A stretch of DNA of 64,000 bases from Natronosalvus caseinilyticus (lineage in GTDB: Archaea; Halobacteriota; Halobacteria; Halobacteriales; Natrialbaceae), in NCBI RefSeq assembly GCF_017357105.1, contig NZ_CP071596.1, positions 2,170,001 through 2,234,000 on the forward strand, given 5' to 3'. Made by a program: the position numbers and the translations under genes. The stretch's first letter is position 1. Each line of letters begins with the position of its first letter. Positions 1-64,000 of this stretch are shown one piece after another. The notes below the pieces were generated by a model. The model saw nothing but the letters and a program-made list of their open reading frames with translations, searched no databases and had not been told where the DNA came from.

Positions 1-398
1 TTCCACGATCAGCGCCGCCCCTCCGACTCCGAACGCCAGCGCGAGCAGTCCACTCGGACTGGTCCAGTCGACGACTGTCTCTCGAGGGATGACGTGGTAT
101 TGTCCGTCTCGAGAGACGACGCGGCCGTCACCCCACGCGATGGCGACGATCTCGTCGTCGAATCGGTACTGTTCTCCCTCGATCAAGCCGTCGACGATTC
201 GCTGGTGCTCGGTCGATAGTTCGTCGTACTGAGCGACTCCGTACCGATTCATCTCGTCTGAGACTACTCCGTTGTCCGCAGCCGTTTCTTCGAGGTGAAT
301 TTCGTACTCTACCGCAGCGAGTCCGCTCAGTATAGCCGGAAAAAGAGGAGAAGACCGAGAAAGAGCATGCCGAAGTGGAGCCACTCTAGTCGTTCCAT
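1..398 (-). CDS. Partial membrane-anchored hypothetical protein, apparent 1-base frameshift near its start
   Basis: The gene runs off the left edge. The main frame, read leftward from about position 335, gives a hydrophobic stretch (AILSGLAAVEYEIHLEE) followed by a soluble domain with YDELSTEHQR and RYGVAQ-type segments. A second hydrophobic segment begins at the window edge. This frame has no ATG at its start, only a GTG at 384. An ATG at 398 in another frame gives MERLEWLHFGMLFLGLLLFF and stops at 327. One extra base in the A5 run at 340-344 would join the two into a single N-terminal membrane anchor plus domain. I infer either a real frameshift or a sequence error. AT-rich promoter-like sequence lies at about 405-450. 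The function is unknown. Confidence 0.6.
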
Positions 399-538
399 AG
401 TATGACTATATATTGATAGTGGAAATATATTCCGACATAGTATATTTGTTACATTAATTACTGGAAGGGACACGCCAACATCGACCCGAACTACAGAACT
501 CGTCGACGGTGTCGTCTTCGCCTCGTCTGGCCGTCTCG

Positions 539-1549
539 TCAGTTCTTCCCCGGCGCGGGCCACCGCGGATCGATTGGCTCCTCGATCCGCTCGAGGTCAC
601 CCTCCGTCAACTCGACCCCGACGGCCCCGACGTTCTCCTCGAGGTGGTCGAGCGACCGCGGGCCGACGATCGGCGCGTCGACGACGTCCTTGTGGAGGAG
701 CCAGGCCAGCGATACCTGTGCGGGGGTCGCGTCCCTCTCTGCGGCGAGCTCCTCGATGACCTCGAGGATGGCCCAGTTCTCGTCGGTGAAGCGCCGTCTC
801 GTATACTCGTCGGTCGCGGCCCGTACGTCTCCCTCCGGATCGTCGTCCCGGTCGTACTTTCCGGTCAGGAAGCCGCCGGCCAGCGGCGACCAGGGAATGA
901 CGCCTATCCCCTCGCCCGCGCATACGGGAAGGAGATTCGCCTCCTCGTGGCGATCCACGGCGTTGTACTCCGGTTGCATGCAGACGAACCGCTCGAGGTG
1001 CTCGACGTCGGCGGTGTACAGCGCCTTCGTGAACTCGTAGGCCGTCATCGTGCTCGCGCCGACGTAGCGAACGGACCCCTCGTCGATCAGGGCGTCGAGC
1101 GCGCGCAGGGTCTCCTCGATGGGCGTCTCCTCGTCCCAGCGGTGAATCTGGTAGAGGTCGACGTAGTCGGTCCCGAGGCGCTCGAGACTCGCTCGACACT
1201 GGTCGAACACGTGCTTTCTCGAGAGACCCTGCTGGTTCGGTCCGTCGCCCATGCGCCCGAAAACCTTCGTCGCGATCACGAGTTCGTCCCGGTCGTAGGG
1301 CTCGATCGCCCGGCCGACGAGTTCCTCGCTCTCCCCGCGGGAGTAGACGTTGGCCGTGTCGAGGAAGTTGATCCCGAGATCCAGCGCACGCTCGACGATC
1401 TCGATCGATTGCTCCTCGTCGTCGATCATCCAGGGCTCGGCGCTCCCGAAGTTCATACAGCCCAGGCAGAGACGGGAGACCTCGAGTCCCGTTTCGCCCA
1501 GGGTCGTGTAGTCCATTTCGTCGGCGTAGCCGATCGTCCGATCCGCCAT
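539..1549 (-). CDS. Aldo/keto reductase
   Basis: This is a 336-residue NAD(P)H-dependent aldo/keto reductase of the MocA/YajO-like group, predicted to be a cytosolic TIM barrel. The catalytic tetrad is visible: Asp64 and Tyr69 in LDTANVYSRGE, Lys95 in ATKVFG and His136 in QIHRWD. The C-terminal segment IVGPRSLDHLEEN fits the cofactor-binding region of the family. An internal Met at residue 12 (position 1516), just before YTTLGETGLEVS, matches the usual family start and may be the true one. The substrate cannot be told from sequence. The gene stands alone between the fragment on its left and a divergent MFS gene, so the context gives no pathway. Confidence 0.9.
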   Translation of the reverse strand: MADRTIGYADEMDYTTLGETGLEVSRLCLGCMNFGSAEPWMIDDEEQSIEIVERALDLGINFLDTANVYSRGESEELVGRAIEPYDRDELVIATKVFGRMGDGPNQQGLSRKHVFDQCRASLERLGTDYVDLYQIHRWDEETPIEETLRALDALIDEGSVRYVGASTMTAYEFTKALYTADVEHLERFVCMQPEYNAVDRHEEANLLPVCAGEGIGVIPWSPLAGGFLTGKYDRDDDPEGDVRAATDEYTRRRFTDENWAILEVIEELAAERDATPAQVSLAWLLHKDVVDAPIVGPRSLDHLEENVGAVGVELTEGDLERIEEPIDPRWPAPGKN

Positions 1550-1706
1550 ACCCTGTCACACATCGGTACCCGATAAAAGGGTGCGGGTGAGGGCAGCGTC
1601 TCGAGTTCTCGAGGACCGCGAGCGCGGCCAGCGACCGTCCCCCGCCACTCTGCCGATTTCCGAGTCGCTAAGTACCCCGGCGCCAGCCGTTTGACCACCG
1701 TCTCGC

Positions 1707-2996
1707 ATGTCTCTCGATTCGAACGATCGCTCGATCGCCGGCTTCACTATGGCGGGCCACGCCCTCGTCCACTGGTTCGAGACCTCGATCCCGATCTTCC
1801 TCGTCGTCTGGCTCGCCGAGTTCGACGTGAGCGTCACCCTCGTCGGGTTCGTCGTCGCGCTGGGGTACGCTCCCTTCGGCATCGGCGCGCTTCCCGGCGG
1901 CGTCCTCGCCGACCGGTACGGCCCGAAGCGACTCATCTTGCTCTGTCTGCTCGGCATGAGCCTCGCCTTCGTCACCCTCGCGGCGGCCTCCGTCCTGGAG
2001 TCCATCTACGCCGTCGCCGTCGGCCTCCTGCTCTGGGGCGTCGCCGCTAGCGTCTATCACCCCGCCGGACTCGCGCTCATCAGCACGGGCGTCGAGGAGC
2101 GCGGCACCGTCTTCGCCTGGCACGGTATCGCCGGCAACTTCGGCATCGCCCTCGGGCCGTTCGTCGCCGCCACGCTGTTGATCGTCCTCGAGTGGCCCGT
2201 GGTCGCCGCTCTGCTCGCGATTCCCGGCTTCGTCGCCGTCGCCTATGGACTCAGCGCGGACTTCGACGCGACCGCCGCGGTGGCGGACGACGTCGAGGCC
2301 GGGCCGGACGAGGCGCTCTCGCTGCCAGAGTTTCTCGCCAACTCCCGGGCGCTTTTCGCCAGCGCATTCGCCATCGTCTTCGTCCTCGTCACCTTCGAGG
2401 GGCTGTACTACCGCGGCGTGCTCACCTACCTGCCCGAGATCATGACCGGCCTGCCGGCGCTCGAGGGACTCGACCTGTTCCCGACGCTCGAGCGCTACGA
2501 CATCGACCCCGGCTTCTACGTCTACGTCGGCCTGCTGGTCGTCGGCATGGCCGGCCAGTATACCGGCGGGAAGCTCACGGACCGCGTTCCAGCGGCTCGC
2601 GGGCTGGCCGCGCTCTTCGCCGTCCTGGCCGCCCTCGCGCTCGCGTTCGTCCCCGTCGTCGATCTCGGCCTGGGCGCCCTGCTCGTTCTCTGTGGCGTCC
2701 TCGGCTTCGTCCTGTTCGCCATCCAGCCGTTCTACCAGAACGCCGTCGCCGTCTACACGCCCGCCGACAGCCGTGGGCTCTCCTACGGCTACACCTACCT
2801 CGGCGAGTTCGGGTTCGGCGCGACCAGCATCGCCATCGGCGGCTTCCTGCTCGGCGAGGCGGGCCTCGCGACCTTCTTCGTCGCGCTCGCCGGTTTCGCC
2901 CTCGTCGGGGCCACCCTGTCGGCCGCGCTCGCACTCGGCCTCGACCGCCTGTTCGACCGGACGGACGCGGACTCGAGCGCCGACGCGAAGGCCTAG
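1707..2996 (+). CDS. MFS transporter, fosmidomycin-resistance-like
   Basis: This 429-residue protein has about 12 hydrophobic segments and a central hydrophilic loop (residues about 185-215), the usual major facilitator layout. The loop between TM2 and TM3 carries GGVLADRYGPKR, the MFS signature A. HALVHWFE near the N-terminus and SVYHPAGLALIS in TM4 resemble the Fsr fosmidomycin-exporter branch. That similarity is a judgement from motifs, and the substrate is unknown. The gene is divergent from the aldo/keto reductase, with 157 bases between the starts. It is followed on the opposite strand by the small zinc-ribbon gene. Confidence 0.85.
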   Translation: MSLDSNDRSIAGFTMAGHALVHWFETSIPIFLVVWLAEFDVSVTLVGFVVALGYAPFGIGALPGGVLADRYGPKRLILLCLLGMSLAFVTLAAASVLESIYAVAVGLLLWGVAASVYHPAGLALISTGVEERGTVFAWHGIAGNFGIALGPFVAATLLIVLEWPVVAALLAIPGFVAVAYGLSADFDATAAVADDVEAGPDEALSLPEFLANSRALFASAFAIVFVLVTFEGLYYRGVLTYLPEIMTGLPALEGLDLFPTLERYDIDPGFYVYVGLLVVGMAGQYTGGKLTDRVPAARGLAALFAVLAALALAFVPVVDLGLGALLVLCGVLGFVLFAIQPFYQNAVAVYTPADSRGLSYGYTYLGEFGFGATSIAIGGFLLGEAGLATFFVALAGFALVGATLSAALALGLDRLFDRTDADSSADAKA

Positions 2997-3014
2997 CGCG
3001 CGGCTTCGAATCGG

Positions 3015-3203
3015 TCAGTCGGCTTCTTCCTCCTGAGGGGTGGTTTCTCGATAACGAACCTCGCGGAACTCCGCCGACCCGCACCGGCAGCCGTTCTTCG
3101 TTCCGATCGGTTGCAGTGTCCCGTCGGACCACTTCATTGCCGCGTAGGCGGTTCCGCAGGCGGAACACTCGACGAGCGTGCGCTCGCGTTTGCCGGAGGG
3201 CAT
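3015..3203 (-). CDS. Small zinc-ribbon protein
   Basis: This is a 62-residue protein with two cysteine pairs, CSACGTAY and CRCGSAEF, about 25 residues apart. This is the spacing of a single structural zinc ribbon. The rest is polar and the C-terminus is acidic. It lies 75 bases downstream of the HTH_10 regulator on the same strand, so it may share its transcript. Such short zinc-finger proteins are common and mostly uncharacterised in haloarchaea. Nucleic-acid or protein binding is only a guess. Confidence 0.7.
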   Translation of the reverse strand: MPSGKRERTLVECSACGTAYAAMKWSDGTLQPIGTKNGCRCGSAEFREVRYRETTPQEEEAD

Positions 3204-3278
3204 CGTTCGCGTAGTCGACGGAGAACGACCATCAGGATTGCTTCGCGTTATACAAAACCCTTTTATTCGATCGGCGAT

Positions 3279-3938
3279 CTATCGATCCGCGTGACTCGTC
3301 TCGGAGAGCGTACTCCCCAGAATGCGCTTTATTCCACGACGGAGTCGAGACGCAACGGCCTGCTGGGAGATGCCGAGTTCGTCGCCGACCTCCGCCATCG
3401 TCACCTCCCGGGGGATCTCGAAGTAGCCGCGATCGAAGGCGAGCACCAACGCCTCCTGCTGGGATTCGGTGAGTGCCGCCTCGGTGTCCGACTCGACCGG
3501 CGTCAACGCGTGAAGGCTCGTCAGCGTGACCGGTACGTCCCTCTCCCGACAGCGTCGCTGGAAGGACGCGATGTCGCTTCGGTCGTCGCCGCGAACGTCG
3601 AACGTCCACTCCTGGTTCGTGCCGACTGCTTCGATGAGCGGTATCTCCGTCTCTGTGAGCACGCTGAGCACGCCCGAGTACTCGACGGCCCACTCGACGC
3701 GCAGCAGATACTCGTCCGCGACGGAATCGACGAGACGGATGTTTCTGACGCCGGGGTGTGCGGAAAATACCTCCTCGATATCGTCGACGACGGTCCCTCG
3801 CACCCAGAAGTAGGGGATTACCACGTCCTGGGCGGGGATGATCCGCTCCAGCGTGACTGTCACGTCCGGCAGCTGCTCGAATACGGTCCCCAGTGGGAAC
3901 TGACTCGAGGGGACGGTAAACGTCGCTTCGGTGGCCAT
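3279..3938 (-). CDS. HTH_10 family transcriptional regulator (Bat-like)
   Basis: This 219-residue protein ends in the HTH_10 domain of the haloarchaeal bacterio-opsin activator family. Residues 157-207 run from LTESQQEALVLAFDRGYFEIP to ISQQAVASRLRRGIKRIL and are the clearest part. The N-terminal 150 residues have the mixed alpha/beta look of the input domain of these regulators, with no PAS or GAF motif I can point to. The family is known for transcription control by metabolite, light or oxygen cues, but the target here is unknown. It may be cotranscribed with the downstream zinc-ribbon gene. Confidence 0.85.
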   Translation of the reverse strand: MATEATFTVPSSQFPLGTVFEQLPDVTVTLERIIPAQDVVIPYFWVRGTVVDDIEEVFSAHPGVRNIRLVDSVADEYLLRVEWAVEYSGVLSVLTETEIPLIEAVGTNQEWTFDVRGDDRSDIASFQRRCRERDVPVTLTSLHALTPVESDTEAALTESQQEALVLAFDRGYFEIPREVTMAEVGDELGISQQAVASRLRRGIKRILGSTLSETSHADR

Positions 3939-4071
3939 CGTTCGATCCGTTTGTTGTCACCGGCCTTCGATTTTGTGGAGCGGATCGAAACGAGAGACGT
4001 AGCTGGGGTGAAACGGAGCCTCGGCCGCGGCGGACCACACCAGTTTTGTCCGCACAGTCGAATCCTCGAGC

Positions 4072-4557
4072 ATGATCGAGGCGACGCTCTGTTTCGTCCT
4101 GGACGGCGACGACGTGCTCCTCATCGAGAAGCGACGCGGACTCGGCGAGGGGTGGTACAACGGACCCGGCGGCAAACTCGAAGACGGCGAGACGCCGCGA
4201 GAGTGCGCCGTTCGCGAGGTGCGCGAGGAAGTTGGCCTCGAGATTCCGCTCGAGGCAACCGAGAAGGCGGGCGAACTCACGTTCACGCTCGACGGCGAGG
4301 TCCACACCGTCTGCCACGTGTTCCGGACCGAGGTCTACGACGGCGAACCGGTGGCGACCGAGGAAGCCCACCCCGAGTGGGTTTCGGTCGACGACGTGCC
4401 CTACGATCGCATGTGGGAGGACGATCACCTCTGGCTACCCGCGGTGCTCGAGGGCGACACCGTCGAGGGAACGTTCGCGTTCGAAGGCGGACGACCGCTC
4501 GACGAGGCCGAATTCGTCGACTACGACCTCGAGCGTGGCGCGTCGCTCGAGGAGTGA
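4072..4557 (+). CDS. Nudix hydrolase, 8-oxo-dGTP diphosphatase-like
   Basis: The protein has 161 residues and a complete Nudix box: Gly34, Glu40, Arg48, Glu49, Glu52, Glu53 and Gly55 in G-x5-E-x7-REVREEVGL. GWYNGPGGKLEDGE before it and YDRMWEDDHLWLP near residues 110-122 resemble MTH1/NUDT1-type sanitising enzymes more than ADP-ribose hydrolases. The expected role is Mg-dependent removal of oxidised purine nucleotides in the cytosol. The exact substrate is an inference. The gene is divergent from the regulator on its left and convergent with the sulfite-oxidase-like gene, 24 bases between the two ends. Confidence 0.9.
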   Translation: MIEATLCFVLDGDDVLLIEKRRGLGEGWYNGPGGKLEDGETPRECAVREVREEVGLEIPLEATEKAGELTFTLDGEVHTVCHVFRTEVYDGEPVATEEAHPEWVSVDDVPYDRMWEDDHLWLPAVLEGDTVEGTFAFEGGRPLDEAEFVDYDLERGASLEE

Positions 4558-4581
4558 CGGCGTCGGCGCGAACGACGCGAC

Positions 4582-5847
4582 TCACTCTCCGACGTCCCGG
4601 CCGTCCCTGGCGCGGACCTCGACGTCCACGCCGTTGGGTTCGTACGCGTTCGCGGCGTAGCCTCCTTCGTTCCAGGGATACTCGTCGTTCTCGAGCGCGT
4701 CTCGCCAGACGTCGGGGTCGGATATTCGTGACGGCTGTCGACGGCCCAGGTCGTCGGTCGCGCGCGACAGCAGGGTGTGACGTCCCAGCCGGGTGTCCCA
4801 GTCGTACCGGAAGAGTCGCCACGCGCCTGCGTAGTCGGGGCCGAACAGTTCCGCGTCGTCCCAGGTCTCACCGCCGTCGGTCGAGACCTCGACGCGGTCG
4901 ACCCCATCGTCTCCCGCCCAGGCGACGCCGCGCACCTTGAGCGACTCGTCCGGTCGCACCTCGGCGGGCGACTCCCCGGATGGCGCGCCGATCAGCGACA
5001 TCACGTTCGCGTCGAACGTGTACGGATACTCGACTGCGCCCTCGAGCTGGGTCCACGTATCGTACGTCTCGACCGTCTCGTTCTCGTCGGGTTCGCTTCC
5101 ACTGGGATAGATGCGATACGAACGCTGTTGCCAGTACGCGTGCTCTCCGGGGCGCTCGAGGCTCCCCTCGGTCACCATCGAGTCCATGACGCGGAGTTCC
5201 TCGACCCACTTGACGTTGTTGACGCCGTACCAGCCGGGAACGATCAGGCGGACGGGATAGCCGTGCTCCCGTGGCAAGGGCTCGCCGTTCATCTCGTAGG
5301 CCAGCACGCAGTCGTCGAGGGCCTTCTCGAGCGGAATCGATCGGGCGAAGATGTCGTCGCCGTCCGACGGATCGCCACCGACGGTGGTGAGCCACTGTCC
5401 CTCGGATTCGGTCACGCCGTACTCGCGCAGTATCAAACTCACTGGCGTCCCCGTCCAGAAGGCAGTGGCCGCGGCCTCACAGTCCCACTGAACGCTTCCC
5501 GTCTCCGGTCGGTGCTGGCCTCGTCCGTTGCCGGCACACTCCATCGTGTGTGCGACCGCGACCGTCGGATACTTCTCCCTGATGTCGGTCATCGAAAGGG
5601 TCCCCTTAAGCCCCCCGGTGAGCGAGACGGTCCACGCGTCGGCGTCGGCGTCCGGAATATCGTTTCGATGGCAGACGAAGTGCTCCTCGATCGGTGTCAG
5701 CCAGTTCGCGAACGTGCGTCGGCTGGCGGCCCCGAGGACGGTGTACTTGTCGGCTTCGTCTCTCGTCTCCGCGACGCCGCCCGCCTTCGCCTCCACGATG
5801 GCGTCGATCTCGCGATGACGGGTGTCTCGTGGTCGTTCTGTGGGCAT
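4582..5847 (-). CDS. Sulfite oxidase-like molybdopterin oxidoreductase
   Basis: This protein has about 421 residues. The oxidoreductase molybdopterin domain contains the molybdenum-ligating cysteine in HTMECAGNGRGQ (about residue 104 from the chosen start) and the conserved EHGYPVRLIVPGWYG and VKWVEELRV segments. The C-terminal part (from about residue 280) with VEVSTDGGETW is the Mo-co dimerisation, immunoglobulin-like domain of eukaryotic-type sulfite oxidases. No heme-b5 domain and no Tat signal are present, so it is probably cytosolic and needs a separate electron acceptor. The first ATG is at 5856; I chose the second (MPTERP). Oxidation of sulfite is inferred from the family. Confidence 0.88.
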   Translation of the reverse strand: MPTERPRDTRHREIDAIVEAKAGGVAETRDEADKYTVLGAASRRTFANWLTPIEEHFVCHRNDIPDADADAWTVSLTGGLKGTLSMTDIREKYPTVAVAHTMECAGNGRGQHRPETGSVQWDCEAAATAFWTGTPVSLILREYGVTESEGQWLTTVGGDPSDGDDIFARSIPLEKALDDCVLAYEMNGEPLPREHGYPVRLIVPGWYGVNNVKWVEELRVMDSMVTEGSLERPGEHAYWQQRSYRIYPSGSEPDENETVETYDTWTQLEGAVEYPYTFDANVMSLIGAPSGESPAEVRPDESLKVRGVAWAGDDGVDRVEVSTDGGETWDDAELFGPDYAGAWRLFRYDWDTRLGRHTLLSRATDDLGRRQPSRISDPDVWRDALENDEYPWNEGGYAANAYEPNGVDVEVRARDGRDVGE

Positions 5848-5940
5848 ACATACCAAACCACCCAGCAGCGCAAAATAGCTATCACTCGGCTATCGATCGA
5901 CCGGCCGACGCGCCCCCTCGAGTCGACGACTGCGTACTGC

Positions 5941-6912
5941 TCAGGGAATCAGCACGACCTTCCCCACGCTCTTTCGGTCCTCGATGAACTGGTGGGCCTC
6001 GCTCGCGTCCTCGAGCGCGAACGTTTCGCCGACGATCACCTCGAGTTCGCCGTCGGCCAGCCCCTGGGTTAGATCCGGAATCGCCTGCATGATCCGCTTC
6101 GGATCGTGTCGAGATGCCTGCCCGAGGTGGAACCCGACGACGGACTTGTTCTCGAAGAGCAGGCGCCGGTTCTCGGCGCTCGCGGGAACCCCGCTCGCCA
6201 CGCCGTAGGTGACTAACCGCCCGAAGTGTCCGAGTGCGTCGAGACTCCGATCGAACACGTCGTCGCCGACGCTCTCGAGGACGAGGTCGACGCCCTCGCC
6301 GTCGGTGGCCTCCTCGACGGGGTCGCGGAAATCGACTTCGGTGTACTGGATCGGGTGGTCACACCCGAGGTCGGCCGCCAGCTCGAGTTTCTCCTCGATG
6401 CTCGCGGTGCCGAAGACCTCCGCGCCGGCCCGCGAGGCCAGCTGGACGGCCGCCGTGCCGACGCCACCCGCGGCGGCCTGGATGAGGACGGACTCGCCCT
6501 CCTCGAGGCCGCCCCACTCGAACAGGCAGGAGTGGGCGGTCAGGAACTGGACGGGGAAGCCGGCGGCTTCCTCGAAGCTCATTCCGTCGGGGATGGGTAA
6601 GAGCATCTGCGCGTTGGCGGTGGCGTACTCGGCATATCCGCCCCCGCCGAGCATGCCGACCACGCGGTCGCCCTCCTCGAGGTCGATCCCCTCGCCGGTA
6701 GCGTCGACGGTTCCGGCGGCTTCCATCCCGGGGACATACGGCGGTTCCGGCCCACCCGGATACACGCCGCGCCGCTGCATGACGTCCGCGAAGTTGATGC
6801 CCGCGGCCTCGACGTCGATTCTGACCTCCCCCGGGCCCGGTTGCGGAACCTCGTGCTCGGCGGTCTGGAGGACGCCACTATCACCGTACTCGTTGACCTC
6901 GATGACTCGCAT
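5941..6912 (-). CDS. NADPH:quinone oxidoreductase, zinc-less MDR family
   Basis: This is a 323-residue medium-chain dehydrogenase/reductase of the quinone oxidoreductase (Qor) type. It begins MRVIEVNEYGDSGVL and contains AGINFADVMQRRGVYPGG, the NADPH-binding segment VLIQAAAGGVGTAAVQLASRAG and a C-terminal IEDRKSVGKVVLIP, all typical of the group. The catalytic and structural zinc ligands of alcohol dehydrogenases are absent. The open frame extends further upstream, but the ATG at 6912 matches the family start. It probably reduces quinones or enones in the cytosol. It stands as a single gene. Confidence 0.9.
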   Translation of the reverse strand: MRVIEVNEYGDSGVLQTAEHEVPQPGPGEVRIDVEAAGINFADVMQRRGVYPGGPEPPYVPGMEAAGTVDATGEGIDLEEGDRVVGMLGGGGYAEYATANAQMLLPIPDGMSFEEAAGFPVQFLTAHSCLFEWGGLEEGESVLIQAAAGGVGTAAVQLASRAGAEVFGTASIEEKLELAADLGCDHPIQYTEVDFRDPVEEATDGEGVDLVLESVGDDVFDRSLDALGHFGRLVTYGVASGVPASAENRRLLFENKSVVGFHLGQASRHDPKRIMQAIPDLTQGLADGELEVIVGETFALEDASEAHQFIEDRKSVGKVVLIP

Positions 6913-6994
6913 ACCTCGTCTTCGTGACGGGTTTATATAAAGCCGAGAGAACCGGATGAAACGGCCTCGCGGTTCCCGCCGCGGGCCGAGCGGG

Positions 6995-7783
6995 TCACCC
7001 GTCTGCCGAGAGCAGTTCCGGAAGGCCGGCAATCGAATCGAGGACGTGAGTCGGTTCGTTCCGTGCACTCGAGAGGTCCGTCCTGTCACTCGCCCCCGTG
7101 AGGACGAGCGCCGTCGCCATCCCCAAGCGGACCCCCATCTCGACGTCGGTCTCGAGCCGGTCGCCGACGAGCAGGCACCGTTCGGGGACGCAGTCCATCC
7201 TCGCCGTCGCCACCTCGACCGCCGTGGGCGACGGCTTTCCGAGCACGCGGTCGAGCGATCGGCCGGTAACGCCCTCGATCGCGCCGATCATGCCGGCGGC
7301 GTCGGGAATCTCCCCATCCTCGACCGGACACGTGCGGTCGGGATTGGTCGCGACGAACAGCGTCTCGTCGTCGATGGCATCTAGTGCTAGCTGGAGCGTC
7401 TCGTAGTCGAACGACCGGTCCATCGATACGACGACGATCTCCGTCCGCCGGGGATCTTGCGTCACGGTGATGCCGGCGTCCTCGAGTTCGGCCACGAGCG
7501 GGCGTTCACCGACGACCAGTGCTGGTCGATTCGGGTGATTCGCTACGAGCCACTCCGCGGTGATTGCCGCGGAGTTGAGCACGTCCTCGTCGTCGGCCGG
7601 AATGCCGAACTCGGTCAATCGATCAGCGTACTCCGGTGGCCGCTTCGTGGGGTTGTTCGAGAGGAACAGGACGCTCGCACCGGCTGCTCGAGCGCGTTCG
7701 ACCGCGGCTGGGGCTCCAGGAACGAGTCGATCGCCCCGATAGACGGTCCCATCGAGGTCGAAAATAATGCCGTCGTAATGCAT
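6995..7783 (-). CDS. HAD family IIA sugar/organo-phosphatase at the end of the phn operon
   Basis: This 262-residue HAD hydrolase has motif I FDLDGT (nucleophile Asp9, acid Asp11), motif II LFLSNN, the lysine motif LGKPSP and motif IV GDRLETDVEMG. The cap inserted between motifs II and III makes it a NagD/AraL-type (subfamily IIA) phosphatase. It is not a phosphonatase of the PhnX type, which has a different cap and a catalytic lysine in it. It starts 18 bases after phnE2 on the same strand and is likely cotranscribed. A role in releasing phosphate from an imported organophosphate is an inference from context. Confidence 0.85.
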   Translation of the reverse strand: MHYDGIIFDLDGTVYRGDRLVPGAPAAVERARAAGASVLFLSNNPTKRPPEYADRLTEFGIPADDEDVLNSAAITAEWLVANHPNRPALVVGERPLVAELEDAGITVTQDPRRTEIVVVSMDRSFDYETLQLALDAIDDETLFVATNPDRTCPVEDGEIPDAAGMIGAIEGVTGRSLDRVLGKPSPTAVEVATARMDCVPERCLLVGDRLETDVEMGVRLGMATALVLTGASDRTDLSSARNEPTHVLDSIAGLPELLSADG

Positions 7784-7801
7784 GCGGAGGTAAAAGTGAG
7801 G

Positions 7802-8614
7802 TCAGCGCACCTTCGACCGAAGGTACGCCGAGATCAGTTCGCTGACGAGGACGACCGCGAGGATGGCGATGAGAATCGTCAGCACGCGGTGCCAGTCGAG
7901 AAAGTCGATGCTGTTCTGGAGTTCCATGCCGATGCCGCCCGCGCCGACGAAGCCGATGATCGTGCTCGAGCGGACGTTGATGTCCCAGCGGTAGACGGAC
8001 ACCCCGACGAACGCCGGCTTCACTTGCGGGACGATCCCGTACAGTAACGTCTGCGTTCTGCTCGCGCCGGTTGCGCGAACGGCCTCAACTTGCGTCGGAT
8101 TGATCTCCTCGATCTCCTCCGCGATGAGCTTGGCGACGAACCCGATCGACCGGAAGCCGACCGCCAGGACGCCGGCGAGCGCGCTCGTTCCGAACAGGAA
8201 TACGAAGATGATTGCCCAGATGATGACGTTCACTGACCGCGAGGCGACGATGAGGAACTTCCCGAGCAGGTAGGTTGCCCGGTTCGGCGTGGTGTTCTCC
8301 GCGCCGATGAACGCAACGGGGAGCGCCAGCAGGATCGCAAGGCCCGTCCCGAGCACGGCGATGTTGATTGTCTCGAGGAGCGGACCGACGATTTCGTTGG
8401 CGTACGCGGCGTCCGGCGGATACATCCGGTTGAGAAGGTCCCGGACGGATTCCGGGGCCGTCTCGACGTACTCGTACCGGACGTTGAGCGCCCGCCAGGA
8501 GATTGCGACGACGACGAACGTCGTGAGCAATCCAACGTAACGGGCGAATCGCCGCTTCCGACCTCTGGTATCCCACTCCGTCGAGGTATCGGTCACCGTC
8601 GATTGGTCGGTCAT
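7802..8614 (-). CDS. phnE: Phosphate/phosphonate ABC transporter permease
   Basis: This 270-residue membrane protein has about six hydrophobic segments. The BPD_transp_1 coupling region ATGASRTQTLLYGIVPQV and the following YRWDINVRSSTIIGFVGAGG are characteristic of PhnE permeases. It forms the membrane channel together with the second PhnE upstream, whose stop overlaps its start by four bases (ATGA). The two permeases are similar in the coupling region, so the complex is probably a heterodimer. Substrates of the family include phosphonates, phosphite and phosphate. The sequence does not say which applies. Confidence 0.9.
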   Translation of the reverse strand: MTDQSTVTDTSTEWDTRGRKRRFARYVGLLTTFVVVAISWRALNVRYEYVETAPESVRDLLNRMYPPDAAYANEIVGPLLETINIAVLGTGLAILLALPVAFIGAENTTPNRATYLLGKFLIVASRSVNVIIWAIIFVFLFGTSALAGVLAVGFRSIGFVAKLIAEEIEEINPTQVEAVRATGASRTQTLLYGIVPQVKPAFVGVSVYRWDINVRSSTIIGFVGAGGIGMELQNSIDFLDWHRVLTILIAILAVVLVSELISAYLRSKVR

Positions 8615-9456
8615 TGTATCCGCCTCCGAATGTAGACGCTCACGGCCTCTCCGACGAGGACGACTGCGATGATGGCCATGATGATTGCAAGCGCGAAGTC
8701 GAACTCGTAACGATCGAAGGCGTTGAGCAGCGTCGTCCCGATGCCGCCCGCGCCGACGATTCCGATGATCGTACTCGCCCGAATGTTGATGTCCCAGCGG
8801 TAGATACCCAGGCCCGCGATTCGGGGGATCACCTGAGGATAGACGCCGTACAGGAGAACCTGCAGCGGCGACCCACCGACCGCCCTGATGGCGTCGCGTT
8901 GCCCTTCGTCGATGTCCTCCAGGTCCTCGGCGAGCAACTTCGCGTAGAATCCCGGCGTGGCGAACACCAGCGCGATAACGCCGGCGAGCGGCCCGATTCC
9001 GACGGCCATGACCGCGAGGATGCCGAGCACGAGCTCGTGAAGCGCCCGCGACACCGAGACGATTCCCCGCCCGACGTAGTAGACCGGTCGCGGAACGAGG
9101 TTCTCGGCGGCCATCACCGCGATCGGGATGCTGACGATGACGCCCACGAACGTGGCGACGATCGACATCGCCATACTCTCGACCATTCCGCCGTAGATAA
9201 GTTCGCGCTTTCGCGGTCCGAAGTTTGGCGGGTACATCCCCTCGGCGAGTGTCCTAACGGACTCGAGCCCGGACACGAACCGATCGATGCCGACCCGCAT
9301 CTCCCAGAGACTCCAGACGACGAATCCGGTAATCACCAGGTATACGGCGTACTTCACCGCGACGTTGTAGAACACCGTCGGTCGCTCCCACGTGCCGGGG
9401 TAGCCGCCGTCGGTGTACAGGTCTTCGCTGCGCTCCCCGCTTGTCCCGCTACTCAT
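8611..9456 (-). CDS. phnE: Phosphate/phosphonate ABC transporter permease
   Basis: This 281-residue permease is the paralogue of the gene just downstream. It has a longer N-terminal cytoplasmic part, then hydrophobic segments, and the EAA-type coupling loop [18 protein letters not shown] followed by [20 protein letters not shown]. Its start overlaps the stop of phnC by four bases and its stop overlaps the next start by four, so translation of the three genes is probably coupled. It acts in the plasma membrane as one half of the channel. Confidence 0.9.
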
Positions 9457-10289
9457 ACGTCTCTGGTCGGGCTCTTGTCCGGCGCGTGTTCGTCAGTGGT
9501 TGCGGATCCCGGCTCGCTCGAGATCCGACCGTCAGCATCGCGGTGGGCGTCATTCTCACCGCGATAGATGACGTCGCGTGCGCCCTCGTCGACGGCTCCG
9601 GGACCGCCCTGGAATACGATCTCGCCGTCGTGGAGCCCGACGACGCGATCGGCGTACTCGAGCGCGAGTTCGACCTCGTGGATGTTGATGAGCACCGGGA
9701 TCGATTCCTCACGGGCGATCTCCGTCAGGAGGTCCATGACGGCTCGAGACGTGTCCGGATCGAGGCTCGACGTCGGTTCGTCCGCGAGCATGATTTTCGG
9801 GCGCTGGACGACCGCGCGGGCGATCCCGACGCGCTGTCGTTGGCCGCCTGAGAGTTCGTCCGCTCGCTTGTCCTCCATGCCGGCGAGACCGACCCGGTCG
9901 AGGGTTTCGTACGCGTACTGTACGTCTTTTTCGGGGAAATTTCGACGAAACGCGTTCCAGTTGCTGAGGTAGCCGAGTCGGCCGGAGAGGACGTTTTCCA
10001 TGACGGTGAGGCGTTCGACGAGTCCGTACTCCTGGAAGATCATCCCGATGTCTCGGCGTGTCTCCCGCAGGTCCCGCTTCGACAGCCCGGTCAACTCGGT
10101 CTCGTCGAGCCACACCTCCCCATCGGTCGGCTCCGTCAGTCGATTGATACACCGGATGAGCGTACTCTTCCCAGCTCCACTGGGACCGATGATAGCGACG
10201 ACTTCGTTCCCCGAAACCTCCATCGAGGCGCGCTTCAGCGCGTGATCTCCGGTCGGATACGTCTTGTCCAGATCGACTACTTTGAGCAT
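9453..10289 (-). CDS. phnC: Phosphate/phosphonate ABC transporter ATPase
   Basis: This 278-residue ABC ATPase has Walker A GPSGAGKS at residues 35-42, a Q-loop in [17 protein letters not shown], signature LSGGQRQR, Walker B IMLADEP and the switch histidine in NIHEVELA. The insertion [18 protein letters not shown] before the signature is typical of PhnC. The C-terminal 40 residues are acidic and low in complexity, a common haloarchaeal extension. The gene starts six bases after the phnD stop and overlaps phnE by four. Confidence 0.93.
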
Positions 10290-10295
10290 CGGGTT

Positions 10296-11426
10296 TTAGA
10301 CTTCGTCTTCCTCGTAGTCGACGCCGTTGACCTGGTGGTTGACGAGGATGTCGTGGTAGTGGGTCGCGTAATCGATTTCCACCCACGTCCCGCGCCCCTC
10401 GAACTCCTCGGCGATTTCCGTGTCCTGGTAGTCGTATTCGAGGAACGCCCGCTTGATCCCCTCCTGGATGTCGGGGTGAAGGTTGTAGCGGTAGCAGAAC
10501 GAGGTCGTCGGGAACGGGGCACTCGCCCAGATACACTTGACCTCCGAAGCGTCGACATCGCCGCGTTCCGCGACGCGAGCGTAGCAGGTACTACAGATCG
10601 GCGCGACGTCGTAGTCGCCGTGGTAGATGCCCGCGGCGCTGTTCTCGTGACTGCCGGAAAACTCGATTTCGTAGTCCTCGCCGGGAACCACGCCAGCATC
10701 GGTGAAGAGTGCGTTCGGCGCGAGATGACCTGAGTTCGACGACTGACTGGTGTGGGCGACGCTCTTGCCGGCCATGTCCTCGAGTTCGTAGATCTCGTCG
10801 TTGTCGGCCTGCGTGATGACCCACAGCCGGTAGCCGAACTCCTCTTCGCCGACCTGAATGCTGAACGGGACCGCGCCCGAGTTGTTGACCGCGAACGGCG
10901 TCGACCCGGTTGAGAACCCGGCGACGTGCAGGCGCTCGTTGCGCATCGTCTCGATCTGGGCCGCGTAGGACTGGAGCGGGTTATTGACGACCTCTTTCCC
11001 CGTCTCTTCAGCAATGTTCTCGAGCAGCGGGTCGAGCACGCCTTCGAAGACTGTGGGGTCCTCAGTTGGGACCATTGCGAAGTCGAGCGTGTCGGGATCG
11101 ATCCACTCGCTCTCATCGTCTGGCGTTTCCCGTGGTGGACTGCCGTAGACGGGTTCGTCTCGTTCTTCGAAGTTCTCGAGTTCCTCGAGGGCCCCGGTTT
11201 CGAAGCTGTGTTCCATCAGCGTCGATGTTAGCTGCGGGAATTCGGGGTCGAGCGGGTCGAATTCGGGGTAGTCGCCCTGGCTCGAGTCGTTTCCGTTTCC
11301 GTCGCCGTTGCCGTTGCCGTCGTTTTCGTCGCCGTTTCCACTCAAGCAACCGGCGAGCGTTGCACCACAGCACGCACACGCCGCCCCTTTCAAAAATCGT
11401 CGCCGGGATTCGTCGCTAGATGCCAT
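10296..11426 (-). CDS. phnD: Phosphate/phosphonate-binding lipoprotein
   Basis: This is a 376-residue substrate-binding protein of the PhnD/phosphonate_bd type and the first gene of the transport operon. The N-terminus carries a twin-arginine motif (SRRRFLKG, residues 7-14) and a lipobox LAGC with Cys27. A Gly/Asn/Asp-rich linker follows before the mature domain. It is therefore expected to be exported folded by Tat and lipid-anchored on the outer face of the membrane, as is usual in haloarchaea. TVFEGVLDPLLENIAEETGKEV and VVPGEDYEIEFSGSHENS match the fold. It hands its ligand to the two PhnE permeases. Confidence 0.9.
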   Translation of the reverse strand: MASSDESRRRFLKGAACACCGATLAGCLSGNGDENDGNGNGDGNGNDSSQGDYPEFDPLDPEFPQLTSTLMEHSFETGALEELENFEERDEPVYGSPPRETPDDESEWIDPDTLDFAMVPTEDPTVFEGVLDPLLENIAEETGKEVVNNPLQSYAAQIETMRNERLHVAGFSTGSTPFAVNNSGAVPFSIQVGEEEFGYRLWVITQADNDEIYELEDMAGKSVAHTSQSSNSGHLAPNALFTDAGVVPGEDYEIEFSGSHENSAAGIYHGDYDVAPICSTCYARVAERGDVDASEVKCIWASAPFPTTSFCYRYNLHPDIQEGIKRAFLEYDYQDTEIAEEFEGRGTWVEIDYATHYHDILVNHQVNGVDYEEDEV

Positions 11427-11480
11427 AGTGGCAGTAAATATAATGGAACCTAATAAATATGCACCATCCTACGGTCCATT
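11427..11480 (-). promoter_or_regulatory. Promoter of the phnDCEE-HAD operon
   Basis: On the minus strand the sequence upstream of the phnD ATG (11426) contains GCATATTTATTAGG and TTATATTTACTG, AT-rich boxes unlike the GC-rich surroundings. The first lies about 30-40 bases before the ATG and fits a haloarchaeal TATA box with a short leader. No certain regulator site is recognised. Phosphate starvation control would be expected from the operon content. Confidence 0.5.
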
Positions 11481-11686
11481 TTGTATGATCCAGTTTCCCT
11501 CGTACGGACACAATCTATACTGGCGTTAACTCAATTCTATTCCGGGTACAGAACATTCGTACACTCGGGGCGAATCGTCCCGTTGCTACTCTCACAGTCC
11601 TTTTCGTGATCGATAGTTACCCGTCACTCGTAAAGAAGTAGGCAGTAGCCGAAACACTTACTTGATGCAGGTTTTGTCTGATATCA

Positions 11687-12808
11687 ATGGAGTTGTGGGA
11701 ACGAATCGACCGTCGGATATCTGACGATCGAAACCGGCTACTCGTCGACGAAGCCGCGCTGAATCCAGCGATCCACCCCGATCAACCCACCGGTCACGGA
11801 GCGATTGCAGAGCGACTGCTCGACGTACTCGAGCCGGCGTTCGACGGGTCGCTCCCACCGTCCTGTCGGGTATACGGCCCACCGGGCTCCGGCAAATCGG
11901 TCCTCGTCTCGAGCCTGTTTCGCTTGCTTCGGGAACGGTTCTCCCCCGGCGACACGCCCATCGTCACAACCACCCGAACGGCGGTCGTCCCACGCACGGA
12001 GTTCGTGTACGTAAACGCGCGCGGATCGAGTGCCTTCGACGTCCTTCGAGACATTCTCGACGCGCTCACCGTCGAACCGACGCCGAAGCGCGGAATCGGT
12101 TTCGACGAGATCGAACGGCGGATCGCGGACGCGATAACGGCCGTTGAACGAACGGTTCTCGCTCTCGACCACGTCAACGAATCGCACGTGGAGGCAATTC
12201 GGAGCCGACTCCCCGCAAATGCACCACTGACGACGATTACGGTCGGTCGACGACCGCTGGAGGCCGCCGACCGCACGATTCGAGTTCCAGCCTACTCTAC
12301 CGAAGCGCTCCTCGACATTCTCTTCGCCCGGGCGTCGGCTGCGCTCGCCTCGAACGGGTTCGAGTACGCGTTTGCCCGCAAAATCAGTGACTGGGCGGCT
12401 GGCGACGCGACGCGAGCACTCACCGCGCTGTACGCCGCCGCGATTTTCGCTGAACGCGACGGGGCGACGAGTGTCGGCTCCGAACACGTCGACGAGGCGA
12501 TCGAAACCACGCCCGACCGGTGCGTCCACGTCGAGACGATCACGTCGCTTCACGAAAGTAAGCGAATCATCCTCGATCAGTTCGTCGAACTGGGCCTCCC
12601 GAGTACAGGCATCGACGACACGGCCACGACGCTCGCCGTCGACGTCGACCTGTCGGCGGAAACCGTCCAGCGACACCTCTACGAGATGGCACAGCACGGC
12701 GTGTTCGAGCGCGTTCGAACCGACGGTAACGGCGTCGGCCGACCGTCGACCAGATTGGTCCCTCGCTTCTCACCGGTCGTGTACCGTCGTATTCGGCGTC
12801 GGGGTTGA
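11687..12808 (+). CDS. Divergent Orc1/Cdc6-like AAA+ ATPase
   Basis: This 373-residue protein has an intact Walker A (GPPGSGKS, residues 64-71) and a Walker B-like strand TVLALDHVNES, in which Asp161 is followed by His rather than the usual catalytic Glu. A sensor-2-like arginine lies in GDATRAL (Arg243). The last 90 residues look like a winged helix with DLSAETVQRHLYEMAQHGVF. The layout is that of archaeal Orc1/Cdc6 initiators, but the motifs diverge and I see no origin-recognition-box repeats next to it. A paralogue lies at 41457-42635. It could be an accessory initiator-like protein or a transcription regulator. Confidence 0.75.
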   Translation: MELWERIDRRISDDRNRLLVDEAALNPAIHPDQPTGHGAIAERLLDVLEPAFDGSLPPSCRVYGPPGSGKSVLVSSLFRLLRERFSPGDTPIVTTTRTAVVPRTEFVYVNARGSSAFDVLRDILDALTVEPTPKRGIGFDEIERRIADAITAVERTVLALDHVNESHVEAIRSRLPANAPLTTITVGRRPLEAADRTIRVPAYSTEALLDILFARASAALASNGFEYAFARKISDWAAGDATRALTALYAAAIFAERDGATSVGSEHVDEAIETTPDRCVHVETITSLHESKRIILDQFVELGLPSTGIDDTATTLAVDVDLSAETVQRHLYEMAQHGVFERVRTDGNGVGRPSTRLVPRFSPVVYRRIRRRG

Positions 12809-12942
12809 CGGTACAGGCCCGCTACCAGTCGATCGGCGGCCGCACTCGCTCGCCATCCGCGTCGATACGCGGTTACCGTTCTCGTGTCACCCGACGCCGT
12901 ACCTTCGCATCGTTTAAGAGCGCGCTGGCAGACTGTTGAGGT

Positions 12943-14430
12943 ATGAGCGACGAATCACAGGAACTCGGGATCACCGAGTCCAAGAATCATCGACCCGGCG
13001 AGTGGTACGCCGAGGTCGTACAGAAGGCCGGCCTGGCAGACTACGCCCCCATGGGCGGCTTCATCGTCACGAAGCCCCGCGGCTACGCGCTGTGGGAGAC
13101 GCTCCAGGACACCCTCGACGGCTGGTTCAAGGAGACCGGCGTCACGAACGCGTACTTCCCCCTGTTTATCCCCGAGAGCTACCTCGAGCGCGAGAAGGAC
13201 ATCGTCGAAGGATTCGACCCCGAGGTGGCGTGGGTGACCCACGGCGGGCACAACGAGCTCGAGGAGCGCCTCGCCGTCCGCCCCACCAGCGAGTCGATTA
13301 TCGCGCCGTTCATGGCCGAGTGGACGCGCAGTCACCGCGACCTCCCCATGCGGCTCAACCAGTGGTGCTCGGTCGTTCGATGGGAGGCGACGGACACGAA
13401 GCCGTTCTTCCGCACGAAGGAGTTCCTCTGGCAGGAAGGCCACACCGCCCACGAGACGAACCAGGAGGCCTGGGAGGAAGTCTGGACCCGCCTCGAGCAG
13501 TACGAGCGCGTCTACGAGGAGCTGTTCGCCATTCCCGTCCTGAAGGGCAAAAAGCCCGAACACGACAAGTTCCCCGGGGCCGACACCACGACGACGGTCG
13601 AGTGTCTGATGCCCGACGGCAAGTCCGTCCAGGGCGGGACGAGCCACCACCTCGGCCAGAGCTTCGCGGAGGCGTTCGACATCACCTTCGCGGACGAGGA
13701 CGAGGAGGAGCGCACGGCGTACACGACCTCGTGGGGGCTCTCCTGGCGCGCGCTGGGGGCGCTCATCATGACTCACTCCGACGACCAGGGACTCGTCTTG
13801 CCCCCCACGGTCGCGCCCACGCAGGTCGTCATCGTCCCCATCTGGCAGGAAGACACCGAGGAGCAGGTCCTCGGCTACGCGAGCGAGGTCGCCGACGACC
13901 TCGAGGCCGCGGGCGTCCGCGTCGAACTCGACGACCGCGACGAGCGCAATCCCGGCTTCAAGTTCAACGAACACGAACTCGAGGGCGTCCCCCTCCGGAT
14001 CGAAATCGGCCCCAACGAGGCCGACGACGGCGAGGTCACCCTGGTCCACCGTCCGGACAACGAGAAGACCGTCGCCGACCGCGAGGGCGTCGCCGAGACC
14101 GTCGACGAACACCTCGACGCGATCTACGAGAAACTGTACGAGGCCGCCCGGGAGACCCTCGAGTCGAACGTGCGGACGGCCGACAGTCCCGAGGAGATCA
14201 TGGGGACGATCGGGCGCCACGGCGGCTACGTGAAGGTCCCGTGGTGTGGCGACCAGGCCTGCGAGGAGGCCATCAAGGAGAAGGTCTCCGCGGAGATCGT
14301 CCTCCAACCCCTCGCCGAGGAGAGCGCCGAGACCGACGGCGAGGCTGCCGCGCCCGAGGACGAGGACGCTGCCTGTACGGTCTGTGGTGAACACGCCGAT
14401 CAGCTGGCGTACTTCGCCAGAACCTACTGA
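12943..14430 (+). CDS. proS: Prolyl-tRNA synthetase, archaeal/eukaryotic type
   Basis: This 495-residue class II synthetase charges tRNA-Pro. Motif 2 lies in RLNQWCSVVRWE followed by TKPFFRTKEFLWQEGHTAH. The motif 3 region contains SWGLSWRALGALIMTHSDDQG. The anticodon-binding domain follows from about residue 290 (VVIVPIW), and a zinc-binding-like C-terminal domain ends with DAACTVCGEHADQLAYFARTY. The ATG at 12943 lies about 30 bases after a TTTAAG box, which fits a short leader. Essential housekeeping gene, single in its transcript. Confidence 0.96.
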   Translation: MSDESQELGITESKNHRPGEWYAEVVQKAGLADYAPMGGFIVTKPRGYALWETLQDTLDGWFKETGVTNAYFPLFIPESYLEREKDIVEGFDPEVAWVTHGGHNELEERLAVRPTSESIIAPFMAEWTRSHRDLPMRLNQWCSVVRWEATDTKPFFRTKEFLWQEGHTAHETNQEAWEEVWTRLEQYERVYEELFAIPVLKGKKPEHDKFPGADTTTTVECLMPDGKSVQGGTSHHLGQSFAEAFDITFADEDEEERTAYTTSWGLSWRALGALIMTHSDDQGLVLPPTVAPTQVVIVPIWQEDTEEQVLGYASEVADDLEAAGVRVELDDRDERNPGFKFNEHELEGVPLRIEIGPNEADDGEVTLVHRPDNEKTVADREGVAETVDEHLDAIYEKLYEAARETLESNVRTADSPEEIMGTIGRHGGYVKVPWCGDQACEEAIKEKVSAEIVLQPLAEESAETDGEAAAPEDEDAACTVCGEHADQLAYFARTY

Positions 14431-14890
14431 TCGAGCGCCCCTCCCTATTCGTCTCGAAACCGTTCTTCCAGTGCGTGTATGTTCGCGTAGCGGCGCCCTC
14501 GAGCCCTCGTCTTCGCACGAGTTGATGGGGGGAGTGAGTGTGAGCAAGTGAGTAAATGAGTGTGAGTGAATGAGTGACTTACCCGAACCTAATCGTTTAG
14601 CCCCATAGTGCATATGGTTCCAGCGGTGACTACCTATCGTGGTGTGCATCCAGCGGATGGACACTACGTGCCTCTGACACTTTCTGGCGACGATTCTCAC
14701 CGAGCGAGAGCGACGTGATCGCGATCCGACAGTGCACTGGTTCCTCGGCCGTTCACTGTCCCTCCTGCACCCGTAGTACACGCTTTCGTATTCTCGTACA
14801 CCCTTACGGTTTTAATTCCCTAATATGGCATTATAATACCCTTAGTCATAATGGGGTACCCTCTTGTGGGTGCGAAAACCTCGGGTGCGT
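14431..14890. other. Intergenic region between proS and gltB with a GTGA-type microsatellite and the gltB promoter
   Basis: No credible gene is seen in these 460 bases. Positions 14532-14577 are a low-complexity run of GAGT/GTGA/ATGA tetranucleotides. The right part (14800-14850) is AT-rich, with TTTTAATTCCCTAATATGG and CATTATAATACCC, plausible TATA elements for gltB. Two copies of ACCCTTA (about 14801 and 14838) and a GGGTACCC palindrome near 14854 flank them and could be regulator sites. Confidence 0.6.
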
Positions 14891-17800
14891 ATGACACAGC
14901 CACACAGTGACTCGTCTCACGGCGAGCGGGGCCTCGCCAGCCCCGAAGACGAACGGTCGAACTGCGGTCTCGGCGTCGTCATGGACCTCGACGGCGGAGC
15001 GAGCCACGACGTCGTCGCCGACGGCCTCGAACTCCTCGTCAACCTCGAGCATCGGGGCACCACCGGCGCCGAAGCGAACACCGGCGACGGCGCGGGGATC
15101 GTGCTCCAGATGCCCGACGCCTTCTTCCGCGACGAACTCGACGTCGACCTGCCGTCGCAGTATGCCGCCGGATCGATCTTCTTCCCACAGGACGACGCCG
15201 CCCGCGAAGCGCTCATCGACCTCGTCGAGGACGCTCTCGCCGAGTACGGACTCGAAATCCTTGCCTGGCGGGACGTGCCGACGAACAACGACGAGCTGGG
15301 CGCGACGGCCCTCGCGTCCGAACCCGACGTCTGGCAGGTGTTCGTCTCGTCGACGGACGAACTGGCCGAGGACGACTTCGACCGCCGTCTCTACGTCGCT
15401 CGCCGCGCGCTCGAGAACGCGGTCGAGGACGCCGACGTCGACGGTTCCGGTCGATTCTACGTCTGCTCGCTGGACTCGAAGACGCTCGTCTACAAGGGCC
15501 TGCTCAAGGGCAAGCAGGTCGCCAGCTACTACCCCGACCTCGTTGACGAGCGCCTCGAGTCGACGTTCGTGATGGTCCACGAGCGCTTCTCGACGAACAC
15601 CCTCGGGGCGTGGCACCTCGCTCACCCCTATCGCAACGTCGTCCACAACGGCGAGTTCAACACCATCCAGGGCAACGTCAACTGGATGCGCGCCCGCGAG
15701 ACGGACCTCGAGAGCGAGGTCATAACCGATCTGGAGGCCGTCAAACCCGTCATCAACGACCCCAACCAGTCCGACACCGCGAGCGTCGACAACGCCGTGG
15801 AACTGCTCGTGCAGGACGGGCGCGACCTTCCCCACGCTCTCCGTATGCTCGTTCCCGAGGCCTGGCGCGGTGACGACCAGATGGACCAGGCGCGAAAGGA
15901 CTGGTACGACTTCCACGCCTCGCTCGTCGAGCCGTGGGACGGCCCAGCCCTCGTCGCGGCGACCGACGGTGAACGCGTCGGCGCCGTTCTCGACCGGAAC
16001 GGTCTGCGTCCCTGTCGGTACGACGTGACGACCGACAACCGCCTGATCGCCGCCAGCGAGGCCGGCGCGCTCGAGACGCCCTCCGAAAAGATCGCCGAGC
16101 GCGGGCGGCTCCAGCCCGGTCAACTGTTCCTGGCCGACCCGAACGAGGGCCGGGTCATTCCGGACGAGGAGGTCTTCGACGGCCTCGTCGACGACCGCTA
16201 CGGCGAGTGGCTCGCCCGCGAACAGGTTCACGTCGAGGACCTCCTCGAGACGGCCGACCCCGAACCGCGCCAGGCCGTCGACAGACTGCGCCCCCACCAG
16301 GCCGCGTTCGGCTACACCCACGACGAACTCGAGAACCTGATCGAGCCGATGATGCAGAAGGGGAAAGACCCGATCGGCTCGATGGGCGACGACACGCCGC
16401 TGTCGGTGCTCACCGAGTTCAACCGGCCGCTGTTCTCGTACTTCAAACAGCTGTTCGCCCAGGTCACGAACCCGCCGCTCGACTACATCCGCGAGGAACA
16501 GGTCACTTCGCTCGAGTCCCGGCTGGGATTTCAGCGCAACCTGCTCGCCGAGTCGCCAGAACACGCCCGCCAGCTCGTCCTCGACTCGCCTGTCCTCACC
16601 GACGCCGAACTCGAGGCGATTCGCGACTGCCAGACGAACGATATTACGACGGGGACGGTCGACGTCACCTACGATTGCAAAGAAGCTGCCGACCAGCCCG
16701 ACGGCGAGGCGCTCGAGGCCGCCATCGAGCGCGTTCGCGAGGACGCCGTCGCGACGATCGAGGCCGGCAACGACGTGGTGATCCTCTCCGACCGCGGCGT
16801 CGACGACCGCGTCGCGATCCCGAGCCTGCTCGTGATGGGCGCCGTTCACCACCACCTCGTGCGAAACGGCCTGCGCAACCATGCGGGGATCGTCCTCGAG
16901 TCGGCCGACCCGCGAACCGTTCACCACGTCGCGACCCTGATCGGCTACGGCGCCGACGCGATCAATCCCTACCTCGCCTACCAGACCATCGCGGACCTCA
17001 CGGCCGGCTCCGACGGCGCGGACACCAGCGTGGCCATCGACGCCTACGTCGGCGCGCTCGAGGACGGCCTCCTGAAGATCATGGCCAAGATGGGCATCTC
17101 GACGGTCGAGAGCTACCAGGGCGCCCAGATCTTCGAGGCCGTCGGCCTCGACTCGAGCCTGATCGAGGAGTACTTCGAGGGGACCGAGAACCGCACCGAG
17201 GGGATCGGCCTCGCCGAAATCGAAGCGGACCTCCTCGAGCGCCACGCGACCGCCTTCGACGACAAGGCGACCCTCGACCGCCAGGGCGAGTTCGAGCACC
17301 GCTCGGGCGGCATCCACCACCAGTGGAATCCCCAGTCCGTGGGAACGCTCCAGCAGGCCGTTCGCTCCGGCGACTACGAGCGCTACCGGGAGTACGCCGA
17401 GGGGATCAACGACCAGTCCGCAGACCTGCGCACTCTCCGCGGACTCCTCGAGTTCGACTCGGACCGCGAGTCCATCCCGCTCGAGGACGTCGAGCCCGTC
17501 GCCGACATCGTCGGGCGGTTCTCGACGGCCGCGATGAGCCTCGGGAGCCTTTCGCCGGAGGCCCACGAGAACAACTCCGTCGCGATGAACCGTATCGGCG
17601 GGAAGAGTAACTCCGGCGAGGGCGGCGAACCGCCCGAACGCTTCGGCACCGAGCGCGAGTGTACCGTCAAGCAGGTCGCCTCGGGTCGCTTCGGCGTCAC
17701 CAGCACGTACCTCTCGAGCGCGGACGAACTCCAGATCAAGATGGCCCAGGGGAGCAAGCCCGGCGAGGGCGGCCACCTGCCCGGCCAGAAGGTCAACGAG

Positions 17801-19441
17801 ATGATAGCTCGCGTGCGCAAGTCGACGCCCGGCGTCGGCCTCATCTCGCCGCCGCCGCTGCACGACATCTACTCGATCGAGGATCTGAAACAGCTGATCT
17901 TCGACCTGAAAGCGGCCAATGAGGACGCCGACATCAACGTCAAACTCGTCTCAGAAGCGGGTATCGGCACCATCGCTGCGGGCGTCGCGAAGGCCAACGC
18001 CGACGTGGTCCACATCTCGGGCCACTCCGGCGGCACCGGCGCCTCGCCCCGGACCTCGATCAAGCACGCCGGCCTCCCGTGGGAACTCGGCCTGGCCGAG
18101 GCGAACCAGATGCTGTGTGCCACCGGCCTCCGGGATCGCATCCGCGTCTCGGCAGACGGCGGCATGAAGACCGGACGTGACGTAGCCGTCGCCGCCCTGC
18201 TCGGCGCCGAGGAGTACGTCTTCGGCACCGCCTCCCTCGTCGCCGAGGGCTGCGTCATGGCTCGTCAGTGTCACAAGAACACCTGCCCGGTCGGCGTCGC
18301 CACCCAGCGCGAGGACCTCCGCAAGCGCTTCCCCGGGGAACCCGAGCACGTCATCAACTTCATGACGTTCATCGCCCAGGAACTGCGCGAGATCATGGCC
18401 GAACTCGGCTTCGAAACGCTGGACGAGATGATCGGACGCGTCGAGGTCCTCTCCCAGCGCGAGGACGTCGACCACCCGAAGGCCCGAACCGTCGACCTCT
18501 CGGCCGTCCTGGCCGAACCCGAAGGCGACGTCCGGACCAAAACTCGGGAACAGAACCACGGCCTCGAGGATCAGCTCGACCGAACCCTCATCGAGGAGGC
18601 CAGCGCGGCCATCGAGGACCGGACCCCCCAGACCGTCGAAACCGAGATCAGGAACGTCGACCGTGCCGTCGGCACCATGCTCTCGAACCGGGTGTCGAGC
18701 CGCTACGGCGAACCCGGCCTCCCCGAGGATACCCTCACCGTGGACCTCGAGGGCACCGCCGGCCAGAGCTTCGGCGCGTTCCTCGCCCACGGCCTCTCGT
18801 TCCACCTCGAGGGCAGCGCGAACGACTACGTCGGCAAAGGCCTCTCGGGCGGGAAACTCACCGTTCGGACGCCCGAAACGGCCGCCTACGAACCGACCGA
18901 GAGCGTCGCCATCGGCAACGTCGCCCTCTACGGCGCGACCGGCGGCGAACTGTACGTCAACGGCGTCGCCGGCGAGCGCTTCGCGGTTCGCAACTCGGGC
19001 GCCAAGGCCGTCGTCGAGGGCGTCGGCGACCACGGCTGTGAGTACATGACCGGTGGCGTCGTCGCCGTCCTCGGCGAGACCGGAACCAACTTCGCTGCGG
19101 GGATGTCCGGCGGCGTCGCGTACGTCTTCGACCCCGACGCGGCACTCGAGCGCAGGGCCAACACTGGTATGGTCTCGCTCCACGAGGACCTCGACGAGGC
19201 CGACGAGGCCATGCTCGAGCGCCTACTCGAGAACCACGTCGCCTACACCGGTTCCGAGCGCGGGCGGGACCTCCTGGCGAACTGGGAGCGCACCCTCGAG
19301 TCGTTCGTGAAGGTCATGCCCGAGGCCTACCACCAGGCGATCACCGAGGACGGGCGGGACGACGTCCGTGCCGAACTTCCCGAATCACCAGCGGTGGGTT
19401 CCGAACCCGAATCACCGGAGTTCGCCACGAGCGACGATTGA
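14891..19441 (+). CDS. gltB: Glutamate synthase large subunit
   Basis: This protein of about 1516 residues transfers the glutamine amide to 2-oxoglutarate. The N-terminal class II glutamine amidotransferase has its catalytic cysteine in SNCGLGVV (about residue 25 from this start), so a propeptide must be removed to expose it. NLEHRGTTGAE and HERFSTNT follow. The central domain and FMN barrel contain LGSLSPEAH and SGHSGGTGASP. The 3Fe-4S cysteines lie in CVMARQCHKNTCPVG. The GXGXG beta-helix ends the protein. An earlier ATG-like start (14864) exists, but MTQPHSDSS fits better. No gltD is adjacent, so the electron donor, probably ferredoxin, is unresolved. Confidence 0.95.
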   Translation: MTQPHSDSSHGERGLASPEDERSNCGLGVVMDLDGGASHDVVADGLELLVNLEHRGTTGAEANTGDGAGIVLQMPDAFFRDELDVDLPSQYAAGSIFFPQDDAAREALIDLVEDALAEYGLEILAWRDVPTNNDELGATALASEPDVWQVFVSSTDELAEDDFDRRLYVARRALENAVEDADVDGSGRFYVCSLDSKTLVYKGLLKGKQVASYYPDLVDERLESTFVMVHERFSTNTLGAWHLAHPYRNVVHNGEFNTIQGNVNWMRARETDLESEVITDLEAVKPVINDPNQSDTASVDNAVELLVQDGRDLPHALRMLVPEAWRGDDQMDQARKDWYDFHASLVEPWDGPALVAATDGERVGAVLDRNGLRPCRYDVTTDNRLIAASEAGALETPSEKIAERGRLQPGQLFLADPNEGRVIPDEEVFDGLVDDRYGEWLAREQVHVEDLLETADPEPRQAVDRLRPHQAAFGYTHDELENLIEPMMQKGKDPIGSMGDDTPLSVLTEFNRPLFSYFKQLFAQVTNPPLDYIREEQVTSLESRLGFQRNLLAESPEHARQLVLDSPVLTDAELEAIRDCQTNDITTGTVDVTYDCKEAADQPDGEALEAAIERVREDAVATIEAGNDVVILSDRGVDDRVAIPSLLVMGAVHHHLVRNGLRNHAGIVLESADPRTVHHVATLIGYGADAINPYLAYQTIADLTAGSDGADTSVAIDAYVGALEDGLLKIMAKMGISTVESYQGAQIFEAVGLDSSLIEEYFEGTENRTEGIGLAEIEADLLERHATAFDDKATLDRQGEFEHRSGGIHHQWNPQSVGTLQQAVRSGDYERYREYAEGINDQSADLRTLRGLLEFDSDRESIPLEDVEPVADIVGRFSTAAMSLGSLSPEAHENNSVAMNRIGGKSNSGEGGEPPERFGTERECTVKQVASGRFGVTSTYLSSADELQIKMAQGSKPGEGGHLPGQKVNEMIARVRKSTPGVGLISPPPLHDIYSIEDLKQLIFDLKAANEDADINVKLVSEAGIGTIAAGVAKANADVVHISGHSGGTGASPRTSIKHAGLPWELGLAEANQMLCATGLRDRIRVSADGGMKTGRDVAVAALLGAEEYVFGTASLVAEGCVMARQCHKNTCPVGVATQREDLRKRFPGEPEHVINFMTFIAQELREIMAELGFETLDEMIGRVEVLSQREDVDHPKARTVDLSAVLAEPEGDVRTKTREQNHGLEDQLDRTLIEEASAAIEDRTPQTVETEIRNVDRAVGTMLSNRVSSRYGEPGLPEDTLTVDLEGTAGQSFGAFLAHGLSFHLEGSANDYVGKGLSGGKLTVRTPETAAYEPTESVAIGNVALYGATGGELYVNGVAGERFAVRNSGAKAVVEGVGDHGCEYMTGGVVAVLGETGTNFAAGMSGGVAYVFDPDAALERRANTGMVSLHEDLDEADEAMLERLLENHVAYTGSERGRDLLANWERTLESFVKVMPEAYHQAITEDGRDDVRAELPESPAVGSEPESPEFATSDD

Positions 19442-19503
19442 GAGGGACGCGCGAACACTAGCACGGCGGTCAGGTGGTGGACGGCTCCGACGATTGTTGC
19501 GGT

Positions 19504-19558
19504 CGCTCGAATCGGCTACGCTCGAATCGGCACCACTCGAATCGGCACCACTCGATCG
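19504..19558. repeat. 15-bp tandem repeat, about 3.6 copies
   Basis: The unit CGCTCGAATCGGCAC recurs at 19504, 19519, 19534 and partly at 19549, with changes at a few positions. It lies in the 175-base gap between the convergent ends of gltB and the AddA-like gene. It is too short and too few for CRISPR. Confidence 0.8.
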
Positions 19559-19616
19559 AACCTGGTTTCGTGCGGCGTCGATTCGTTTCTACGTCGTTTT
19601 TCGTCTCGATACCACG

Positions 19617-22600
19617 CTACGTCTCGTCTAGCGAGGGAGCGCACCCGAGCGACTGATGCGGACAGTTCCGGCAGTGCGATCCCGGCGTCGTCTCGGCGTA
19701 GGTCGGTCTATCCAGCGCCTCGAGTCCCCGTCGAACCGCCTCCCAGTCGGGCGTCGTCGACCGGGAGTGAAGGACGACCCGAGGTCCCTCGACGGGTCCG
19801 ACGTACACGTAGCCGACGGCGTCGACGGGCTCACCGAGCCGGCGTTCACAGGCGCGGGCGTAGAGCGTAAGCTGGAGGGCCGCTTCGGGGTCGATTCGCT
19901 CGCTCGTCGCCTTGTAGTCGAGGACGACGAGCCGTCCGTTGGGTGCCCGTCGGACCGTATCCACGTACCCGACGACCGACCCGTCGACGCCGGGCACGTC
20001 GTCGACCGCAAACGACAGTTCGGCGGCCAGTTCGTCCCACGCGTGAACCGGCGCCTCGAGGTCGGGTTCGCTGGCGTCGAAGTACCGATCGATACACCGG
20101 TGGACTGCCTTCTCGTGTCCTCGTTGTCCGCGAGCCGTGAGCCGTCTGGTGGCCGCCTGACGCCACTCCTCGGGGCTCGAGTACTCCCGGTAGAACGCTT
20201 CCTCGGCCACGGCGTGAAAGACCGTGCCGACGAGTCGCGGGTTCGACTCGGGGCCCGATCGACCGTCGCCCGGGGTCGAGTCAATCTCCTGTCGCCCATC
20301 GTCACCCGGGACTGGATCGTCGGGCGCCCCCACGACGTACTCGAGGTAGTGCCTTCGCGGACACTGGTCGTGGGTCGCCAGCGCACTGTAACTGTGCTCG
20401 AGTGCTTCGGGGAACCGTTCGCGTCCCGAATTCGAGAACGCGTCCGTGGCGAATCGCGACGCCGCTATATCCAGCGCTCCGACCCGTCGCCCCGCCGGCA
20501 CGTCGAGTTCGGGGACCGACGGGGCAGCGTCCGCAGCCGGTAACAGCGTTCGGTTCCGAAGCTGTCGCCCGAGCCGGTGGACGACGTCGAGGGCCTCGTC
20601 CGTCTCGAGCATCCGGCGGCCGTCGCTACCGAGGTAATCCACTGCGCCGGTGGTGTGCGTCGACGGTTCGGCGAGCGAGTCGGTGACGTCGACGACCGTT
20701 TCGGGGTACGTTTCATGCACCCGGTCGAACGCCGTCACCAGTTCCGACCAGAGGTTCATCCGCTCGCCGGTAACCGACCACTCGATCGCAGAGGGGAGAC
20801 ACGCGTCGGCCGCGGAGGCGGCGAGGTCGCCGCCCCCGCCCTCGTAGTCGTAGTTCGAGCCGAAGACGAGCAGGTGGTTTTCCGCCCGGGTGAGCGCGAC
20901 GTGGAGAACGCGCCAGGATTCGGCCGTCGGCTCCGCGGCGAGATTCGCACACAGCGGCGAGTCGACGGCCGGGTCGAGCGTCGCGGCGAGCAGGCGATAC
21001 CGGGCCCCGTAGGCGTAGTCTCGCCGAACGCACCACTCCTCGTCCGAGAGGTACGGCGCGAGGACCGTGTCGAACTCGAGGCCCTTGGCTTGGTGTACCG
21101 TCATGACGTCGACGGCGTCCGCGGACGTGGTTCCCTGCTGGCGGTCGCCCGAGCCGCCCGCGAGCACCGCCTCGAGCGCGTCGACGAACCGGGTCGAGAG
21201 CGACTCGAGAACGTCGGTGCCGGTCCTGGCGTCGACGAACCGTTCGATCCGCTCGAACGTCTGGCTGTCGTCGGGACCCAGAAACCACTCGAGGTTCGTC
21301 CGCTCCCGGAACCGTCGGAGAAACGGCGCTATCGGGGAGGCATCCTTCGCCGTCGCGAGCGCCTCGAGATCGGCACGCGCCCGCTCGAGTCGATCCGGTT
21401 CGTCGAAGGGTTCGGCCTCGAGGTCGGCTTCGAACAGCGCGTCGTACAGCCGACGGTTGCGGCGGTGGAGACGGGAGATATCGGCTTCACACACTCGATA
21501 CCGCGCGAGAAGCACTCGGCGAAGGTGCGTGTCGGCGTCGTGATCGACCAGCACCCGGAGGTACGAGAGGACCGTCTGGGCCCCCTCCGACACGGACCCT
21601 GTCGCCGAGCCCGATCGCTCGCAGGGAATCTGGCGTTGCTCGAGTTCTACAGCGATATTGCGCGCCTGTGCGTTCGTCCGGACGATGACCGCGATGTCTT
21701 CGAGCGTTCGCTCCGGGACGGATCCACAGTCGCCGTTCAGGAGTCGTGAAATCGCCGTCCCGACCTGCTCGGGTATCGTCGACTCGAGTTCGTCGCTCTC
21801 GACTTTCAGCACCCGGTGGGGCGGGCTCGCCTCGTCGTACGACCCCCGCGTCCGCCCGTGTTCCCGGAGCGTCTTCGAGGGCTGGGTGCCGTACGAGCAG
21901 TGGTTCGTCAGATCCAGAATCTCCTGTTTCGACCGAAAGTTCAACTCGAGTTCGACCGACTCGTGGTCGTCGTAGTTCGCACCGAGGCGGTCGAGGCCCC
22001 TGGGGTCGGTCCCGCGCCAGCCGTAGATCGCCTGGTCCGTGTCCCCGATGGCGAGGAGATCGGGTCGATCCGGGCCGTGCGTCAGTTCGGTGACGAGTTT
22101 CCACTGGGTCGCGTCGGTGTCCTGGAACTCGTCGCAGTAGACGTGGCTCCACCGCTGGGCGATTTCCTCGGTGACAGCCTCGTCTTCGAGCAGGCGCGTC
22201 GCCGTCCGAACGAGTTCGTCGAAGTCGACCGCGCCGTCGGTCTCGAGCCTCGTCCGATAGTCGGCGTAGATCTCGGCGTAGTGGCCGGCCTGTCGGAGCA
22301 CGGCCACGTAGTGCTCGAGTCGGCCGAACGGCGTCTGTTCGATCGTCTTCGCCCCGTCCCGCCAGAGTTCGTTGCCGAAGAGGACAGGTGGCAGGTGCTT
22401 CGTCGACGGGTCGTCGAGCGACATCGCTTCTCGCGTTCTCGTCACGCACGCCTGAAGCGTGCGGAGGTAGGCGTCGACCTCTCGCACCACCGGATCGTCG
22501 CGAAACGCCGCTGGCCCTTCGGCGATTTTCTCTCGACAAAACGTCAACAGTGTGCCGTACTCGACGAGGGCCTCGCGAATTTTTGTGATGTGTTCGTCCC

Positions 22601-23249
22601 GGTTGAAGTACCGAATCGCTTCGTTGTCGAACGACAGCGATTCCGTCGCCTCGCCGCGAAGCCACAGGAGCAGTTCCTCGAGGAGGTCGAGCGTCCGCTC
22701 GTCGGGCAGGGCGTCGATCAGAGCATCCGGATCGATCTCCTCACGACTCATCACCGAGACGAAGTGGTCGACCGATCCGGCAAGCGTCGACGGCGTGGCC
22801 GATTTCGTCGGCGCCACGTCGACGGCCGCGAAGTCGTACTCGTACTCGGCGAGGAGCCGGTTGAGGAGCCGCCGTCGCTTCCGCTCGGTGACGACTTCGA
22901 ACGACGGGGAGATCCCGAGATAGTAGGCGTACTCTCGAACCAGCCGGTAGCAAAACGAGTGATACGTGTGGACCTCGATCGCCGCAGCGACGGACGGCTC
23001 GAGTCGCTCGGCGATGGACGCTCGAATGCTCGCGGCCGCCTCGTTCGCAAACGTCACGACGAGCACGTCTGAGGGGTCGACGTCGCCGTTCTCGAGCGCC
23101 CGTTCGATCCGTGCCAGCATCGTGGTCGTCTTCCCGGTTCCGGCGCCAGCGTCGACGGACGTGCACGCGGCCTCACTCGCGATGACGGCGGGTTGGTTCC
23201 CTTTCGGGGCTAGGCCCGGCGTCGACCTCGAGAGCCGATGGTCATCCAT
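19617..23249 (-). CDS. AddA/UvrD-like helicase with C-terminal Fe-S PD-(D/E)XK nuclease
   Basis: This is a protein of about 1210 residues. The SF1A helicase motifs are complete: Walker A DAGAGTGKTTT, DEFQDTD, GDTDQAIYGWRG, LNFRSK, MTVHQAKGLEFD and VALTRAENH. The C-terminal third is a RecB-family nuclease with GTVFHAVAEEAF, GYVDTV, VVLDYKAT and LQLTLYA, so the catalytic His, Asp, Asp-x-Lys and Gln appear intact. DQCPRRHYLEYV before it and CRNCPHQSLGC at the end supply four cysteines spaced like the Fe-S staple of AddB/Cas4 nucleases. It is last in the three-gene operon and its start overlaps the preceding gene. Expected role: DNA end resection or degradation. Confidence 0.88.
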   Translation of the reverse strand: MDDHRLSRSTPGLAPKGNQPAVIASEAACTSVDAGAGTGKTTTMLARIERALENGDVDPSDVLVVTFANEAAASIRASIAERLEPSVAAAIEVHTYHSFCYRLVREYAYYLGISPSFEVVTERKRRRLLNRLLAEYEYDFAAVDVAPTKSATPSTLAGSVDHFVSVMSREEIDPDALIDALPDERTLDLLEELLLWLRGEATESLSFDNEAIRYFNRDEHITKIREALVEYGTLLTFCREKIAEGPAAFRDDPVVREVDAYLRTLQACVTRTREAMSLDDPSTKHLPPVLFGNELWRDGAKTIEQTPFGRLEHYVAVLRQAGHYAEIYADYRTRLETDGAVDFDELVRTATRLLEDEAVTEEIAQRWSHVYCDEFQDTDATQWKLVTELTHGPDRPDLLAIGDTDQAIYGWRGTDPRGLDRLGANYDDHESVELELNFRSKQEILDLTNHCSYGTQPSKTLREHGRTRGSYDEASPPHRVLKVESDELESTIPEQVGTAISRLLNGDCGSVPERTLEDIAVIVRTNAQARNIAVELEQRQIPCERSGSATGSVSEGAQTVLSYLRVLVDHDADTHLRRVLLARYRVCEADISRLHRRNRRLYDALFEADLEAEPFDEPDRLERARADLEALATAKDASPIAPFLRRFRERTNLEWFLGPDDSQTFERIERFVDARTGTDVLESLSTRFVDALEAVLAGGSGDRQQGTTSADAVDVMTVHQAKGLEFDTVLAPYLSDEEWCVRRDYAYGARYRLLAATLDPAVDSPLCANLAAEPTAESWRVLHVALTRAENHLLVFGSNYDYEGGGGDLAASAADACLPSAIEWSVTGERMNLWSELVTAFDRVHETYPETVVDVTDSLAEPSTHTTGAVDYLGSDGRRMLETDEALDVVHRLGRQLRNRTLLPAADAAPSVPELDVPAGRRVGALDIAASRFATDAFSNSGRERFPEALEHSYSALATHDQCPRRHYLEYVVGAPDDPVPGDDGRQEIDSTPGDGRSGPESNPRLVGTVFHAVAEEAFYREYSSPEEWRQAATRRLTARGQRGHEKAVHRCIDRYFDASEPDLEAPVHAWDELAAELSFAVDDVPGVDGSVVGYVDTVRRAPNGRLVVLDYKATSERIDPEAALQLTLYARACERRLGEPVDAVGYVYVGPVEGPRVVLHSRSTTPDWEAVRRGLEALDRPTYAETTPGSHCRNCPHQSLGCAPSLDET

Positions 23250-24324
23250 CGAAGGCCACCTCGCTCGAGAGGTACTTCGTACAGCAGACGGCGTACGGAC
23301 ACGTCGGGCAGACGTCACGCTTGATCCGGTCCCAGCGGGACTCGAACGCTTCCTCGTCGACGCCGGCGATGGCGGCGGTTGCCACCTGTCGCAACCGATC
23401 GTCGACCGTCTGATTTCGGTGTTCGTGTGTCATTCCGAACGTGTGATGGTCCAGGTAGGGTTCGGTGAGGTCCACCGGCTCGACGCTCGTTTCGACGCGC
23501 TCGCGAAGCGGGTTGACGGTCAGCCGATTCCGGTCGAGGACCGGGACCTGGACGTACCGGCAGGTGCGAGCGTCCTCGAGGTCCAGGCGGTCACGAAGCG
23601 TCCGTAATCCGTCGAGAGCGGCAGCCGTTTCGAGCAGGGTGGCGACCAGTCCGGAGGCGAATTCGGCCCGGTCCGGATCGAAGTGTCCGGCGAACCGATC
23701 GGCGACGTCGCCGTCCCACGCGGATCGATAGCGAAGTATCCTCAGGTGAGCGGCGGTCGGGACGAACCGAACCCCAACGAAGGACGACCCCTCGAGGACG
23801 GCGTAATCGATCGGCACGTCGATCTGAAGAGGGGAGGCTTCGTCGTCATCAGCCGTCGTTCGAGGTGCCGACACCGTCGATCGAAGCGGCAGGTCCGGAC
23901 CGACGAGTTCGCCGTCGACGCCGCTCGCCCTGGTGGCGTACAGACACTCGGCGTGGTCGGCACCGATGACCTCGACGTACGCTCGGATCGCCGCCTCGAG
24001 CACTCGACGCTCGTGTCGTCGCTGGGCGCGTGAGTGGACCCCCTCGCCGTAGTCCGCCCAGCGGTCGGCGAACCGGTCCAGGGAACGCGTCTCGAGGGTG
24101 TCGACGTCCCCCGCACGAAGGGCCTCACAGATGGCCGTTCGGAGTAACTCGAGTCGGGCTACCTGCGGCTCGTCGTCGCCCGTCTGCAGGCCGTACTCGT
24201 GGGCGTATCGGTACCGTTGCGGACACCGGAGGTGGGTTCGAACGCCGTCGATCGAGATCGATTGGGTCTCGGCGCGCGATGGCAGGGGCGTCTTCGCGTC
24301 GGCCTCGGTGAAGTTTCCCGTCAT
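23242..24324 (-). CDS. Small PD-(D/E)XK-fold protein with Fe-S cysteines (split AddB C-terminal part?)
   Basis: This 360-residue protein has the cysteine pattern of AddB/Cas4 nucleases: Cys34 in THLRCPQRYRYAHEYG and Cys339, Cys342 and Cys347/348 in CPTCPYAVCC. The middle contains IDVPIDYAVLEGSSFVGVRFVPT, where the Asp and E-x-K of an active nuclease would sit. I cannot find the catalytic Lys, so it may be inactive. Its ATG overlaps the stop of the AddB-like gene (ATGA) and its end overlaps the AddA-like start. I infer that it corresponds to the nuclease domain of AddB, carried as a separate chain. Confidence 0.65.
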   Translation of the reverse strand: MTGNFTEADAKTPLPSRAETQSISIDGVRTHLRCPQRYRYAHEYGLQTGDDEPQVARLELLRTAICEALRAGDVDTLETRSLDRFADRWADYGEGVHSRAQRRHERRVLEAAIRAYVEVIGADHAECLYATRASGVDGELVGPDLPLRSTVSAPRTTADDDEASPLQIDVPIDYAVLEGSSFVGVRFVPTAAHLRILRYRSAWDGDVADRFAGHFDPDRAEFASGLVATLLETAAALDGLRTLRDRLDLEDARTCRYVQVPVLDRNRLTVNPLRERVETSVEPVDLTEPYLDHHTFGMTHEHRNQTVDDRLRQVATAAIAGVDEEAFESRWDRIKRDVCPTCPYAVCCTKYLSSEVAFDG

Positions 24325-26525
24325 CGGTTCACCTCGCCCGCTGCGAACTCGAACTGCGTGTAGACGGCGTCCCGGATCGTCTCGTCGACGTCTTCGTGCT
24401 CCAGGGCGAGGGCGAGCTCCTGGATTCGCTCCGCCGTCGCATCGAGGTCGACCGGTTCGCCCATCGATGCACGGCCCAGGAGTGTCTCGAGGCCGGCCCA
24501 GGGCACCTCGAGAGCGGCCTCGAGGGTTCGTTGCCGTCCGTAGCCGACGTGGTCTCGGCGTTTCACGTCGACAGGCTCGAGGTCGATCCCTGGCGTGGAC
24601 GCGAGTTCCCGAACGAATCGGGACTCGTCGTGGGTCCGCCGGAGGCCCTCGGTTTCGCGCTCGTACGAACAGCAGTAGAGCCGGGTCCGGGTTGCCCGAG
24701 AACCGAGGGCGAGCCGTCGACGTGCCCGCTCGGCGTGATACGTCTCGAAGCGATCGGCGACGGCCGACCCGTCCGTGACCGGGGCGAACGTCTCCTCGAG
24801 CGTCGATGCGGAGGGGTCGGTCACGGCGGGATAAGATGGCATCGAGCGCAGCCACGCCGTCGGAAACAGCGGCGTGAGAAACTGCGTCCCGGGATAGGTG
24901 TCGTCGATCAGATCTAGCAGGAACACGACTTCCCGCGAGTCGTACGCCAGTTCGTCGATCGGACAGACGGTCACCCCACCGCCCGGCGCTCGCGTCTCGA
25001 TGGCGTGGACGTGCGGGGCGTCGTACTCGATCGTTCGCTGGAGCATTCGTCGCAGCCCCTGCCAGTCGGGGGCGACGAGGTCCGTTCGCTCGACGAATCG
25101 GGCGATCTCGAGGACGCGACGGATACTCTGGAACTGTTCGCGGGCGTCGATCCACGGTTCGTCGCGGGCGATGCGCGCCTTCATATTCGTTCGCTGGATC
25201 CACGACTCGAGTGCGGTCCTCACCGGCTGCCCGTGGGCGGCTTCGACGTCTCGCGGAGAAAATCCCTCGACTCGGGCCTCGAGTCGGGTGATGACGACTT
25301 CGTCTATCTCGGCCGGATCGCTACCCTGCTCGAGCGTACAGTGCGCTTCGATGACGGCGTAGAGTTCGCTGACGGCGGGGTCGTCCGCCAGAGAGGGCGT
25401 TCCGATCGTAGCCGTGGGAACGCCCCCGTCGCGAAGGAGCCGTCGCGTCCGGGGAACGCGTTCCGCTTGCGGGACGGCGACCGCGAACTCGTCGAACGAC
25501 CAGTCGTGTCGGTCGTGGAGCGACTGGATTTCGCTGGCGACCCACCGCATCTGCGCTCGAGCGGTTTCCGTTCGGAGTCGGTACGCTCGAGCGTTCGTGT
25601 GCTCATTTTCGTTCACATCGGCATACAGGTCGTGATCGTTCCTGCCACCCGTTCCAGTCGCCAGCGCTCGAGCGATCGCGTCGTGGGCTGGCTTCGACTC
25701 GGGTTGTCGCGTCGGCGGCCGGACCTCGAGACCGTCCGCGATCGATTCGAGCGATCCGGGTTCGACTCGCGTCCGCTCGACGCTCGCGTGTCGCTGGCCG
25801 ATGCAGACGAGTTCGGCGTCCCCAGTCAGCGCCGCGAGATAGCGCCTGTCGAGGCGGCGAAACTCCTCGAACTGCACGGCGAGAACGGCGTCGAACGAGT
25901 CCGTGATCCGCTCGCGGAGGCCGTCAGCGTCGCCCTCGAGCAGGTCGACCACTCGCGGGACCACGTCAGCCCGTTCGACGAAGCCTCGAGAGTCGAGTTC
26001 GTCGTGGAACCGGTCGTTCATCGCGTAGAGGAAGGCGAGACAGGGGTGGATGGCGCCCCCGTCTCGATCCCCTGTAGCGTCGACCCGTTGGCGGGTCGCC
26101 TCGAGCAACAGTCGTCCGACGTCGCGGGCGAAACTGTCGTGCTCGCTCGCGCGTTCGAGGTACGGCGGGACGTCGAGACTCGCACCGGCGACGACCAGCG
26201 AGATGAGTTCGATCCGCTCCTCGTACTCGAGGCGCTCGAGCATCGGGTCGTACGTCTCGAGAACCTTCGAGGCGTGCTCGGGGAGCGATTCGACTCGCGG
26301 ACCGCTGGCGTTTTGGGATACGTTTGGTCTGTCCGTCGTCTCGAGAAGTCCTCGCTCGAGGCGGTCGAGTCCCGCCGGGTGGCGCTTGAGGACGAAGACG
26401 TTCTTCGATCCGTGGGACTCGACGAGCGCGGCGTACTCGTCGGCGACGCGCTCGAGGAGGTCGTGGCGGGGATACGGGAGGGCGATGAGCGTCCCCTCGA
26501 GTGTCGAGGACTCGGGTGTCGGCAT
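24321..26525 (-). CDS. AddB-like inactive helicase subunit
   Basis: This 734-residue protein has the look of the helicase-fold half of AddB/RecC. It begins GTLIALPYPRHDLLERVADEYAALV, where a Walker A would be expected but none is present. Other segments are SDPAEIDEVVITRLEARVEGFS, VTVCPIDELAYDSREVVFLLDLIDDTYPG and RLYCCSYERETEG, the last matching the position of motif VI. It is first in an operon with two more genes, each overlapping the next. No nuclease domain follows within the chain; it appears to be the next gene. The assignment rests on architecture and context, because sequence similarity in this family is weak. Confidence 0.6.
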   Translation of the reverse strand: MPTPESSTLEGTLIALPYPRHDLLERVADEYAALVESHGSKNVFVLKRHPAGLDRLERGLLETTDRPNVSQNASGPRVESLPEHASKVLETYDPMLERLEYEERIELISLVVAGASLDVPPYLERASEHDSFARDVGRLLLEATRQRVDATGDRDGGAIHPCLAFLYAMNDRFHDELDSRGFVERADVVPRVVDLLEGDADGLRERITDSFDAVLAVQFEEFRRLDRRYLAALTGDAELVCIGQRHASVERTRVEPGSLESIADGLEVRPPTRQPESKPAHDAIARALATGTGGRNDHDLYADVNENEHTNARAYRLRTETARAQMRWVASEIQSLHDRHDWSFDEFAVAVPQAERVPRTRRLLRDGGVPTATIGTPSLADDPAVSELYAVIEAHCTLEQGSDPAEIDEVVITRLEARVEGFSPRDVEAAHGQPVRTALESWIQRTNMKARIARDEPWIDAREQFQSIRRVLEIARFVERTDLVAPDWQGLRRMLQRTIEYDAPHVHAIETRAPGGGVTVCPIDELAYDSREVVFLLDLIDDTYPGTQFLTPLFPTAWLRSMPSYPAVTDPSASTLEETFAPVTDGSAVADRFETYHAERARRRLALGSRATRTRLYCCSYERETEGLRRTHDESRFVRELASTPGIDLEPVDVKRRDHVGYGRQRTLEAALEVPWAGLETLLGRASMGEPVDLDATAERIQELALALEHEDVDETIRDAVYTQFEFAAGEVNR

Positions 26526-26601
26526 GGCGGTATGCCACGGAGTAGTGACTGTATGGTACTTAAACCTGTACCCGACGTGGCCAGTTACTGGCCGCTCTGG
26601 C

Positions 26602-27054
26602 TCACGCCGTCTCGAGCACCGTCAGGTATGCCACGTACACGAGTGCGGCGGCGACGAGCGAAATCGCGACGACGGTGACGCCGACGAAGTTCTCGAGGAA
26701 GACCGCCGGGTCGTCCATGATGTACGCGCCGCCCTCGACCGCGAGGACGAACAGGGCGCCGTAGAGTGCCGCGACCGCCATGGCGCGGGCGACGGCGACG
26801 ACCAGTCCGGCCCGGCGGCTGTTGAGGAGTTCGACGACGAACAGCAGGGCGATCGCGAGCAGGTAGAACGGCTCGGGGAGGGCCTGTCCGAGCCCCTGTG
26901 GTCCTCGAATCGCGAGCCAGCCGTAGTACGCGAGCGCCAGCAAGAGGCCGGCGACGAACGTCATCGCAACGCCGTATCCCGTCGTGTCGTCGACGCGTGG
27001 TCGCCTCGGTTGTGTCGCGTCGTCGCTCGAGTCGGACGGTTCAGGTGTGGCCAT
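26602..27054 (-). CDS. Hypothetical four-helix membrane protein
   Basis: This protein of about 150 residues has a polar, Ser/Asp-rich N-terminus of about 28 residues and then four hydrophobic segments: GYGVAMTFVAGLLLALAYYG, FYLLAIALLFVVELL, VARAMAVAALYGALFVLAV and VVAISLVAAALVYVAYLTVL. The frame is open further upstream, but MATPEPSDSSDD is the better start. I do not recognise a family. It lies downstream of the CBS gene's divergent promoter and 76 bases before the AddB-like start on the same strand. Confidence 0.7.
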   Translation of the reverse strand: MATPEPSDSSDDATQPRRPRVDDTTGYGVAMTFVAGLLLALAYYGWLAIRGPQGLGQALPEPFYLLAIALLFVVELLNSRRAGLVVAVARAMAVAALYGALFVLAVEGGAYIMDDPAVFLENFVGVTVVAISLVAAALVYVAYLTVLETA

Positions 27055-27245
27055 CGTATTGGAACGGAGGACCGCGAGCGGGTTAGTTCTCGAGGGTACG
27101 TTCACCACGCCTGATGTGCGACAGGGGACGTCACTGGGGTTGACACAACGGTGGCGGAGGGATGGGAAGGGGCTGCTCTCGAGCGTGCCGGGGTGTCATC
27201 TCGTGGCGTGAGAATATTTATAGCCGGACTCCAATACCACAACGT

Positions 27246-27644
27246 ATGGACGACATTTTCGTTGCCAGGTTGATGAGTACGGATCTCGTAACGGTCGCAC
27301 CCGACACCCTCGTCGAGGACGCCGGCCAGACGATGCTCGAGAACGGCATCAGCTCGCTCGTCGTCGTCGACGACGACGGGCGCCTCGAGGGGATCCTGAC
27401 GACGACGGACTTCGTCACCATCGTCGCCGAGAGTTTCCCAAAAGCGGAGACGATCGTCGAGCGCTACATGACGACCAGCGTCGTGACCGTCTCGCCCCAA
27501 CAACCGATCACCGAGGTGGCGAACGTGATGCTCGAACATGGGGTCCACCACCTGCCGGTCGTCGACGAGGCCGAGGGCGTCGTCGGCATCGTCACGACGA
27601 CCGACCTGGCGGGGTACCTGACGACGATGCGAGCGTCGGTGTAG
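27246..27644 (+). CDS. Two-CBS-domain protein
   Basis: This 132-residue protein consists of two CBS domains, about residues 5-60 (LMSTDLVTVAPDTLVEDA, GRLEGILTTTDFV) and 68-127 (YMTTSVVTVSPQQPITEV, GVVGIVTTTDLAGYL). One pair forms a Bateman module that binds adenine nucleotides or related ligands. No effector domain is fused. The ATG at 27246 is about 20 bases after AATATTTATAG (27211-27222), a strong TATA-like box, so the message is probably leaderless. The partner regulated is unknown. Confidence 0.9.
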   Translation: MDDIFVARLMSTDLVTVAPDTLVEDAGQTMLENGISSLVVVDDDGRLEGILTTTDFVTIVAESFPKAETIVERYMTTSVVTVSPQQPITEVANVMLEHGVHHLPVVDEAEGVVGIVTTTDLAGYLTTMRASV

Positions 27645-28087
27645 TACTGAACTGGCCGGTTTGGCCCCAACTCACTCGTTTCTACGGCTCGAGGCGACGT
27701 CGAACATCGAACTCGGGACTCGACAGTCGCGACTCGATGCAGTCGTCAGTCGATCAACGCTGTCAGCATCTTCGAGGACCTGGACACGCGCAATACGCCT
27801 CGAACTTGCCGTTCGTCGACCCTATTGCGCCAGCGTTTTCGTGTATTTGATATACTGTCATGTGATTTATCACTAAAGAAGAGGGTGAAACTGCTGACTC
27901 TCACGTTGACTCTGAAACTCGAGTTGACGTACACTCGCAGGCGTCAATCGTGGACGACCTTCTCTGGAAATCGAAAGAGAGCGCGACACTGGCCTCGCGA
28001 ATAGGACGACGACGGACGTTCACCGATCGGCCCCACTCGCCCGATTCAAATCCGTCGCTCGTTCGGTCTGACGATCGAACAAAAAGA
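27645..28087. other. Intergenic region without a recognised gene
   Basis: These 443 bases lie between the CBS gene and tRNA-Thr. The section 27830-27920 is AT-rich (GTATTTGATATACTG, GTGATTTATCAC). The latter is a short near-palindrome. Open frames here have no coding character. I see no copy of the tRNA 3' end that would mark an integrated element. Confidence 0.6.
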
Positions 28088-28159
28088 GCCAGTAGAGGGA
28101 TTTGAACCCTCGACCTAATCCTTACGAAGGATTCGCTCTGCCAGCTGAGCTATACTGGC
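28088..28159 (-). tRNA. tRNA-Thr (CGU anticodon)
   Basis: The reverse strand folds as a complete 72-nt cloverleaf. The 7-bp acceptor is GCCAGTA/TACTGGC, the D arm is GCTC-AGCTGGCA-GAGC, the anticodon arm is AATCC-TTCGTAA-GGATT with anticodon CGT, and the T arm is GAGGG-TTCAAAT-CCCTC. No intron is present and CCA is not encoded. It reads ACG codons. A possible TATA box (CCTTATGCC on the minus strand, near 28200) lies upstream. Confidence 0.97.
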
Positions 28160-28302
28160 GCAGGTGTCTGCGTCCACTTCTACGTAGGACCGATAGCCGG
28201 CATAAGGATTGCGAATCGAGTCTGTCGCTCGAGCCGAGTTCAATCTCTCACCTCGAGCCAGGCTCGTTTTCCTCTCACCGAGGCTGGATTTCGGCCATCA
28301 CC

Positions 28303-29379
28303 TCACCGCCGCTCGAGGCGCACATCCAGGCAGACGTTGAGTTCGTGAGGCGCGTAGGATCGAACGACGCGCCGGGTCTCGACGGTTACCTCGTAATCGG
28401 GTTCGGCGGCCTCGCGGATCGCTCGCTCTCCCGGTCCGAAGGGGTCGTCCTCGTGCTGGATGTCGTAGAGGTGGAGCACGCAGTCGTCGCCCGCGACCGT
28501 CACCGCGAACTCGAGGAATGCGTCCGCGCTGTGGGGGAGGTTCATCACAATTCGGTCGGCCCAGCCCTCGTAGTCGGGAGCGACCTCACGGACGTCCGCG
28601 GCGATTGCCGTCACCCGATCCGCGACGCCGTTTCGGTCGGCGTTTGCCCGGAGGTACTCGATCGCGACGTCGTTGACGTCGACGCCGACACACTCGGCAC
28701 CACGTCTGGCGAATGGAATCACGAACGGGCCGACGCCGGCGAACATGTCGAAGACGTGCTCGCCCTCGCTCGCCTGCTCGACGACCCGGTGGCGCTCGGT
28801 GGCGAGACGCGGCGAGAAGTACACCGAGGCGAGGTCGAGTGCGAACTCACAGCCGTACTCCCGGTGAACGACGGTCGTCCCCTCACCGGCGACCACGTCC
28901 CAGTCGCGCACGCGGGCCTCGCCCTTGATCTTCGAAGCCTTGTTCAGCACCGTCTCGAGCGGCAGGTCGGACGCGACGATCGCGTCGGCGATCTCCCGCG
29001 CCCGTTCGGGGTCGTCCTCCTCGAGGAGCGCGGTATCGCCCAGTCGTTCGTAGGAGGGTTCGAAGCCGAGGAGATCCGCGGGCATCGTCTGTGTATCGCG
29101 TGCGGGGACGTCGTGGTTGACGAGCGCGTAGTCTACCTCGAGATCCTCGAGATCCTCAAGATCCGAGAGCAGAGCGTCTACCGGGCGTCCGCTTTCGCCG
29201 TCCGTTTCGCCCTCGTCGTCCGTTTCGCTCGAGTACCCACCCTGGACCGCGACGGGAACGTAGAGCCAGCCGTCCTCGACGGTAATCTCGAACTCGTCGG
29301 CGATCAGGTCCGCGTCGGCGAGCCGACTCCGAACGGTCTCGCCGTGCTCGGGACGAACGCGGACACACGGCACGTCCAT
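28303..29379 (-). CDS. trm5: tRNA (guanine-37-N1)-methyltransferase
   Basis: This 358-residue archaeal Trm5 makes m1G37 using S-adenosylmethionine. The Rossmann domain has FDMFAGVGPFVIPFARRG for SAM binding and GVDVNDVAIEYLRANA. MNLPHSADAFLEFA is the NLP motif of the active site. An N-terminal D1-like region (residues 1-115) contains an acidic linker rich in Glu/Asp, and a middle domain includes LNKASKIKGEARVRDWDVV. It is divergent from the Rieske gene with 67 bases between starts. In tRNA-Phe its product is the substrate of TYW1, encoded 2.3 kb away. Confidence 0.95.
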   Translation of the reverse strand: MDVPCVRVRPEHGETVRSRLADADLIADEFEITVEDGWLYVPVAVQGGYSSETDDEGETDGESGRPVDALLSDLEDLEDLEVDYALVNHDVPARDTQTMPADLLGFEPSYERLGDTALLEEDDPERAREIADAIVASDLPLETVLNKASKIKGEARVRDWDVVAGEGTTVVHREYGCEFALDLASVYFSPRLATERHRVVEQASEGEHVFDMFAGVGPFVIPFARRGAECVGVDVNDVAIEYLRANADRNGVADRVTAIAADVREVAPDYEGWADRIVMNLPHSADAFLEFAVTVAGDDCVLHLYDIQHEDDPFGPGERAIREAAEPDYEVTVETRRVVRSYAPHELNVCLDVRLERR

Positions 29380-29446
29380 ACCTCCCGTCGCCGCTCCGGT
29401 GTCCTAACGGTGACGTTTTGTCGCTCGCGTCGGAACCGGCCCATAC

Positions 29447-29899
29447 ATGGCAGGCCGGACGGAACTCACGACGCTCGAGACGGTCCAGGAATCCCGGTCG
29501 TGGCTGTTCACGGTTCGCGACCGCTACGGCGAGGCTGAGGAGGCAATCCTCGTCCCCTGTGAGGACGGCGTCGAGGGGTGGATCAACCGCTGTATGCACG
29601 AACCGCAGCGACTCGACGTCGGCCGCGGCGTCGCGATGCGCGACGAGGAGATTATCTGTCCGCGACACGGCTCGATGTACGACGCCTGTTCGGGGGCGTG
29701 CGACAACGGCGAAGCCGCCGGGACGCGACTCGTCGGCGTCGACGTGAGCGTCGAGGACGGTCGGGTCTACCTGACGGATTCGATATATCACTTCGACCAC
29801 GAGGGTGGCCTCGAGGACGGCGGAGACGGGGGCGAAGACGGGACCGAAGACGACGGTGGTAGTGAAGGGCCGTCGTCGACCTCGCACATCTCCTTTTGA
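29447..29899 (+). CDS. Rieske [2Fe-2S] ferredoxin-like protein
   Basis: This is a 150-residue stand-alone Rieske domain. The cluster ligands are visible as Cys49-Met-His51 and Cys71-Pro-Arg-His74 (NRCMHEPQRL, ICPRHGSMYD). The C-terminal 40 residues are a Gly/Asp/Glu-rich tail. No signal peptide or membrane segment is present, so it is a cytosolic electron carrier rather than a bc1 or b6f subunit. No oxygenase partner is adjacent, so its redox partner is unknown. Confidence 0.9.
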   Translation: MAGRTELTTLETVQESRSWLFTVRDRYGEAEEAILVPCEDGVEGWINRCMHEPQRLDVGRGVAMRDEEIICPRHGSMYDACSGACDNGEAAGTRLVGVDVSVEDGRVYLTDSIYHFDHEGGLEDGGDGGEDGTEDDGGSEGPSSTSHISF

Positions 29900-29975
29900 G
29901 GGGGAGTCGGCAGTGTTCGAGTATAGAGTGGTCTAGAAATGCCTCGAGCAGAGTCGAGAAAAACAGATCCTGGGA

Positions 29976-30668
29976 TTAGTCGAGATATCCGAGCACGTCG
30001 CTCCCCTCGAGATAGACGAACTCGTGTCGGTCGGCATAGGCTCGCGCGTCCGCCGGCGCGAGCGCCTCGCCAGTCCGGTCGTCGAGCATCTCACAGACGA
30101 CGACGGCGGGCGACAGGTCGGCCTCGAGTGCCAGCGCGACGCCAAGTTCGGTGTGGCCCTCGCGTTGTGCGAGGAGGTCGGGGGCGGCCCGGAGCAGGTG
30201 AACGTGACCAGGGACGCGAAACGCCTCGGCGAAGTCGGTTTCGTCCGGGTCGGCGGCGGCCTCGCCGAGCGACCGAATCGTCAGTGACCGGTCGTTGTCG
30301 GTGATCCCGGTGTAGGTGTCCCGGTGATTGACCGTCAGCGAGAACGACGAGCGCTCGTCGTAGCCCAGGTCGTGACCGGCCGTCGCCGGGTGATCGACGG
30401 CGTCGTCGTAGAACGGGAGGTCGAACGCGTCGGCGACCGCGTCCTCGAACGCGACGCAGACGAGGCCGCCAGCGTCGTTGCGCAGGCGGGAGACGGCCTC
30501 GGGCGTGACGGCGTCGGCGTGGTAGATCAGGTCGGTCTCGCCTTCGCGGTCGGCCGCGTCGTGGACGAGGATCGGCTCGCCAGCTTGCAGGCGCTCGAGT
30601 GCGACATCGACGCTCGCGGCAGTTGTCAGCGGTTCCTGGCGGGGGTTGGTGGTGTCTGATCCGTTCAT
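29976..30668 (-). CDS. ribB: 3,4-dihydroxy-2-butanone 4-phosphate synthase
   Basis: This 230-residue enzyme converts ribulose 5-phosphate to the four-carbon unit of riboflavin. It contains VHDAADREGETDLIYHAD with the acidic metal ligands, SFSLTVNHRDTYTGITDNDRS and VPGHVHLLRAA, and REGHTELGVALA near the C-terminus, all conserved in RibB. The RibA GTP cyclohydrolase domain of bacterial fusions is absent. Its ATG lies one base after the stop of the riboflavin kinase/regulator gene, so the two form an operon. Confidence 0.95.
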   Translation of the reverse strand: MNGSDTTNPRQEPLTTAASVDVALERLQAGEPILVHDAADREGETDLIYHADAVTPEAVSRLRNDAGGLVCVAFEDAVADAFDLPFYDDAVDHPATAGHDLGYDERSSFSLTVNHRDTYTGITDNDRSLTIRSLGEAAADPDETDFAEAFRVPGHVHLLRAAPDLLAQREGHTELGVALALEADLSPAVVVCEMLDDRTGEALAPADARAYADRHEFVYLEGSDVLGYLD

Positions 30669-30669
30669 G

Positions 30670-31374
30670 TTAGCGGTCTCCGACGGTAATCGTCACGTGG
30701 TCGTCGTCCTCGAGGTCGAGTTCGTCGCGCAGTTTCGCGGGCGCGATCAACTCGAGCTGGTCCTCGTCGTGGTGGGTTCGTTCGGGGGCGATTGCGTGGG
30801 CAGTCTCGTAGCGCTCGCCGTCGGCCGTCTCGACGGTGGCGGGGTGACAGACTGCGGGGCCGTACGTGCGCTCGTCGTTCTCCCAGCCGTCGATCGGGAT
30901 CGACTCGAGGGAAGCCATCGCCCGGCGCCGGCGCATGCTCTCGTCGTGGAGTTCGACGTTGAGCGTCCCGGGGAAGGGCTCGTAGCCCAGGCGGTCGGAG
31001 AACTGGCGGCTGTAGCCGGGCAGTGAGATGTAGTGGCGTCCCTCGCCCATGCCGCTGGTCACGACGCCCTCGAGTTCGACCTCGGGGTCGGCCTCGAAGA
31101 GCCGTTTGTACTCCTCGTACTCGGTGCGAAGCGCGCCCTCGCCCGCGTCGGTGACGACGACCCACTGGCCGTCCGCAACGGTGTCGCGCTCGAGGTAGCC
31201 CGCGCTCTCGAGGCGCTGCAAGCGCCGAGAGGCAGTCTGGTTCGACGCCTCGAGTCGATCCGCGAGGGCCGAACAGGAGATTTTGAGGTCGCCCTCGAGA
31301 CCGCCGTCGAGCGCGAGGAGTTTGAGCACGGCGAGTTCGTCGTGCCCGACGGTGGTCGATACGGTCTCGTGCAT
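30670..31374 (-). CDS. rbkR: Bifunctional HTH regulator and CTP-dependent riboflavin kinase
   Basis: This 234-residue protein has an N-terminal winged helix (residues about 8-75, with [24 protein letters not shown]) fused to an archaeal CTP-dependent riboflavin kinase (about 97-220, with [30 protein letters not shown] and APAKLRDEL). This is the RbkR architecture, known in Archaea as both FMN-forming kinase and riboflavin-gene repressor. The frame is open upstream to 31638; I chose the ATG at 31374, where the HTH begins normally and a GGAGG lies upstream. It precedes ribB in an operon and is probably autoregulated through the palindrome at 31411-31427. Confidence 0.9.
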
Positions 31375-31721
31375 ACGCGACGGTTCGCCCCTCCGTGGCA
31401 TAAGCGTACCGAATGTGGTACACATTCCAAAACTGTTATGGGGTTGTTGGCGGTTTATCGCTCGACGGTCCGAGACGCTCTCGAGAATGCGTTTCGACTC
31501 CATCGGTATGTATCGATCGGTCTGTCCCATTTTCGATATCCACCCACGAGACCGATTCGGAGACGGAGATCGTCCGGCTCGAGACGGTGGAATCCCATCA
31601 CCGACAGGTGGTTCACCGGTTGTGATAATTGCCGTCAAAGGGACTCCCTTTCACTCAACGGCTTCTTCACTCAGCCGGTTCCGTCACCCCGTCGGTCCCC
31701 TCACCTAATCGATTCCTTCAC
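31375..31721. other. Intergenic region between tyw1 and rbkR
   Basis: These 347 bases hold the rbkR promoter with its palindrome on the right side and a degenerate 17-bp tandem repeat beside the end of tyw1 on the left. No gene is supported. Confidence 0.6.
31411..31427 (-). promoter_or_regulatory. Perfect palindrome, candidate RbkR operator
   Basis: GAATGTG-GTA-CACATTC is a 7+3+7 inverted repeat without mismatch, 37-53 bases upstream of the rbkR ATG, at the place expected for the core promoter or transcription start. A dimeric winged-helix regulator such as RbkR could bind it and repress the operon. Binding is inferred; the palindrome itself is seen directly. Confidence 0.6.
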
Positions 31722-31733
31722 TCAATCGCTCGA
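31650..31733. repeat. Degenerate 17-bp tandem repeat, about five copies
   Basis: Units start near 31650, 31666, 31683, 31700 and 31717, with an approximate consensus TTCACTCAATCGGTTCC. The first, second and last units keep TTCACTCA exactly; the third and fourth are more changed. The last unit overlaps the final codons and stop of tyw1. Confidence 0.65.
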
Positions 31734-32768
31734 GACGGGGTCGCGCTCCCAGAACGAACTGTCTTTCTTCAGTTTCGGGACCCACGTGTCGTCGGTCTTC
31801 GAGAGCAGGGCGACCCGTGAGGCGGGAACCTCCTTTACCTCGGTGAATTCGGGCATGTAGGAGGCGACCTCGCGAGCGAAGTCGGCGACGTCCTCGTGAT
31901 CGGGCATCGAGGACCGATCCAGCCGACCGCGGGAGTGCCCGACGTGCATGTACGCCTTGAGTTCGACGAAGTCGGGGTCGGCCCGCTGGTAGAAGGCGGC
32001 ATACCAGTCCGGGTCGCGCATGTTCTCGCCGTCGATCAACGTCGTCCGCAGGACCGTGCGCGTCTCGTCCTTTTCGGCGAGTACGTCCATCGTATCGACG
32101 AGGTGCTCCCAGGCGTCGTCCTCCATCGCCTTGACGACCTGGTCGAACGTCCAGCGTTCGGGGGCGTCGACGCTGACGTACAGCTGCGTCGGGTCGCACT
32201 CTCGCAGGACTTCGGGGCGGGTGCCGTTCGAGACGAGGAACGTCGTGACGTCCCGGTCGTGGAACGCCTCGAGTAGCTCGGGGAGATAGGGATACAAGGA
32301 CGGCTCGCCGTCGAGGCTGATGGCGACGTGGCGGGGTTCCATCGCCTCCTCGAACACGGACCGGGGAACCTGGTCGTTGCCGCCGAAGCCCGAGAGGAGC
32401 TTCTTCTGGAGGCGAATGGAGGCGTCGACGACGGCTTCGGGGTCGTCCCACTCGACGCCCTCGAGTTCGTAGGCGTGGCCGTTGTGGTCGCGCCAGCAGA
32501 AGACGCAGCGCTCGTTACAGCGGACGACGGGCGTCATCTGGATGCAGCGGTGGGATTCGATGCCGTACCAGATGTTCTTGTAGCACTTGCCTTCGCCGCG
32601 GAGGGCGTTGGCCGTCCACCCGCAGGTCTGGGCGGCGGTGTGGTTCTCGTGGTGGTAGTTCGGCGAGTCGACTTGCATCGGTCCGCCACCGTCGTCTCCG
32701 TCCTCGTTCACGTCCACGTCGCCGTCCTCCGACGACGCGTCGGGCCCGGAATCCGCGGCGTTGCTCAT
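31722..32768 (-). CDS. tyw1: 4-demethylwyosine synthase (TYW1), radical SAM
   Basis: This protein of about 348 residues is the radical SAM enzyme that builds the tricyclic base of wyosine on m1G37 of tRNA-Phe. The radical SAM cysteines are Cys84, Cys88 and Cys91 (CNERCVFCW). A second cluster is supplied by Cys49, Cys62 and Cys75, spaced 13 and 13 as in the archaeal family. SLDGEPSLYP and VSNGTRPEVL are further conserved segments. The N-terminal 35 residues are an acidic haloarchaeal extension. An upstream in-frame ATG (32861) overlaps the next gene and is unlikely. It works after Trm5, encoded nearby. Confidence 0.95.
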   Translation of the reverse strand: MSNAADSGPDASSEDGDVDVNEDGDDGGGPMQVDSPNYHHENHTAAQTCGWTANALRGEGKCYKNIWYGIESHRCIQMTPVVRCNERCVFCWRDHNGHAYELEGVEWDDPEAVVDASIRLQKKLLSGFGGNDQVPRSVFEEAMEPRHVAISLDGEPSLYPYLPELLEAFHDRDVTTFLVSNGTRPEVLRECDPTQLYVSVDAPERWTFDQVVKAMEDDAWEHLVDTMDVLAEKDETRTVLRTTLIDGENMRDPDWYAAFYQRADPDFVELKAYMHVGHSRGRLDRSSMPDHEDVADFAREVASYMPEFTEVKEVPASRVALLSKTDDTWVPKLKKDSSFWERDPVSSD

Positions 32769-32844
32769 GATGGAACGCGATTGGACGCCCGCGAGTAAAA
32801 GGCGTGTGGTGTGGTGCCAGCGGTTTCTACGAACGGCGGTCGAG

Positions 32845-33531
32845 TCACACGCTACGTCCACTAACCCGCTCGAGCACGCTCAGCGTCCCGTCGGCGTGAG
32901 CCGTCTCGAGCACCTCGTCGGCCGCCGCCTTCGCGGCATCGTCCGCATTGGCGACGGCGAAACTTCGGCCCACGGCCTCGAACGTCGAGACGTCGTTCTC
33001 GGAGTCGCCGACGGCTACGGCGTTCTCGAGGGCGAAGCCGACGTGTTCGGCCAGGCGGGCGACGCCGCGGCCCTTGCTCGTCTCCGGACTGACGACGTGG
33101 TAGGCGTAGCCGGTGTCGAGGACCTCGAGGCCGTGTTCGGCGGCCAGTTCTCGAAGAGGTCCTTCGGGCTGATCGTGATTGACAGCGACCTCGGTCTCGC
33201 GCCAGCGGTTGACGGTATCCTCGGGGCCCCAGCCGAGGTCGTAGCCGGCCTCCTGGTATTCTTGCGTGACGGCCTGGGCCGCGGCGCGGTCGGCGGTGTA
33301 GTGGACGGACTCGCCGGTGTAGACGACACCGCCGTTCTCGGCGACGACGAGTTCGGGGATCGCCGCGAAGTGACAGAGGGCGACGGGGTACGGGAACGCT
33401 TTTCCGGTGGCGACGACGACCGGGGCGTCCCACTCGAGCAGCGGGTCGAAGATGCGGGGGTCGATTCCCCACCCCTCCGGGCGGGTGAGCGTGCCGTCGA
33501 TGTCGAGGACGAGCGGCGGATCGGCGGTCAT
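32845..33531 (-). CDS. Phosphoglycolate phosphatase, archaeal type
   Basis: This 228-residue HAD phosphatase has motif I LVLDIDGTLTRP, motif II ATGKAF, the lysine in SPETSKGRGVARLAE and motif IV VAVGDSENDVSTFEA. The type IIB cap and the length match archaeal phosphoglycolate phosphatases related to sucrose-6-phosphatase, as in Thermoplasma. It removes 2-phosphoglycolate in the cytosol. It lies 76 bases upstream of tyw1 on the same strand and may share a transcript, but no functional link is obvious. Confidence 0.9.
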   Translation of the reverse strand: MTADPPLVLDIDGTLTRPEGWGIDPRIFDPLLEWDAPVVVATGKAFPYPVALCHFAAIPELVVAENGGVVYTGESVHYTADRAAAQAVTQEYQEAGYDLGWGPEDTVNRWRETEVAVNHDQPEGPLRELAAEHGLEVLDTGYAYHVVSPETSKGRGVARLAEHVGFALENAVAVGDSENDVSTFEAVGRSFAVANADDAAKAAADEVLETAHADGTLSVLERVSGRSV

Positions 33532-33726
33532 ATCGAACGGTGCTCGAGGCGAGGCCTAAAGGAGTCGGTTTTCGGTAGCGTCGGACACGGTTGCGTTCCA
33601 GCTACATGCAGAGTCGGCTGGGTGCGCGCGATGTCGAGACGAACAGCACTCCTCGAGTCGGGAGTGAGTGGGACGGACTCGAGGTCGCTGCTGCGCGTGT
33701 AACTCAGAAGGGGTGGTGATCGGCGG

Positions 33727-34806
33727 TCAGGGCGTCGGGACCCAGACCGTCGTCGGGAAGATGCCGAGGAAGTACGCTACGGCGACCAGAATCGTCCCGA
33801 AGACGATGGCCGCTGCAGGCGGATCCCAGTGGGTGTCGCCGTGGGCGTAGAACACCCGCTGGAAGGCTTCCCCGAACAGCGCACAGACGATCCCGAAGAC
33901 GGCGGCGACGATCAGGGCGACTTCGTTGCTGGTCCCCGCGAGAACCGCGTCGCCGCTCGCGACGACCGCGAGTGCGGCTGTCGAGGACGGGAGCGTGATA
34001 TGGTGAGTAACCGGAATTTTCTCGACGCCGCAGTTGAGAAAGACGAGGGAAGCGGCGCTAATACCGAACGCGAGGAACGGGCTCTCGGTGACGAGCGCCG
34101 TGTACCCGCCCAGGAGGCCGCCAGCCAGGCCGATCATGGCGACGTGGTCCCACTCGTACTGGTGGGGGAGCCACGGTTCGACGGCGAGACGCGAACTCTG
34201 GGCAGCTGCCGCCGCCTCCGGTTCCGTCTCTGCTCCCGCTTCCGCTTCGCCGCCGTCGGTAATCGTGCGCGTCTCCTCGCGTTCGAACGGCGTCATGTCG
34301 AAGTAGCCCGTACCGCGAACCTTTCCAATGATGCTGTAGCCCAGGATCAGTCGATGGAACAGGGCCGAGAGGACGACCCCCATTGCGATGGGATCCCAGG
34401 GCAACCCGAGCGTCCCCGAGGTCACCTGAAGGACGTACCCGAGGACGCCAAAGGCCCCGCCCACGGCGAGCACGTCGGGTTTCGTCCCGAGAGCGTAGGC
34501 GATGTTCTTCGCCTCGTGGTAGTCGAATGCGGTGTCGATGTAGCCCCGGCGAGCAGCGTAGGCCGTCGCGGCTGCCCCGCCGGCGAAGCTGATCGCCGGC
34601 GAGAACGGCGGCCCGAACGCGACGTTGTTGCGAATCGCCACGGCGTCCGAGCTGACCAACCATGATGCTTCGCCCGCGATGACCATGAACCCCGTAAAGA
34701 TGAACGCTGGGAGCGCCCCGAGGGCCGCCCCGAACGCACCGCCACCGAACGCGGCGATGAGCATCTCGAGGTCGAGCAGTGCCTCGACGAGTTCACCGAG
34801 AACCAT
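33727..34806 (-). CDS. glpK-linked polytopic membrane protein
   Basis: This 359-residue protein has about nine to ten hydrophobic segments and one hydrophilic Ala/Glu-rich loop (about residues 180-215). Small-residue motifs such as FGGGAFGAALGALPAFIFTG and GLAGGLLGGYTALV and the conserved-looking AIRNNVAFGPPFSPAISFAGG suggest a channel or carrier. No NPA motifs of aquaglyceroporins are present. It starts two bases after the glpK stop, so it is almost certainly cotranslated with glycerol kinase. I infer a glycerol uptake role; the sequence alone does not show it. Confidence 0.75.
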   Translation of the reverse strand: MVLGELVEALLDLEMLIAAFGGGAFGAALGALPAFIFTGFMVIAGEASWLVSSDAVAIRNNVAFGPPFSPAISFAGGAAATAYAARRGYIDTAFDYHEAKNIAYALGTKPDVLAVGGAFGVLGYVLQVTSGTLGLPWDPIAMGVVLSALFHRLILGYSIIGKVRGTGYFDMTPFEREETRTITDGGEAEAGAETEPEAAAAAQSSRLAVEPWLPHQYEWDHVAMIGLAGGLLGGYTALVTESPFLAFGISAASLVFLNCGVEKIPVTHHITLPSSTAALAVVASGDAVLAGTSNEVALIVAAVFGIVCALFGEAFQRVFYAHGDTHWDPPAAAIVFGTILVAVAYFLGIFPTTVWVPTP

Positions 34807-34808
34807 GG

Positions 34809-36377
34809 TCAGTCGCCTCCGTCACCGTCATCGTCACCGCCACTGTCATCGTCGGTGGCCCAGCCGAGGGAGCGCTCAATGGCGTCACTCCAGCGACCGT
34901 ACATGCGGTCGGCTTGTGCCGAATCCATCTCGGGGCTGAACTCGCGATCGACCTGCCAGTTGTCGCGCAGCCCCTCGACGTCGTCCCAGTACCCGACCGC
35001 CAGGCCGGCCGCGTAGGCCGACCCCAGGGCCGTCGTCTCGTCGACGACGGGGCGGGAGATCTCCGAGCCGATGATGTCCGACTGGAGCTGGCAGAGGTAG
35101 TTGTTCTTGACCGCACCGCCGTCGACCTTGAGGTCGCGCATCTCGATGCCCGAGTCGGCTTCCATCGCCTCGGCAACGTCCCGGGTCTGGTACGCGATGG
35201 ACTCGAGGGTCGCCCGGACGACGTGTTCCTTCCGGGTACCGCGGGTCAACCCGACGATAGTCCCGCGGGCGCGTTGGTCCCAGTGCGGGGCGCCAAGACC
35301 CGTGAACGCGGGGACGACGTAGACGCCGTCGGTCGAGTCGACGCTCCGGGCCAGTTCCGCCGTCTCGGCCGGGTCGTCGATCAGCGTCATGTCCTCGAGC
35401 CACTCGATCGCCGCGCCGGTGATGAAGATGGCGCCCTCGAGGGCGTACTGGACGGGTTCGCCGGAGCGCTGGAAGCCGATGGTCGTGAGCAGGCCGTGCT
35501 CGGACTCGACGGCCTCCTCGCCGGTGTTCATGAGGAAGAACGACCCCGTCCCGTAGGTGTTCTTGGCCTCGCCGGCGTCGAAACAGGTCTGGCCGAACAG
35601 TGCCGCCTGCTGATCGCCGAGCGCCCCCGCTACTGGAATCTCGGCCTCGAGGAAGCCGTCCGGGTCGGTCGTCCCGTAGGTGTCCTCGTCGCTCGAGGGG
35701 CGAACCTCGGGGAGCATCTCCCGGGACACGCCGAACTCCTCGAGCAACTCGTCGTCCCACTCGAGGTCGTGGATGTTGTAGAGCATCGTCCGCGAGGCGT
35801 TCGTGACCTCGGTGATGTGGTTGCCCGTGAGGTTGTAGATCAGCCAGGTGTCGATGGTCCCGAAGAGGACGTCGCCCTCGGCCGCGCGGTCCTGGATGTC
35901 CGCGGGCCGGGTACGCTCCATCTTGATCGGATCGGCATTTTCGAGGAGCCACTCGGCTTTCGTCGCCGAGAAGTAGGCGTCGGCCTCGAGGCCGGTCTTC
36001 TCGCGAATCGTTCCGACCAGACCGTCTTCCTCGAGTTGTTCGACGCGGCTGGTCGTCCGGCGATCCTGCCAGACGAGCGCGTTGTGAACCGGTTTTCCGG
36101 ACTCCGCGTCCCAGAGCAGCGTCGTCTCGCGCTGGTTGGTGACGCCGATGGCCTCGAGCTGGTCCGGGCTGATTCCGGCCTGGCCGAGCGCGCTCGTGAT
36201 CACGGACTTGGTGTTCTCCCAGATCTCCATCGGGTCGTGTTCGACCCAGCCGGGTTCCGGGTAGATCTGTTCGTGTTTCTCGTACGCGTTGGCGACGACC
36301 TGACCGCTGTGGTCGAACACCATGAATCGCGTGCCGGTCGTGCCCTGGTCTACTGCGCCGACGTATGTGTCTGTCAT
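34809..36377 (-). CDS. glpK: Glycerol kinase
   Basis: This 522-residue FGGY-family kinase phosphorylates glycerol to sn-glycerol 3-phosphate. It begins YVGAVDQGTTGTRFMVFD, the phosphate-binding start of the family, and contains NQRETTLLWD, LVWQDRRTT, AGALGDQQAALFGQ and YVVPAFTGLGAPHWD, all typical of GlpK. The tail is a Gly/Asp-rich run. It is divergent from glpABC across a 326-base regulatory region, and its product is the substrate of GlpABC. Glycerol is a major carbon source for haloarchaea because of Dunaliella. Confidence 0.97.
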   Translation of the reverse strand: MTDTYVGAVDQGTTGTRFMVFDHSGQVVANAYEKHEQIYPEPGWVEHDPMEIWENTKSVITSALGQAGISPDQLEAIGVTNQRETTLLWDAESGKPVHNALVWQDRRTTSRVEQLEEDGLVGTIREKTGLEADAYFSATKAEWLLENADPIKMERTRPADIQDRAAEGDVLFGTIDTWLIYNLTGNHITEVTNASRTMLYNIHDLEWDDELLEEFGVSREMLPEVRPSSDEDTYGTTDPDGFLEAEIPVAGALGDQQAALFGQTCFDAGEAKNTYGTGSFFLMNTGEEAVESEHGLLTTIGFQRSGEPVQYALEGAIFITGAAIEWLEDMTLIDDPAETAELARSVDSTDGVYVVPAFTGLGAPHWDQRARGTIVGLTRGTRKEHVVRATLESIAYQTRDVAEAMEADSGIEMRDLKVDGGAVKNNYLCQLQSDIIGSEISRPVVDETTALGSAYAAGLAVGYWDDVEGLRDNWQVDREFSPEMDSAQADRMYGRWSDAIERSLGWATDDDSGGDDDGDGGD

Positions 36378-36703
36378 TGGTGGTCACCCGTCGTGTCGCT
36401 CGGTTGCGAACATCTTTACCGTCGATCCGGTATTACTGATAAACAACACCAACGATCGGTATAAACATTGCCCAATATGTAATTCTGAATTTATGTATTT
36501 CTCGAGGTAAACTCTGCGAATCAAACTATTCGTACCAATATACGTCGAGTAGACGAGTTTACGGGCCGTTTCTCGTCCGTGCTCGACTGACCCACGGGAG
36601 ATCCTGACACGACAACTAACTATCTGGAAAAACGGTGATTGTTATGGGTGTTGGCTGACCACCGATAAAATAATGGCGCGTCGCCACGTCGTTGAGTCAA
36701 CGG
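36378..36703. promoter_or_regulatory. Divergent promoter region of glpK and glpABC
   Basis: The centre is AT-rich. For glpA a GATAAAATAA box (36664-36673) lies about 30 bases before the ATG. For glpK a GTTTATCAG box (36437-36445, minus strand) lies about 60 bases before the ATG. GGTGTTG occurs upstream of each box in the orientation of its gene (36647-36653 plus, 36444-36450 minus) and might be a shared regulator site. This last point is weak. Confidence 0.55.
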
Positions 36704-38476
36704 ATGGCATACGATACGGAGGTACTCGTCGTCGGCGGCGGCTCCACCGGCTGTGGCATCGCCCGAGACCTGGCGATGCGCGGCCTCGAGGTGACGCTCG
36801 TCGAACGAGGAAACCTCACACACGGGACGACCGGGCGGATGCACGGCCTGCTCCACAGCGGGGGCCGCTACGCCGTGTCGGACCAGGCCAGCGCGAAGGA
36901 GTGCATCGAGGAGAACGAGGTCCTCCGCGACATCGCCGGCCACTGCGTCGAGATGACCGGCGGACTGTTCGTCCAGCGACCGGAGGATCCCGACGACTAC
37001 TTCCAGGAAAAACTGCGCGGGTGCAGGGCGTGTGACATCCCCGCACGCGCCCTCTCGGGGCGGGAAGCCCGCGAAATCGAACCCTACCTGGCGAAGGACG
37101 TCGAGCGGGCGATCCAGGTGCCCGACGGTGCGATCGATCCCTTCAGGCTCTGCGTCGCGAACGCGATCGACGCCGAATCTTACGGGGCGCGCGTCGAAAC
37201 CCACGCCGAGGTGATCGACCTCCTCCGCGAGGGCGACGACGTCTACGGCGTCGAGGTTCGCCACGACTCCGGCCCCGGAAAGCGGACTCACCGGGCACCC
37301 GGAACGACCGAGGAGATCACCGCCGAGTACGTCGTCAACGCGACCGGCGCGTGGGCCGGGCAGATCGGCGAGATGGCCGACCTCGAGGTCGCCGTCCGCC
37401 CCTCGAAGGGCGTCATGACCATCATGAACGTCCGCCAGGTCGACACGGTCATCAACCGCTGTCGACCGAAGGGCGACGCCGACATCGTCGTACCCCACGA
37501 GACGACGGCCATCCTCGGCACCACGGACGAGGAAGTCGAAGACCCCGACGACTACCCGGAGGCTGGCTGGGAGGTCGACCTGATGATCGACACCCTCTCG
37601 GAACTGGTGCCGATCCTCTCGGAGGCCCGCACGATCCGCTCGTTCTGGGGGGTTCGACCACTGTACGAACCGCCGGGAACCGGGACCGAAGATCCCACAG
37701 ACATCACCCGGGATTTCTTCCTCCTCGACCACGCCGAGCGCGATGGCGTCTCGGGAATCACCAGCATCGTCGGCGGCAAGTTCACTACCTACCGAATGAT
37801 GGCCGAGCAGATCTCCGATCACGTCTGCGAAAAGCTCGGCCATCGGGCTACCTGCAAAACTGCGAGCGAACCGCTCCCGGGAAGCGAGAACCTCGAGACC
37901 CTCGAGGACGCGATGGACGACTTCGGCCTGCGCTCGCCGATCGCCCGGCGGAGCAAACAGCGCCTCGGGAGTCGTTCACAGGAGGTGCTCGGGACCACCG
38001 ACCCGAACCCGGTCGTCTGCAACTGCGAGGGGGTCACGCGAGCCGAGATCCAGGACGCCATCGAGCAGTCCGGCTCGGACCTGAACGCCGTGCGTATCCG
38101 GACCCGGGCGTCGATGGGCAACTGCCAGGGCGGCTTCTGCTGTCACGTCATGGCAAACGAGCTCCACCCCGAGTACGACGAGCCGACGGCACGAGCCGCC
38201 TACGACGAACTCTTCCAGGAGCGCTGGAAGGGCGAACGCCACGCCCTCTGGGGCGAACAGCTCTCCCAGGCGATGCTCACCTACGCGCTCCACGCGACGA
38301 CGTTCAACGCTGACGGCGATCCGGCTCGAGTCGATGGCGACCAGTCTGTCGACTTCGGCGCGTTCGACCGCGGACGGCCGGACTCGGCTCGAGGGGCCAC
38401 CGGCGGCGTAGTGACTGACGGCGGTCCTCGAGACTTCCAGCGGCGCGGCGAAGACCCGGACGGAGGTGATCGCTGA
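36704..38476 (+). CDS. glpA: Anaerobic-type glycerol-3-phosphate dehydrogenase subunit A
   Basis: This is a protein of about 590 residues. The N-terminal FAD domain has [20 protein letters not shown], followed by [15 protein letters not shown] and other GlpA/GlpD segments, and oxidises glycerol 3-phosphate to dihydroxyacetone phosphate. The C-terminal region carries a BFD-like [2Fe-2S] domain with [13 protein letters not shown] and [14 protein letters not shown] four codons upstream (36692) is possible, but the ATG is preferred. It is followed by glpB after one base, with GGAGGTGAT just inside its end as the ribosome site for glpB. Confidence 0.95.
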
Positions 38477-38477
38477 G

Positions 38478-39788
38478 ATGGCTATCACCGACGACGTGCT
38501 CGTCATCGGGGGCGGACTCGCCGGCGCCACGGCAGCCCTCGCCGCGGCCGAACGGGGCGTCCAGGTTCGCCTGCTCACCTACAAGCAGAGCACGCTTCGA
38601 CACGCTAGCGGGCTCATCGACGTGCTCGGGTACGCGCCTAGTGGAAAGGGACCACTCGCCGACCCCTTCGACACACTCGAGACACTCCCGGAGGGCCACC
38701 CCTACGAGCGCGTGGGTAGCGATGCGGTTCGCGAGGCGCTGCTCTTCTTCGACGCGATCGTCGGGGATGCCTACGCGGGCGAGCACACGGACGCCAACGC
38801 GCTTGTCCCTACCTCGAGCGGCGCGATCAAGCCCACCGCCCGCTACCCCGCCGGTGTCGCGCCCGGGCTCGCGAGCGATCCGCGAGAGACGCTGCTCGTC
38901 GGCTTCGAAACCCTCCCCGAGTTCGACGCCCCGCTCGCTGCGGCCCACCTCGAAGAGACGGGCGCTCCGTTCGAGGCTCGCGGCGTCACCCTCTCGTTCC
39001 CGGGCATCCGGCGCGACGACGCGAAGGTGACCCGGTACGCACACCTGCTCGACCGCGACGAGACCGTCGACGTCGGCCGGGGCGAGACGTCCGCGCGCGC
39101 CGCGCTAGCCGCAATCGTTCGCGATCAACTCGAGGGCGAGTCCCGCGTGGGCTTCCCGCCGATTCTCGGCGACGACAATCACGCGACCGTCCGCCGGGAC
39201 CTTGAGGAGCGCCTCGGCGTCGACGTGTTCGAGGTGCCCTCGGGGCCACCGAGCCTGCCCGGAATGCGCCTCGAGGATCGCCTGTACGACGCGCTCGATG
39301 ACACCGGCGTTCGGGTCACGACGGGGGTCCCGGTGGTCGACTACGAGGGGGCGGACAATGGTCGCAGCGGCGCCTCGAGCACGAAGCGAATCGAACACGT
39401 CCTCGTCGACCGCAAGGGCCGAGATGTCCCCTACCGCGCCGACGAGTACGTTCTCGCCACCGGCGGTCTCGTCGGCAAGGGGGTTCGATCCGAGCGCGAG
39501 CGGGTCTTCGAACCCATCTTCGACTGCCACGTCGAGGCGTCACCGGATCGCTACGACTGGTTCGACGGCGACGCCTTCGGCGACCACCCGTTCGCCCGAT
39601 TCGGCGTGACCGTCGACCGCGAGTTACGCCCGCTCGATACCGAGGGCGACCTCGAATTCGCGAACCTGCGGGCGGCCGGTGCCGTCCTCTCGGGCTACGA
39701 CTTCGCCGCCGAGAAGTCCGGTAGCGGCGTCTCGCTCGCGACGGGGTTCGTCGCGGGCGACCGGGCCGGATCGGAGGTGCGCGGATGA
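38478..39788 (+). CDS. glpB: Anaerobic-type glycerol-3-phosphate dehydrogenase subunit B
   Basis: This 436-residue flavoprotein subunit has the dinucleotide-binding start DDVLVIGGGLAGATAALAAAE and HASGLIDVLGY, both characteristic of GlpB, and a C-terminal GSGVSLATGFVAGDRAG. It receives electrons from GlpA and passes them to GlpC at the membrane. The ATG at 38478 is preceded by GGAGGTGAT. Its stop overlaps the start of a small frame (ATGA) that fills the gap to glpC. Confidence 0.93.
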   Translation: MAITDDVLVIGGGLAGATAALAAAERGVQVRLLTYKQSTLRHASGLIDVLGYAPSGKGPLADPFDTLETLPEGHPYERVGSDAVREALLFFDAIVGDAYAGEHTDANALVPTSSGAIKPTARYPAGVAPGLASDPRETLLVGFETLPEFDAPLAAAHLEETGAPFEARGVTLSFPGIRRDDAKVTRYAHLLDRDETVDVGRGETSARAALAAIVRDQLEGESRVGFPPILGDDNHATVRRDLEERLGVDVFEVPSGPPSLPGMRLEDRLYDALDDTGVRVTTGVPVVDYEGADNGRSGASSTKRIEHVLVDRKGRDVPYRADEYVLATGGLVGKGVRSERERVFEPIFDCHVEASPDRYDWFDGDAFGDHPFARFGVTVDRELRPLDTEGDLEFANLRAAGAVLSGYDFAAEKSGSGVSLATGFVAGDRAGSEVRG

Positions 39789-40018
39789 GTCGAGCGATTC
39801 GTTCGCGTGCTAGTCCGGACGCGCTGCACGGGCTGGACGCGGCCTCGAGTGGCCTCTCGAGTGTGACCTCGAACAGTGCGTGCGAGAGTCAGCGACCGAA
39901 TCGACGTTCGACCGAGACCTGCGGCGGAAGCGGTTTTCAGACCCAGGCTCAGAACCAGACCCTGGCACACATTCAGCGACAGACCCAGATCCAGATTCAC
40001 ATGACGGTGATTCAATGA
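39785..40018 (+). CDS. Questionable 77-codon gene between glpB and glpC
   Basis: This frame begins with the ATG that overlaps the glpB stop and ends with a TGA overlapping the glpC ATG, so it joins the two by ATGA overlaps on both sides. Codons in the second half have high GC at third positions. The product is basic and Gln-rich at the end (QTQAQNQ, QRQTQIQIH), which is unusual in a haloarchaeon. The competing reading is an acidic in-frame extension of GlpC rich in Asp-Pro. Either the frame is real, or it serves to keep ribosomes moving, or it is chance. Confidence 0.3.
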   Translation: MSRAIRSRASPDALHGLDAASSGLSSVTSNSACESQRPNRRSTETCGGSGFQTQAQNQTLAHIQRQTQIQIHMTVIQ

Positions 40019-41457
40019 GCGACGCAACGCGACCGACCGACGACCACGTCCCGGGCGACGACGAGTTCGACCCCATCGAGGTCTTTCCGGAGGCCGACGA
40101 GATGGACCTCCGACCGGGCGCGGACAACTGCTACAAGTGCTCGACGTGCGACACCAACTGCCCGGTCGCCGAGGTCGACGACGAGTTCCCCGGACCGAAG
40201 TTCCAGGGACCGGAGCAGTGGCGGCTGAAACGCCAGTCTGACCACGACGTCGACGACTCGATCATGAAGTGTTCGAACTGCATGCGCTGTGACCACGCCT
40301 GTCCCTCGGAAGTGCCGCTCTCTCAGATGCACAACAGCGCTCGCGGGGAGTACGTCGACGAGCGGATGAGCAAGCGATCGCTCGAGTACTGGCGAAACCG
40401 GCTGCTCTCGAACTACCGGCTGATGGCCCACCTCGGAAGCAAGGTCCCCCGGTTGACGAACTTCGTGATGGGGCTCACGCTCACCAGCGTGTTCAACGAG
40501 AAGGTCCTCGGCATTACGAGCGAACGCGAGTTCCCCGAGTTCGCGACCGAAACCTTCCGGGAGTGGTGGCGAGCACGGGGCGGGAGCGACGCCTCGAGAG
40601 AACGAGCACAGGCGGCTCGGGAGGAACGCGGCGAGTCCGGCGCCGAAAAGCGGGTAGCCTACTTCCACGGCTGCTACTCGAACTACAACACGCCCGAGGT
40701 CGGCAAGGCGCTCGTGCGGGTGTACGAACACTTCGGTTACGAAGTCGTGGTACCCGAGCAGCGCTGTTCGGGGACGCCGATGTTCGCGAACGGCATGCTC
40801 GACGACGCCCGTCGGGCCGCCGACACCAACGTTTCCGAACTCGCGGCCGCCATCGAGGACGGCGCCGACGTGATCGCCTCCTGCACCTCGTGTTCGATGT
40901 CCCTTCGCCAGGAGTACCCCGAACTGTTCGACATCGACGGCGTCGACGACGTCTCGAGCAACACCTGGGAGGGCCTGGAGTACCTCCGCGTTCACGAGGA
41001 CCTCGAGGGCGAACTCGAAGGGACACGTGCTGACGTGCCAAACCTGGCCTACCACGTGCCGTGTCACGCCCGAAATCAGGGGCTGGACGGGCAGGCCATC
41101 GAGGTGCTGACGACCATCGATGGCGTCGAGGCCCAGGACGTGGGCGAGTCCTGTTCCGGAATTTCGGGCACCTACGGCTGGAAGGAAGAGCACTACGAGA
41201 CCTCGATGCAGATCGGCGAGGAGATGTTCGAGCACATGGAGCGCGCCGACGGCGACACCGGCCTCACCGAGTGTCCGACCTGTGCGATGCAGATGGAACA
41301 CGGGACCGGATACGAGATCAAACACCCACTCGAGGTGCTCGAAGCGGCGCTCGTTCCGAACTCTCCAGGGACCGAGCGAGCGGCGACGGACGGTGGCATC
41401 GACGAGACGGTCGGACCGAACCGCGAAGGCCAGGACGAGCCGTTCGGGGCGAACTGA
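40015..41457 (+). CDS. glpC: Anaerobic-type glycerol-3-phosphate dehydrogenase subunit C
   Basis: This protein of about 480 residues links GlpAB to the membrane quinone pool. The N-terminus has two [4Fe-4S] ferredoxin motifs, CYKCSTCDTNCP and CSNCMRCDHACP. Two CCG domains follow with PEQRCSGTPMFANG, ASCTSCSMSLRQEYPE, HVPCHARNQG, ESCSGISGTYG and CPTCAMQMEHG. The frame is open upstream to 39880, but MSDATRPTDD is the natural start. The TGA stop overlaps the ATG of the Orc-like gene by one base, so that gene belongs to the same operon. Confidence 0.94.
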   Translation: MSDATRPTDDHVPGDDEFDPIEVFPEADEMDLRPGADNCYKCSTCDTNCPVAEVDDEFPGPKFQGPEQWRLKRQSDHDVDDSIMKCSNCMRCDHACPSEVPLSQMHNSARGEYVDERMSKRSLEYWRNRLLSNYRLMAHLGSKVPRLTNFVMGLTLTSVFNEKVLGITSEREFPEFATETFREWWRARGGSDASRERAQAAREERGESGAEKRVAYFHGCYSNYNTPEVGKALVRVYEHFGYEVVVPEQRCSGTPMFANGMLDDARRAADTNVSELAAAIEDGADVIASCTSCSMSLRQEYPELFDIDGVDDVSSNTWEGLEYLRVHEDLEGELEGTRADVPNLAYHVPCHARNQGLDGQAIEVLTTIDGVEAQDVGESCSGISGTYGWKEEHYETSMQIGEEMFEHMERADGDTGLTECPTCAMQMEHGTGYEIKHPLEVLEAALVPNSPGTERAATDGGIDETVGPNREGQDEPFGAN

Positions 41458-42635
41458 TGGACCTCGCGGAACGAATCGCTCGTCGGCGAACCGCCCAGCC
41501 ACATTCGGGGTTCGTCCTCGATCGGGAGGTGCTGAGCCCCACCGTCCACCGCAGCGAACCCGTCGGCCGCGGCTCGACCCTCGAGGCGCTCCTCGACGCG
41601 GTTGAACCCGCCTTCAGCGACGGTCTGCCGGAACCGTTCGCGGTCGTCGGGCCAGCCGGGGCCGGAACCTCGGCCGTGATCACTGCGCTCTTCGCCGCGC
41701 TGGCAGCGGAGTTGGGCGACTCGAGACGACCGATCGGGACGACGACGCGCGCCGGCAGCGACCAGCGGGCGATCCGGTTCGTCTACGTCGACGCCCGGCG
41801 GACGACCAGCGCGTTCGCCTTCTATCGGGCCGTTCTCTCGTCGCTCTCGACGGATTCCGTTCCGACCAGCGGCGTCGGCACGGACGACCTTCGCGACCGA
41901 CTCGCCACGCGACTCACCCGGCCCGACCGCCGAGCGATGATCGCCGTCGACCACCACGACGAGCCGGAAACGATCGACGTATCGCGGGTTCGGGAGTTGC
42001 TCGAGGCGGTCGAGGAGAGCACGACGGTCGTCCCGGTCGGGCGGCGAACGCCCGCCGGGTGGGACGAGTCCGTCGTCGAGGTCCCGGCCTACCGCCAGCA
42101 CGAACTCGTCGACGTGGTGACCGAGCGAACCGCCGTGGGACTGGCCGCTGGCACGCTCGACCACCAGGCAGTGCGGTCGCTGGCGGAGTGGGCCGACGGC
42201 AACGCTCACGACGCGCTGGCGGCGGTGTTCGGCGCCGCGTACCTGGCGACGGAGGCGGGCGCCGAAGCGATCGACGACCGCCACCTCGAGGCCGCGAAGG
42301 CGGACGTGCCGGGCGGCGGCGTCCACGTCGACCGGGCGCTGGCCCTGCCGGAATCGCGCCAGCGCGTGCTCGTCGCGCTGATCCAGGTGTGTGACGACGA
42401 GGGCGACCGTCGATCGATTCGGACCCTCGCGGACGACGTCGCTCGCTCGTCGTCGCTAACGAGTGGGACCGTCAAGCGGTTTCTGTACGAACTGGCCGAC
42501 AGAGGACTGCTCGAGCGGGTGTCGATCGACGAGGCGGTCGGGAGCGAAGGAGGGAGTGGGGGTCGTCGCCCGAGCACGCTCGAGCCGCGATTCCCGACGA
42601 TTGCGTTCCAGGCGTTGACGGCGGCTCAGGAGTGA
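41457..42635 (+). CDS. Orc1/Cdc6-like protein with degenerate P-loop, coupled to glpC
   Basis: This 392-residue paralogue of the protein at 11687 shares its layout: a segment like LLDAVEPAF before the P-loop, FVYVDAR, AVDHHDEPE and a C-terminal winged helix (SLTSGTVKRFLYELADRGLLERV). The P-loop reads GPAGAGTS (residues 65-72) with Thr71 in place of the essential lysine. The sensor-2 region reads NAHDAL without arginine. ATP hydrolysis is therefore unlikely. The start overlaps the glpC stop (TGATG). A DNA-binding regulator made from an initiator-like protein is one possibility; this is inference. Confidence 0.75.
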   Translation: MDLAERIARRRTAQPHSGFVLDREVLSPTVHRSEPVGRGSTLEALLDAVEPAFSDGLPEPFAVVGPAGAGTSAVITALFAALAAELGDSRRPIGTTTRAGSDQRAIRFVYVDARRTTSAFAFYRAVLSSLSTDSVPTSGVGTDDLRDRLATRLTRPDRRAMIAVDHHDEPETIDVSRVRELLEAVEESTTVVPVGRRTPAGWDESVVEVPAYRQHELVDVVTERTAVGLAAGTLDHQAVRSLAEWADGNAHDALAAVFGAAYLATEAGAEAIDDRHLEAAKADVPGGGVHVDRALALPESRQRVLVALIQVCDDEGDRRSIRTLADDVARSSSLTSGTVKRFLYELADRGLLERVSIDEAVGSEGGSGGRRPSTLEPRFPTIAFQALTAAQE

Positions 42636-42777
42636 CCGGAACGCTCGAACTGTAAACGATTCCGCAGTCTAATACCGAGACGGCGAGCGGTTCGACCACA
42701 ATTTGAAACAGTTTCGTGACACGAAATCGAGGTCTATGAACCCGATAGTAGTATGACTGGTTCGATTTTCGACCAGT

Positions 42778-44409
42778 ATGCCACGGTGGAACCGCCGTAC
42801 GGTACTCGCGGGTTGTACAGCACTCACTACTTCGAGCGTTCTCGCGGCGATCGGTTCGACGGTCGCCCAGGAGTCGGATTCGGACTCGGCGAACGAATCG
42901 GAGTCGGACGATGATCCCGCCTCTGGCGACGACGCTGACGACCAGCCCTCGAGCACGGCCGCGATTGGTGACCCGAACGGCTGGTCTTCGGCCCGCGGGA
43001 ACGCCGCGAACTCGCGCTACCTGCCCCTCGAGGGATCGTTCCCGAAACCGGGAACCGTCGTCTGGCGACACGAAATTTCGCACGCGTCCGCGTACCACGG
43101 TGATTCCGTTGCCGTCGTCGACGGTCGCGTCTACGTACTGACCGGGCGCGAAACGAGCTCGATTCCCTACTACAAAACCGAACTCCGCGCGCTCGACGCC
43201 GAGACCGGCGACATCGAGTGGCAGGTCGACGTCGAGGCGCAGTACCGACCGACGGTACTCGAGGACACCCTCTATCTCGGCGGCGAGGGGAAGGTCACCG
43301 CGTTCGACACCGCTGACGGATCGGTTCGGTGGCAGCGAACGTTCGACACCGACGAGTGGCTCGCCAGCCCGTCGGCCGTCGACGGGTCGGTGTACGTGGT
43401 CGCCGGGGGAACGTGCTACGCGCTCGACGCCGCCGACGGATCGGTTCGATGGGGGCGCGAGGCGGTCGACGTGGAACCGCAGTACGACGAAGCGGACGAC
43501 CCCATCCGGTCATCGTTCGCTCACGAAACGACCGCCGTCGCTGGCAATTCCCTCTACGCGATCACGGACCGTTTCTCGTCCGACGCCGAGGGTTACGACG
43601 GCGGTATCGCCGCACTCGACCCGGAGACCGGCGAGACCCAGTGGGCCGTCGCGCCGGAGGACGGGGCCTCCTACAGCCTGCTGGCTACGGACGACATCGT
43701 CTTTGCTCAAGAATCTGCCGGCGACACGGCGTACGGCTACATCCTCGATGCCGACACCGGTGCGTTCGTGGGCGAATCCGAACTCACGAGGGCGGCGACG
43801 GCCGACGTTCGGGTCGTACACGATACGAGCTTCCCCGGCGGCGGGAAGCTGACCGTCACCTCCCCGGACTCCGGACCACGCTGGAGCGCCGACAGCGTCG
43901 GTTTCCAGGCCCCGCTCATCGCGAGGGAGACGCTGATGGCCGTTCGCGGAGATGGAATCGTCGGCTTCGACCTCGAAACTGGCGACGTCGAGTGGGAGTA
44001 CCAGGTCGATCCAGCGTTTCAGGGATTCGCCGCCGTCGACGAGGGCACGATCTACGCGCGGTTCGACGACGAGATCGTGGCGTTGCGCCCGGGCGAGGAC
44101 GACCCGGACGACGGCGACGAAATGGACCTCGACCTCGAGGTGTGCGCTCCCCCCTGCGGCCACGTGAACGGAACCATTCCCTTCGAGGTCTCCGTGGAAA
44201 ACCGGGGCGACACCGGTGTCGAAACGACGATCGAGCTCGCCGTCAGCGACGTCGACCGTTCGACGCCGATCGACCTGGACGGCGGCGATGGTCACGAGAC
44301 GACTTTCACGGTCGGGGGCGACGAAATCGGCGAAGGCGATCACGAGTGGATCGTCACCGTCGGCGAGATGACCGAAACGGGGACCATCGAGATCAAATCT
44401 GATCGGTAA
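42778..44409 (+). CDS. Exported PQQ-type beta-propeller repeat protein
   Basis: This 543-residue protein has a Tat-like signal (WNRRTVLAGC, then a hydrophobic stretch to about residue 30) and an acidic Ser/Asp-rich linker to about residue 65. Repeats of the PQQ/PilQ-like propeller follow: LRALDAETGDIEWQ, VTAFDTADGSVRWQ, CYALDAADGSVRWG, IAALDPETGETQWA and VGFDLETGDVEWEY. The last 110 residues (VCAPPCGHVNGTIPFEVSVENRG) form a CARDB-like domain. It is probably cell-surface; a ligand or enzyme activity is not evident. The cysteine in LAGC lies early in the signal and may or may not act as a lipobox. Confidence 0.85.
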   Translation: MPRWNRRTVLAGCTALTTSSVLAAIGSTVAQESDSDSANESESDDDPASGDDADDQPSSTAAIGDPNGWSSARGNAANSRYLPLEGSFPKPGTVVWRHEISHASAYHGDSVAVVDGRVYVLTGRETSSIPYYKTELRALDAETGDIEWQVDVEAQYRPTVLEDTLYLGGEGKVTAFDTADGSVRWQRTFDTDEWLASPSAVDGSVYVVAGGTCYALDAADGSVRWGREAVDVEPQYDEADDPIRSSFAHETTAVAGNSLYAITDRFSSDAEGYDGGIAALDPETGETQWAVAPEDGASYSLLATDDIVFAQESAGDTAYGYILDADTGAFVGESELTRAATADVRVVHDTSFPGGGKLTVTSPDSGPRWSADSVGFQAPLIARETLMAVRGDGIVGFDLETGDVEWEYQVDPAFQGFAAVDEGTIYARFDDEIVALRPGEDDPDDGDEMDLDLEVCAPPCGHVNGTIPFEVSVENRGDTGVETTIELAVSDVDRSTPIDLDGGDGHETTFTVGGDEIGEGDHEWIVTVGEMTETGTIEIKSDR

Positions 44410-44567
44410 GTCGGTTACGCCTCCCGCTGTGTTCGCGCGTACACCGCTCGGCGTCGATGTCGCCAACAATCGATTCGGCGAGTCGGCGCCCGTCAACGTA
44501 CCGAGGGCTGCGTAACGGCGACCAGTCACCCGATTCTCGGCCCCCTCTTCGAGCCGTTCCGCCGGGG

Positions 44568-45444
<877 letters not shown>

Positions 45445-45452
<8 letters not shown>

Positions 45453-46317
45453 AGAACACCCCCCAGAGTCCGCCCATCGTCAGCGCCATGCCGACGACCG
45501 TGTTGATCGCCGGGAACCACCAGTAGGCTCGGGAGACGGCCACGCTCGAGGTCGCTACGCCGAGGACGAAGAGCGGGTAGATGCCGAGCAACAGTCCCAG
45601 GCGGTAGTCGAGCGCCCCGAAGGCAAGCGAGGCGGCGAGCCAGCAAGCGGCGCAGTACGCGTACGTGCGCCGTTTCCCCAGCACGGTCGCAGTCGTCCGA
45701 ATCCCAGCCCGGCGGTCGGGTTCGATGTCGGGAACGGCCGAGAACGTGTGCATACCCATCGCCCAGAGCCAGGTGCCGACCAGCGCGAGTAGCGGCGGCT
45801 GAGAGCCGGAGATGGCGGCGTAGGCGGCCGCACCGGGTGCGATGTAGAGCCCGTTCGAGACCGAATCGAGCACCGGCGTCGTCTTGAACCGGAGCGGCGG
45901 CGCGCTGTAGCCCGCACCCAGCAGGAGGAACACGGCGATCCAGGGCCACGACGGCGCTGGAAGCCACGGGAACAGGACCAGTGGGACGAGCGCACAGGCG
46001 ACGACGGCAGCGGGAACGAATCGCTGTCCCTCGTAGCGCGCTTCGCGACCCTCCTTCTTCGGATTCTCGGCGTCGATCTCCCGGTCGTACACGTCGTTGA
46101 TTCCGTACAGGAAGACGTTCGCCGGGACCAGGAAGTACGCGAACAGGACGAGCGCGGTGAGCGACAGCAGGTCCCCGACGCTCTCGGCGGCGTAAGCGAT
46201 CCCCACCAGCACCGGCCCGGCGAGATACAGCCAGAACCGGGGTCGAGACAGCGTCACCAGGTACGCGATCGGGTCGAGGAGCGGGCGCTCGCTCGAGGGG
46301 CGTCGGTTGGCGGTCAC
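45445..46317 (-). CDS. lyeJ: Lycopene elongase/hydratase
   Basis: This 290-residue UbiA-family membrane prenyltransferase has the two aspartate-rich motifs NDVYDREID (first) and DIEPDRRAG (second) that bind the prenyl diphosphate. It extends lycopene at both ends with C5 units to start the C50 pathway. About eight to nine hydrophobic segments are visible. It lies between crtD upstream (125 bases) and cruF downstream (overlapping), the usual haloarchaeal grouping. Confidence 0.92.
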
Positions 46318-46442
46318 GGTCGCTCACCGGGGAACGATTCCCTCGCTGGCAACGGCGCCGTCGCCACCGAGTGACAGTGTCGGTTCACCACGGTCTGGCT
46401 TCGGATCTGGGAGTCGGTCGGTGCCATGGTGGTCGCCTCGAG

Positions 46443-47951
46443 TCAGCTACCAGCGCCGTCAGCGCCGTCAGTACCGAAATCCTCGAGCACCTTCTCGGCC
46501 GTGAGTTCGCCGCTGATGAGACACATCGGAACGCCGATGCCAGGCGTGGTGTACGACCCGGTGAAGTAGAGGCCATCGACTTCCTTCGAGCGGTGTGGCG
46601 GCCGAAAGAGGGACGTCTGTCGAAGGGTGTGGGCCATCCCCAGCGCAGTGCCCGCGAAGCTGTTGTACCGGTCGGCGAAGTCCTCAACGCTGAACGTCTC
46701 CTCGAGGACGATCCGATCGCGAAGGTCGGTACCGGTGTGCTCGGCGATGTCCGCGAGGATGCGGTCGCGGTACTCCTCCCGGATCTCGGGGGTGTCCTCG
46801 AGGCCTGGCGCGATCGGAACGAGCACGAACAGGTTGCTGTGGCCCGCGGGAGCGACGGTCTCGTCGGTCTCGGAGGGGACACAGAGGTAGTAGGCGGGGT
46901 CGTCCGGCCAGGCGGGCTCGTCGAAGATCTGTTCGAAGTGGTGCTCCCAGTCCGTCGGGAGCACGAGGGTGTGATGGGCGAGGTCCGGCACGTCACCCTC
47001 CACACCGAGGTAGCACAAAAACGCGGAGGGGGCGTAGGTGCGCGACGCCCAGTAGTCGGCGTCGTAGCCGCGCTTCTCGGGCGGGAGCAGGTCCTGTTCC
47101 GTGTGGGCGTAGTCGGCGTTGCTGACCACCAGGTCCGCCTCGAGGGGCCCCTTCGGGGTTTCGACGCAGAACGCCCCCTCGCGGCCCTTGATCTCGGTCG
47201 CGGGCCGGTTCGTCTCGTAGGTGACGCCGAGTTCGCGCCCGAGGTCGGCGATGCCGTCGATGACCCCGCCGATACCGCCTTCGGGGTACCAGACGCCGAG
47301 GTTGAAGTCGACGTGGCTCATCAAATTGTACAGCGCGGGGGTGTTTCGCGGCGATCCGCCGAGGAAGACGAGAGTGTACTGCATTATCTGCTGGAGCTTC
47401 GGGTGGTCGAAGTAGTTCTCGACGTGACCCTGCATCGACCCCAGCAACGAGAGGCCGCGGGCCTGGCGGGCCACGTCGAGGTCGAGATAGTCGCGCAGGC
47501 GCTCGCGGTCCTCGTAGACGAAGTGTTCCATCCCGACCTCGTAGTTCTCCCTCGATTTCTCGAGGTAGCGCTCTAACGCCTCGCCGGCGCCATCTTCGTA
47601 GGATTCGAACACCGCTTTGGTCCGCTCGAGGTCGCGCGTGACGTCCACCCGGTCTCCGTCCTTGAAGAAGATTCGGTAGTGCGGATCGAGGTGCGTGAGG
47701 TCGTAGTAGTCGCTCGGCGAGCGGTCGAACGTCGCGAAGAACCGCTCGAACACGTCCGGCATGAGGTACCAGGACGGCCCCATGTCGAAGCGAAAGCCGT
47801 CTTTCTCGAGGCGGCTGGCCCGGCCCCCGAGTTGCTCGTTCTTCTCGATGACTCGCACCTCGGCCCCGGCGTCCGCGAGGTAGCACGCCGTCGACAGCCC
47901 GCCGATCCCGGCCCCGATCACGACGACCGACTCTCCCGCGAGCGAGTGCAT
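46443..47951 (-). CDS. crtD: Carotenoid 3,4-desaturase
   Basis: This 502-residue CrtI-family FAD desaturase has VVVIGAGIGGLSTACYLADAG at the N-terminus, NEQLGGRAS and FDMGPSWYLMPDVF, and a C-terminal FTGSYTTPGIGVPMCLISGE typical of the group. Its place next to lyeJ and cruF points to the 3,4-desaturation in bacterioruberin synthesis rather than phytoene desaturation. It acts at the membrane. It is the first gene of the cluster, transcribed leftward. Confidence 0.9.
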   Translation of the reverse strand: MHSLAGESVVVIGAGIGGLSTACYLADAGAEVRVIEKNEQLGGRASRLEKDGFRFDMGPSWYLMPDVFERFFATFDRSPSDYYDLTHLDPHYRIFFKDGDRVDVTRDLERTKAVFESYEDGAGEALERYLEKSRENYEVGMEHFVYEDRERLRDYLDLDVARQARGLSLLGSMQGHVENYFDHPKLQQIMQYTLVFLGGSPRNTPALYNLMSHVDFNLGVWYPEGGIGGVIDGIADLGRELGVTYETNRPATEIKGREGAFCVETPKGPLEADLVVSNADYAHTEQDLLPPEKRGYDADYWASRTYAPSAFLCYLGVEGDVPDLAHHTLVLPTDWEHHFEQIFDEPAWPDDPAYYLCVPSETDETVAPAGHSNLFVLVPIAPGLEDTPEIREEYRDRILADIAEHTGTDLRDRIVLEETFSVEDFADRYNSFAGTALGMAHTLRQTSLFRPPHRSKEVDGLYFTGSYTTPGIGVPMCLISGELTAEKVLEDFGTDGADGAGS

Positions 47952-48040
47952 GGTCCCAACGTAGTGTTGGATCGGTGATAAACGTGTGCCTCCCTACGTA
48001 GGTATCGCTCGCGAAGGGGGTCTCTCATCGCCGGTTGATG

Positions 48041-48117
48041 CACTCGAGTAACCGGTCGCCGACACTCGGTGCACTCGAGCAACTATCCAAAGTGAGTCGA
48101 TACGCTCGAGTAACTGG
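48041..48117. repeat. Three dispersed copies of a 15-bp CACTCGAGTAACCGG-like sequence
   Basis: Copies start at 48041, 48071 and 48103 with a few mismatches, about 30 bases apart, in the region between crtD and the SDR gene. The core is the genome-wide abundant CTCGAG. They may be chance products of that bias or operator-like sites. Confidence 0.45.
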
Positions 48118-48133
48118 CCGCCGTGGGGTACGC

Positions 48134-48868
48134 ATGGACGAACGGACGGTCGTCGTCACCGGCGGGACGCGCGGAATCGGTCGAGCGGTCGCCAGGGCCT
48201 TCGCGACCGAAGCGTGGACGGTCGTCGTCGGGGCTCGAGACGCCGCCGAACTCGAGGAGACAGTCGCGGACCTCGACTCGGAGACCGACGGGGCCGTCAC
48301 GGGCCTCCGAACCGACGTTCGCGACGAGTTCGACTGCGAGCGGTTGATGGAGACCGCCTCGATGGCCGGACCGGAGCGCGGGATCGACGTCGTCGTCGCC
48401 TGCGCCGGCGTCTATCACGGCGACGCAGGCGAGACGCCGCTCGACGAGGAGTCTTACAGCCGGTTCGACGACCACTGGCGGACGAACGCGCGCGGCGTGT
48501 TCGCGGCGATCACGGAAGCCCTGCCGCATTTGCGCGACGGCGCTCGCGTGCTCGTGCCGACGGGTTCGGTCGCCCGTGACGGGAAGCCGGGCTACGGCTC
48601 CTACGCCGTCTCGAAAGCGGGTGCCGAGGCGGTTGTTCGCGGGTTCGCCGCCGACACCGACACCGACACCGTCGTCGGCTGTCTCGATCCAGGCCAGATC
48701 GCCACCGACCTCACTGGCGGCGAGGGACGGGACCCCGTATCGGTGGCCGAACTCTTCGTCTGGGCGGCGACCGAGTGCGACCCGGACGCGCTCGACGGCG
48801 AGGTCGTCGACCTCGCCGACTGGAAACGAGCGACGAGAGACGAGACGACCGGCGGAGTCGACAGGTAG
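48134..48868 (+). CDS. Short-chain dehydrogenase/reductase
   Basis: This 244-residue classical SDR has the cofactor motif TGGTRGIG (residues 9-16), the ACAG structural motif and the catalytic Ser145, Tyr157 and Lys161 (YGSYAVSKAG). ARD after the second strand suggests NADPH preference. The frame is open upstream, but MDERTVVVTGG at 48134 is the natural start. The substrate is unknown. The gene is divergent from crtD, which does not prove a link to carotenoids. Confidence 0.9.
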   Translation: MDERTVVVTGGTRGIGRAVARAFATEAWTVVVGARDAAELEETVADLDSETDGAVTGLRTDVRDEFDCERLMETASMAGPERGIDVVVACAGVYHGDAGETPLDEESYSRFDDHWRTNARGVFAAITEALPHLRDGARVLVPTGSVARDGKPGYGSYAVSKAGAEAVVRGFAADTDTDTVVGCLDPGQIATDLTGGEGRDPVSVAELFVWAATECDPDALDGEVVDLADWKRATRDETTGGVDR

Positions 48869-48922
48869 GAAGCGATCGGCGGTCGACGGATAGGAGCGGC
48901 CTCGAGACCACAGGTGTTTACG

Positions 48923-49759
48923 ATGCCACGCCGTACGCCCGGTATGACGAGACTGTCGGCGGCCACCCGGTGGATCCGAGCGACCATCAATCGCCAGCGC
49001 GAGACGCTCGCGAACGAGGGCACGCTCACCTACCTTCGCACCCGCCCGCAGGCAGCCCTCGGCGCCTTCGGTACACTGTTACTCTCGATGGACTCGAGGC
49101 GAATGGACCCCGACGAGGTCCAGGAACGCTGGGCGGAGCGCTCGGGCGTCTACTCGCCGGAGTTCTACGCCGACATGGGGACGACCGGCGGCACGGAATC
49201 GATCCGCTCGGTGCTCGACGCGCGCGTCGATCGCGACGCCACGATCCTGGAGGTCGGCTGCAGCGCTGGCCGTCACCTCGAGCACCTCCGCGAGCACGGA
49301 TACGAGAACCTCCACGGGATCGACCTGAACGAGGACGCCAGCGACGTCATGGCCGAGCGCTATCCCGAGTTAGCCGAGGACGGTACGTTCTACTGGGAAC
49401 CGCTCGAGGACGTCCTCCCGCGGCTCGAGGACGGCCAGTTCGACGTCGTCTTCTCGGTCGAGGCCCTCCAGCACATCCACCCAGACAACGAGTGGGTCTT
49501 CGACGAAATCGCCCGTGTGACCGACAACTTGCTGGTAACGAAGGAGAACGAGCCCGACGGTGACCAGTTGTTGCGGACCACGCAGGTCGAGGACTTTCCG
49601 CTCTACTTCAGGCAGTGGAAACCAATCTTCACCGACCTGGGATTCACCCAGCTGGCACGAACCGAAGACAGCGTCGACACGTTGCGAGTGTTTTACCGGA
49701 AGAGCGAGCCAGCGGCTGAGACGGGAGTCGACGTCGGCGAACTCGAGGAAGCACTCTGA
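48923..49759 (+). CDS. Class I SAM-dependent methyltransferase
   Basis: This protein of about 278 residues has motif I ILEVGCSAGRHLEHL, the acidic residue of motif II in LHGIDLNEDA and VVFSVEALQHIHPD as motif IV, a complete class I fold. The N-terminal 70 residues are helical and basic. Starts are possible at 48914 (GTG), 48923 and 48944; the second is given. The fold resembles small-molecule methyltransferases, but no substrate can be named. Confidence 0.85.
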   Translation: MPRRTPGMTRLSAATRWIRATINRQRETLANEGTLTYLRTRPQAALGAFGTLLLSMDSRRMDPDEVQERWAERSGVYSPEFYADMGTTGGTESIRSVLDARVDRDATILEVGCSAGRHLEHLREHGYENLHGIDLNEDASDVMAERYPELAEDGTFYWEPLEDVLPRLEDGQFDVVFSVEALQHIHPDNEWVFDEIARVTDNLLVTKENEPDGDQLLRTTQVEDFPLYFRQWKPIFTDLGFTQLARTEDSVDTLRVFYRKSEPAAETGVDVGELEEAL

Positions 49760-49930
49760 GCTGTTTCTCCCCTTCCTGACGCTTACCCCTCGAGATCGGC
49801 TGCACCGCGTTCTATACGTCCCCCGAGGTCGACCGCACTGGGTCTCTTTCCGTCTCGCTCTTCTGAGGACACCTCGTTAACATACTACCACGTCCGAAAC
49901 ATTTTATTTCACTATCACGAACGGGTACGC

Positions 49931-50398
49931 ATGGACTCGACCGATCGTCCGCTGTTGATGGCGACGCTGGTCTACATCGGTTCGGTTCTCCTCGTCGGGC
50001 TTCCCTCGACGGTCGTGCTGTACATGCTGTTGTCTGACCTGCTCGTTGCCCTCGACTACGACCACCTGGTGACCGGCGGGGGCAGCGGCCTCCTGCTGGT
50101 GGGCGTCTCGCTGCTCCTGGGCCTCCAGCTCGCCGTCGAGGTTGCCGCGATCCGGTTGGGCGGACTCGAGGCGCTCGGGCGAGGCTCGCGGCGAGTCGCG
50201 ATGGCTCGATTCCTGCTCCTCACGCTCGGTGTCTTCGCGGTCCTCGCCGGCGCCACCTGGATCGGATTCTCGACGGCGATTGCCGGGTTCGGCTGGGCGG
50301 CAGCGATTCTCGGACTCCTCGTCGGGTTCGCCGGCGTCGTCGTCCTCTATCGCGGCGCGAGTGCATTCCTCGCCGGGTTCCGTGGCAGTGATGACTGA
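49931..50398 (+). CDS. Hypothetical four-helix membrane protein
   Basis: This 155-residue protein has four hydrophobic segments: LLMATLVYIGSVLLVGLPS, GLLLVGVSLLLGLQLAVEV, FLLLTLGVFAVLAGATWIGF and AAAILGLLVGFAGVVVLYRG. No family is recognised. An ATTTTATTTCAC box (near 49900) lies about 30 bases upstream of the ATG and fits a TATA element with a short leader. It is convergent with ppsA. Confidence 0.75.
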   Translation: MDSTDRPLLMATLVYIGSVLLVGLPSTVVLYMLLSDLLVALDYDHLVTGGGSGLLLVGVSLLLGLQLAVEVAAIRLGGLEALGRGSRRVAMARFLLLTLGVFAVLAGATWIGFSTAIAGFGWAAAILGLLVGFAGVVVLYRGASAFLAGFRGSDD

Positions 50399-50434
50399 AG
50401 AAAGGAAACGTGAGTCGGGACGCCGACTCGAGTT

Positions 50435-52780
50435 TTAACGTACCGACTCAAGCAACAGCTTCTGTTCGACGCGCTTGACCTCGTGTTGGACGTCGCGGAC
50501 GGCGTCGATGTTGGCCGAAATCGAACTGACGCCCTCGTTGACGAGGAACTGGACCATTTCGGGTTTCGAGCCCGCCTGGCCGCAGATGCTCGTGTCGATG
50601 TCGTGCTCGCGGCAGGTCTCGATCACGTCGGCGATCAGGCGCAGGACGGCTGGGTGAAGCTCGTCGAAGCGGTCGGCCACGTTCTCGTTGTTCCGGTCGA
50701 CCGCGAGCGTGTACTGGGTGAGGTCGTTCGTCCCGAAGGAGGCGAAGTCGATGCCCGTCTCGGCCATGTCGCCGACCGAGAGCGCCGAGGCGGGCGTCTC
50801 GATCATCACGCCCCACTTGCGCTTCTCGGGGTCGATGCCGGCTTCCTGCATGAGCCGCCTGGCCTGGAAGACGTCCTCGGCGTCGTTGACCAGCGGGAAC
50901 ATGATCTCGACGTTGTCGTAGCCCATCTCGAACAGGCGACGGAACGCCTCGAGTTCGTAGGCGAAGACGTCCGGGCGGTCGAGGCTGCGGCGGATGCCGC
51001 GGTAGCCGAGCATCGGGTTGTGTTCGGCGGGTTCGCCCTCGCCGCCCTCGAGCTCGCGGAACTCGTCGGTCGGGGCGTCGAGGGTGCGGACGCGGACGGG
51101 GCGCGGGTAGAACTCGTCGGCGACCGCCCGGATGCCCTCGATGAGTTCGCCGACGTAGGCGTTCTCGCCGTTGTCCTCGATGTACTTCGCGGGCGTCTTG
51201 CCGAGCGAGAGGATCATGTGCTCGATGCGCAGCAGGCCGACGCCGTCGGCGCCAGTCGCGGCCGCCCGATTTGCCGCTTCGGGAATCGAGACGTTGACCT
51301 TGACCTCCGTGGCCGTCATCGGCTTGACCGGCGACTGTGGCCGAACCTCCTCGACGGGTTCGCGGTCCTCATCGGGTTCGCTCGCCCCTTCGAGGACCGT
51401 TCCCTTGTCGCCATCGAGGGTGACGATCTGGCCGTCCTCGAGGACGGTACTCGCGTTCTGGGTGCCGACGATTGCGGGGACGCCGAGTTCCCGCGAGACG
51501 ATGGCGGCGTGGCTGGTCATGCCGCCTTCGTCGGTGACGATGCCGGAGGCGCGTTTCATCGCCGGCACCATGTCGGGCGTGGTCATTTCGGTGACGATGA
51601 TGTCGCCCGATTCGACCTTGTCGAGTTCGTCGAGCTTGCGGATGATCCGGACCGCGCCGCTGGCGGTGCCGGGGCTCGAGCCCAGGCCGTCGACGATGAC
51701 CTCGCCAGTTTTCGAGCCCGAGTCGTCGGATTCGCCACCGGCGACTGCTTGCGAGCCGCTGCCGTCGGTGAGGCCGGTCTCTGCGTCTGCTCCTGCCTGG
51801 TCGAGCCCCGAGGTTTCGACGTCGGGTTCGAATCCACCATCGATGGTCGTGATCGGCCGTGACTGGAGCATGTAGATGTCGCCGTCGACCATCGCCCACT
51901 CGACGTCCTGGGGCGTGTCGTAGTGCGATTCGACGCGTTCGCCGAGTTCGACCAGTTGCTCGATGTCGGTATCGGAGAGCACCCGCGCGTTCCGGCGGTC
52001 CTCGTCGACCTCGCGTTCGACGGTTTCCCCCGTCGCCTCGTCCTTGACGTGCATCACCTTCTTGTCGGCGACGGTGACGTCGATCGAGCCGTCCTCGCGG
52101 GAGACGACGTAGTTGTCCGGGGAGACGGCCCCGGAGACGACGGCCTCGCCCAGTCCCCACGCGGCCTCGATGATCATGGTAGGGTCGCCCGTGGATGGGT
52201 GGCTCGTGAACATGACGCCCGAGGTCTCGGCATCGACCATCTGCTGGACGACGACGGCGATGTTGACGACGGAGTGGTCGAAGCCCTGTTCCTGTCGGTA
52301 GTAGATTGCCCGCTGGGTGAACAGCGAGGCCCAGCACCGGCGGACGCGGTCGAGCAGGTCGTCCCCAGTGATGTTCAGGAACGTCTCCTGTTGGCCGGCG
52401 AAGGAGGCGTCCGGGAGGTCCTCGGCCGTCGCCGACGAGCGCACGGCGACGAAGGCTTCCTCGTCACCTCCAATCTCGCGGTAGGACTCGAGGATTTCCT
52501 CGCGAAGGGCGTCGGGAAACGGCGTCTCGAGGATGAGTTCCTGGGCGCCGTTGGCCGCGCTCGCGAGCGCGCTCGAATCTTCGACGTCGACGTCGACCAC
52601 CTCGAACAGTTCCTCGTCGATGCCGGCGCCCTCGATGAAGCGTCGATAGGTCCCGGCGGTGACGACGAACCCGGGTGGGACGGGCAACCCAGCGTCCGTG
52701 AGTTCCCCGAGAGAGGCACCTTTGCCGCCGACGGTCTCGATGTCGTCGGCGCTGATCTCGTCCAGCCAGAGTACTGCCAT
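50435..52780 (-). CDS. ppsA: Phosphoenolpyruvate synthase
   Basis: This 781-residue enzyme makes PEP from pyruvate and ATP for gluconeogenesis. The ATP-grasp domain opens with WLDEISADDIETVGGKGASLGEL, and the swivelling domain carries the phosphohistidine in GMTSHAAIVSRELG. The PEP/pyruvate barrel has GYRGIR, FGTNDLTQYTLAVDRNN and the catalytic cysteine in SICGQAGSKPE. A Gly/Ser/Asp-rich insertion (about residues 320-360) precedes the swivelling domain. The frame is open to 52948, but the ATG at 52780 fits the family. A TTTATTCG box lies about 25 bases upstream. Confidence 0.96.
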   Translation of the reverse strand: MAVLWLDEISADDIETVGGKGASLGELTDAGLPVPPGFVVTAGTYRRFIEGAGIDEELFEVVDVDVEDSSALASAANGAQELILETPFPDALREEILESYREIGGDEEAFVAVRSSATAEDLPDASFAGQQETFLNITGDDLLDRVRRCWASLFTQRAIYYRQEQGFDHSVVNIAVVVQQMVDAETSGVMFTSHPSTGDPTMIIEAAWGLGEAVVSGAVSPDNYVVSREDGSIDVTVADKKVMHVKDEATGETVEREVDEDRRNARVLSDTDIEQLVELGERVESHYDTPQDVEWAMVDGDIYMLQSRPITTIDGGFEPDVETSGLDQAGADAETGLTDGSGSQAVAGGESDDSGSKTGEVIVDGLGSSPGTASGAVRIIRKLDELDKVESGDIIVTEMTTPDMVPAMKRASGIVTDEGGMTSHAAIVSRELGVPAIVGTQNASTVLEDGQIVTLDGDKGTVLEGASEPDEDREPVEEVRPQSPVKPMTATEVKVNVSIPEAANRAAATGADGVGLLRIEHMILSLGKTPAKYIEDNGENAYVGELIEGIRAVADEFYPRPVRVRTLDAPTDEFRELEGGEGEPAEHNPMLGYRGIRRSLDRPDVFAYELEAFRRLFEMGYDNVEIMFPLVNDAEDVFQARRLMQEAGIDPEKRKWGVMIETPASALSVGDMAETGIDFASFGTNDLTQYTLAVDRNNENVADRFDELHPAVLRLIADVIETCREHDIDTSICGQAGSKPEMVQFLVNEGVSSISANIDAVRDVQHEVKRVEQKLLLESVR

Positions 52781-53033
52781 CTGTATCTTCGTGGACACCG
52801 CATCGAATAAAGAAGGTTGCGAACAATGCTTGTAATTACCAACTCGAAACCGAATGAACTTCTCGGACGGCGGCGGGTTCGGTCGGACGGGTGAGATAGG
52901 CCTATTCCCCCCGCTGACGTCCGTATAGTGCGGTATTTGTGGGTTCATAAGCGACCTTCATCGGTGGATAAATGCGTCCCGCTCCAGTGCAGTCCCGAAG
53001 TGACTATACCGCTCGAGTGAGAGTCTCTCGCGT

Positions 53034-53717
53034 ATGGACCTTGCGAAGGTACTCACGCGGACGCTCCAGTATCGGGCGATCGTGACTGGCTCGCTGATCG
53101 GCGGGTTCCTGCTCGTCGCGCTCGGACTCATGGTCGGCCTGTCGGGATCGATCGGCGCGTTGTTCTCGGATCCGACCAGTCCGGGGGAGGCGCTCGAGGT
53201 GACGAGTCCGGTGATCACCGTGATCCTCGTGCTCCTCGGGATCGCGATCTGGCAGTTCGGCCGAACGTTCGCGCTCCTGTACACCGTCCCGGTGGCCGCG
53301 GGCGAGGAAGCCGCCCGCCAGTTCGACCGGCAAACGCTCAAGAGCGACATCCTGCAGGGCCTCGACGGCCGGCTGACGGACCTCGAGGAGGACGTCGCGG
53401 AGACCCGCCGGAGCGTCCAGGAGCTCAAGCGCGAGGAACACGCCGCGAGTTTCGACGAGGGGACGGCGCTCGAGTCCGGCACGGGCGACGAACCGTCGGC
53501 GCTCGAGTCCGGTTCCTCGACCGGCGGCGCAGGGGGTCGCCCGCTCGACCGTGAGGGGTCTCGAACGAATCAGGGAACGACCTCGAGTTCTCGGTCCGAA
53601 CCGGGTTCGTCGACCGCTACGGGAGGGTCTGATTCGACAGGATCTGGGTCGACTCGCTCGAGCGACCGTGAACGCGACGAGTCAGGGACGAATCAGGGGT
53701 CCGATCCGCTACCCTGA
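53034..53717 (+). CDS. Membrane protein with coiled coil and Ser/Gly-rich tail
   Basis: This 227-residue protein has two membrane segments (IVTGSLIGGFLLVALGLMVGL and VITVILVLLGIAIWQFG), then a helical, heptad-like stretch (residues about 95-140, with LDGRLTDLEEDVAETRRSVQ) and a low-complexity tail of Ser, Gly, Thr and charged residues. No family is recognised. The tail contains repeated ALESG. Convergent to nothing; the following region is AT-rich and foreign-looking. Confidence 0.75.
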   Translation: MDLAKVLTRTLQYRAIVTGSLIGGFLLVALGLMVGLSGSIGALFSDPTSPGEALEVTSPVITVILVLLGIAIWQFGRTFALLYTVPVAAGEEAARQFDRQTLKSDILQGLDGRLTDLEEDVAETRRSVQELKREEHAASFDEGTALESGTGDEPSALESGSSTGGAGGRPLDREGSRTNQGTTSSSRSEPGSSTATGGSDSTGSGSTRSSDRERDESGTNQGSDPLP

Positions 53718-53979
53718 ATCGTTCTCTCCTCGCGTCGTTCGTTCTCATTTCTTACGGACGCTGAAACGGCGTCCCGTAGCGGCAGAACCCGTGTACTTGA
53801 CGGCGATCGATCTCGAGTGTCCCGACTCAACTCCTAAAATGTCCTGTCGAATATTTAAAATTTGAGGGGAACCTGAGAGCGTGCTGCATACAGAGGATGA
53901 GTTCAGCACGAGAACTTTGTTGTTTCACAGCGAAATCGGTGAACCATCCGCTCACTACACGTGCGTACTGACCGTTGAC

Positions 53980-54423
53980 TTAGAAGTTGCAGGTGGCTGC
54001 CTCCTGTTCTTCGACATCCTTCGCTGTCACAGTACTATCCTCAACCCCGTCTACAATCCATATATCTGCAAAGAGACAGTCTCCTTCTGTCTCTTCCTCG
54101 TGGAGTTCAGTGAGATTGGCGACTTGCAACTCGTCTACACCACTGATAACATAATAGAAGTCGTACTCTGCTGGCTTAGACGACCACGTTGGCTCAATCC
54201 ACACCTCGTTATTCGCCTCGATTTCATTGCTGTCGTGGTACACAAACTCGTTGTCTCTCTCAATCCACAGATCGACTTTCTGTGTTTCATCTGTTGTATT
54301 GGCTATCCGAATACTGCCAAGCCGAATACCAGTCTCAGAGTCAGCAGAGATACGTTCCATACAACCCGTTGTCGCCGAAATCCCACAAATAGCAAGGAGG
54401 TGACGACGAGTTATCATTGTCAT
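53980..54423 (-). CDS. Small Tat lipoprotein in a low-GC patch
   Basis: This protein of about 147 residues has a short Tat signal (MITRRHLLAICGISATTGC) with a lipobox ending at the Cys of TTGC, followed by an acidic beta-rich domain (GIRLGSIRIANTTDETQKVDLW, VWIEPTWSSKPAEYDFYYVI). The start could be 54423 or 54417, or further upstream at 54444. Base composition is far lower in GC than the neighbours, codon use is different, and CTCGAG is missing from the whole patch. I infer recent acquisition. The fold may be a small immunoglobulin-like surface protein. Function unknown. Confidence 0.7.
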   Translation of the reverse strand: MTMITRRHLLAICGISATTGCMERISADSETGIRLGSIRIANTTDETQKVDLWIERDNEFVYHDSNEIEANNEVWIEPTWSSKPAEYDFYYVISGVDELQVANLTELHEEETEGDCLFADIWIVDGVEDSTVTAKDVEEQEAATCNF

Positions 54424-54603
54424 TTGTGATGAGTGTGTTACCACTATATGTTTTTTGGACGTAATTATGCGTATACTTCCTGAACTGATCGGTCACCACC
54501 TTTCGTAGATCGGGTCAGATGATGTGCTACACTCGCGCTCTGTATTCAGCACGCGATTCGTACCAATCTCTAAGGGTTTTAACAAAGTCTCTCGAGCCGA
54601 CAC

Positions 54604-55503
54604 TCAGACCTCGAGTATGTCGTCCGCCTCCGCTGCGGGCACCTGCAACGAGCCGTCCAGGACGGTCACCGCCCGTCCGCCGACCTGCACCTGGTCGCCG
54701 ACGCGGACGCGGACGAGTCCCGGCCGGTCGACGTAGTGGCCCTGCTCGAGGCGCAGTTCTTCGGGGAAGTCGTCGAACGCGCCGAAGTGCTCGAGGTAGG
54801 CGCCGCAGGCACCGCTCGCGGTGCCGGTCACGGGATCCTCCGGAACGCCGGCCCCCGGAACGAACGCTCGGCCGTGGAGGGTCGACTCGGCCTCGAGCGC
54901 GTCGAACGTGAACAGGTAGACGCCGGCGGCGTCGACGCGATCGGCGAGCGCCGCCACGGCGGTCGCGTCTGGGTCGGCCCCGCCTACGTCCGAGAGGTAG
55001 GTGATCGGGACCTGCAGGAACGGGAGGCCGGTCGAGGAGACCGCCAGCGGGAGGTCCGCGGCGACGCCCTCGAGCCCTGCCTGATTGACCCCGAGTGCGA
55101 CGGCGACGTCCTCGTACTCGAGGTCGACCTCACGAATCGTCGGGGCGTCCTGGGTCATCCAGACGGTGCCGTCGGCCTCGACGTCGATCTCGAGAACCCC
55201 GACGTTCGTTTCGAGGGTCGAGGTTCCGGGCTCGACGTCGCCGTGCTCGGCGAGCCAGGCGAAGCTGGCGATGGTCGCGTGCCCGCAGAGGTCGACCTCC
55301 TGGGTGGGGGTGAAGTAGCGGATTTGGCGGTCAGCGTCGTCGCTCTCGAGGAGGAACGCCGTCTCGCTGACGGCCATTTCGTTGGCGATGGCTTGCATCT
55401 GCGTCTCCGAGAGGTCGGTCGCGCTCGGGACGACGCCGGCGGGGTTGCCGGCTAGCGGTTCGTCGGTGAACGCGTCGACCTGCAGTACGCGTCTCGTCTC
55501 CAT
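54604..55503 (-). CDS. PhzF family isomerase/epimerase-like protein
   Basis: This 299-residue protein has the two-fold diaminopimelate-epimerase-like fold of PhzF: VDAFTDEPLAGNPAGVV at the start, the catalytic glutamate in AVSETAFLLE, YFTPTQEVDLCGHATIA, and in the second half EDPVTGTASGACGAYL. PhzF proteins outside phenazine clusters have unknown substrates, and no phenazine genes are here. It is cytosolic and stands alone, upstream of the low-GC patch. Confidence 0.9.
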   Translation of the reverse strand: METRRVLQVDAFTDEPLAGNPAGVVPSATDLSETQMQAIANEMAVSETAFLLESDDADRQIRYFTPTQEVDLCGHATIASFAWLAEHGDVEPGTSTLETNVGVLEIDVEADGTVWMTQDAPTIREVDLEYEDVAVALGVNQAGLEGVAADLPLAVSSTGLPFLQVPITYLSDVGGADPDATAVAALADRVDAAGVYLFTFDALEAESTLHGRAFVPGAGVPEDPVTGTASGACGAYLEHFGAFDDFPEELRLEQGHYVDRPGLVRVRVGDQVQVGGRAVTVLDGSLQVPAAEADDILEV

Positions 55504-55556
55504 GCTGGCGGCGACGGCTGACAGCCAAATGAATCCACCGACGGCTGGATCTCACG

Positions 55557-55647
55557 AGGAAGTGGACGCCATCGGTCGGACTCTCGGGAAGGTAGACGCC
55601 ATCCGTCGAACCTCGCGAGGAGGTAGACGCCATCGGCCGACGGCTCG
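55557..55647. repeat. Tandem repeat of about 30-31 bp, three copies
   Basis: The core GTAGACGCCATCGG-like sequence recurs with GACGCCATC at 55565, 55595 and 55626, followed each time by CGTCG/GGTCG/GGCCG and a CTCG. It lies in the 203-base gap between phzF and thiC. Only three imperfect units without unique spacers, so not CRISPR. Confidence 0.7.
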
Positions 55648-55706
55648 AGGGCGATCGTTTCCGAAGGCGGTCGTATTCAGGGAGTTCGTGTCCGAAGGCA
55701 CGTACG

Positions 55707-57158
55707 TTAGCGCGAATCGGTGGGCGCGTCAACAGTCGGATCGCGGTCTCCCTCGACGTCGACTTCGTCGGTTGCAACCGTACCCCCGTCGTGGACGCCG
55801 ACTGGAGGCAAGTTGACCGCGGCCGCCGGCGAGGCCTCGAGATCTGTCCGTGCCGTCAGCCGATCCAGTTCTCCCTCTTCGCGAGTATCCTGGTCGATGC
55901 GCATCGAACAGAACTCGACACCGCACATCGAACAGAAGCGAGCCTCCGTGTAGTTGTCACCGGGGAGCGTCTGGTCGTGGAACGACCGGGCGCGCTCGGG
56001 GTCGAGGGCGAGGTCGAACTGGGTCGACCAGTCGAACGCGTACCGGGCCTCCGAGAGGGCATCATCCCAGTCTCGAGCCCCGGGCCGATCGTTCGCGACG
56101 TCGGCGGCGTGGGCGGCGATTCGGTAGGCCGCGAGACCGTCTCGGACGTCGTTTTTCTCTGGCAGCCCGAGATGTTCTTTGGGCGTGACGTAACAGAGCA
56201 TCGCGGCCCCGGCTCTGGCCGCCATCGCCGCCCCGATAGCGCTCGTAATGTGGTCGTATCCCGGCGCGACGTCGGTGACCAGCGGGCCGAGGACGTAAAA
56301 CGGCGCGCCATCGCAGACGTCCTGCTGGCGCTCGACGTTTTCGGCGATCCGGTCCATCGGGACGTGGCCGGGCCCCTCGACCATGACCTGGACGCCCTGC
56401 TCCCAGGCCCGCCGCGTCAGGTGTCCCAGCGTGTCGAGTTCGGCGTACTGCGCCTCGTCGCAGGCGTCGGCCAGCGATCCCGGACGGAGGCTGTCTCCGA
56501 GGCTGAACGTCACGTCGTACTCCTCGAAGATGGCACAGATGTCGTCGTAGACCTGATAGAGCGGATTCTGTTCCCCGTGGGCTTCCATCCACTTCGCGAG
56601 AATCGAACCTCCTCGCGAGACGATTCCGGTCGTTCGCCCTTCCGTCAGCGGCAGGTGCTCGAGGAGGATTCCCGCGTGAATCGTCATGTAATCGACGCCC
56701 TGTCGAGCCTGCTTTTCGATCACCTCGAGCAGCAGCTCGGTCGTCAGGTCTTCAGGCGAACCGGCGCGTTTGACCGCCTCGTACACGGGAACCGTCCCGA
56801 TCGGCACGGGCGAGTGCTCGATGTTAGCCGCTCGTATGCGATCGAGGTCGCCGCCCGTGCTGAGATCCATCACGGTATCGGCGCCGTAGTGCACGGCCGT
56901 GTGAAGCTTCTCGAGTTCGGTCTCGAGGTCGCTCGTCGTCTCGCTGGTGCCGATGTTGGCGTTGACCTTGGTCGCGAACGAGCGGCCGATGATCATCGGA
57001 TCGAGCGCGCGGTGACCGACGTTCGCTGGAATAACGGCGCGACCGTCGGCGACCGCCTTCCGAACGGTTTCCGGGTCGCGCTGTTCTCGCGCTGCGACTC
57101 GTGCCATCGCGTCGGTGACCGTGCCCGATCGGGCGGCCTGTAGTTGCGTCTCTGCCAT
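55707..57158 (-). CDS. thiC: Phosphomethylpyrimidine synthase
   Basis: This 483-residue radical SAM enzyme makes the thiamine pyrimidine (HMP-P) from aminoimidazole ribotide. [45 protein letters not shown] and [11 protein letters not shown] are family landmarks. The cluster cysteines lie in [12 protein letters not shown] (C-x2-C-x4-C), and a 60-residue acidic extension follows. Upstream (57159-57215) a TATAAAGAATTATAATC promoter-like stretch lies close to the ATG. There is no room or motif for a TPP riboswitch. Confidence 0.96.
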
Positions 57159-57289
57159 CGATAACTGGGTAGTACTACTAGATTATAATTCTTTATACAG
57201 ACCCGAGGCGAACGCCCATTCCCTGTAGAGCGAGAGGAACCCGACAGCAACGTTCTTATCCCCGGAGAGAGTATGAACAATGATAACAC

Positions 57290-57772
57290 ATGTACGAGTG
57301 TATCCTCGTCCCGACCGACGGCTCGGTCGAGGGCGAGCGTGCAGTCGAGTACGCCATCGACCTCGCCCGACTCCACGACGCGACGGTGCGCGCGATTTAC
57401 GTGGTCAACGCGGCGAACTATGGCGGGCTGCCGATGGAGACTGCGTGGGATGGGATCACCGACGCACTCCGAGAAGAGGGGGAAGCGGCCGTCGAGCGCG
57501 TCGTCGAACTCGCACCCGACGACGTGACCGTCGAGACGCAGGTGCTCGAGGGATCGCCCAGCCGGGTGATCGTCGCCGAGGCGCAACCGGAGAAGTGTGA
57601 CCTCGTCGTCATGGGGACCCACGGACGCGGCGGCATCGACCGCCTCTTGCTCGGAAGCGTCACCGAACGCGTCGTCAGACGGGCCGGCGTCCCGGTCCTG
57701 ACCGTTCGCGTCGACGGCGACCGCGACGACGAACTCGAGGGCGTGCAGAACGCCCAGGCGACCGTCGAGTAG
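57290..57772 (+). CDS. Universal stress protein UspA family
   Basis: This 160-residue single Usp domain starts ECILVPTDGSVEGERAVEYA and has the ATP-binding motif GTHGRGGIDRLLLGSVTERVV followed by VPVLTVR, so it probably binds ATP. It is divergent from thiC. The ATG lies just after ACAATGATAACAC, in a region with a TTCTTATCCC box. Its role in haloarchaea is stress or energy-status signalling by analogy. Confidence 0.93.
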   Translation: MYECILVPTDGSVEGERAVEYAIDLARLHDATVRAIYVVNAANYGGLPMETAWDGITDALREEGEAAVERVVELAPDDVTVETQVLEGSPSRVIVAEAQPEKCDLVVMGTHGRGGIDRLLLGSVTERVVRRAGVPVLTVRVDGDRDDELEGVQNAQATVE

Positions 57773-57787
57773 CCCGTTCAACGCCGA

Positions 57788-58735
57788 TCACTCGATCGGG
57801 CGAAGGTGCTCGCAGTCGCCCGCCGTCACCGTCCGCTCGCCTTCGTCGGTCGCGACCGTGAGCGCGCCGTGCTCGTCGACGTCGACGGCTCGACCGACGA
57901 GTTCGGTTCCGGCGACGTCGACCCGAACGCGCTGGCCGGGCGTCGCCGCGAGCTCGCGCCAGGTGGGGATCACCGCGTCCAGATCCGACCGGTACTCGTC
58001 GAAGGTCTCGAGCACTCGCTGGACGAACCGGCGTCGGTCGACGGCCCCCGCCTCGTCGCTGATGCTCGTCGCCCCCTCGGGCAGGTCGGCGACCTCGAGG
58101 TTGGCGTTGACGCCAATGCCGACGACGAGCCACGCGACGCGGTCTGTTTCGCCCTCCATCTCCGTCAGCACGCCTGCCAGCTTGCGGTAGTCGCCCTCGT
58201 CGCCGACCGGCACGATCACGTCGTTGGGCCACTTGATCGCCGCGTCGATGCCCGCCTCTCGAGCGGCCTTAGCTGTAGCGACCGCGGCCGCGAGGGTGTA
58301 GAGCGGTGCGCGAGCGGGCGGGATCTCGGGTCGACAGACGATACTGAGCCAGACGCCGCCCGCGGGGGCGTCCCAGACGCGCTCGAGGCGGCCTCGTCCC
58401 CCGGTTTGCTCGTCGGCGACCACGACGACGTCGGTCTTGCCGGACCCCGCTAACTCGCGTGCACGGTCGTTCGTGCTGGCGAGCGTCTCGTGGTACTCGA
58501 CCGCGAACGGTGCCTCGAGACCGTACTCGATCGCCGGCCCGGAGTACGCGTCGATCGAATCGCCGGCCAGGACGTACCCCGATCCGGTGCTCTCGACGTC
58601 GAAGCCGGCGTCCCGGAGGGCCTCGACGTGTTTCCAGACGGCCGCGCGCGAGCACTCGAGTTCGGTGGCGAGGTCCGGCCCCGACACGGGGCCATCGGCC
58701 AGCGCCTCGAGGACGGCCCGTCGCGTGTCGTTCAT
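57788..58735 (-). CDS. birA: Biotin-[acetyl-CoA-carboxylase] ligase with HTH
   Basis: This 315-residue protein has an N-terminal winged helix (VLEALADGPVSGPDLATELE, CSRAAVWKHVEALRDAGF), so it can probably bind DNA and repress biotin genes as in bacterial BirA. The ligase core has TGGRGRLERVWDAPAGGVWLS, with the biotinyl-AMP loop, KWPNDVIV and VGIGVNANL. The C-terminal SH3-like domain ends VTAGDCEHLRPIE. It is convergent with the Usp gene, 15 bases apart. No biotin synthesis gene is adjacent. Confidence 0.95.
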   Translation of the reverse strand: MNDTRRAVLEALADGPVSGPDLATELECSRAAVWKHVEALRDAGFDVESTGSGYVLAGDSIDAYSGPAIEYGLEAPFAVEYHETLASTNDRARELAGSGKTDVVVVADEQTGGRGRLERVWDAPAGGVWLSIVCRPEIPPARAPLYTLAAAVATAKAAREAGIDAAIKWPNDVIVPVGDEGDYRKLAGVLTEMEGETDRVAWLVVGIGVNANLEVADLPEGATSISDEAGAVDRRRFVQRVLETFDEYRSDLDAVIPTWRELAATPGQRVRVDVAGTELVGRAVDVDEHGALTVATDEGERTVTAGDCEHLRPIE

Positions 58736-58963
58736 GCGTGTGAAGCGGTTCGCGGGATACTTAATCGAGGTGGTCGCGGGTGGCGGTCGGTGTGGTCGCG
58801 GGTGGCGGCAGTTTGGTCGGGACGGTTCGTCCGGCCGAGCGTCGAGCGGGACCGATAGGGAGTCTCGGGGGAATTCACAGGTTCCCCACGGAGAACCGGA
58901 ATACGTCGCTGAAGAGTGGGTCTCGAGCGGTCCAGTTGACTACGAAAATCCCTTTGGACTCGC

Positions 58964-59230
58964 CTACACCATCGCGAGCACGGTTCCGCTGAGATACGTT
59001 CCCGTGGCGATCCCGATACCGGCCCCGAGCCCGGAAAGTACGGCTGATCGCCACGACAGGTCCGTCACTCCGTAGAGACACGCGGCGGCGGGAATCGAAC
59101 AGAGCCCCGCAGCGAGCGGATCTGGCAGAATTCCGAACAATCCTATCCGGAGAGCGACGAGAAGGAGACCGATTCCGAGGAGGAATGCAGCGATGCGCCC
59201 CCACTGATACGTCGCTCGCTGCGTAGCCAT
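58964..59230 (-). CDS. Small hydrophobic protein
   Basis: This 88-residue protein has about three membrane segments: IAAFLLGIGLLLVALRIGLFG, AAGLCSIPAAACLYGV and AVLSGLGAGIGIATGTYLSG. The ATG at 59230 is preceded by ATATATGTTCGGG, a TATA-like box. No family is recognised. It is probably a real small membrane protein because of the promoter and the sustained hydrophobic frame. Confidence 0.65.
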   Translation of the reverse strand: MATQRATYQWGRIAAFLLGIGLLLVALRIGLFGILPDPLAAGLCSIPAAACLYGVTDLSWRSAVLSGLGAGIGIATGTYLSGTVLAMV

Positions 59231-59478
59231 TGTATTTATTCTCGAAACCCGAACATATATCTATTGTGTTCGGTCGTCCCCCGCTCGTGAACGCCCGAGG
59301 TTGCTCGTGGAACCGAAACTGGTTCGACGACTGATAGAATCGAATTCGCCGATTCACCGATTCGACACCGCCTGGAACCAGACACCGCCGAGACCAGTCG
59401 CCCATCGAGACTGATAAACGAACCGTATATTCACCCGTAACTGAATACGGCTGGTATCCCACTCTCGAGTCGACCACG

Positions 59479-59766
59479 ATGGGAGGCGAGTGCGACGGGA
59501 ACGACGACGTCGGTGGCAGTCGGTTCGGAACCGTGTACCTGGGATCGGACGGACGATTTTACACCAGCTGGGACGTCCTCGAGAAACACCGCTCGGGAAC
59601 GTGGGAGCCCTGTCTCCGCCACCGATCGGGTCGACGACTGGTTGCCGACGGTGACGCGCTCCTGTCGTTGACGCCGGTCGCTGCCAGCAACGTACCGGAC
59701 TGGATCGAAATCAGGGTGACGACGGGCCAGCGGGTGAAGACGCGAGCGATCGATACGCGACAGTGA
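59479..59766 (+). CDS. Hypothetical 95-residue protein
   Basis: This short soluble protein contains GTVYLGSDGRFYTSWDVLEKHRSG and a basic C-terminus (TTGQRVKTRAI). No family is recognised. Coding character is moderate and a GTATATTCACCC box (about 59426) lies upstream. It might be a small haloarchaeal conserved protein; confidence is limited. Confidence 0.5.
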   Translation: MGGECDGNDDVGGSRFGTVYLGSDGRFYTSWDVLEKHRSGTWEPCLRHRSGRRLVADGDALLSLTPVAASNVPDWIEIRVTTGQRVKTRAIDTRQ

Positions 59767-59846
59767 CACTGACGCGGTCGCAGACGACTGGGCCCACGTC
59801 GGTGTCACACACTTAATAGATGGCGATGTGAATACCAAGTTTCTAG

Positions 59847-60608
59847 ATGGTTTCGTTCAACGCTCCGAGCGTGAAGCGTCGGTCGTTTCTCGCCGGGGTC
59901 GGCTCGCTGGGCACGCTGGGAACGCTCAGGTACGCCACGCGCGAGCCGTCGACCGAAATCGAGGTGCGATTCTGGCTGACCGAACGGGCCTCGACGTACG
60001 ATATTTCCGACCTGCTCACGGCCCACCTCGAGGCCGCCCTCGAGTACGAGTTCTGGGACGTCGACGTCTCCTTCGGCGGCGTGGTGCCCGTCGATTCCGA
60101 GGACGGTGCCCGGCCTGTCCGGTCGGGGCGGTGGCCCCTGGCCGTCGGATCGGGGGCGACGGGGGTCGGTTCGGTCGACGCCGCGAAGGACGTCAACCTG
60201 CTGGTCACCGACGGGCCGATGCACACGTCGCCGACGGGGTACGCGATTCCACACGTCGCCTCGGTCGGCGGAGCGCGCCACATCGCCGAACTCGAGTCTC
60301 CGGACCAGGAAGCGGTCGAACTCCCGTACTCGCGACCCAACCTCACCATCCAGGTCGTGATTCACGAGGTCGGCCACACGCTCGGGCTCCGCCACGAACA
60401 CGGGCGGACGTACGTCGCCAACGAAGCGACCGTGTCGACGCCGATGATGAGCGCCTACGCGTGGGATTCGTCGTTCGATTCCGACGAATCTCGCTGTGGC
60501 CAGGAGTACGCTCTGTCGCCATACCCGGATCGAAAGCTCACGCACCGGTTTTCGCTCTGCGCGGAGTCCACGTTACGCGAATACAAGGGTGGCGTCAATC
60601 TGCGGTAG
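59847..60608 (+). CDS. Exported metzincin-like zinc metalloprotease
   Basis: This 253-residue protein has a Tat-type signal (VKRRSFLAGVGSLGTLG, residues 9-25). The zinc site HEVGHTLGLRH supplies His173, Glu174, His177, Gly180 and His183, the extended metzincin pattern, followed by STPMMSAYAW with the methionine of the Met-turn about 18 residues on. The N-terminal part (IEVRFWLTERASTYDI) is a compact fold without recognised domains. It is expected outside the cell. The target is unknown. A GAATACCAAG box lies upstream. Confidence 0.8.
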   Translation: MVSFNAPSVKRRSFLAGVGSLGTLGTLRYATREPSTEIEVRFWLTERASTYDISDLLTAHLEAALEYEFWDVDVSFGGVVPVDSEDGARPVRSGRWPLAVGSGATGVGSVDAAKDVNLLVTDGPMHTSPTGYAIPHVASVGGARHIAELESPDQEAVELPYSRPNLTIQVVIHEVGHTLGLRHEHGRTYVANEATVSTPMMSAYAWDSSFDSDESRCGQEYALSPYPDRKLTHRFSLCAESTLREYKGGVNLR

Positions 60609-60683
60609 TTGCGGCGACGTCGACCTCCAGTCGTCACTGCGGCATCAATCCCCGATGGTCACCGGGACATTTCTCTACGACCC

Positions 60684-61484
60684 TCACTCGAATCGCCCCG
60701 CCGTCGCGTCGACGAGCCAGTCCAGGAGGTGAGCCACGGCTCGAGGCGATCGAACCCGACACGAGGCGGCCGTCTCCGTCGCTCGTCCGACGGCCACCCC
60801 TAGCCCATTCGGACCGAGGCGACGAAAGACCGTCTCGTCGGTCACGTCGTCGCCGACGTACAGGACGAACGGATCCCGCGCTCGCTTCGACCGAAGCAAG
60901 GAGACGGCGTCGCCTTTCGTCCAGGGAACGCGCGGACCGAACTCGAGGATGGCCTTGCCGTGGCTGCACTCGAGGTCGCCGTCCCCGACCCGGTCGACGA
61001 CCGATCGCGTCTCCTGTTCGACGACCGGGATCATCTCCCGCGATACGTGGCGGACGTGGACCGTTCCCGTGAGTCGTTTGTTCTCTATGCGACAGCCGGA
61101 GACGCCCTCGAGGCGGTCTTCGAGGACGTCACAGCACCGCTCGACCAGGCGGGATCGCTTCCGCGCGACGGGGTGGACGGCGACCGAGTCGTCCCGCGCG
61201 AGTTCGAGGCCGTGATTCCCGCCGTAGACCGACGGTCCGTCGACGCGTCGGGAGACGTCGGCGAGCGAGCGACCGCTGACGATTGCCGTCGTCACGTCCT
61301 CGTGGGAATCGAGGCGCTCGAGGGCGCGTTCGGTCGCCGGAAGCGGTCGCGCCCGCGTGGGGTCGTCGACGATGGGGGCCAGCGTGCCGTCGAAGTCGAA
61401 ACACGCCAGCAGTTCGTCGTGGCGCTCGAGTCCGGTTGCGAGTCGTTCCTGCAGGTCTCGGGTCGTTCGTTGCTGGAGGGACAT
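60684..61484 (-). CDS. otsB: Trehalose-6-phosphate phosphatase
   Basis: This 266-residue HAD phosphatase has motif I CFDFDGTLAPIVDDP, motif II AIVSGRSLADV, GNHGLEL in the cap and motif IV YVGDDVTDETVFRRLG, all as in OtsB. It dephosphorylates trehalose 6-phosphate made by OtsA. It begins seven bases after the otsA stop, so the two form an operon. Trehalose is a compatible solute in haloarchaea. Confidence 0.94.
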   Translation of the reverse strand: MSLQQRTTRDLQERLATGLERHDELLACFDFDGTLAPIVDDPTRARPLPATERALERLDSHEDVTTAIVSGRSLADVSRRVDGPSVYGGNHGLELARDDSVAVHPVARKRSRLVERCCDVLEDRLEGVSGCRIENKRLTGTVHVRHVSREMIPVVEQETRSVVDRVGDGDLECSHGKAILEFGPRVPWTKGDAVSLLRSKRARDPFVLYVGDDVTDETVFRRLGPNGLGVAVGRATETAASCRVRSPRAVAHLLDWLVDATAGRFE

Positions 61485-61491
61485 CGGGAAC

Positions 61492-63147
61492 TCAGAGGGA
61501 TCGTGACGCGTCGCTCATTCGCCGGTTGACTGATGGAAATCGGGCTGCCTCGATGTGGGCGAACTGCTTGCCCATCCACCACTCGAGGTCGTGTCCGAAG
61601 ACGTAGTTCCGCAGGGCGGCCATCCGGGTCGTGCGCTCGCTCTTCGGGGCCCCGAGGGCGTCGGCGATCGTTCGCGCGAATCGATCGACGTCCGCCGGGT
61701 CGATCGTGAACGCCGGATAGCCGAGCGCGTCCGCCGCTCCCGCGTGCTCGCTGAGAACGAGTGCGCCGTCGCCGTCGATCGAGGACGCGACGTACTCCTG
61801 GGCGACGAGATTCATGCCGTCGCGAACCGAACTGACGACCATGAGGTCGGCCTCCCGATAGAGCATGGTGAGGTCGTCTCGGTCGAGATAGTCCTCCGTG
61901 TAGACAATCGGTTGCCAGTCGTCGGTGCCGAAGCGCTCGTTGATCCGGTCGACGGTCGACCGAACCTGCCGCCCGAGTCGATCGTAGCTCGGAATCTCCG
62001 TCCGACTCGGCGTCGCCTTCTGGAGGAACGTGAACGACTCGCGCCACTCGGGATACCCCTCGAAGAGGCGCTCGAGGGCGGCCAGTCGCTCCGGGATCCC
62101 TTTGGTATAGTCAAGGCGGTCGACGCCCAGGCCGACCGCACAGCCGTCGGGGATGGCGTACCGTTCGCGCAGGGAATCCCACCTGTCGTCTCCGATCGTT
62201 CGGGCCCGTTCCTCGTAACTGCTCGCATCGACGCCCATCGGCGTCGCGACGATTCGCGTCTCGTGGCCGTCGTACTCGACGGTACGCTCGCGGTAATCGA
62301 CCGTCGCCGACGGGAGCGTTTCCTCGACGCACTCGAGGAAGGCCGTCCCGTAGCGCTCGACGTGGAAGCCGAACACGTCGGATCCGAGCAGTCCGACGAG
62401 GAGTTCACGGGCGTTGGGACAGGCGGCGAACGACGACGGATCCGGCCACGGAATGTGCCAGAACTGAGCGACCGTCGCACCCGCTGGCGCCGCCGCCTGG
62501 ATCATCGACGGTGCGAGTCCGAGGTGGTAGTCCTGGAGCCAGATCACGGACTCGTCGGTGGCCTCTTCGAGGACGGCGTCGGCGAACTGTCGGTTGACCT
62601 GCCGATACCACTCGAGGTCGGTCGGACGGAACTCGAGCAGTTCGGTCATCCCGTGACAGAGCGGCCAGAGGACGCGGTTGCTGTAGCCCGTGTAGTAGCC
62701 GTCGACGGCCTCGTCCGAGAGCCAGACCCGCCGCAGCGTGTACTGGTCGTCGCTTTCGGGTGGGACGTCGACGCGGTCGTTTTCGTCGGTGACCGCGCGG
62801 TCGGCGCTGCCGTCGCCCCACGCGATCCACGTGCCGCCGGTCGCTCGCATTACGGGGTCGAGTCCGGCGGTCAGGCCGCCGGTCGGTTCGTCGACGGTGA
62901 CGTCACGCTCGCTCGAGTCGACGTCCGCTCCGTTCGCTTCGTTGTCACCGCTGTCGCCGCTGTCGCCGTGACCGCCATCACCGTCGTCTGCCCACTCGTG
63001 ACGATACGGCTGCCGATTCGAGACGACGAGCAGCGATTCCGGGGCGTCGAAATCGACGCCACCGTCGGTCACGAGCCGTCGACCGTCGTCCCGTAAATCG
63101 TTCGCTTGATTCGACTCCGCCACCGCTACTCGCTCCGTAGATCGCAT
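61492..63147 (-). CDS. otsA: Trehalose-6-phosphate synthase
   Basis: This 551-residue GT20 glycosyltransferase joins UDP- or GDP-glucose to glucose 6-phosphate. LLVVSNRQPYRHEW near residue 40, WLQDYHLGLAPSMI, FWHIPWPDPSSF, GVDRLDYTKGIPERL and LVLSEHAGAADALG are conserved. An acidic, Gly/Asp-rich insertion (about residues 56-85) is haloarchaeal in style. First gene of otsA-otsB. The NDP-sugar preference cannot be told from sequence. Confidence 0.95.
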   Translation of the reverse strand: MRSTERVAVAESNQANDLRDDGRRLVTDGGVDFDAPESLLVVSNRQPYRHEWADDGDGGHGDSGDSGDNEANGADVDSSERDVTVDEPTGGLTAGLDPVMRATGGTWIAWGDGSADRAVTDENDRVDVPPESDDQYTLRRVWLSDEAVDGYYTGYSNRVLWPLCHGMTELLEFRPTDLEWYRQVNRQFADAVLEEATDESVIWLQDYHLGLAPSMIQAAAPAGATVAQFWHIPWPDPSSFAACPNARELLVGLLGSDVFGFHVERYGTAFLECVEETLPSATVDYRERTVEYDGHETRIVATPMGVDASSYEERARTIGDDRWDSLRERYAIPDGCAVGLGVDRLDYTKGIPERLAALERLFEGYPEWRESFTFLQKATPSRTEIPSYDRLGRQVRSTVDRINERFGTDDWQPIVYTEDYLDRDDLTMLYREADLMVVSSVRDGMNLVAQEYVASSIDGDGALVLSEHAGAADALGYPAFTIDPADVDRFARTIADALGAPKSERTTRMAALRNYVFGHDLEWWMGKQFAHIEAARFPSVNRRMSDASRSL

Positions 63148-63364
63148 CTATGAAATTTCCTCGTTTGCCCTACTGTTTCGTTCGCGGCCTGCAGTCACAG
63201 GCCATTGATATAGCCCTCCGTGATCCGCCTCCTTCCGGGACATTCACGGTCGATCGAGGCTTGCATCAACCGGCGACCAGCAGTGCCAACCAGTGACCTG
63301 GGATCAGCGATCAGCGACCGACACCTCGAGCAACGTTCAAGGGGCTCCCCTCGCATCGTCAGCT

Positions 63365-64000
63365 ATGAACGAGCCGTTCGCCGAACGAGTACGGCGGTGC
63401 CAGCGAGGACTCGCCGACCGCGGTGGCGCCGCACTGGTCGCCTCGCCCGGTCCGGCGCTCACCTATCTGACGGGCGTCGAGGAGTCGCCGTCCGAACGTC
63501 ACTTCCTGGCCGTCGTTCCCCGCGACGGATCGCCGGTCGTGGTCGCACCTGCGATGTACGAGGCGGAACTCGAGGTCGCGCCCATCGATCGGGTCGTCCT
63601 CTGGGACGATGGCGACGACCCCGTCGAGGCGCTCGCGAGCGTGTTCGAATCCGCCGGTCTCGAGGCGGGGCCCGGGGGCGGCGAGACGATCTTCCTCGAC
63701 GACCGCCTCTGGACGACGTTCGCCAAGGACGTCCGCGGCCTGTTTCCCGACGCGACGTACGACCTCGCGAGCGATGTGCTCGAGCCCCTTCGCCTGAAAA
63801 AGGATCGAACTGAACGGGCGACCCTCCGACGAGCAGGGGCCCTCGCCGACCGCGTCTCCATGACGCTCCGCGAACGCGGCGAGGCGGTCGTCGGGATGAC
63901 CGAACGGGAACTCGCCGACGAGATCGATCGGCTGCTCGAGGCCGAGGGCGGCCGCGGTCCCGCGTTCGACACCATCGTCGCCGCGGGTGAGAACGGAGCG
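63365..64000 (+). CDS. Xaa-Pro dipeptidase-like M24 peptidase, truncated by the window edge
   Basis: 212 codons are present before the right edge. The start MNEPFAERVRRCQRGLADRG and ASPGPALTYLTGVEESPSE form the creatinase N-terminal domain. LRLKKDRTERATLRRAG marks the start of the metal-binding domain, and PAFDTIVAAGENG is its first part. The metal ligands would lie beyond the edge. It probably cleaves X-Pro dipeptides in the cytosol. An ATG at 63365 follows a 217-base gap. Confidence 0.88.
   Translation, partial: MNEPFAERVRRCQRGLADRGGAALVASPGPALTYLTGVEESPSERHFLAVVPRDGSPVVVAPAMYEAELEVAPIDRVVLWDDGDDPVEALASVFESAGLEAGPGGGETIFLDDRLWTTFAKDVRGLFPDATYDLASDVLEPLRLKKDRTERATLRRAGALADRVSMTLRERGEAVVGMTERELADEIDRLLEAEGGRGPAFDTIVAAGENGA

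What the first reader, a model, noticed from the sequence alone, without database searches (positions are those of the whole stretch)
19617..26525. Three-gene archaeal AddAB-like complex with AddB split into two chains
Three overlapping minus-strand genes encode, in order, a 734-residue AddB-like protein with no Walker A, a 360-residue protein with the Fe-S cysteine pattern of the AddB/Cas4 nuclease domain, and a 1210-residue AddA-like helicase-nuclease. In bacterial AddB the first two parts are one chain. ATGA overlap and shared order suggest an obligate complex for double-strand-break end processing or for destroying foreign DNA. Archaea mostly use HerA-NurA with Mre11-Rad50, so such a complex would be notable.
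Basis: partly seen in the sequence, partly recalled or inferred. Interest (0 to 1): 0.75.

Follow-up and report, generated by a model that had tools for sequence, protein, structure and literature searches.

The report
Split AddAB-like DNA-end machine in haloarchaea
Salt-loving archaea carry a three-gene relative of the bacterial AddAB/RecBCD machines that chew broken DNA ends; one subunit is split in two, its second nuclease is disabled in this lineage, and mobile relatives of the genes sit in an operon with the Argonaute defence protein.

Summary
The three genes are real: B (734 aa), M (360 aa) and A (1210 aa), overlapping by 4 and 8 nt. The order and overlaps recur in all 58 other haloarchaeal loci read (A off the contig in one), down to about 30% identity. 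B has an inactivated UvrD/AddB fold: its profile's best PDB hit is B. subtilis AddB, and it has no N-terminal Walker A. M has the AddB/Cas4 nuclease fold. Two-gene operons elsewhere in the phylum have a one-chain AddB whose N part matches B and, in three of five, whose C part matches M, so 'AddB split into two chains' is supported. (1) In the window's clade M has lost its catalytic residues (32/32 loci) but keeps four cysteines and is under purifying selection; a second clade keeps them all (27/27). The window complex is predicted to have one motor and one working nuclease, with M as a RecC-like scaffold. (2) In the active clade, 12 loci read Ago-PLD-B-M-A, B starting 5 nt after PLD, extending the known haloarchaeal Ago-PLD (APAP) system. 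The window copy lies among housekeeping genes. Complex formation and activity are inferred, not shown.

The parts
24321..26525 (-). B: 734-aa AddB N-terminal-part homologue; inactivated UvrD-like helicase fold, no Walker A
24321..24324 (-). ATGA overlap of B stop and M start (translational coupling inferred)
   Evidence: overlap of 4 or 8 nt in all 59 loci
23242..24324 (-). M: 360-aa Cas4/AddB-type PD-(D/E)XK fold with four Cys; catalytic residues lost
23761..23772 (-). M residues 185-188 (VRFV) in the place of the I-D-Y-K motif of the active clade
24223..24225 (-). M Cys34, first predicted Fe-S ligand
   Evidence: invariant in 59/59
23281..23310 (-). M Cys339-x2-Cys342-x5-Cys348 predicted Fe-S ligands
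   Evidence: invariant in 59/59
23242..23249 (-). 8-nt overlap ATGGATGA of M stop and A start
19617..23249 (-). A: 1210-aa AddA/RecB-like SF1A helicase with C-terminal nuclease
23127..23153 (-). A Walker A, residues 33-41 (DAGAGTGKT)
19650..20393 (-). A nuclease domain (residues 953-1200) with invariant H1012, D1097, D1111-x-K1113, Q1126xxxY1130 and C963/C1193/C1196/C1203

Best explanation
The three genes encode one ATP-driven DNA-end-processing complex of the AddAB/RecBC type in which the AddB chain is split into B (inactivated helicase scaffold) and M (nuclease-fold domain with a predicted Fe-S cluster). Proposed mechanism: A binds a DNA end, translocates 3' to 5' along one strand with its SF1A motor and pulls the duplex apart against the B/M scaffold. 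The unwound strands are cut by the single working nuclease at the C-terminus of A, while the catalytically dead M holds the architecture and guides the other strand, as the dead nuclease domain of RecC does. The product would be a resected 3' end for RadA, or complete degradation of linear foreign DNA. In the other clade M keeps a complete active site, so both strands could be cut as in bacterial AddAB; that version is mobile and, in a subset, encoded with Argonaute and a PLD-family protein, where it would unwind and degrade ends and could supply single-stranded DNA or guides to Argonaute. Shown by sequence: gene order, overlaps, folds, motif retention and loss, purifying selection, operon structure. 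Inferred: assembly into one complex, polarity, strand assignment, biological role.
For: B profile best PDB hit is AddB 3u44_B (E 6.8e-9). AF2 model of B (pLDDT 82.5) matches UvrD and AddB, with TM-score by query length of 0.56-0.58 for AddB chains against 0.48-0.53 for UvrD/Rep/PcrA. AF2 model of M (pLDDT 87.8) matches a Cas4-family protein and AddB with probability 1.00 (E 6.8e-4 to 3.3e-3). One-chain archaeal AddB proteins (1018-1049 aa) next to AddA: the B profile matches the N part in all five, the M profile the C part in three of five; these carry the D...DYK and QxxxY motifs. A has every helicase and nuclease key residue invariant in 43 sequences. M motif loss: H, D/E, K, Q, Y kept in 27/27 of one clade and lost in 32/32 of the other; motif II Asp and 4 Cys kept in 59/59. 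One change of state on the A tree. dN/dS of M in the lost clade 0.12-0.28. Overlapping B-M-A in 59 loci including the window. No haloarchaeal locus with fused B+M was seen.
Against: No tool here predicts the complex, so B-M-A assembly rests on conserved overlapping gene order. M had no sequence-profile hit to AddB in the PDB, and its Foldseek superpositions are loose (TMq about 0.4, rmsd 8-11). By Foldseek E-value UvrD ranks slightly ahead of AddB for B. A scores far below the AddA and RecB equivalog cut-offs (140.7 against 707.65 and 147.9 against 696.05). Loss of motif residues is read from an alignment of divergent sequences; a displaced alternative active site in M is not excluded. The tree check warns that long branches meet at the root.
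Confidence: 0.72

Rival explanations
1. The window operon is a defence nuclease rather than a repair enzyme: it degrades invading linear or cut DNA, as the mobile clade presumably does with Argonaute and PLD, and has only become fixed on Natrialbaceae-type chromosomes.
For: Mobile clade lies in Ago-PLD-B-M-A operons and AAA/B-M-A/OB-exonuclease/PLD islands and on plasmids. NurA is present beside it in nearly all genomes, so repair may not need it.
Against: Window copy lies between a glutamate synthase gene and CBS-domain and tRNA-methyltransferase genes with no Ago, PLD or other recognised defence gene within the stretch examined. It is present in 45 of 49 sampled genomes of its family, a core-gene pattern, whereas defence genes are usually patchy.
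Confidence: 0.3
2. A works alone as a helicase-nuclease; B and M form a separate DNA-binding pair that merely shares the operon.
For: A has a complete motor and nuclease on one chain; single-chain UvrD-nuclease proteins are known and some occur in related archaea (L123-L126).
Against: Overlapping order kept in 59 loci at down to 30% identity; B and M correspond to the two parts of the AddB that sits next to AddA in related archaea.
Confidence: 0.12
3. M of the window clade is still a nuclease that uses a rearranged active site.
For: The motif II Asp (D173), an invariant His (H124) and the Fe-S cysteines are kept; PD-(D/E)XK enzymes are known to move catalytic residues (general knowledge).
Against: All of motif I His, D/E-x-K and QxxxY are lost together in 32/32, replaced mostly by R, R/V, E and V/A.
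Confidence: 0.12

Closest known systems
Bacterial AddAB (B. subtilis; PDB 3u44, 3u4q, 4ceh-4cej)
   Same: AddA-type SF1A motor with C-terminal nuclease; partner with inactivated helicase fold; nuclease-fold domain with four Cys; single motor; AddB part encoded before AddA
   Different: AddB is two chains; M lacks catalytic residues in the window clade, where AddAB has two working nucleases (PMC4824097); A has its own four-Cys set; below the AddA equivalog cut-offs
RecBCD, especially RecC
   Same: Inactivated nuclease domain in the scaffold partner (RecC, PMC1185551) and one working nuclease in the motor chain
   Different: No RecD-like gene beside it; RecC is one chain; cysteines kept in M; the active sister clade shows that the loss here arose separately
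Mycobacterial AdnAB
   Same: UvrD-like motor chains with nuclease domains; AdnA and AdnB are among the fold matches
   Different: B has no Walker A and no nuclease on its own chain
One-chain AddB + AddA operons of other classes of the phylum (L127-L131)
   Same: Same gene order, homologous parts, overlapping or abutting genes
   Different: AddB not split; AddB nuclease motif intact
APAP (haloarchaeal Ago + PLD-family AgaP; PMC11442185)
   Same: The Ago-PLD pair beside mobile-clade B-M-A looks like this pair; the paper notes a helicase gene near some of the operons
   Different: The paper (as far as searched) does not identify the helicase as part of a three-gene AddAB-like set; the window copy has no Ago or PLD beside it
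UvrD-Cas4 fusion proteins (PMC5704561)
   Same: UvrD helicase plus Cas4-like nuclease linked to defence
   Different: Single chain, no B or M partner

Membership tests
AddAB | AddA: complete SF1A motor plus C-terminal RecB-type nuclease | tested here: met
AddAB | AddB: inactivated UvrD-like helicase fold | tested here: met
AddAB | AddB scaffold and nuclease domain on one chain | tested here: not met
   B and M are separate ORFs in all haloarchaeal loci read
AddAB | four-Cys Fe-S signature flanking the AddB nuclease domain | tested here: met
   59/59; cluster binding itself not tested
AddAB | second working nuclease in AddB | tested here: not met
   window clade lost, mobile clade intact
AddAB | AddA equivalog score (NCBIfam cut-off) | tested here: not met
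   140.7 against 707.65
AddAB | Chi recognition and regulated resection | not testable with these tools
   needs biochemistry
AddAB | stable complex of AddA and AddB | not testable with these tools
   no complex prediction available
RecBCD | dead nuclease domain in the scaffold subunit | tested here: met
RecBCD | RecD motor encoded alongside | tested here: not met
   no such conserved neighbour in the loci; rest of genome not searched
RecBCD | RecB equivalog score | tested here: not met
   147.9 against 696.05
AdnAB | both chains have motor motifs and nuclease | tested here: not met
   B lacks Walker A and nuclease
APAP (Ago-PLD) | Ago and PLD genes adjacent | tested here: not met
   window: none in the flanks; 12 mobile-clade loci: met

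The most novel reading that the evidence does not exclude
Haloarchaea possess a distinct AddAB branch in which AddB split into two genes. In one lineage the free-standing nuclease chain then died catalytically but was kept as a structural Fe-S subunit (a one-motor, one-nuclease machine, an independent parallel to RecC). In the other lineage the intact three-subunit machine became a dedicated partner of Argonaute and a PLD protein in a five-gene defence operon, making the Ago-RecBCD cooperation known from bacteria a genetically encoded unit.
Probability: 0.45. Interest if true: 0.75.

Novelty: new variant of a known kind. Interest (0 to 1): 0.62.

Why it matters
Which enzyme resects double-strand breaks in haloarchaea is unsettled (a review of Haloferax volcanii says HerA-NurA is absent, PMC7776575, while a NurA-family match is found in nearly all genomes here). 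A near-universal AddAB-like operon in one large family is a direct, testable candidate. The loss of one nuclease site in one clade and its retention in the sister clade gives a natural experiment on what the second nuclease of AddAB is for. The Ago-PLD-B-M-A operon links Argonaute genetically to an end-processing helicase-nuclease, where the link to RecBCD in E. coli was a functional one (PMC10164581).

Tried and rejected
Pfam, NCBIfam and PADLOC gave no useful hit for B; M gave a sub-threshold PDDEXK hit only; the M profile against PDB sequences gave only chance hits to Cys-rich proteins. Considered and rejected: sequencing frameshift splitting one AddB gene (split and overlap conserved in 59 loci, no fused version seen in haloarchaea); M as a decaying pseudogene (open in all loci and dN/dS below 0.3); replacement of HerA-NurA (NurA match in 192/194); B as an active helicase (no Walker A). 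Literature searches for an archaeal or haloarchaeal AddAB found no paper describing this operon; only open-licence papers were searchable.

Full report
OBSERVATION. The window holds three overlapping minus-strand genes as described: B 24321-26525 (734 aa), M 23242-24324 (360 aa) and A 19617-23249 (1210 aa), joined by an ATGA overlap and an 8-nt overlap. A has UvrD N and C domains and a C-terminal PD-(D/E)XK domain; M gives a sub-threshold PD-(D/E)XK hit; B has no family hit.

CONSERVATION. B is found in 73 of 194 haloarchaeal genomes: 45 of the 49 sampled from the window's own family, and scattered copies in others. By record titles of its closest named relatives that family is Natrialbaceae (inference). 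In all 59 loci read (window included) B overlaps M by 4 or 8 nt, and M overlaps A by 1-11 nt wherever A is on the contig, down to about 30% identity; one locus runs off its contig before A (L073) and one has a truncated A (L053). No haloarchaeal locus with B and M fused was seen.

WHAT B AND M ARE. A profile of 44 B sequences has as best PDB match B. subtilis AddB (3u44_B, E 6.8e-9), then UvrD1, PcrA and AdnA. The predicted B structure (pLDDT 82.5) matches UvrD and AddB at E about 1e-17 to 1e-20, with the TM-score by query length higher for AddB chains (0.56-0.58) than for UvrD/Rep/PcrA (0.48-0.53). No Walker A is present at the N-terminus in any of 59 sequences. The predicted M structure (pLDDT 87.8) matches a Cas4-family protein and AddB with probability 1.00, though with loose superposition. 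The B profile matches its N-terminal part in all five and the M profile its C-terminal part in three of five, and the Pfam PDDEXK_1 model matches that C part strongly in the two tested. This is the most direct evidence that B plus M equals a split AddB.

M HAS LOST ITS ACTIVE SITE IN THE WINDOW CLADE. Across 59 sequences, 27 keep motif I His, motif II Asp, the D-x-K of motif III and the Q and Y of the QxxxY motif in 27/27. The other 32, window included, keep only the motif II Asp and have lost H, D/E, K, Q and Y in 32/32; the four cysteines are kept in 59/59. In the window, VRFV (residues 185-188) stands where the active clade has IDYK. On a tree of the A proteins the two states separate with one change (quick tree, long-branch warnings). 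M of the lost clade is under purifying selection (dN/dS 0.12-0.28, against 0.09-0.22 for A and B in the same pairs). A keeps its helicase and nuclease key residues, and its own four cysteines, in 43 of 43 sequences. The window complex is thus predicted to have one motor and one nuclease. Bacterial AddAB has one motor and two nucleases (PMC4824097), and the nuclease-like domain of RecC is dead and works as a hoop for single-stranded DNA (PMC1185551). That M does the same is inference.

SURROUNDINGS. The window copy lies between glutamate synthase (14864-19441, +) and a CBS-domain gene (27162-27644, +), with a TRM5/TYW2-type methyltransferase (28303-29379, -) beyond; no Ago or PLD homologue was found in the stretch compared. 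In the mobile clade, by contrast, 12 loci read Ago - PLD - B - M - A, with B starting 5 nt after the PLD stop in all 12; an AAA ATPase gene runs the other way upstream. A second island type has AAA / B-M-A / an OB-plus-exonuclease-like protein / a related PLD-like protein, several on plasmids. Several loci keep 3' remnants of the PLD gene upstream of B (L048, L088, L192). The Ago-PLD pair resembles the published haloarchaeal APAP system, whose authors remark that a helicase gene occurs near some operons (PMC11442185); the passages read do not describe an AddAB-like set. In E. coli, Argonaute cleavage works together with RecBCD (PMC10164581).

A NurA-family match above the curated cut-off occurs in 192 of 194 haloarchaeal genomes, the window's own included, and in the H. 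volcanii control. A review states that HerA and NurA are not present in H. volcanii (PMC7776575). The conflict is noted, not resolved; HerA was not searched.

VERDICT. The reading 'AddAB-like complex with AddB split in two' is well supported as a description of descent and likely working principle. It is not filed as a member of AddAB in the strict sense, because two defining features were tested and not met in the window (AddB on one chain; working second nuclease). It is a new variant of the AddAB/RecBC kind. Function in repair or defence remains inference.

Noticed in passing
L081:6284-11741 (own genome, contig C2 of 230 kb): A second pair of adjacent genes on the smaller replicon: an 860-aa protein with a nuclease-like C part and a 976-aa UvrD helicase-nuclease, looking like a compact two-gene AddB-AddA pair.
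   Followed up: partly
L080:4490-7447 (own chromosome): 985-aa Dna2/Bad-like protein: N-terminal Cas4-type nuclease with four Cys followed by an SF1B-type helicase (read by eye).
   Followed up: no
L050, L051, L087, L094, L096, L098, L188, L190, L194, L198, L201, L202: Five-gene Ago-PLD-B-M-A operons with constant 5-nt PLD-B spacing.
   Followed up: yes
L082-L085, L090, L193, L197: Second island type with an OB-fold plus exonuclease-like protein and a PLD-like protein in place of Ago-PLD; the N part of that protein is weakly like the N part of the Ago (30% over about 130 aa in L190).
   Followed up: partly
L048, L088, L192: 3' remnants of the PLD gene directly upstream of intact B-M-A, suggesting deletion of Ago-PLD.
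   Followed up: no
L053:5704-7326: A gene cut short (540 aa) beside intact B and M.
   Followed up: no
plasmid records H1-H13: 'DNA helicase UvrD' is among the annotated features under most B matches in public plasmid records, although B lacks Walker A: a likely misleading name for B.
   Followed up: partly
search of PF09376 over 194 genomes: NurA-family matches in nearly all haloarchaea, at odds with a review that calls HerA-NurA absent in H. volcanii.
   Followed up: partly

Follow-up and report, generated by a model that had tools for sequence, protein, structure and literature searches.

Algal glycerol is described as an important nutrient of haloarchaea (PMC3102087), and the route by which they take it up is unsettled in the literature; one genome paper assumes uptake by diffusion (PMC1544339). 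The closest described system is a family of membrane proteins encoded next to haloarchaeal glpK (rrnAC0550; HQ1732A / HQ_RS03760; NJ7G_1712), which Anderson et al., 2011 (PMC3102087) predicted to be glycerol transporters, a statement repeated in PMC3402447. For Haloquadratum, HQ1732A has been described as transcribed with glpK at above-average levels and as possibly acting in glycerol uptake (PMC5496347); HQ_RS03760 was reported to be highly expressed in winter together with glpK, and a PTS-like role was suggested for it (PMC9684190). Taken together, these papers (PMC3102087, PMC5496347, PMC9684190, PMC3402447) place the family next to glpK in haloarchaea, with bacterial homologues among glycerol genes, and put a gene of the aquaporin family, MIP, in its stead in Halomicrobium mukohataei. 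In the literature searched, which took in few subscription papers, no functional test of the glpK-adjacent family was found.

MEM, as we call the 359-amino-acid membrane protein considered here, agrees with the family description of Anderson et al., 2011 in being polytopic, encoded beside a haloarchaeal glpK and not a MIP; the assignment was made from position and from the published descriptions rather than by aligning the named proteins. Homologues from Haloarcula (loci L039, L045, L049 and L054) were among those collected. Rawls 2011 and Sherwood 2009 reportedly deal with the glycerol genes of H. volcanii, including the glpK-adjacent MEM neighbour.

The glpK-MEM locus

In the window -- the whole stretch of 64,000 nucleotides analysed -- MEM and glpK form a two-gene unit on the minus strand, and genes of glpABC type lie on the plus strand beyond glpK:

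33727-34806, minus: MEM, 359-aa polytopic membrane protein, putative glycerol facilitator (ORF with ATG start; no Pfam or NCBIfam match; AlphaFold2 model, pLDDT 94.1)
34342-34770, minus: first internal repeat of MEM, residues 13-155 (DSSP on the model; hhalign with shuffle controls)
Minus: helices of the first repeat, residues 13-29, 31-51, 53-63, 70-86, 110-132 and 139-155 (DSSP on the model)
33769-34152, minus: second internal repeat of MEM, residues 219-346 (DSSP on the model; hhalign with shuffle controls)
Minus: helices of the second repeat, residues 219-240, 245-252/254-258, 268-282, 294-320 and 329-346 (DSSP on the model)
33988-34017, minus: conserved segment I-P-V-T-H-H-I-T-L-P, MEM residues 264-273 (74-row alignment)
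33811-33840, minus: conserved segment G-D-T-H-W-D-P-P-A-A, MEM residues 323-332 (alignment)
34809-36377, minus: glpK, glycerol kinase, leading the two-gene unit that it forms with MEM (ORF; NCBIfam TIGR01311 above cut-off)
36692-38476, plus: glpA-type glycerol-3-phosphate dehydrogenase subunit, divergent from glpK (ORF; named from place and family features)
38466-39788, plus: glpB-type subunit (ORF; named from place and family features)
39880-41457, plus: glpC-type iron-sulfur subunit (NCBIfam glycerol-3-phosphate dehydrogenase subunit C above cut-off)

The kinase scores 710 bits against the NCBIfam glycerol kinase equivalog TIGR01311 (cut-off 590), and exactly two bases, 34807-34808, separate its stop from the ATG of MEM, just as the preliminary description had it. 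The ORFs at 36692-38476 and 38466-39788 we take to be glpA and glpB from their family features and gene place; the true start of the glpC-type ORF probably lies further in. No Rfam element reaches the gathering score between window positions 30000 and 42000.

MEM itself is not a chance ORF, since 73 other rows align with the window protein at 42-78% identity. Neither Pfam nor NCBIfam gives it a match at E up to 1, and it has no relative among the sequences of solved structures, where a profile search returned three chance-level matches. The source genome (G000; 4.2 Mb, two contigs) carries a single MEM copy and, over its whole length, no MIP gene (PF00230 unmatched), so that the earlier remark that no other glycerol transporter is visible extends, for the MIP family, to the entire genome. 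The NPA motifs found lacking in the window protein are likewise absent from all 104 extracted MEM copies, window copy included, and membership in the aquaporins was rejected on this ground together with the lack of a PF00230 match and of any profile-profile similarity between MEM and MIP.

That MEM is a PTS-type permease, an EIIC-like unit acting with GlpK, has been suggested for Haloquadratum from a PRK10712 match (PMC9684190), and an HPr gene does lie downstream of MEM in Haloferax marinum (L012). Neither Pfam nor NCBIfam, however, shows a PTS (EIIC) family match at E up to 1, which rules the PTS permeases out as a family assignment for MEM, and GlpK is by family an ordinary glycerol kinase; we regard this reading as very improbable. 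A PTS permease is also absent among the fold matches listed for MEM, an absence that excludes nothing alone.

Downstream of MEM, at 32845-33531, lies a HAD protein that resembles a diverged phosphoglycolate phosphatase (140.8 bits, against an NCBIfam cut-off of 198 bits). A homologue follows MEM at distances of 61 to 4778 bases in 21 of 46 comparable loci. Kinship with the HAD gene beside the MEM copy of Agrococcus was considered and dropped as weak (pairwise E 3e-4).

Internal duplication and predicted fold

The AlphaFold2 model of MEM, built from the 74-row alignment, has a mean pLDDT of 94.1 and a pTM of 0.93, and it contains about ten membrane-length helices along with short broken ones, in agreement with the roughly ten membrane segments first counted from the sequence. 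MEM is internally duplicated, consisting of two homologous halves: these are related in sequence with an hhalign score of 43.95 (probability 90.8%), as against best scores of 19.4 among 60 column-shuffled controls and 36.0 among 60 block-shuffled ones. Residues P265, T267, H268 and H269 in the first conserved segment, and T325, H326, D328, P329, P330 and A331 in the second, are invariant over the 74 rows; D138-P-I-A is the first-repeat counterpart of G-D-T-H-W-D-P-P-A-A. The conserved P-V-T-H-H and G-D-T-H-x-D-P-P segments, with D138-P-I-A, would be the best candidates for the permeation path.

When the window model was compared with known structures by VIA-align, the first 13 rows were all urea transporters (Z 7.3-8.2, 181-196 residues, 4.4-5.5 A), followed by Amt/Rh rows (Z 5.2-6.2), between which stood a single unrelated row, PsaBC at 5.4; all other listed rows had Z 4.6 or less. 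A second model, of an actinobacterial MEM 42% identical to the window protein (pLDDT 88.1), again gave urea transporters in its first 13 rows (Z 8.0-8.5) and then Amt/Rh (Z 5.8-6.6), two TRIC rows among them; the two models share most alignment rows and so are not fully independent, and their Z-scores lie in the tool's range for what is possibly a mere common arrangement. At E 0.001 or better, Foldseek listed nothing from the PDB with either model. The comparison with known channel folds proposed at the outset came out divided, with urea transporters leading in VIA-align and nothing significant in Foldseek. By hhalign, MEM was linked neither to urea transporters (probability 0.16%, with three UT rows only) nor to Amt (0.23%, with 25 haloarchaeal Amt loci), a kinship test of little power, as UT and Amt are unlinked by it too. 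The urea transporter family PF03253 was unmatched in 59 haloarchaea, an uninformative absence because the control was likewise nowhere matched. Taken from the models, a fold of the urea-transporter/Amt type appears rather likely for MEM.

These comparisons bear also on whether MEM might be an ion-coupled secondary active importer, concentrating glycerol against its gradient, instead of a channel. Within the predicted helices or next to them, several charged or titratable residues do not vary (H268, H269, E313, R317, H322, H326, D328, D138 and R152), which would suit such a carrier, as would Foldseek's weak top rows, mostly MFS carriers, though their TM-scores are about 0.2. VIA, in contrast, puts channel families first for both models, and MEM and MIP genes, the latter encoding channels, can stand in for each other; active import is considered unlikely.

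Distribution, gene neighbourhood and exchange with MIP genes

Gene counts were made over 391 haloarchaeal genomes, at E 1e-5 for the MEM family and E 1e-150 for glpK. The MEM family was found in 303 of them, glpK in 340 and a MIP gene in 20. MEM and glpK occur together in 294 genomes, MEM alone in nine, glpK alone in 46 and neither in 42 (Fisher p about 4e-23, kinship between genomes being ignored). A profile search of the 46 glpK-only genomes found no full MEM copy in them; it did find a 33-column stretch of MEM directly after glpK in G319 and one of 29 columns, away from glpK, in G308.

The gene neighbourhood was scanned in one genome per species, with up to 5 kb viewed on each side, giving 73 loci with 74 MEM copies, of which three lie at contig edges and 71 are scorable. 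The check on conservation of the glpK neighbourhood that had been proposed gave the following: in 49 of the 71, MEM begins no more than 150 bases beyond the 3' end of glpK and shares its strand, with gaps of -4 to 129 bases, mostly 0-4. Eight copies, in records of Rhodothermota or Bacteroidota, are found 1.8-3.4 kb downstream from glpK; one, in L007, is a second copy 2.6 kb downstream from it, behind the first; two actinobacterial copies are divergent from glpK; one (L011) has glpK on the opposite strand of the locus; and two (L046, L047) precede a glpABC set. For the remaining eight (L039, L044, L045, L052 and L058-L061) the locus contains no glp gene. Orthologues regularly found away from glpK had been named in the preliminary description as what would speak against its reading, and these eight go part of the way there, as does genome G029, which carries MEM and no detectable glpK. 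The G029 copy, at L169 5330-6448, is intact, and the search for glpK there was made at E 1e-150. In G181, MEM and glpK are more than 500 kb apart.

Two of the loci that lack glp genes (L058 2845-6979 and L061 5004-7366) have MEM beside zinc alcohol dehydrogenase genes, L058 holding a GMC oxidoreductase besides, and these copies may serve another alcohol. At L012 4920-8517, in Haloferax marinum, an HPr gene (above cut-off for NF041319) comes next after MEM; further ORFs there resemble dihydroxyacetone kinase subunits, a resemblance seen without a family search, and the genes for glycerol and for dihydroxyacetone may be clustered together.

Directly after glpK, in the position usual for MEM, three haloarchaea (G059, G114 and G201) have a MIP gene, spaced by a few bases in G059 and G114, neither of which has a match to the MEM family. 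G201 keeps a mere fragment of MEM, residues 244-359, some 4.3 kb beyond the MIP gene, and has apparently been caught during replacement of MEM by MIP (this locus is L173, features 1025-1369 and 5693-7987). Two others, G325 and G123, have two glpK genes each, one followed by MEM and the other by MIP. As far as genome comparison goes, this displacement is the best functional evidence for the proposed role of MEM. In 11 of the 20 genomes that have a MIP gene, its place was viewed: it adjoins glpK in five and, with flanks of between 0.7 and 5 kb in view, is not beside it in six (G015, G052, G206, G259, G276 and G310). MIP genes are somewhat commoner where MEM is missing (6/46 glpK genomes, vs 13/294 where it is present; p 0.03). 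Near two MIP genes away from glpK (L107, L109) there is a hydrophobic ORF whose start reads, by eye, as an ACR3-type arsenite-efflux permease, and some haloarchaeal MIP genes may serve arsenic and not glycerol.

Among 14 glpK loci viewed from MEM-less genomes, an MFS gene follows glpK in two (L118, L120), one holds a MEM fragment, and the rest have no transporter gene after glpK. Since most of the loci viewed have no following transporter, and 46 of 340 glpK genomes lack MEM, the glycerol pathway can apparently run without it.

Two bacterial groups also carry MEM beside glycerol genes. The Rhodothermota-type copies make up a single branch of the tree (100/99), which groups with Halostella and a related MAG (99/96); because of this grouping, a single transfer from haloarchaea to these bacteria is likely. 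The gene order in one locus (L040) is glpK, a GlpA-like gene, an outer-membrane porin (Porin_4), MEM and Dak1 (dihydroxyacetone kinase), as would suit uptake across both an outer and an inner membrane. The actinobacterial copies (four rows) form a separate long branch, and MEM occurs in 3 of 199 genomes of the family concerned. MEM is divergent from a glpK in three actinobacterial genomes, and Agrococcus and Schumannella have a MIP-glpK pair elsewhere as well. A plasmid of Microbacterium sp. J1-1 (L138 4919-9849) carries DsrE, epoxide hydrolase, haloalcohol dehalogenase, glpK and MEM in one run, with two bases between glpK and MEM and insertion-sequence transposase genes flanking both sides. 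Epoxide hydrolases and haloalcohol dehalogenases can yield glycerol from chloropropanols, and the run looks like a mobile chloropropanol-to-glycerol cassette.

Some of these settings could also be those of a protein that moves a small polyol akin to glycerol, or its product (dihydroxyacetone, propanediol, chloropropanediol), or that exports an overflow product: the dihydroxyacetone kinase gene nearby in L040, the HPr gene after MEM in Haloferax L012, the dehalogenase and epoxide hydrolase genes of the Microbacterium plasmid, and the L058 and L061 copies with their neighbouring alcohol dehydrogenase genes. Yet the most constant neighbour of MEM is glpK, and the gene that replaces it there belongs to the aquaglyceroporin family, which makes another substrate decidedly unlikely.

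Proposed role and known systems

MEM is a supported candidate for a glycerol permeation protein. We put at about three in four the probability that it is the protein by which glycerol crosses the membrane in the haloarchaeal pathway, a glycerol facilitator encoded with glycerol kinase; genome co-occurrence, the position after glpK, replacement by MIP and the glycerol context of the bacterial copies all argue for this role. On the same four grounds the dedicated uptake protein of a new family proposed in the preliminary description stands as a candidate. The idea itself is not new, a transporter role being already in print as a prediction (Anderson et al., 2011); added here are the fold lead, the internal duplication, the cases of MIP displacement and the plasmid cassette.

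Most likely MEM would conduct glycerol, and do so passively. Glycerol would enter down its gradient through MEM, GlpK would trap it as glycerol-3-phosphate, and GlpABC would oxidise the latter; facilitated diffusion with trapping by GlpK is proposed because of the GlpF-GlpK analogy; the gene neighbourhood of a channel would look no different from that of an active carrier, of an exporter or of a partner of GlpK. Roughly evenly balanced for and against is a broader proposal: that MEM is a glycerol channel from a family of its own, built on a UT/Amt-like architecture. It would then be a second structural answer to glycerol conduction, distinct from the aquaporin fold, and could change places with GlpF after glpK; most haloarchaea that live on glycerol would use it, halophilic Rhodothermota-type bacteria would have received it, and the actinobacterial copies would be a related branch. 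Were the glycerol role of MEM confirmed, the family would fill a gap in uptake for 294 of the 391 genomes searched, an unnamed family would gain a function, and a non-aquaporin glycerol channel would be added. The natural swaps of MEM and GlpF make the role directly testable by complementation.

Among known systems, the GlpF aquaglyceroporins (MIP, PF00230) are those whose job MEM probably does, in the same slot after glpK in G059, G114 and G201 and after a second glpK in G325 and G123. MEM differs from them in having no NPA motifs (0/104 copies) and no PF00230 match, and in its about ten helices in two repeats, where MIP proteins have six helices plus two half-helices. The urea transporters (UT/SLC14, PF03253) are the top fold matches of both MEM models, over 171-196 residues at 4.1-5.5 A, and like MEM have two internally similar halves, though MEM does not match PF03253; Amt/Rh (PF00909) is the second-ranking fold group for both models (Z 5.2-6.6), again with no family match in MEM. 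With the glpK-adjacent family of Anderson et al., 2011 MEM shares its position beside haloarchaeal glpK and bacterial homologues that occur with glycerol genes; the published accounts, in the parts available, give no fold, internal repeat or function test for that family, and for MEM a duplicated architecture and a predicted fold can now be set beside them.
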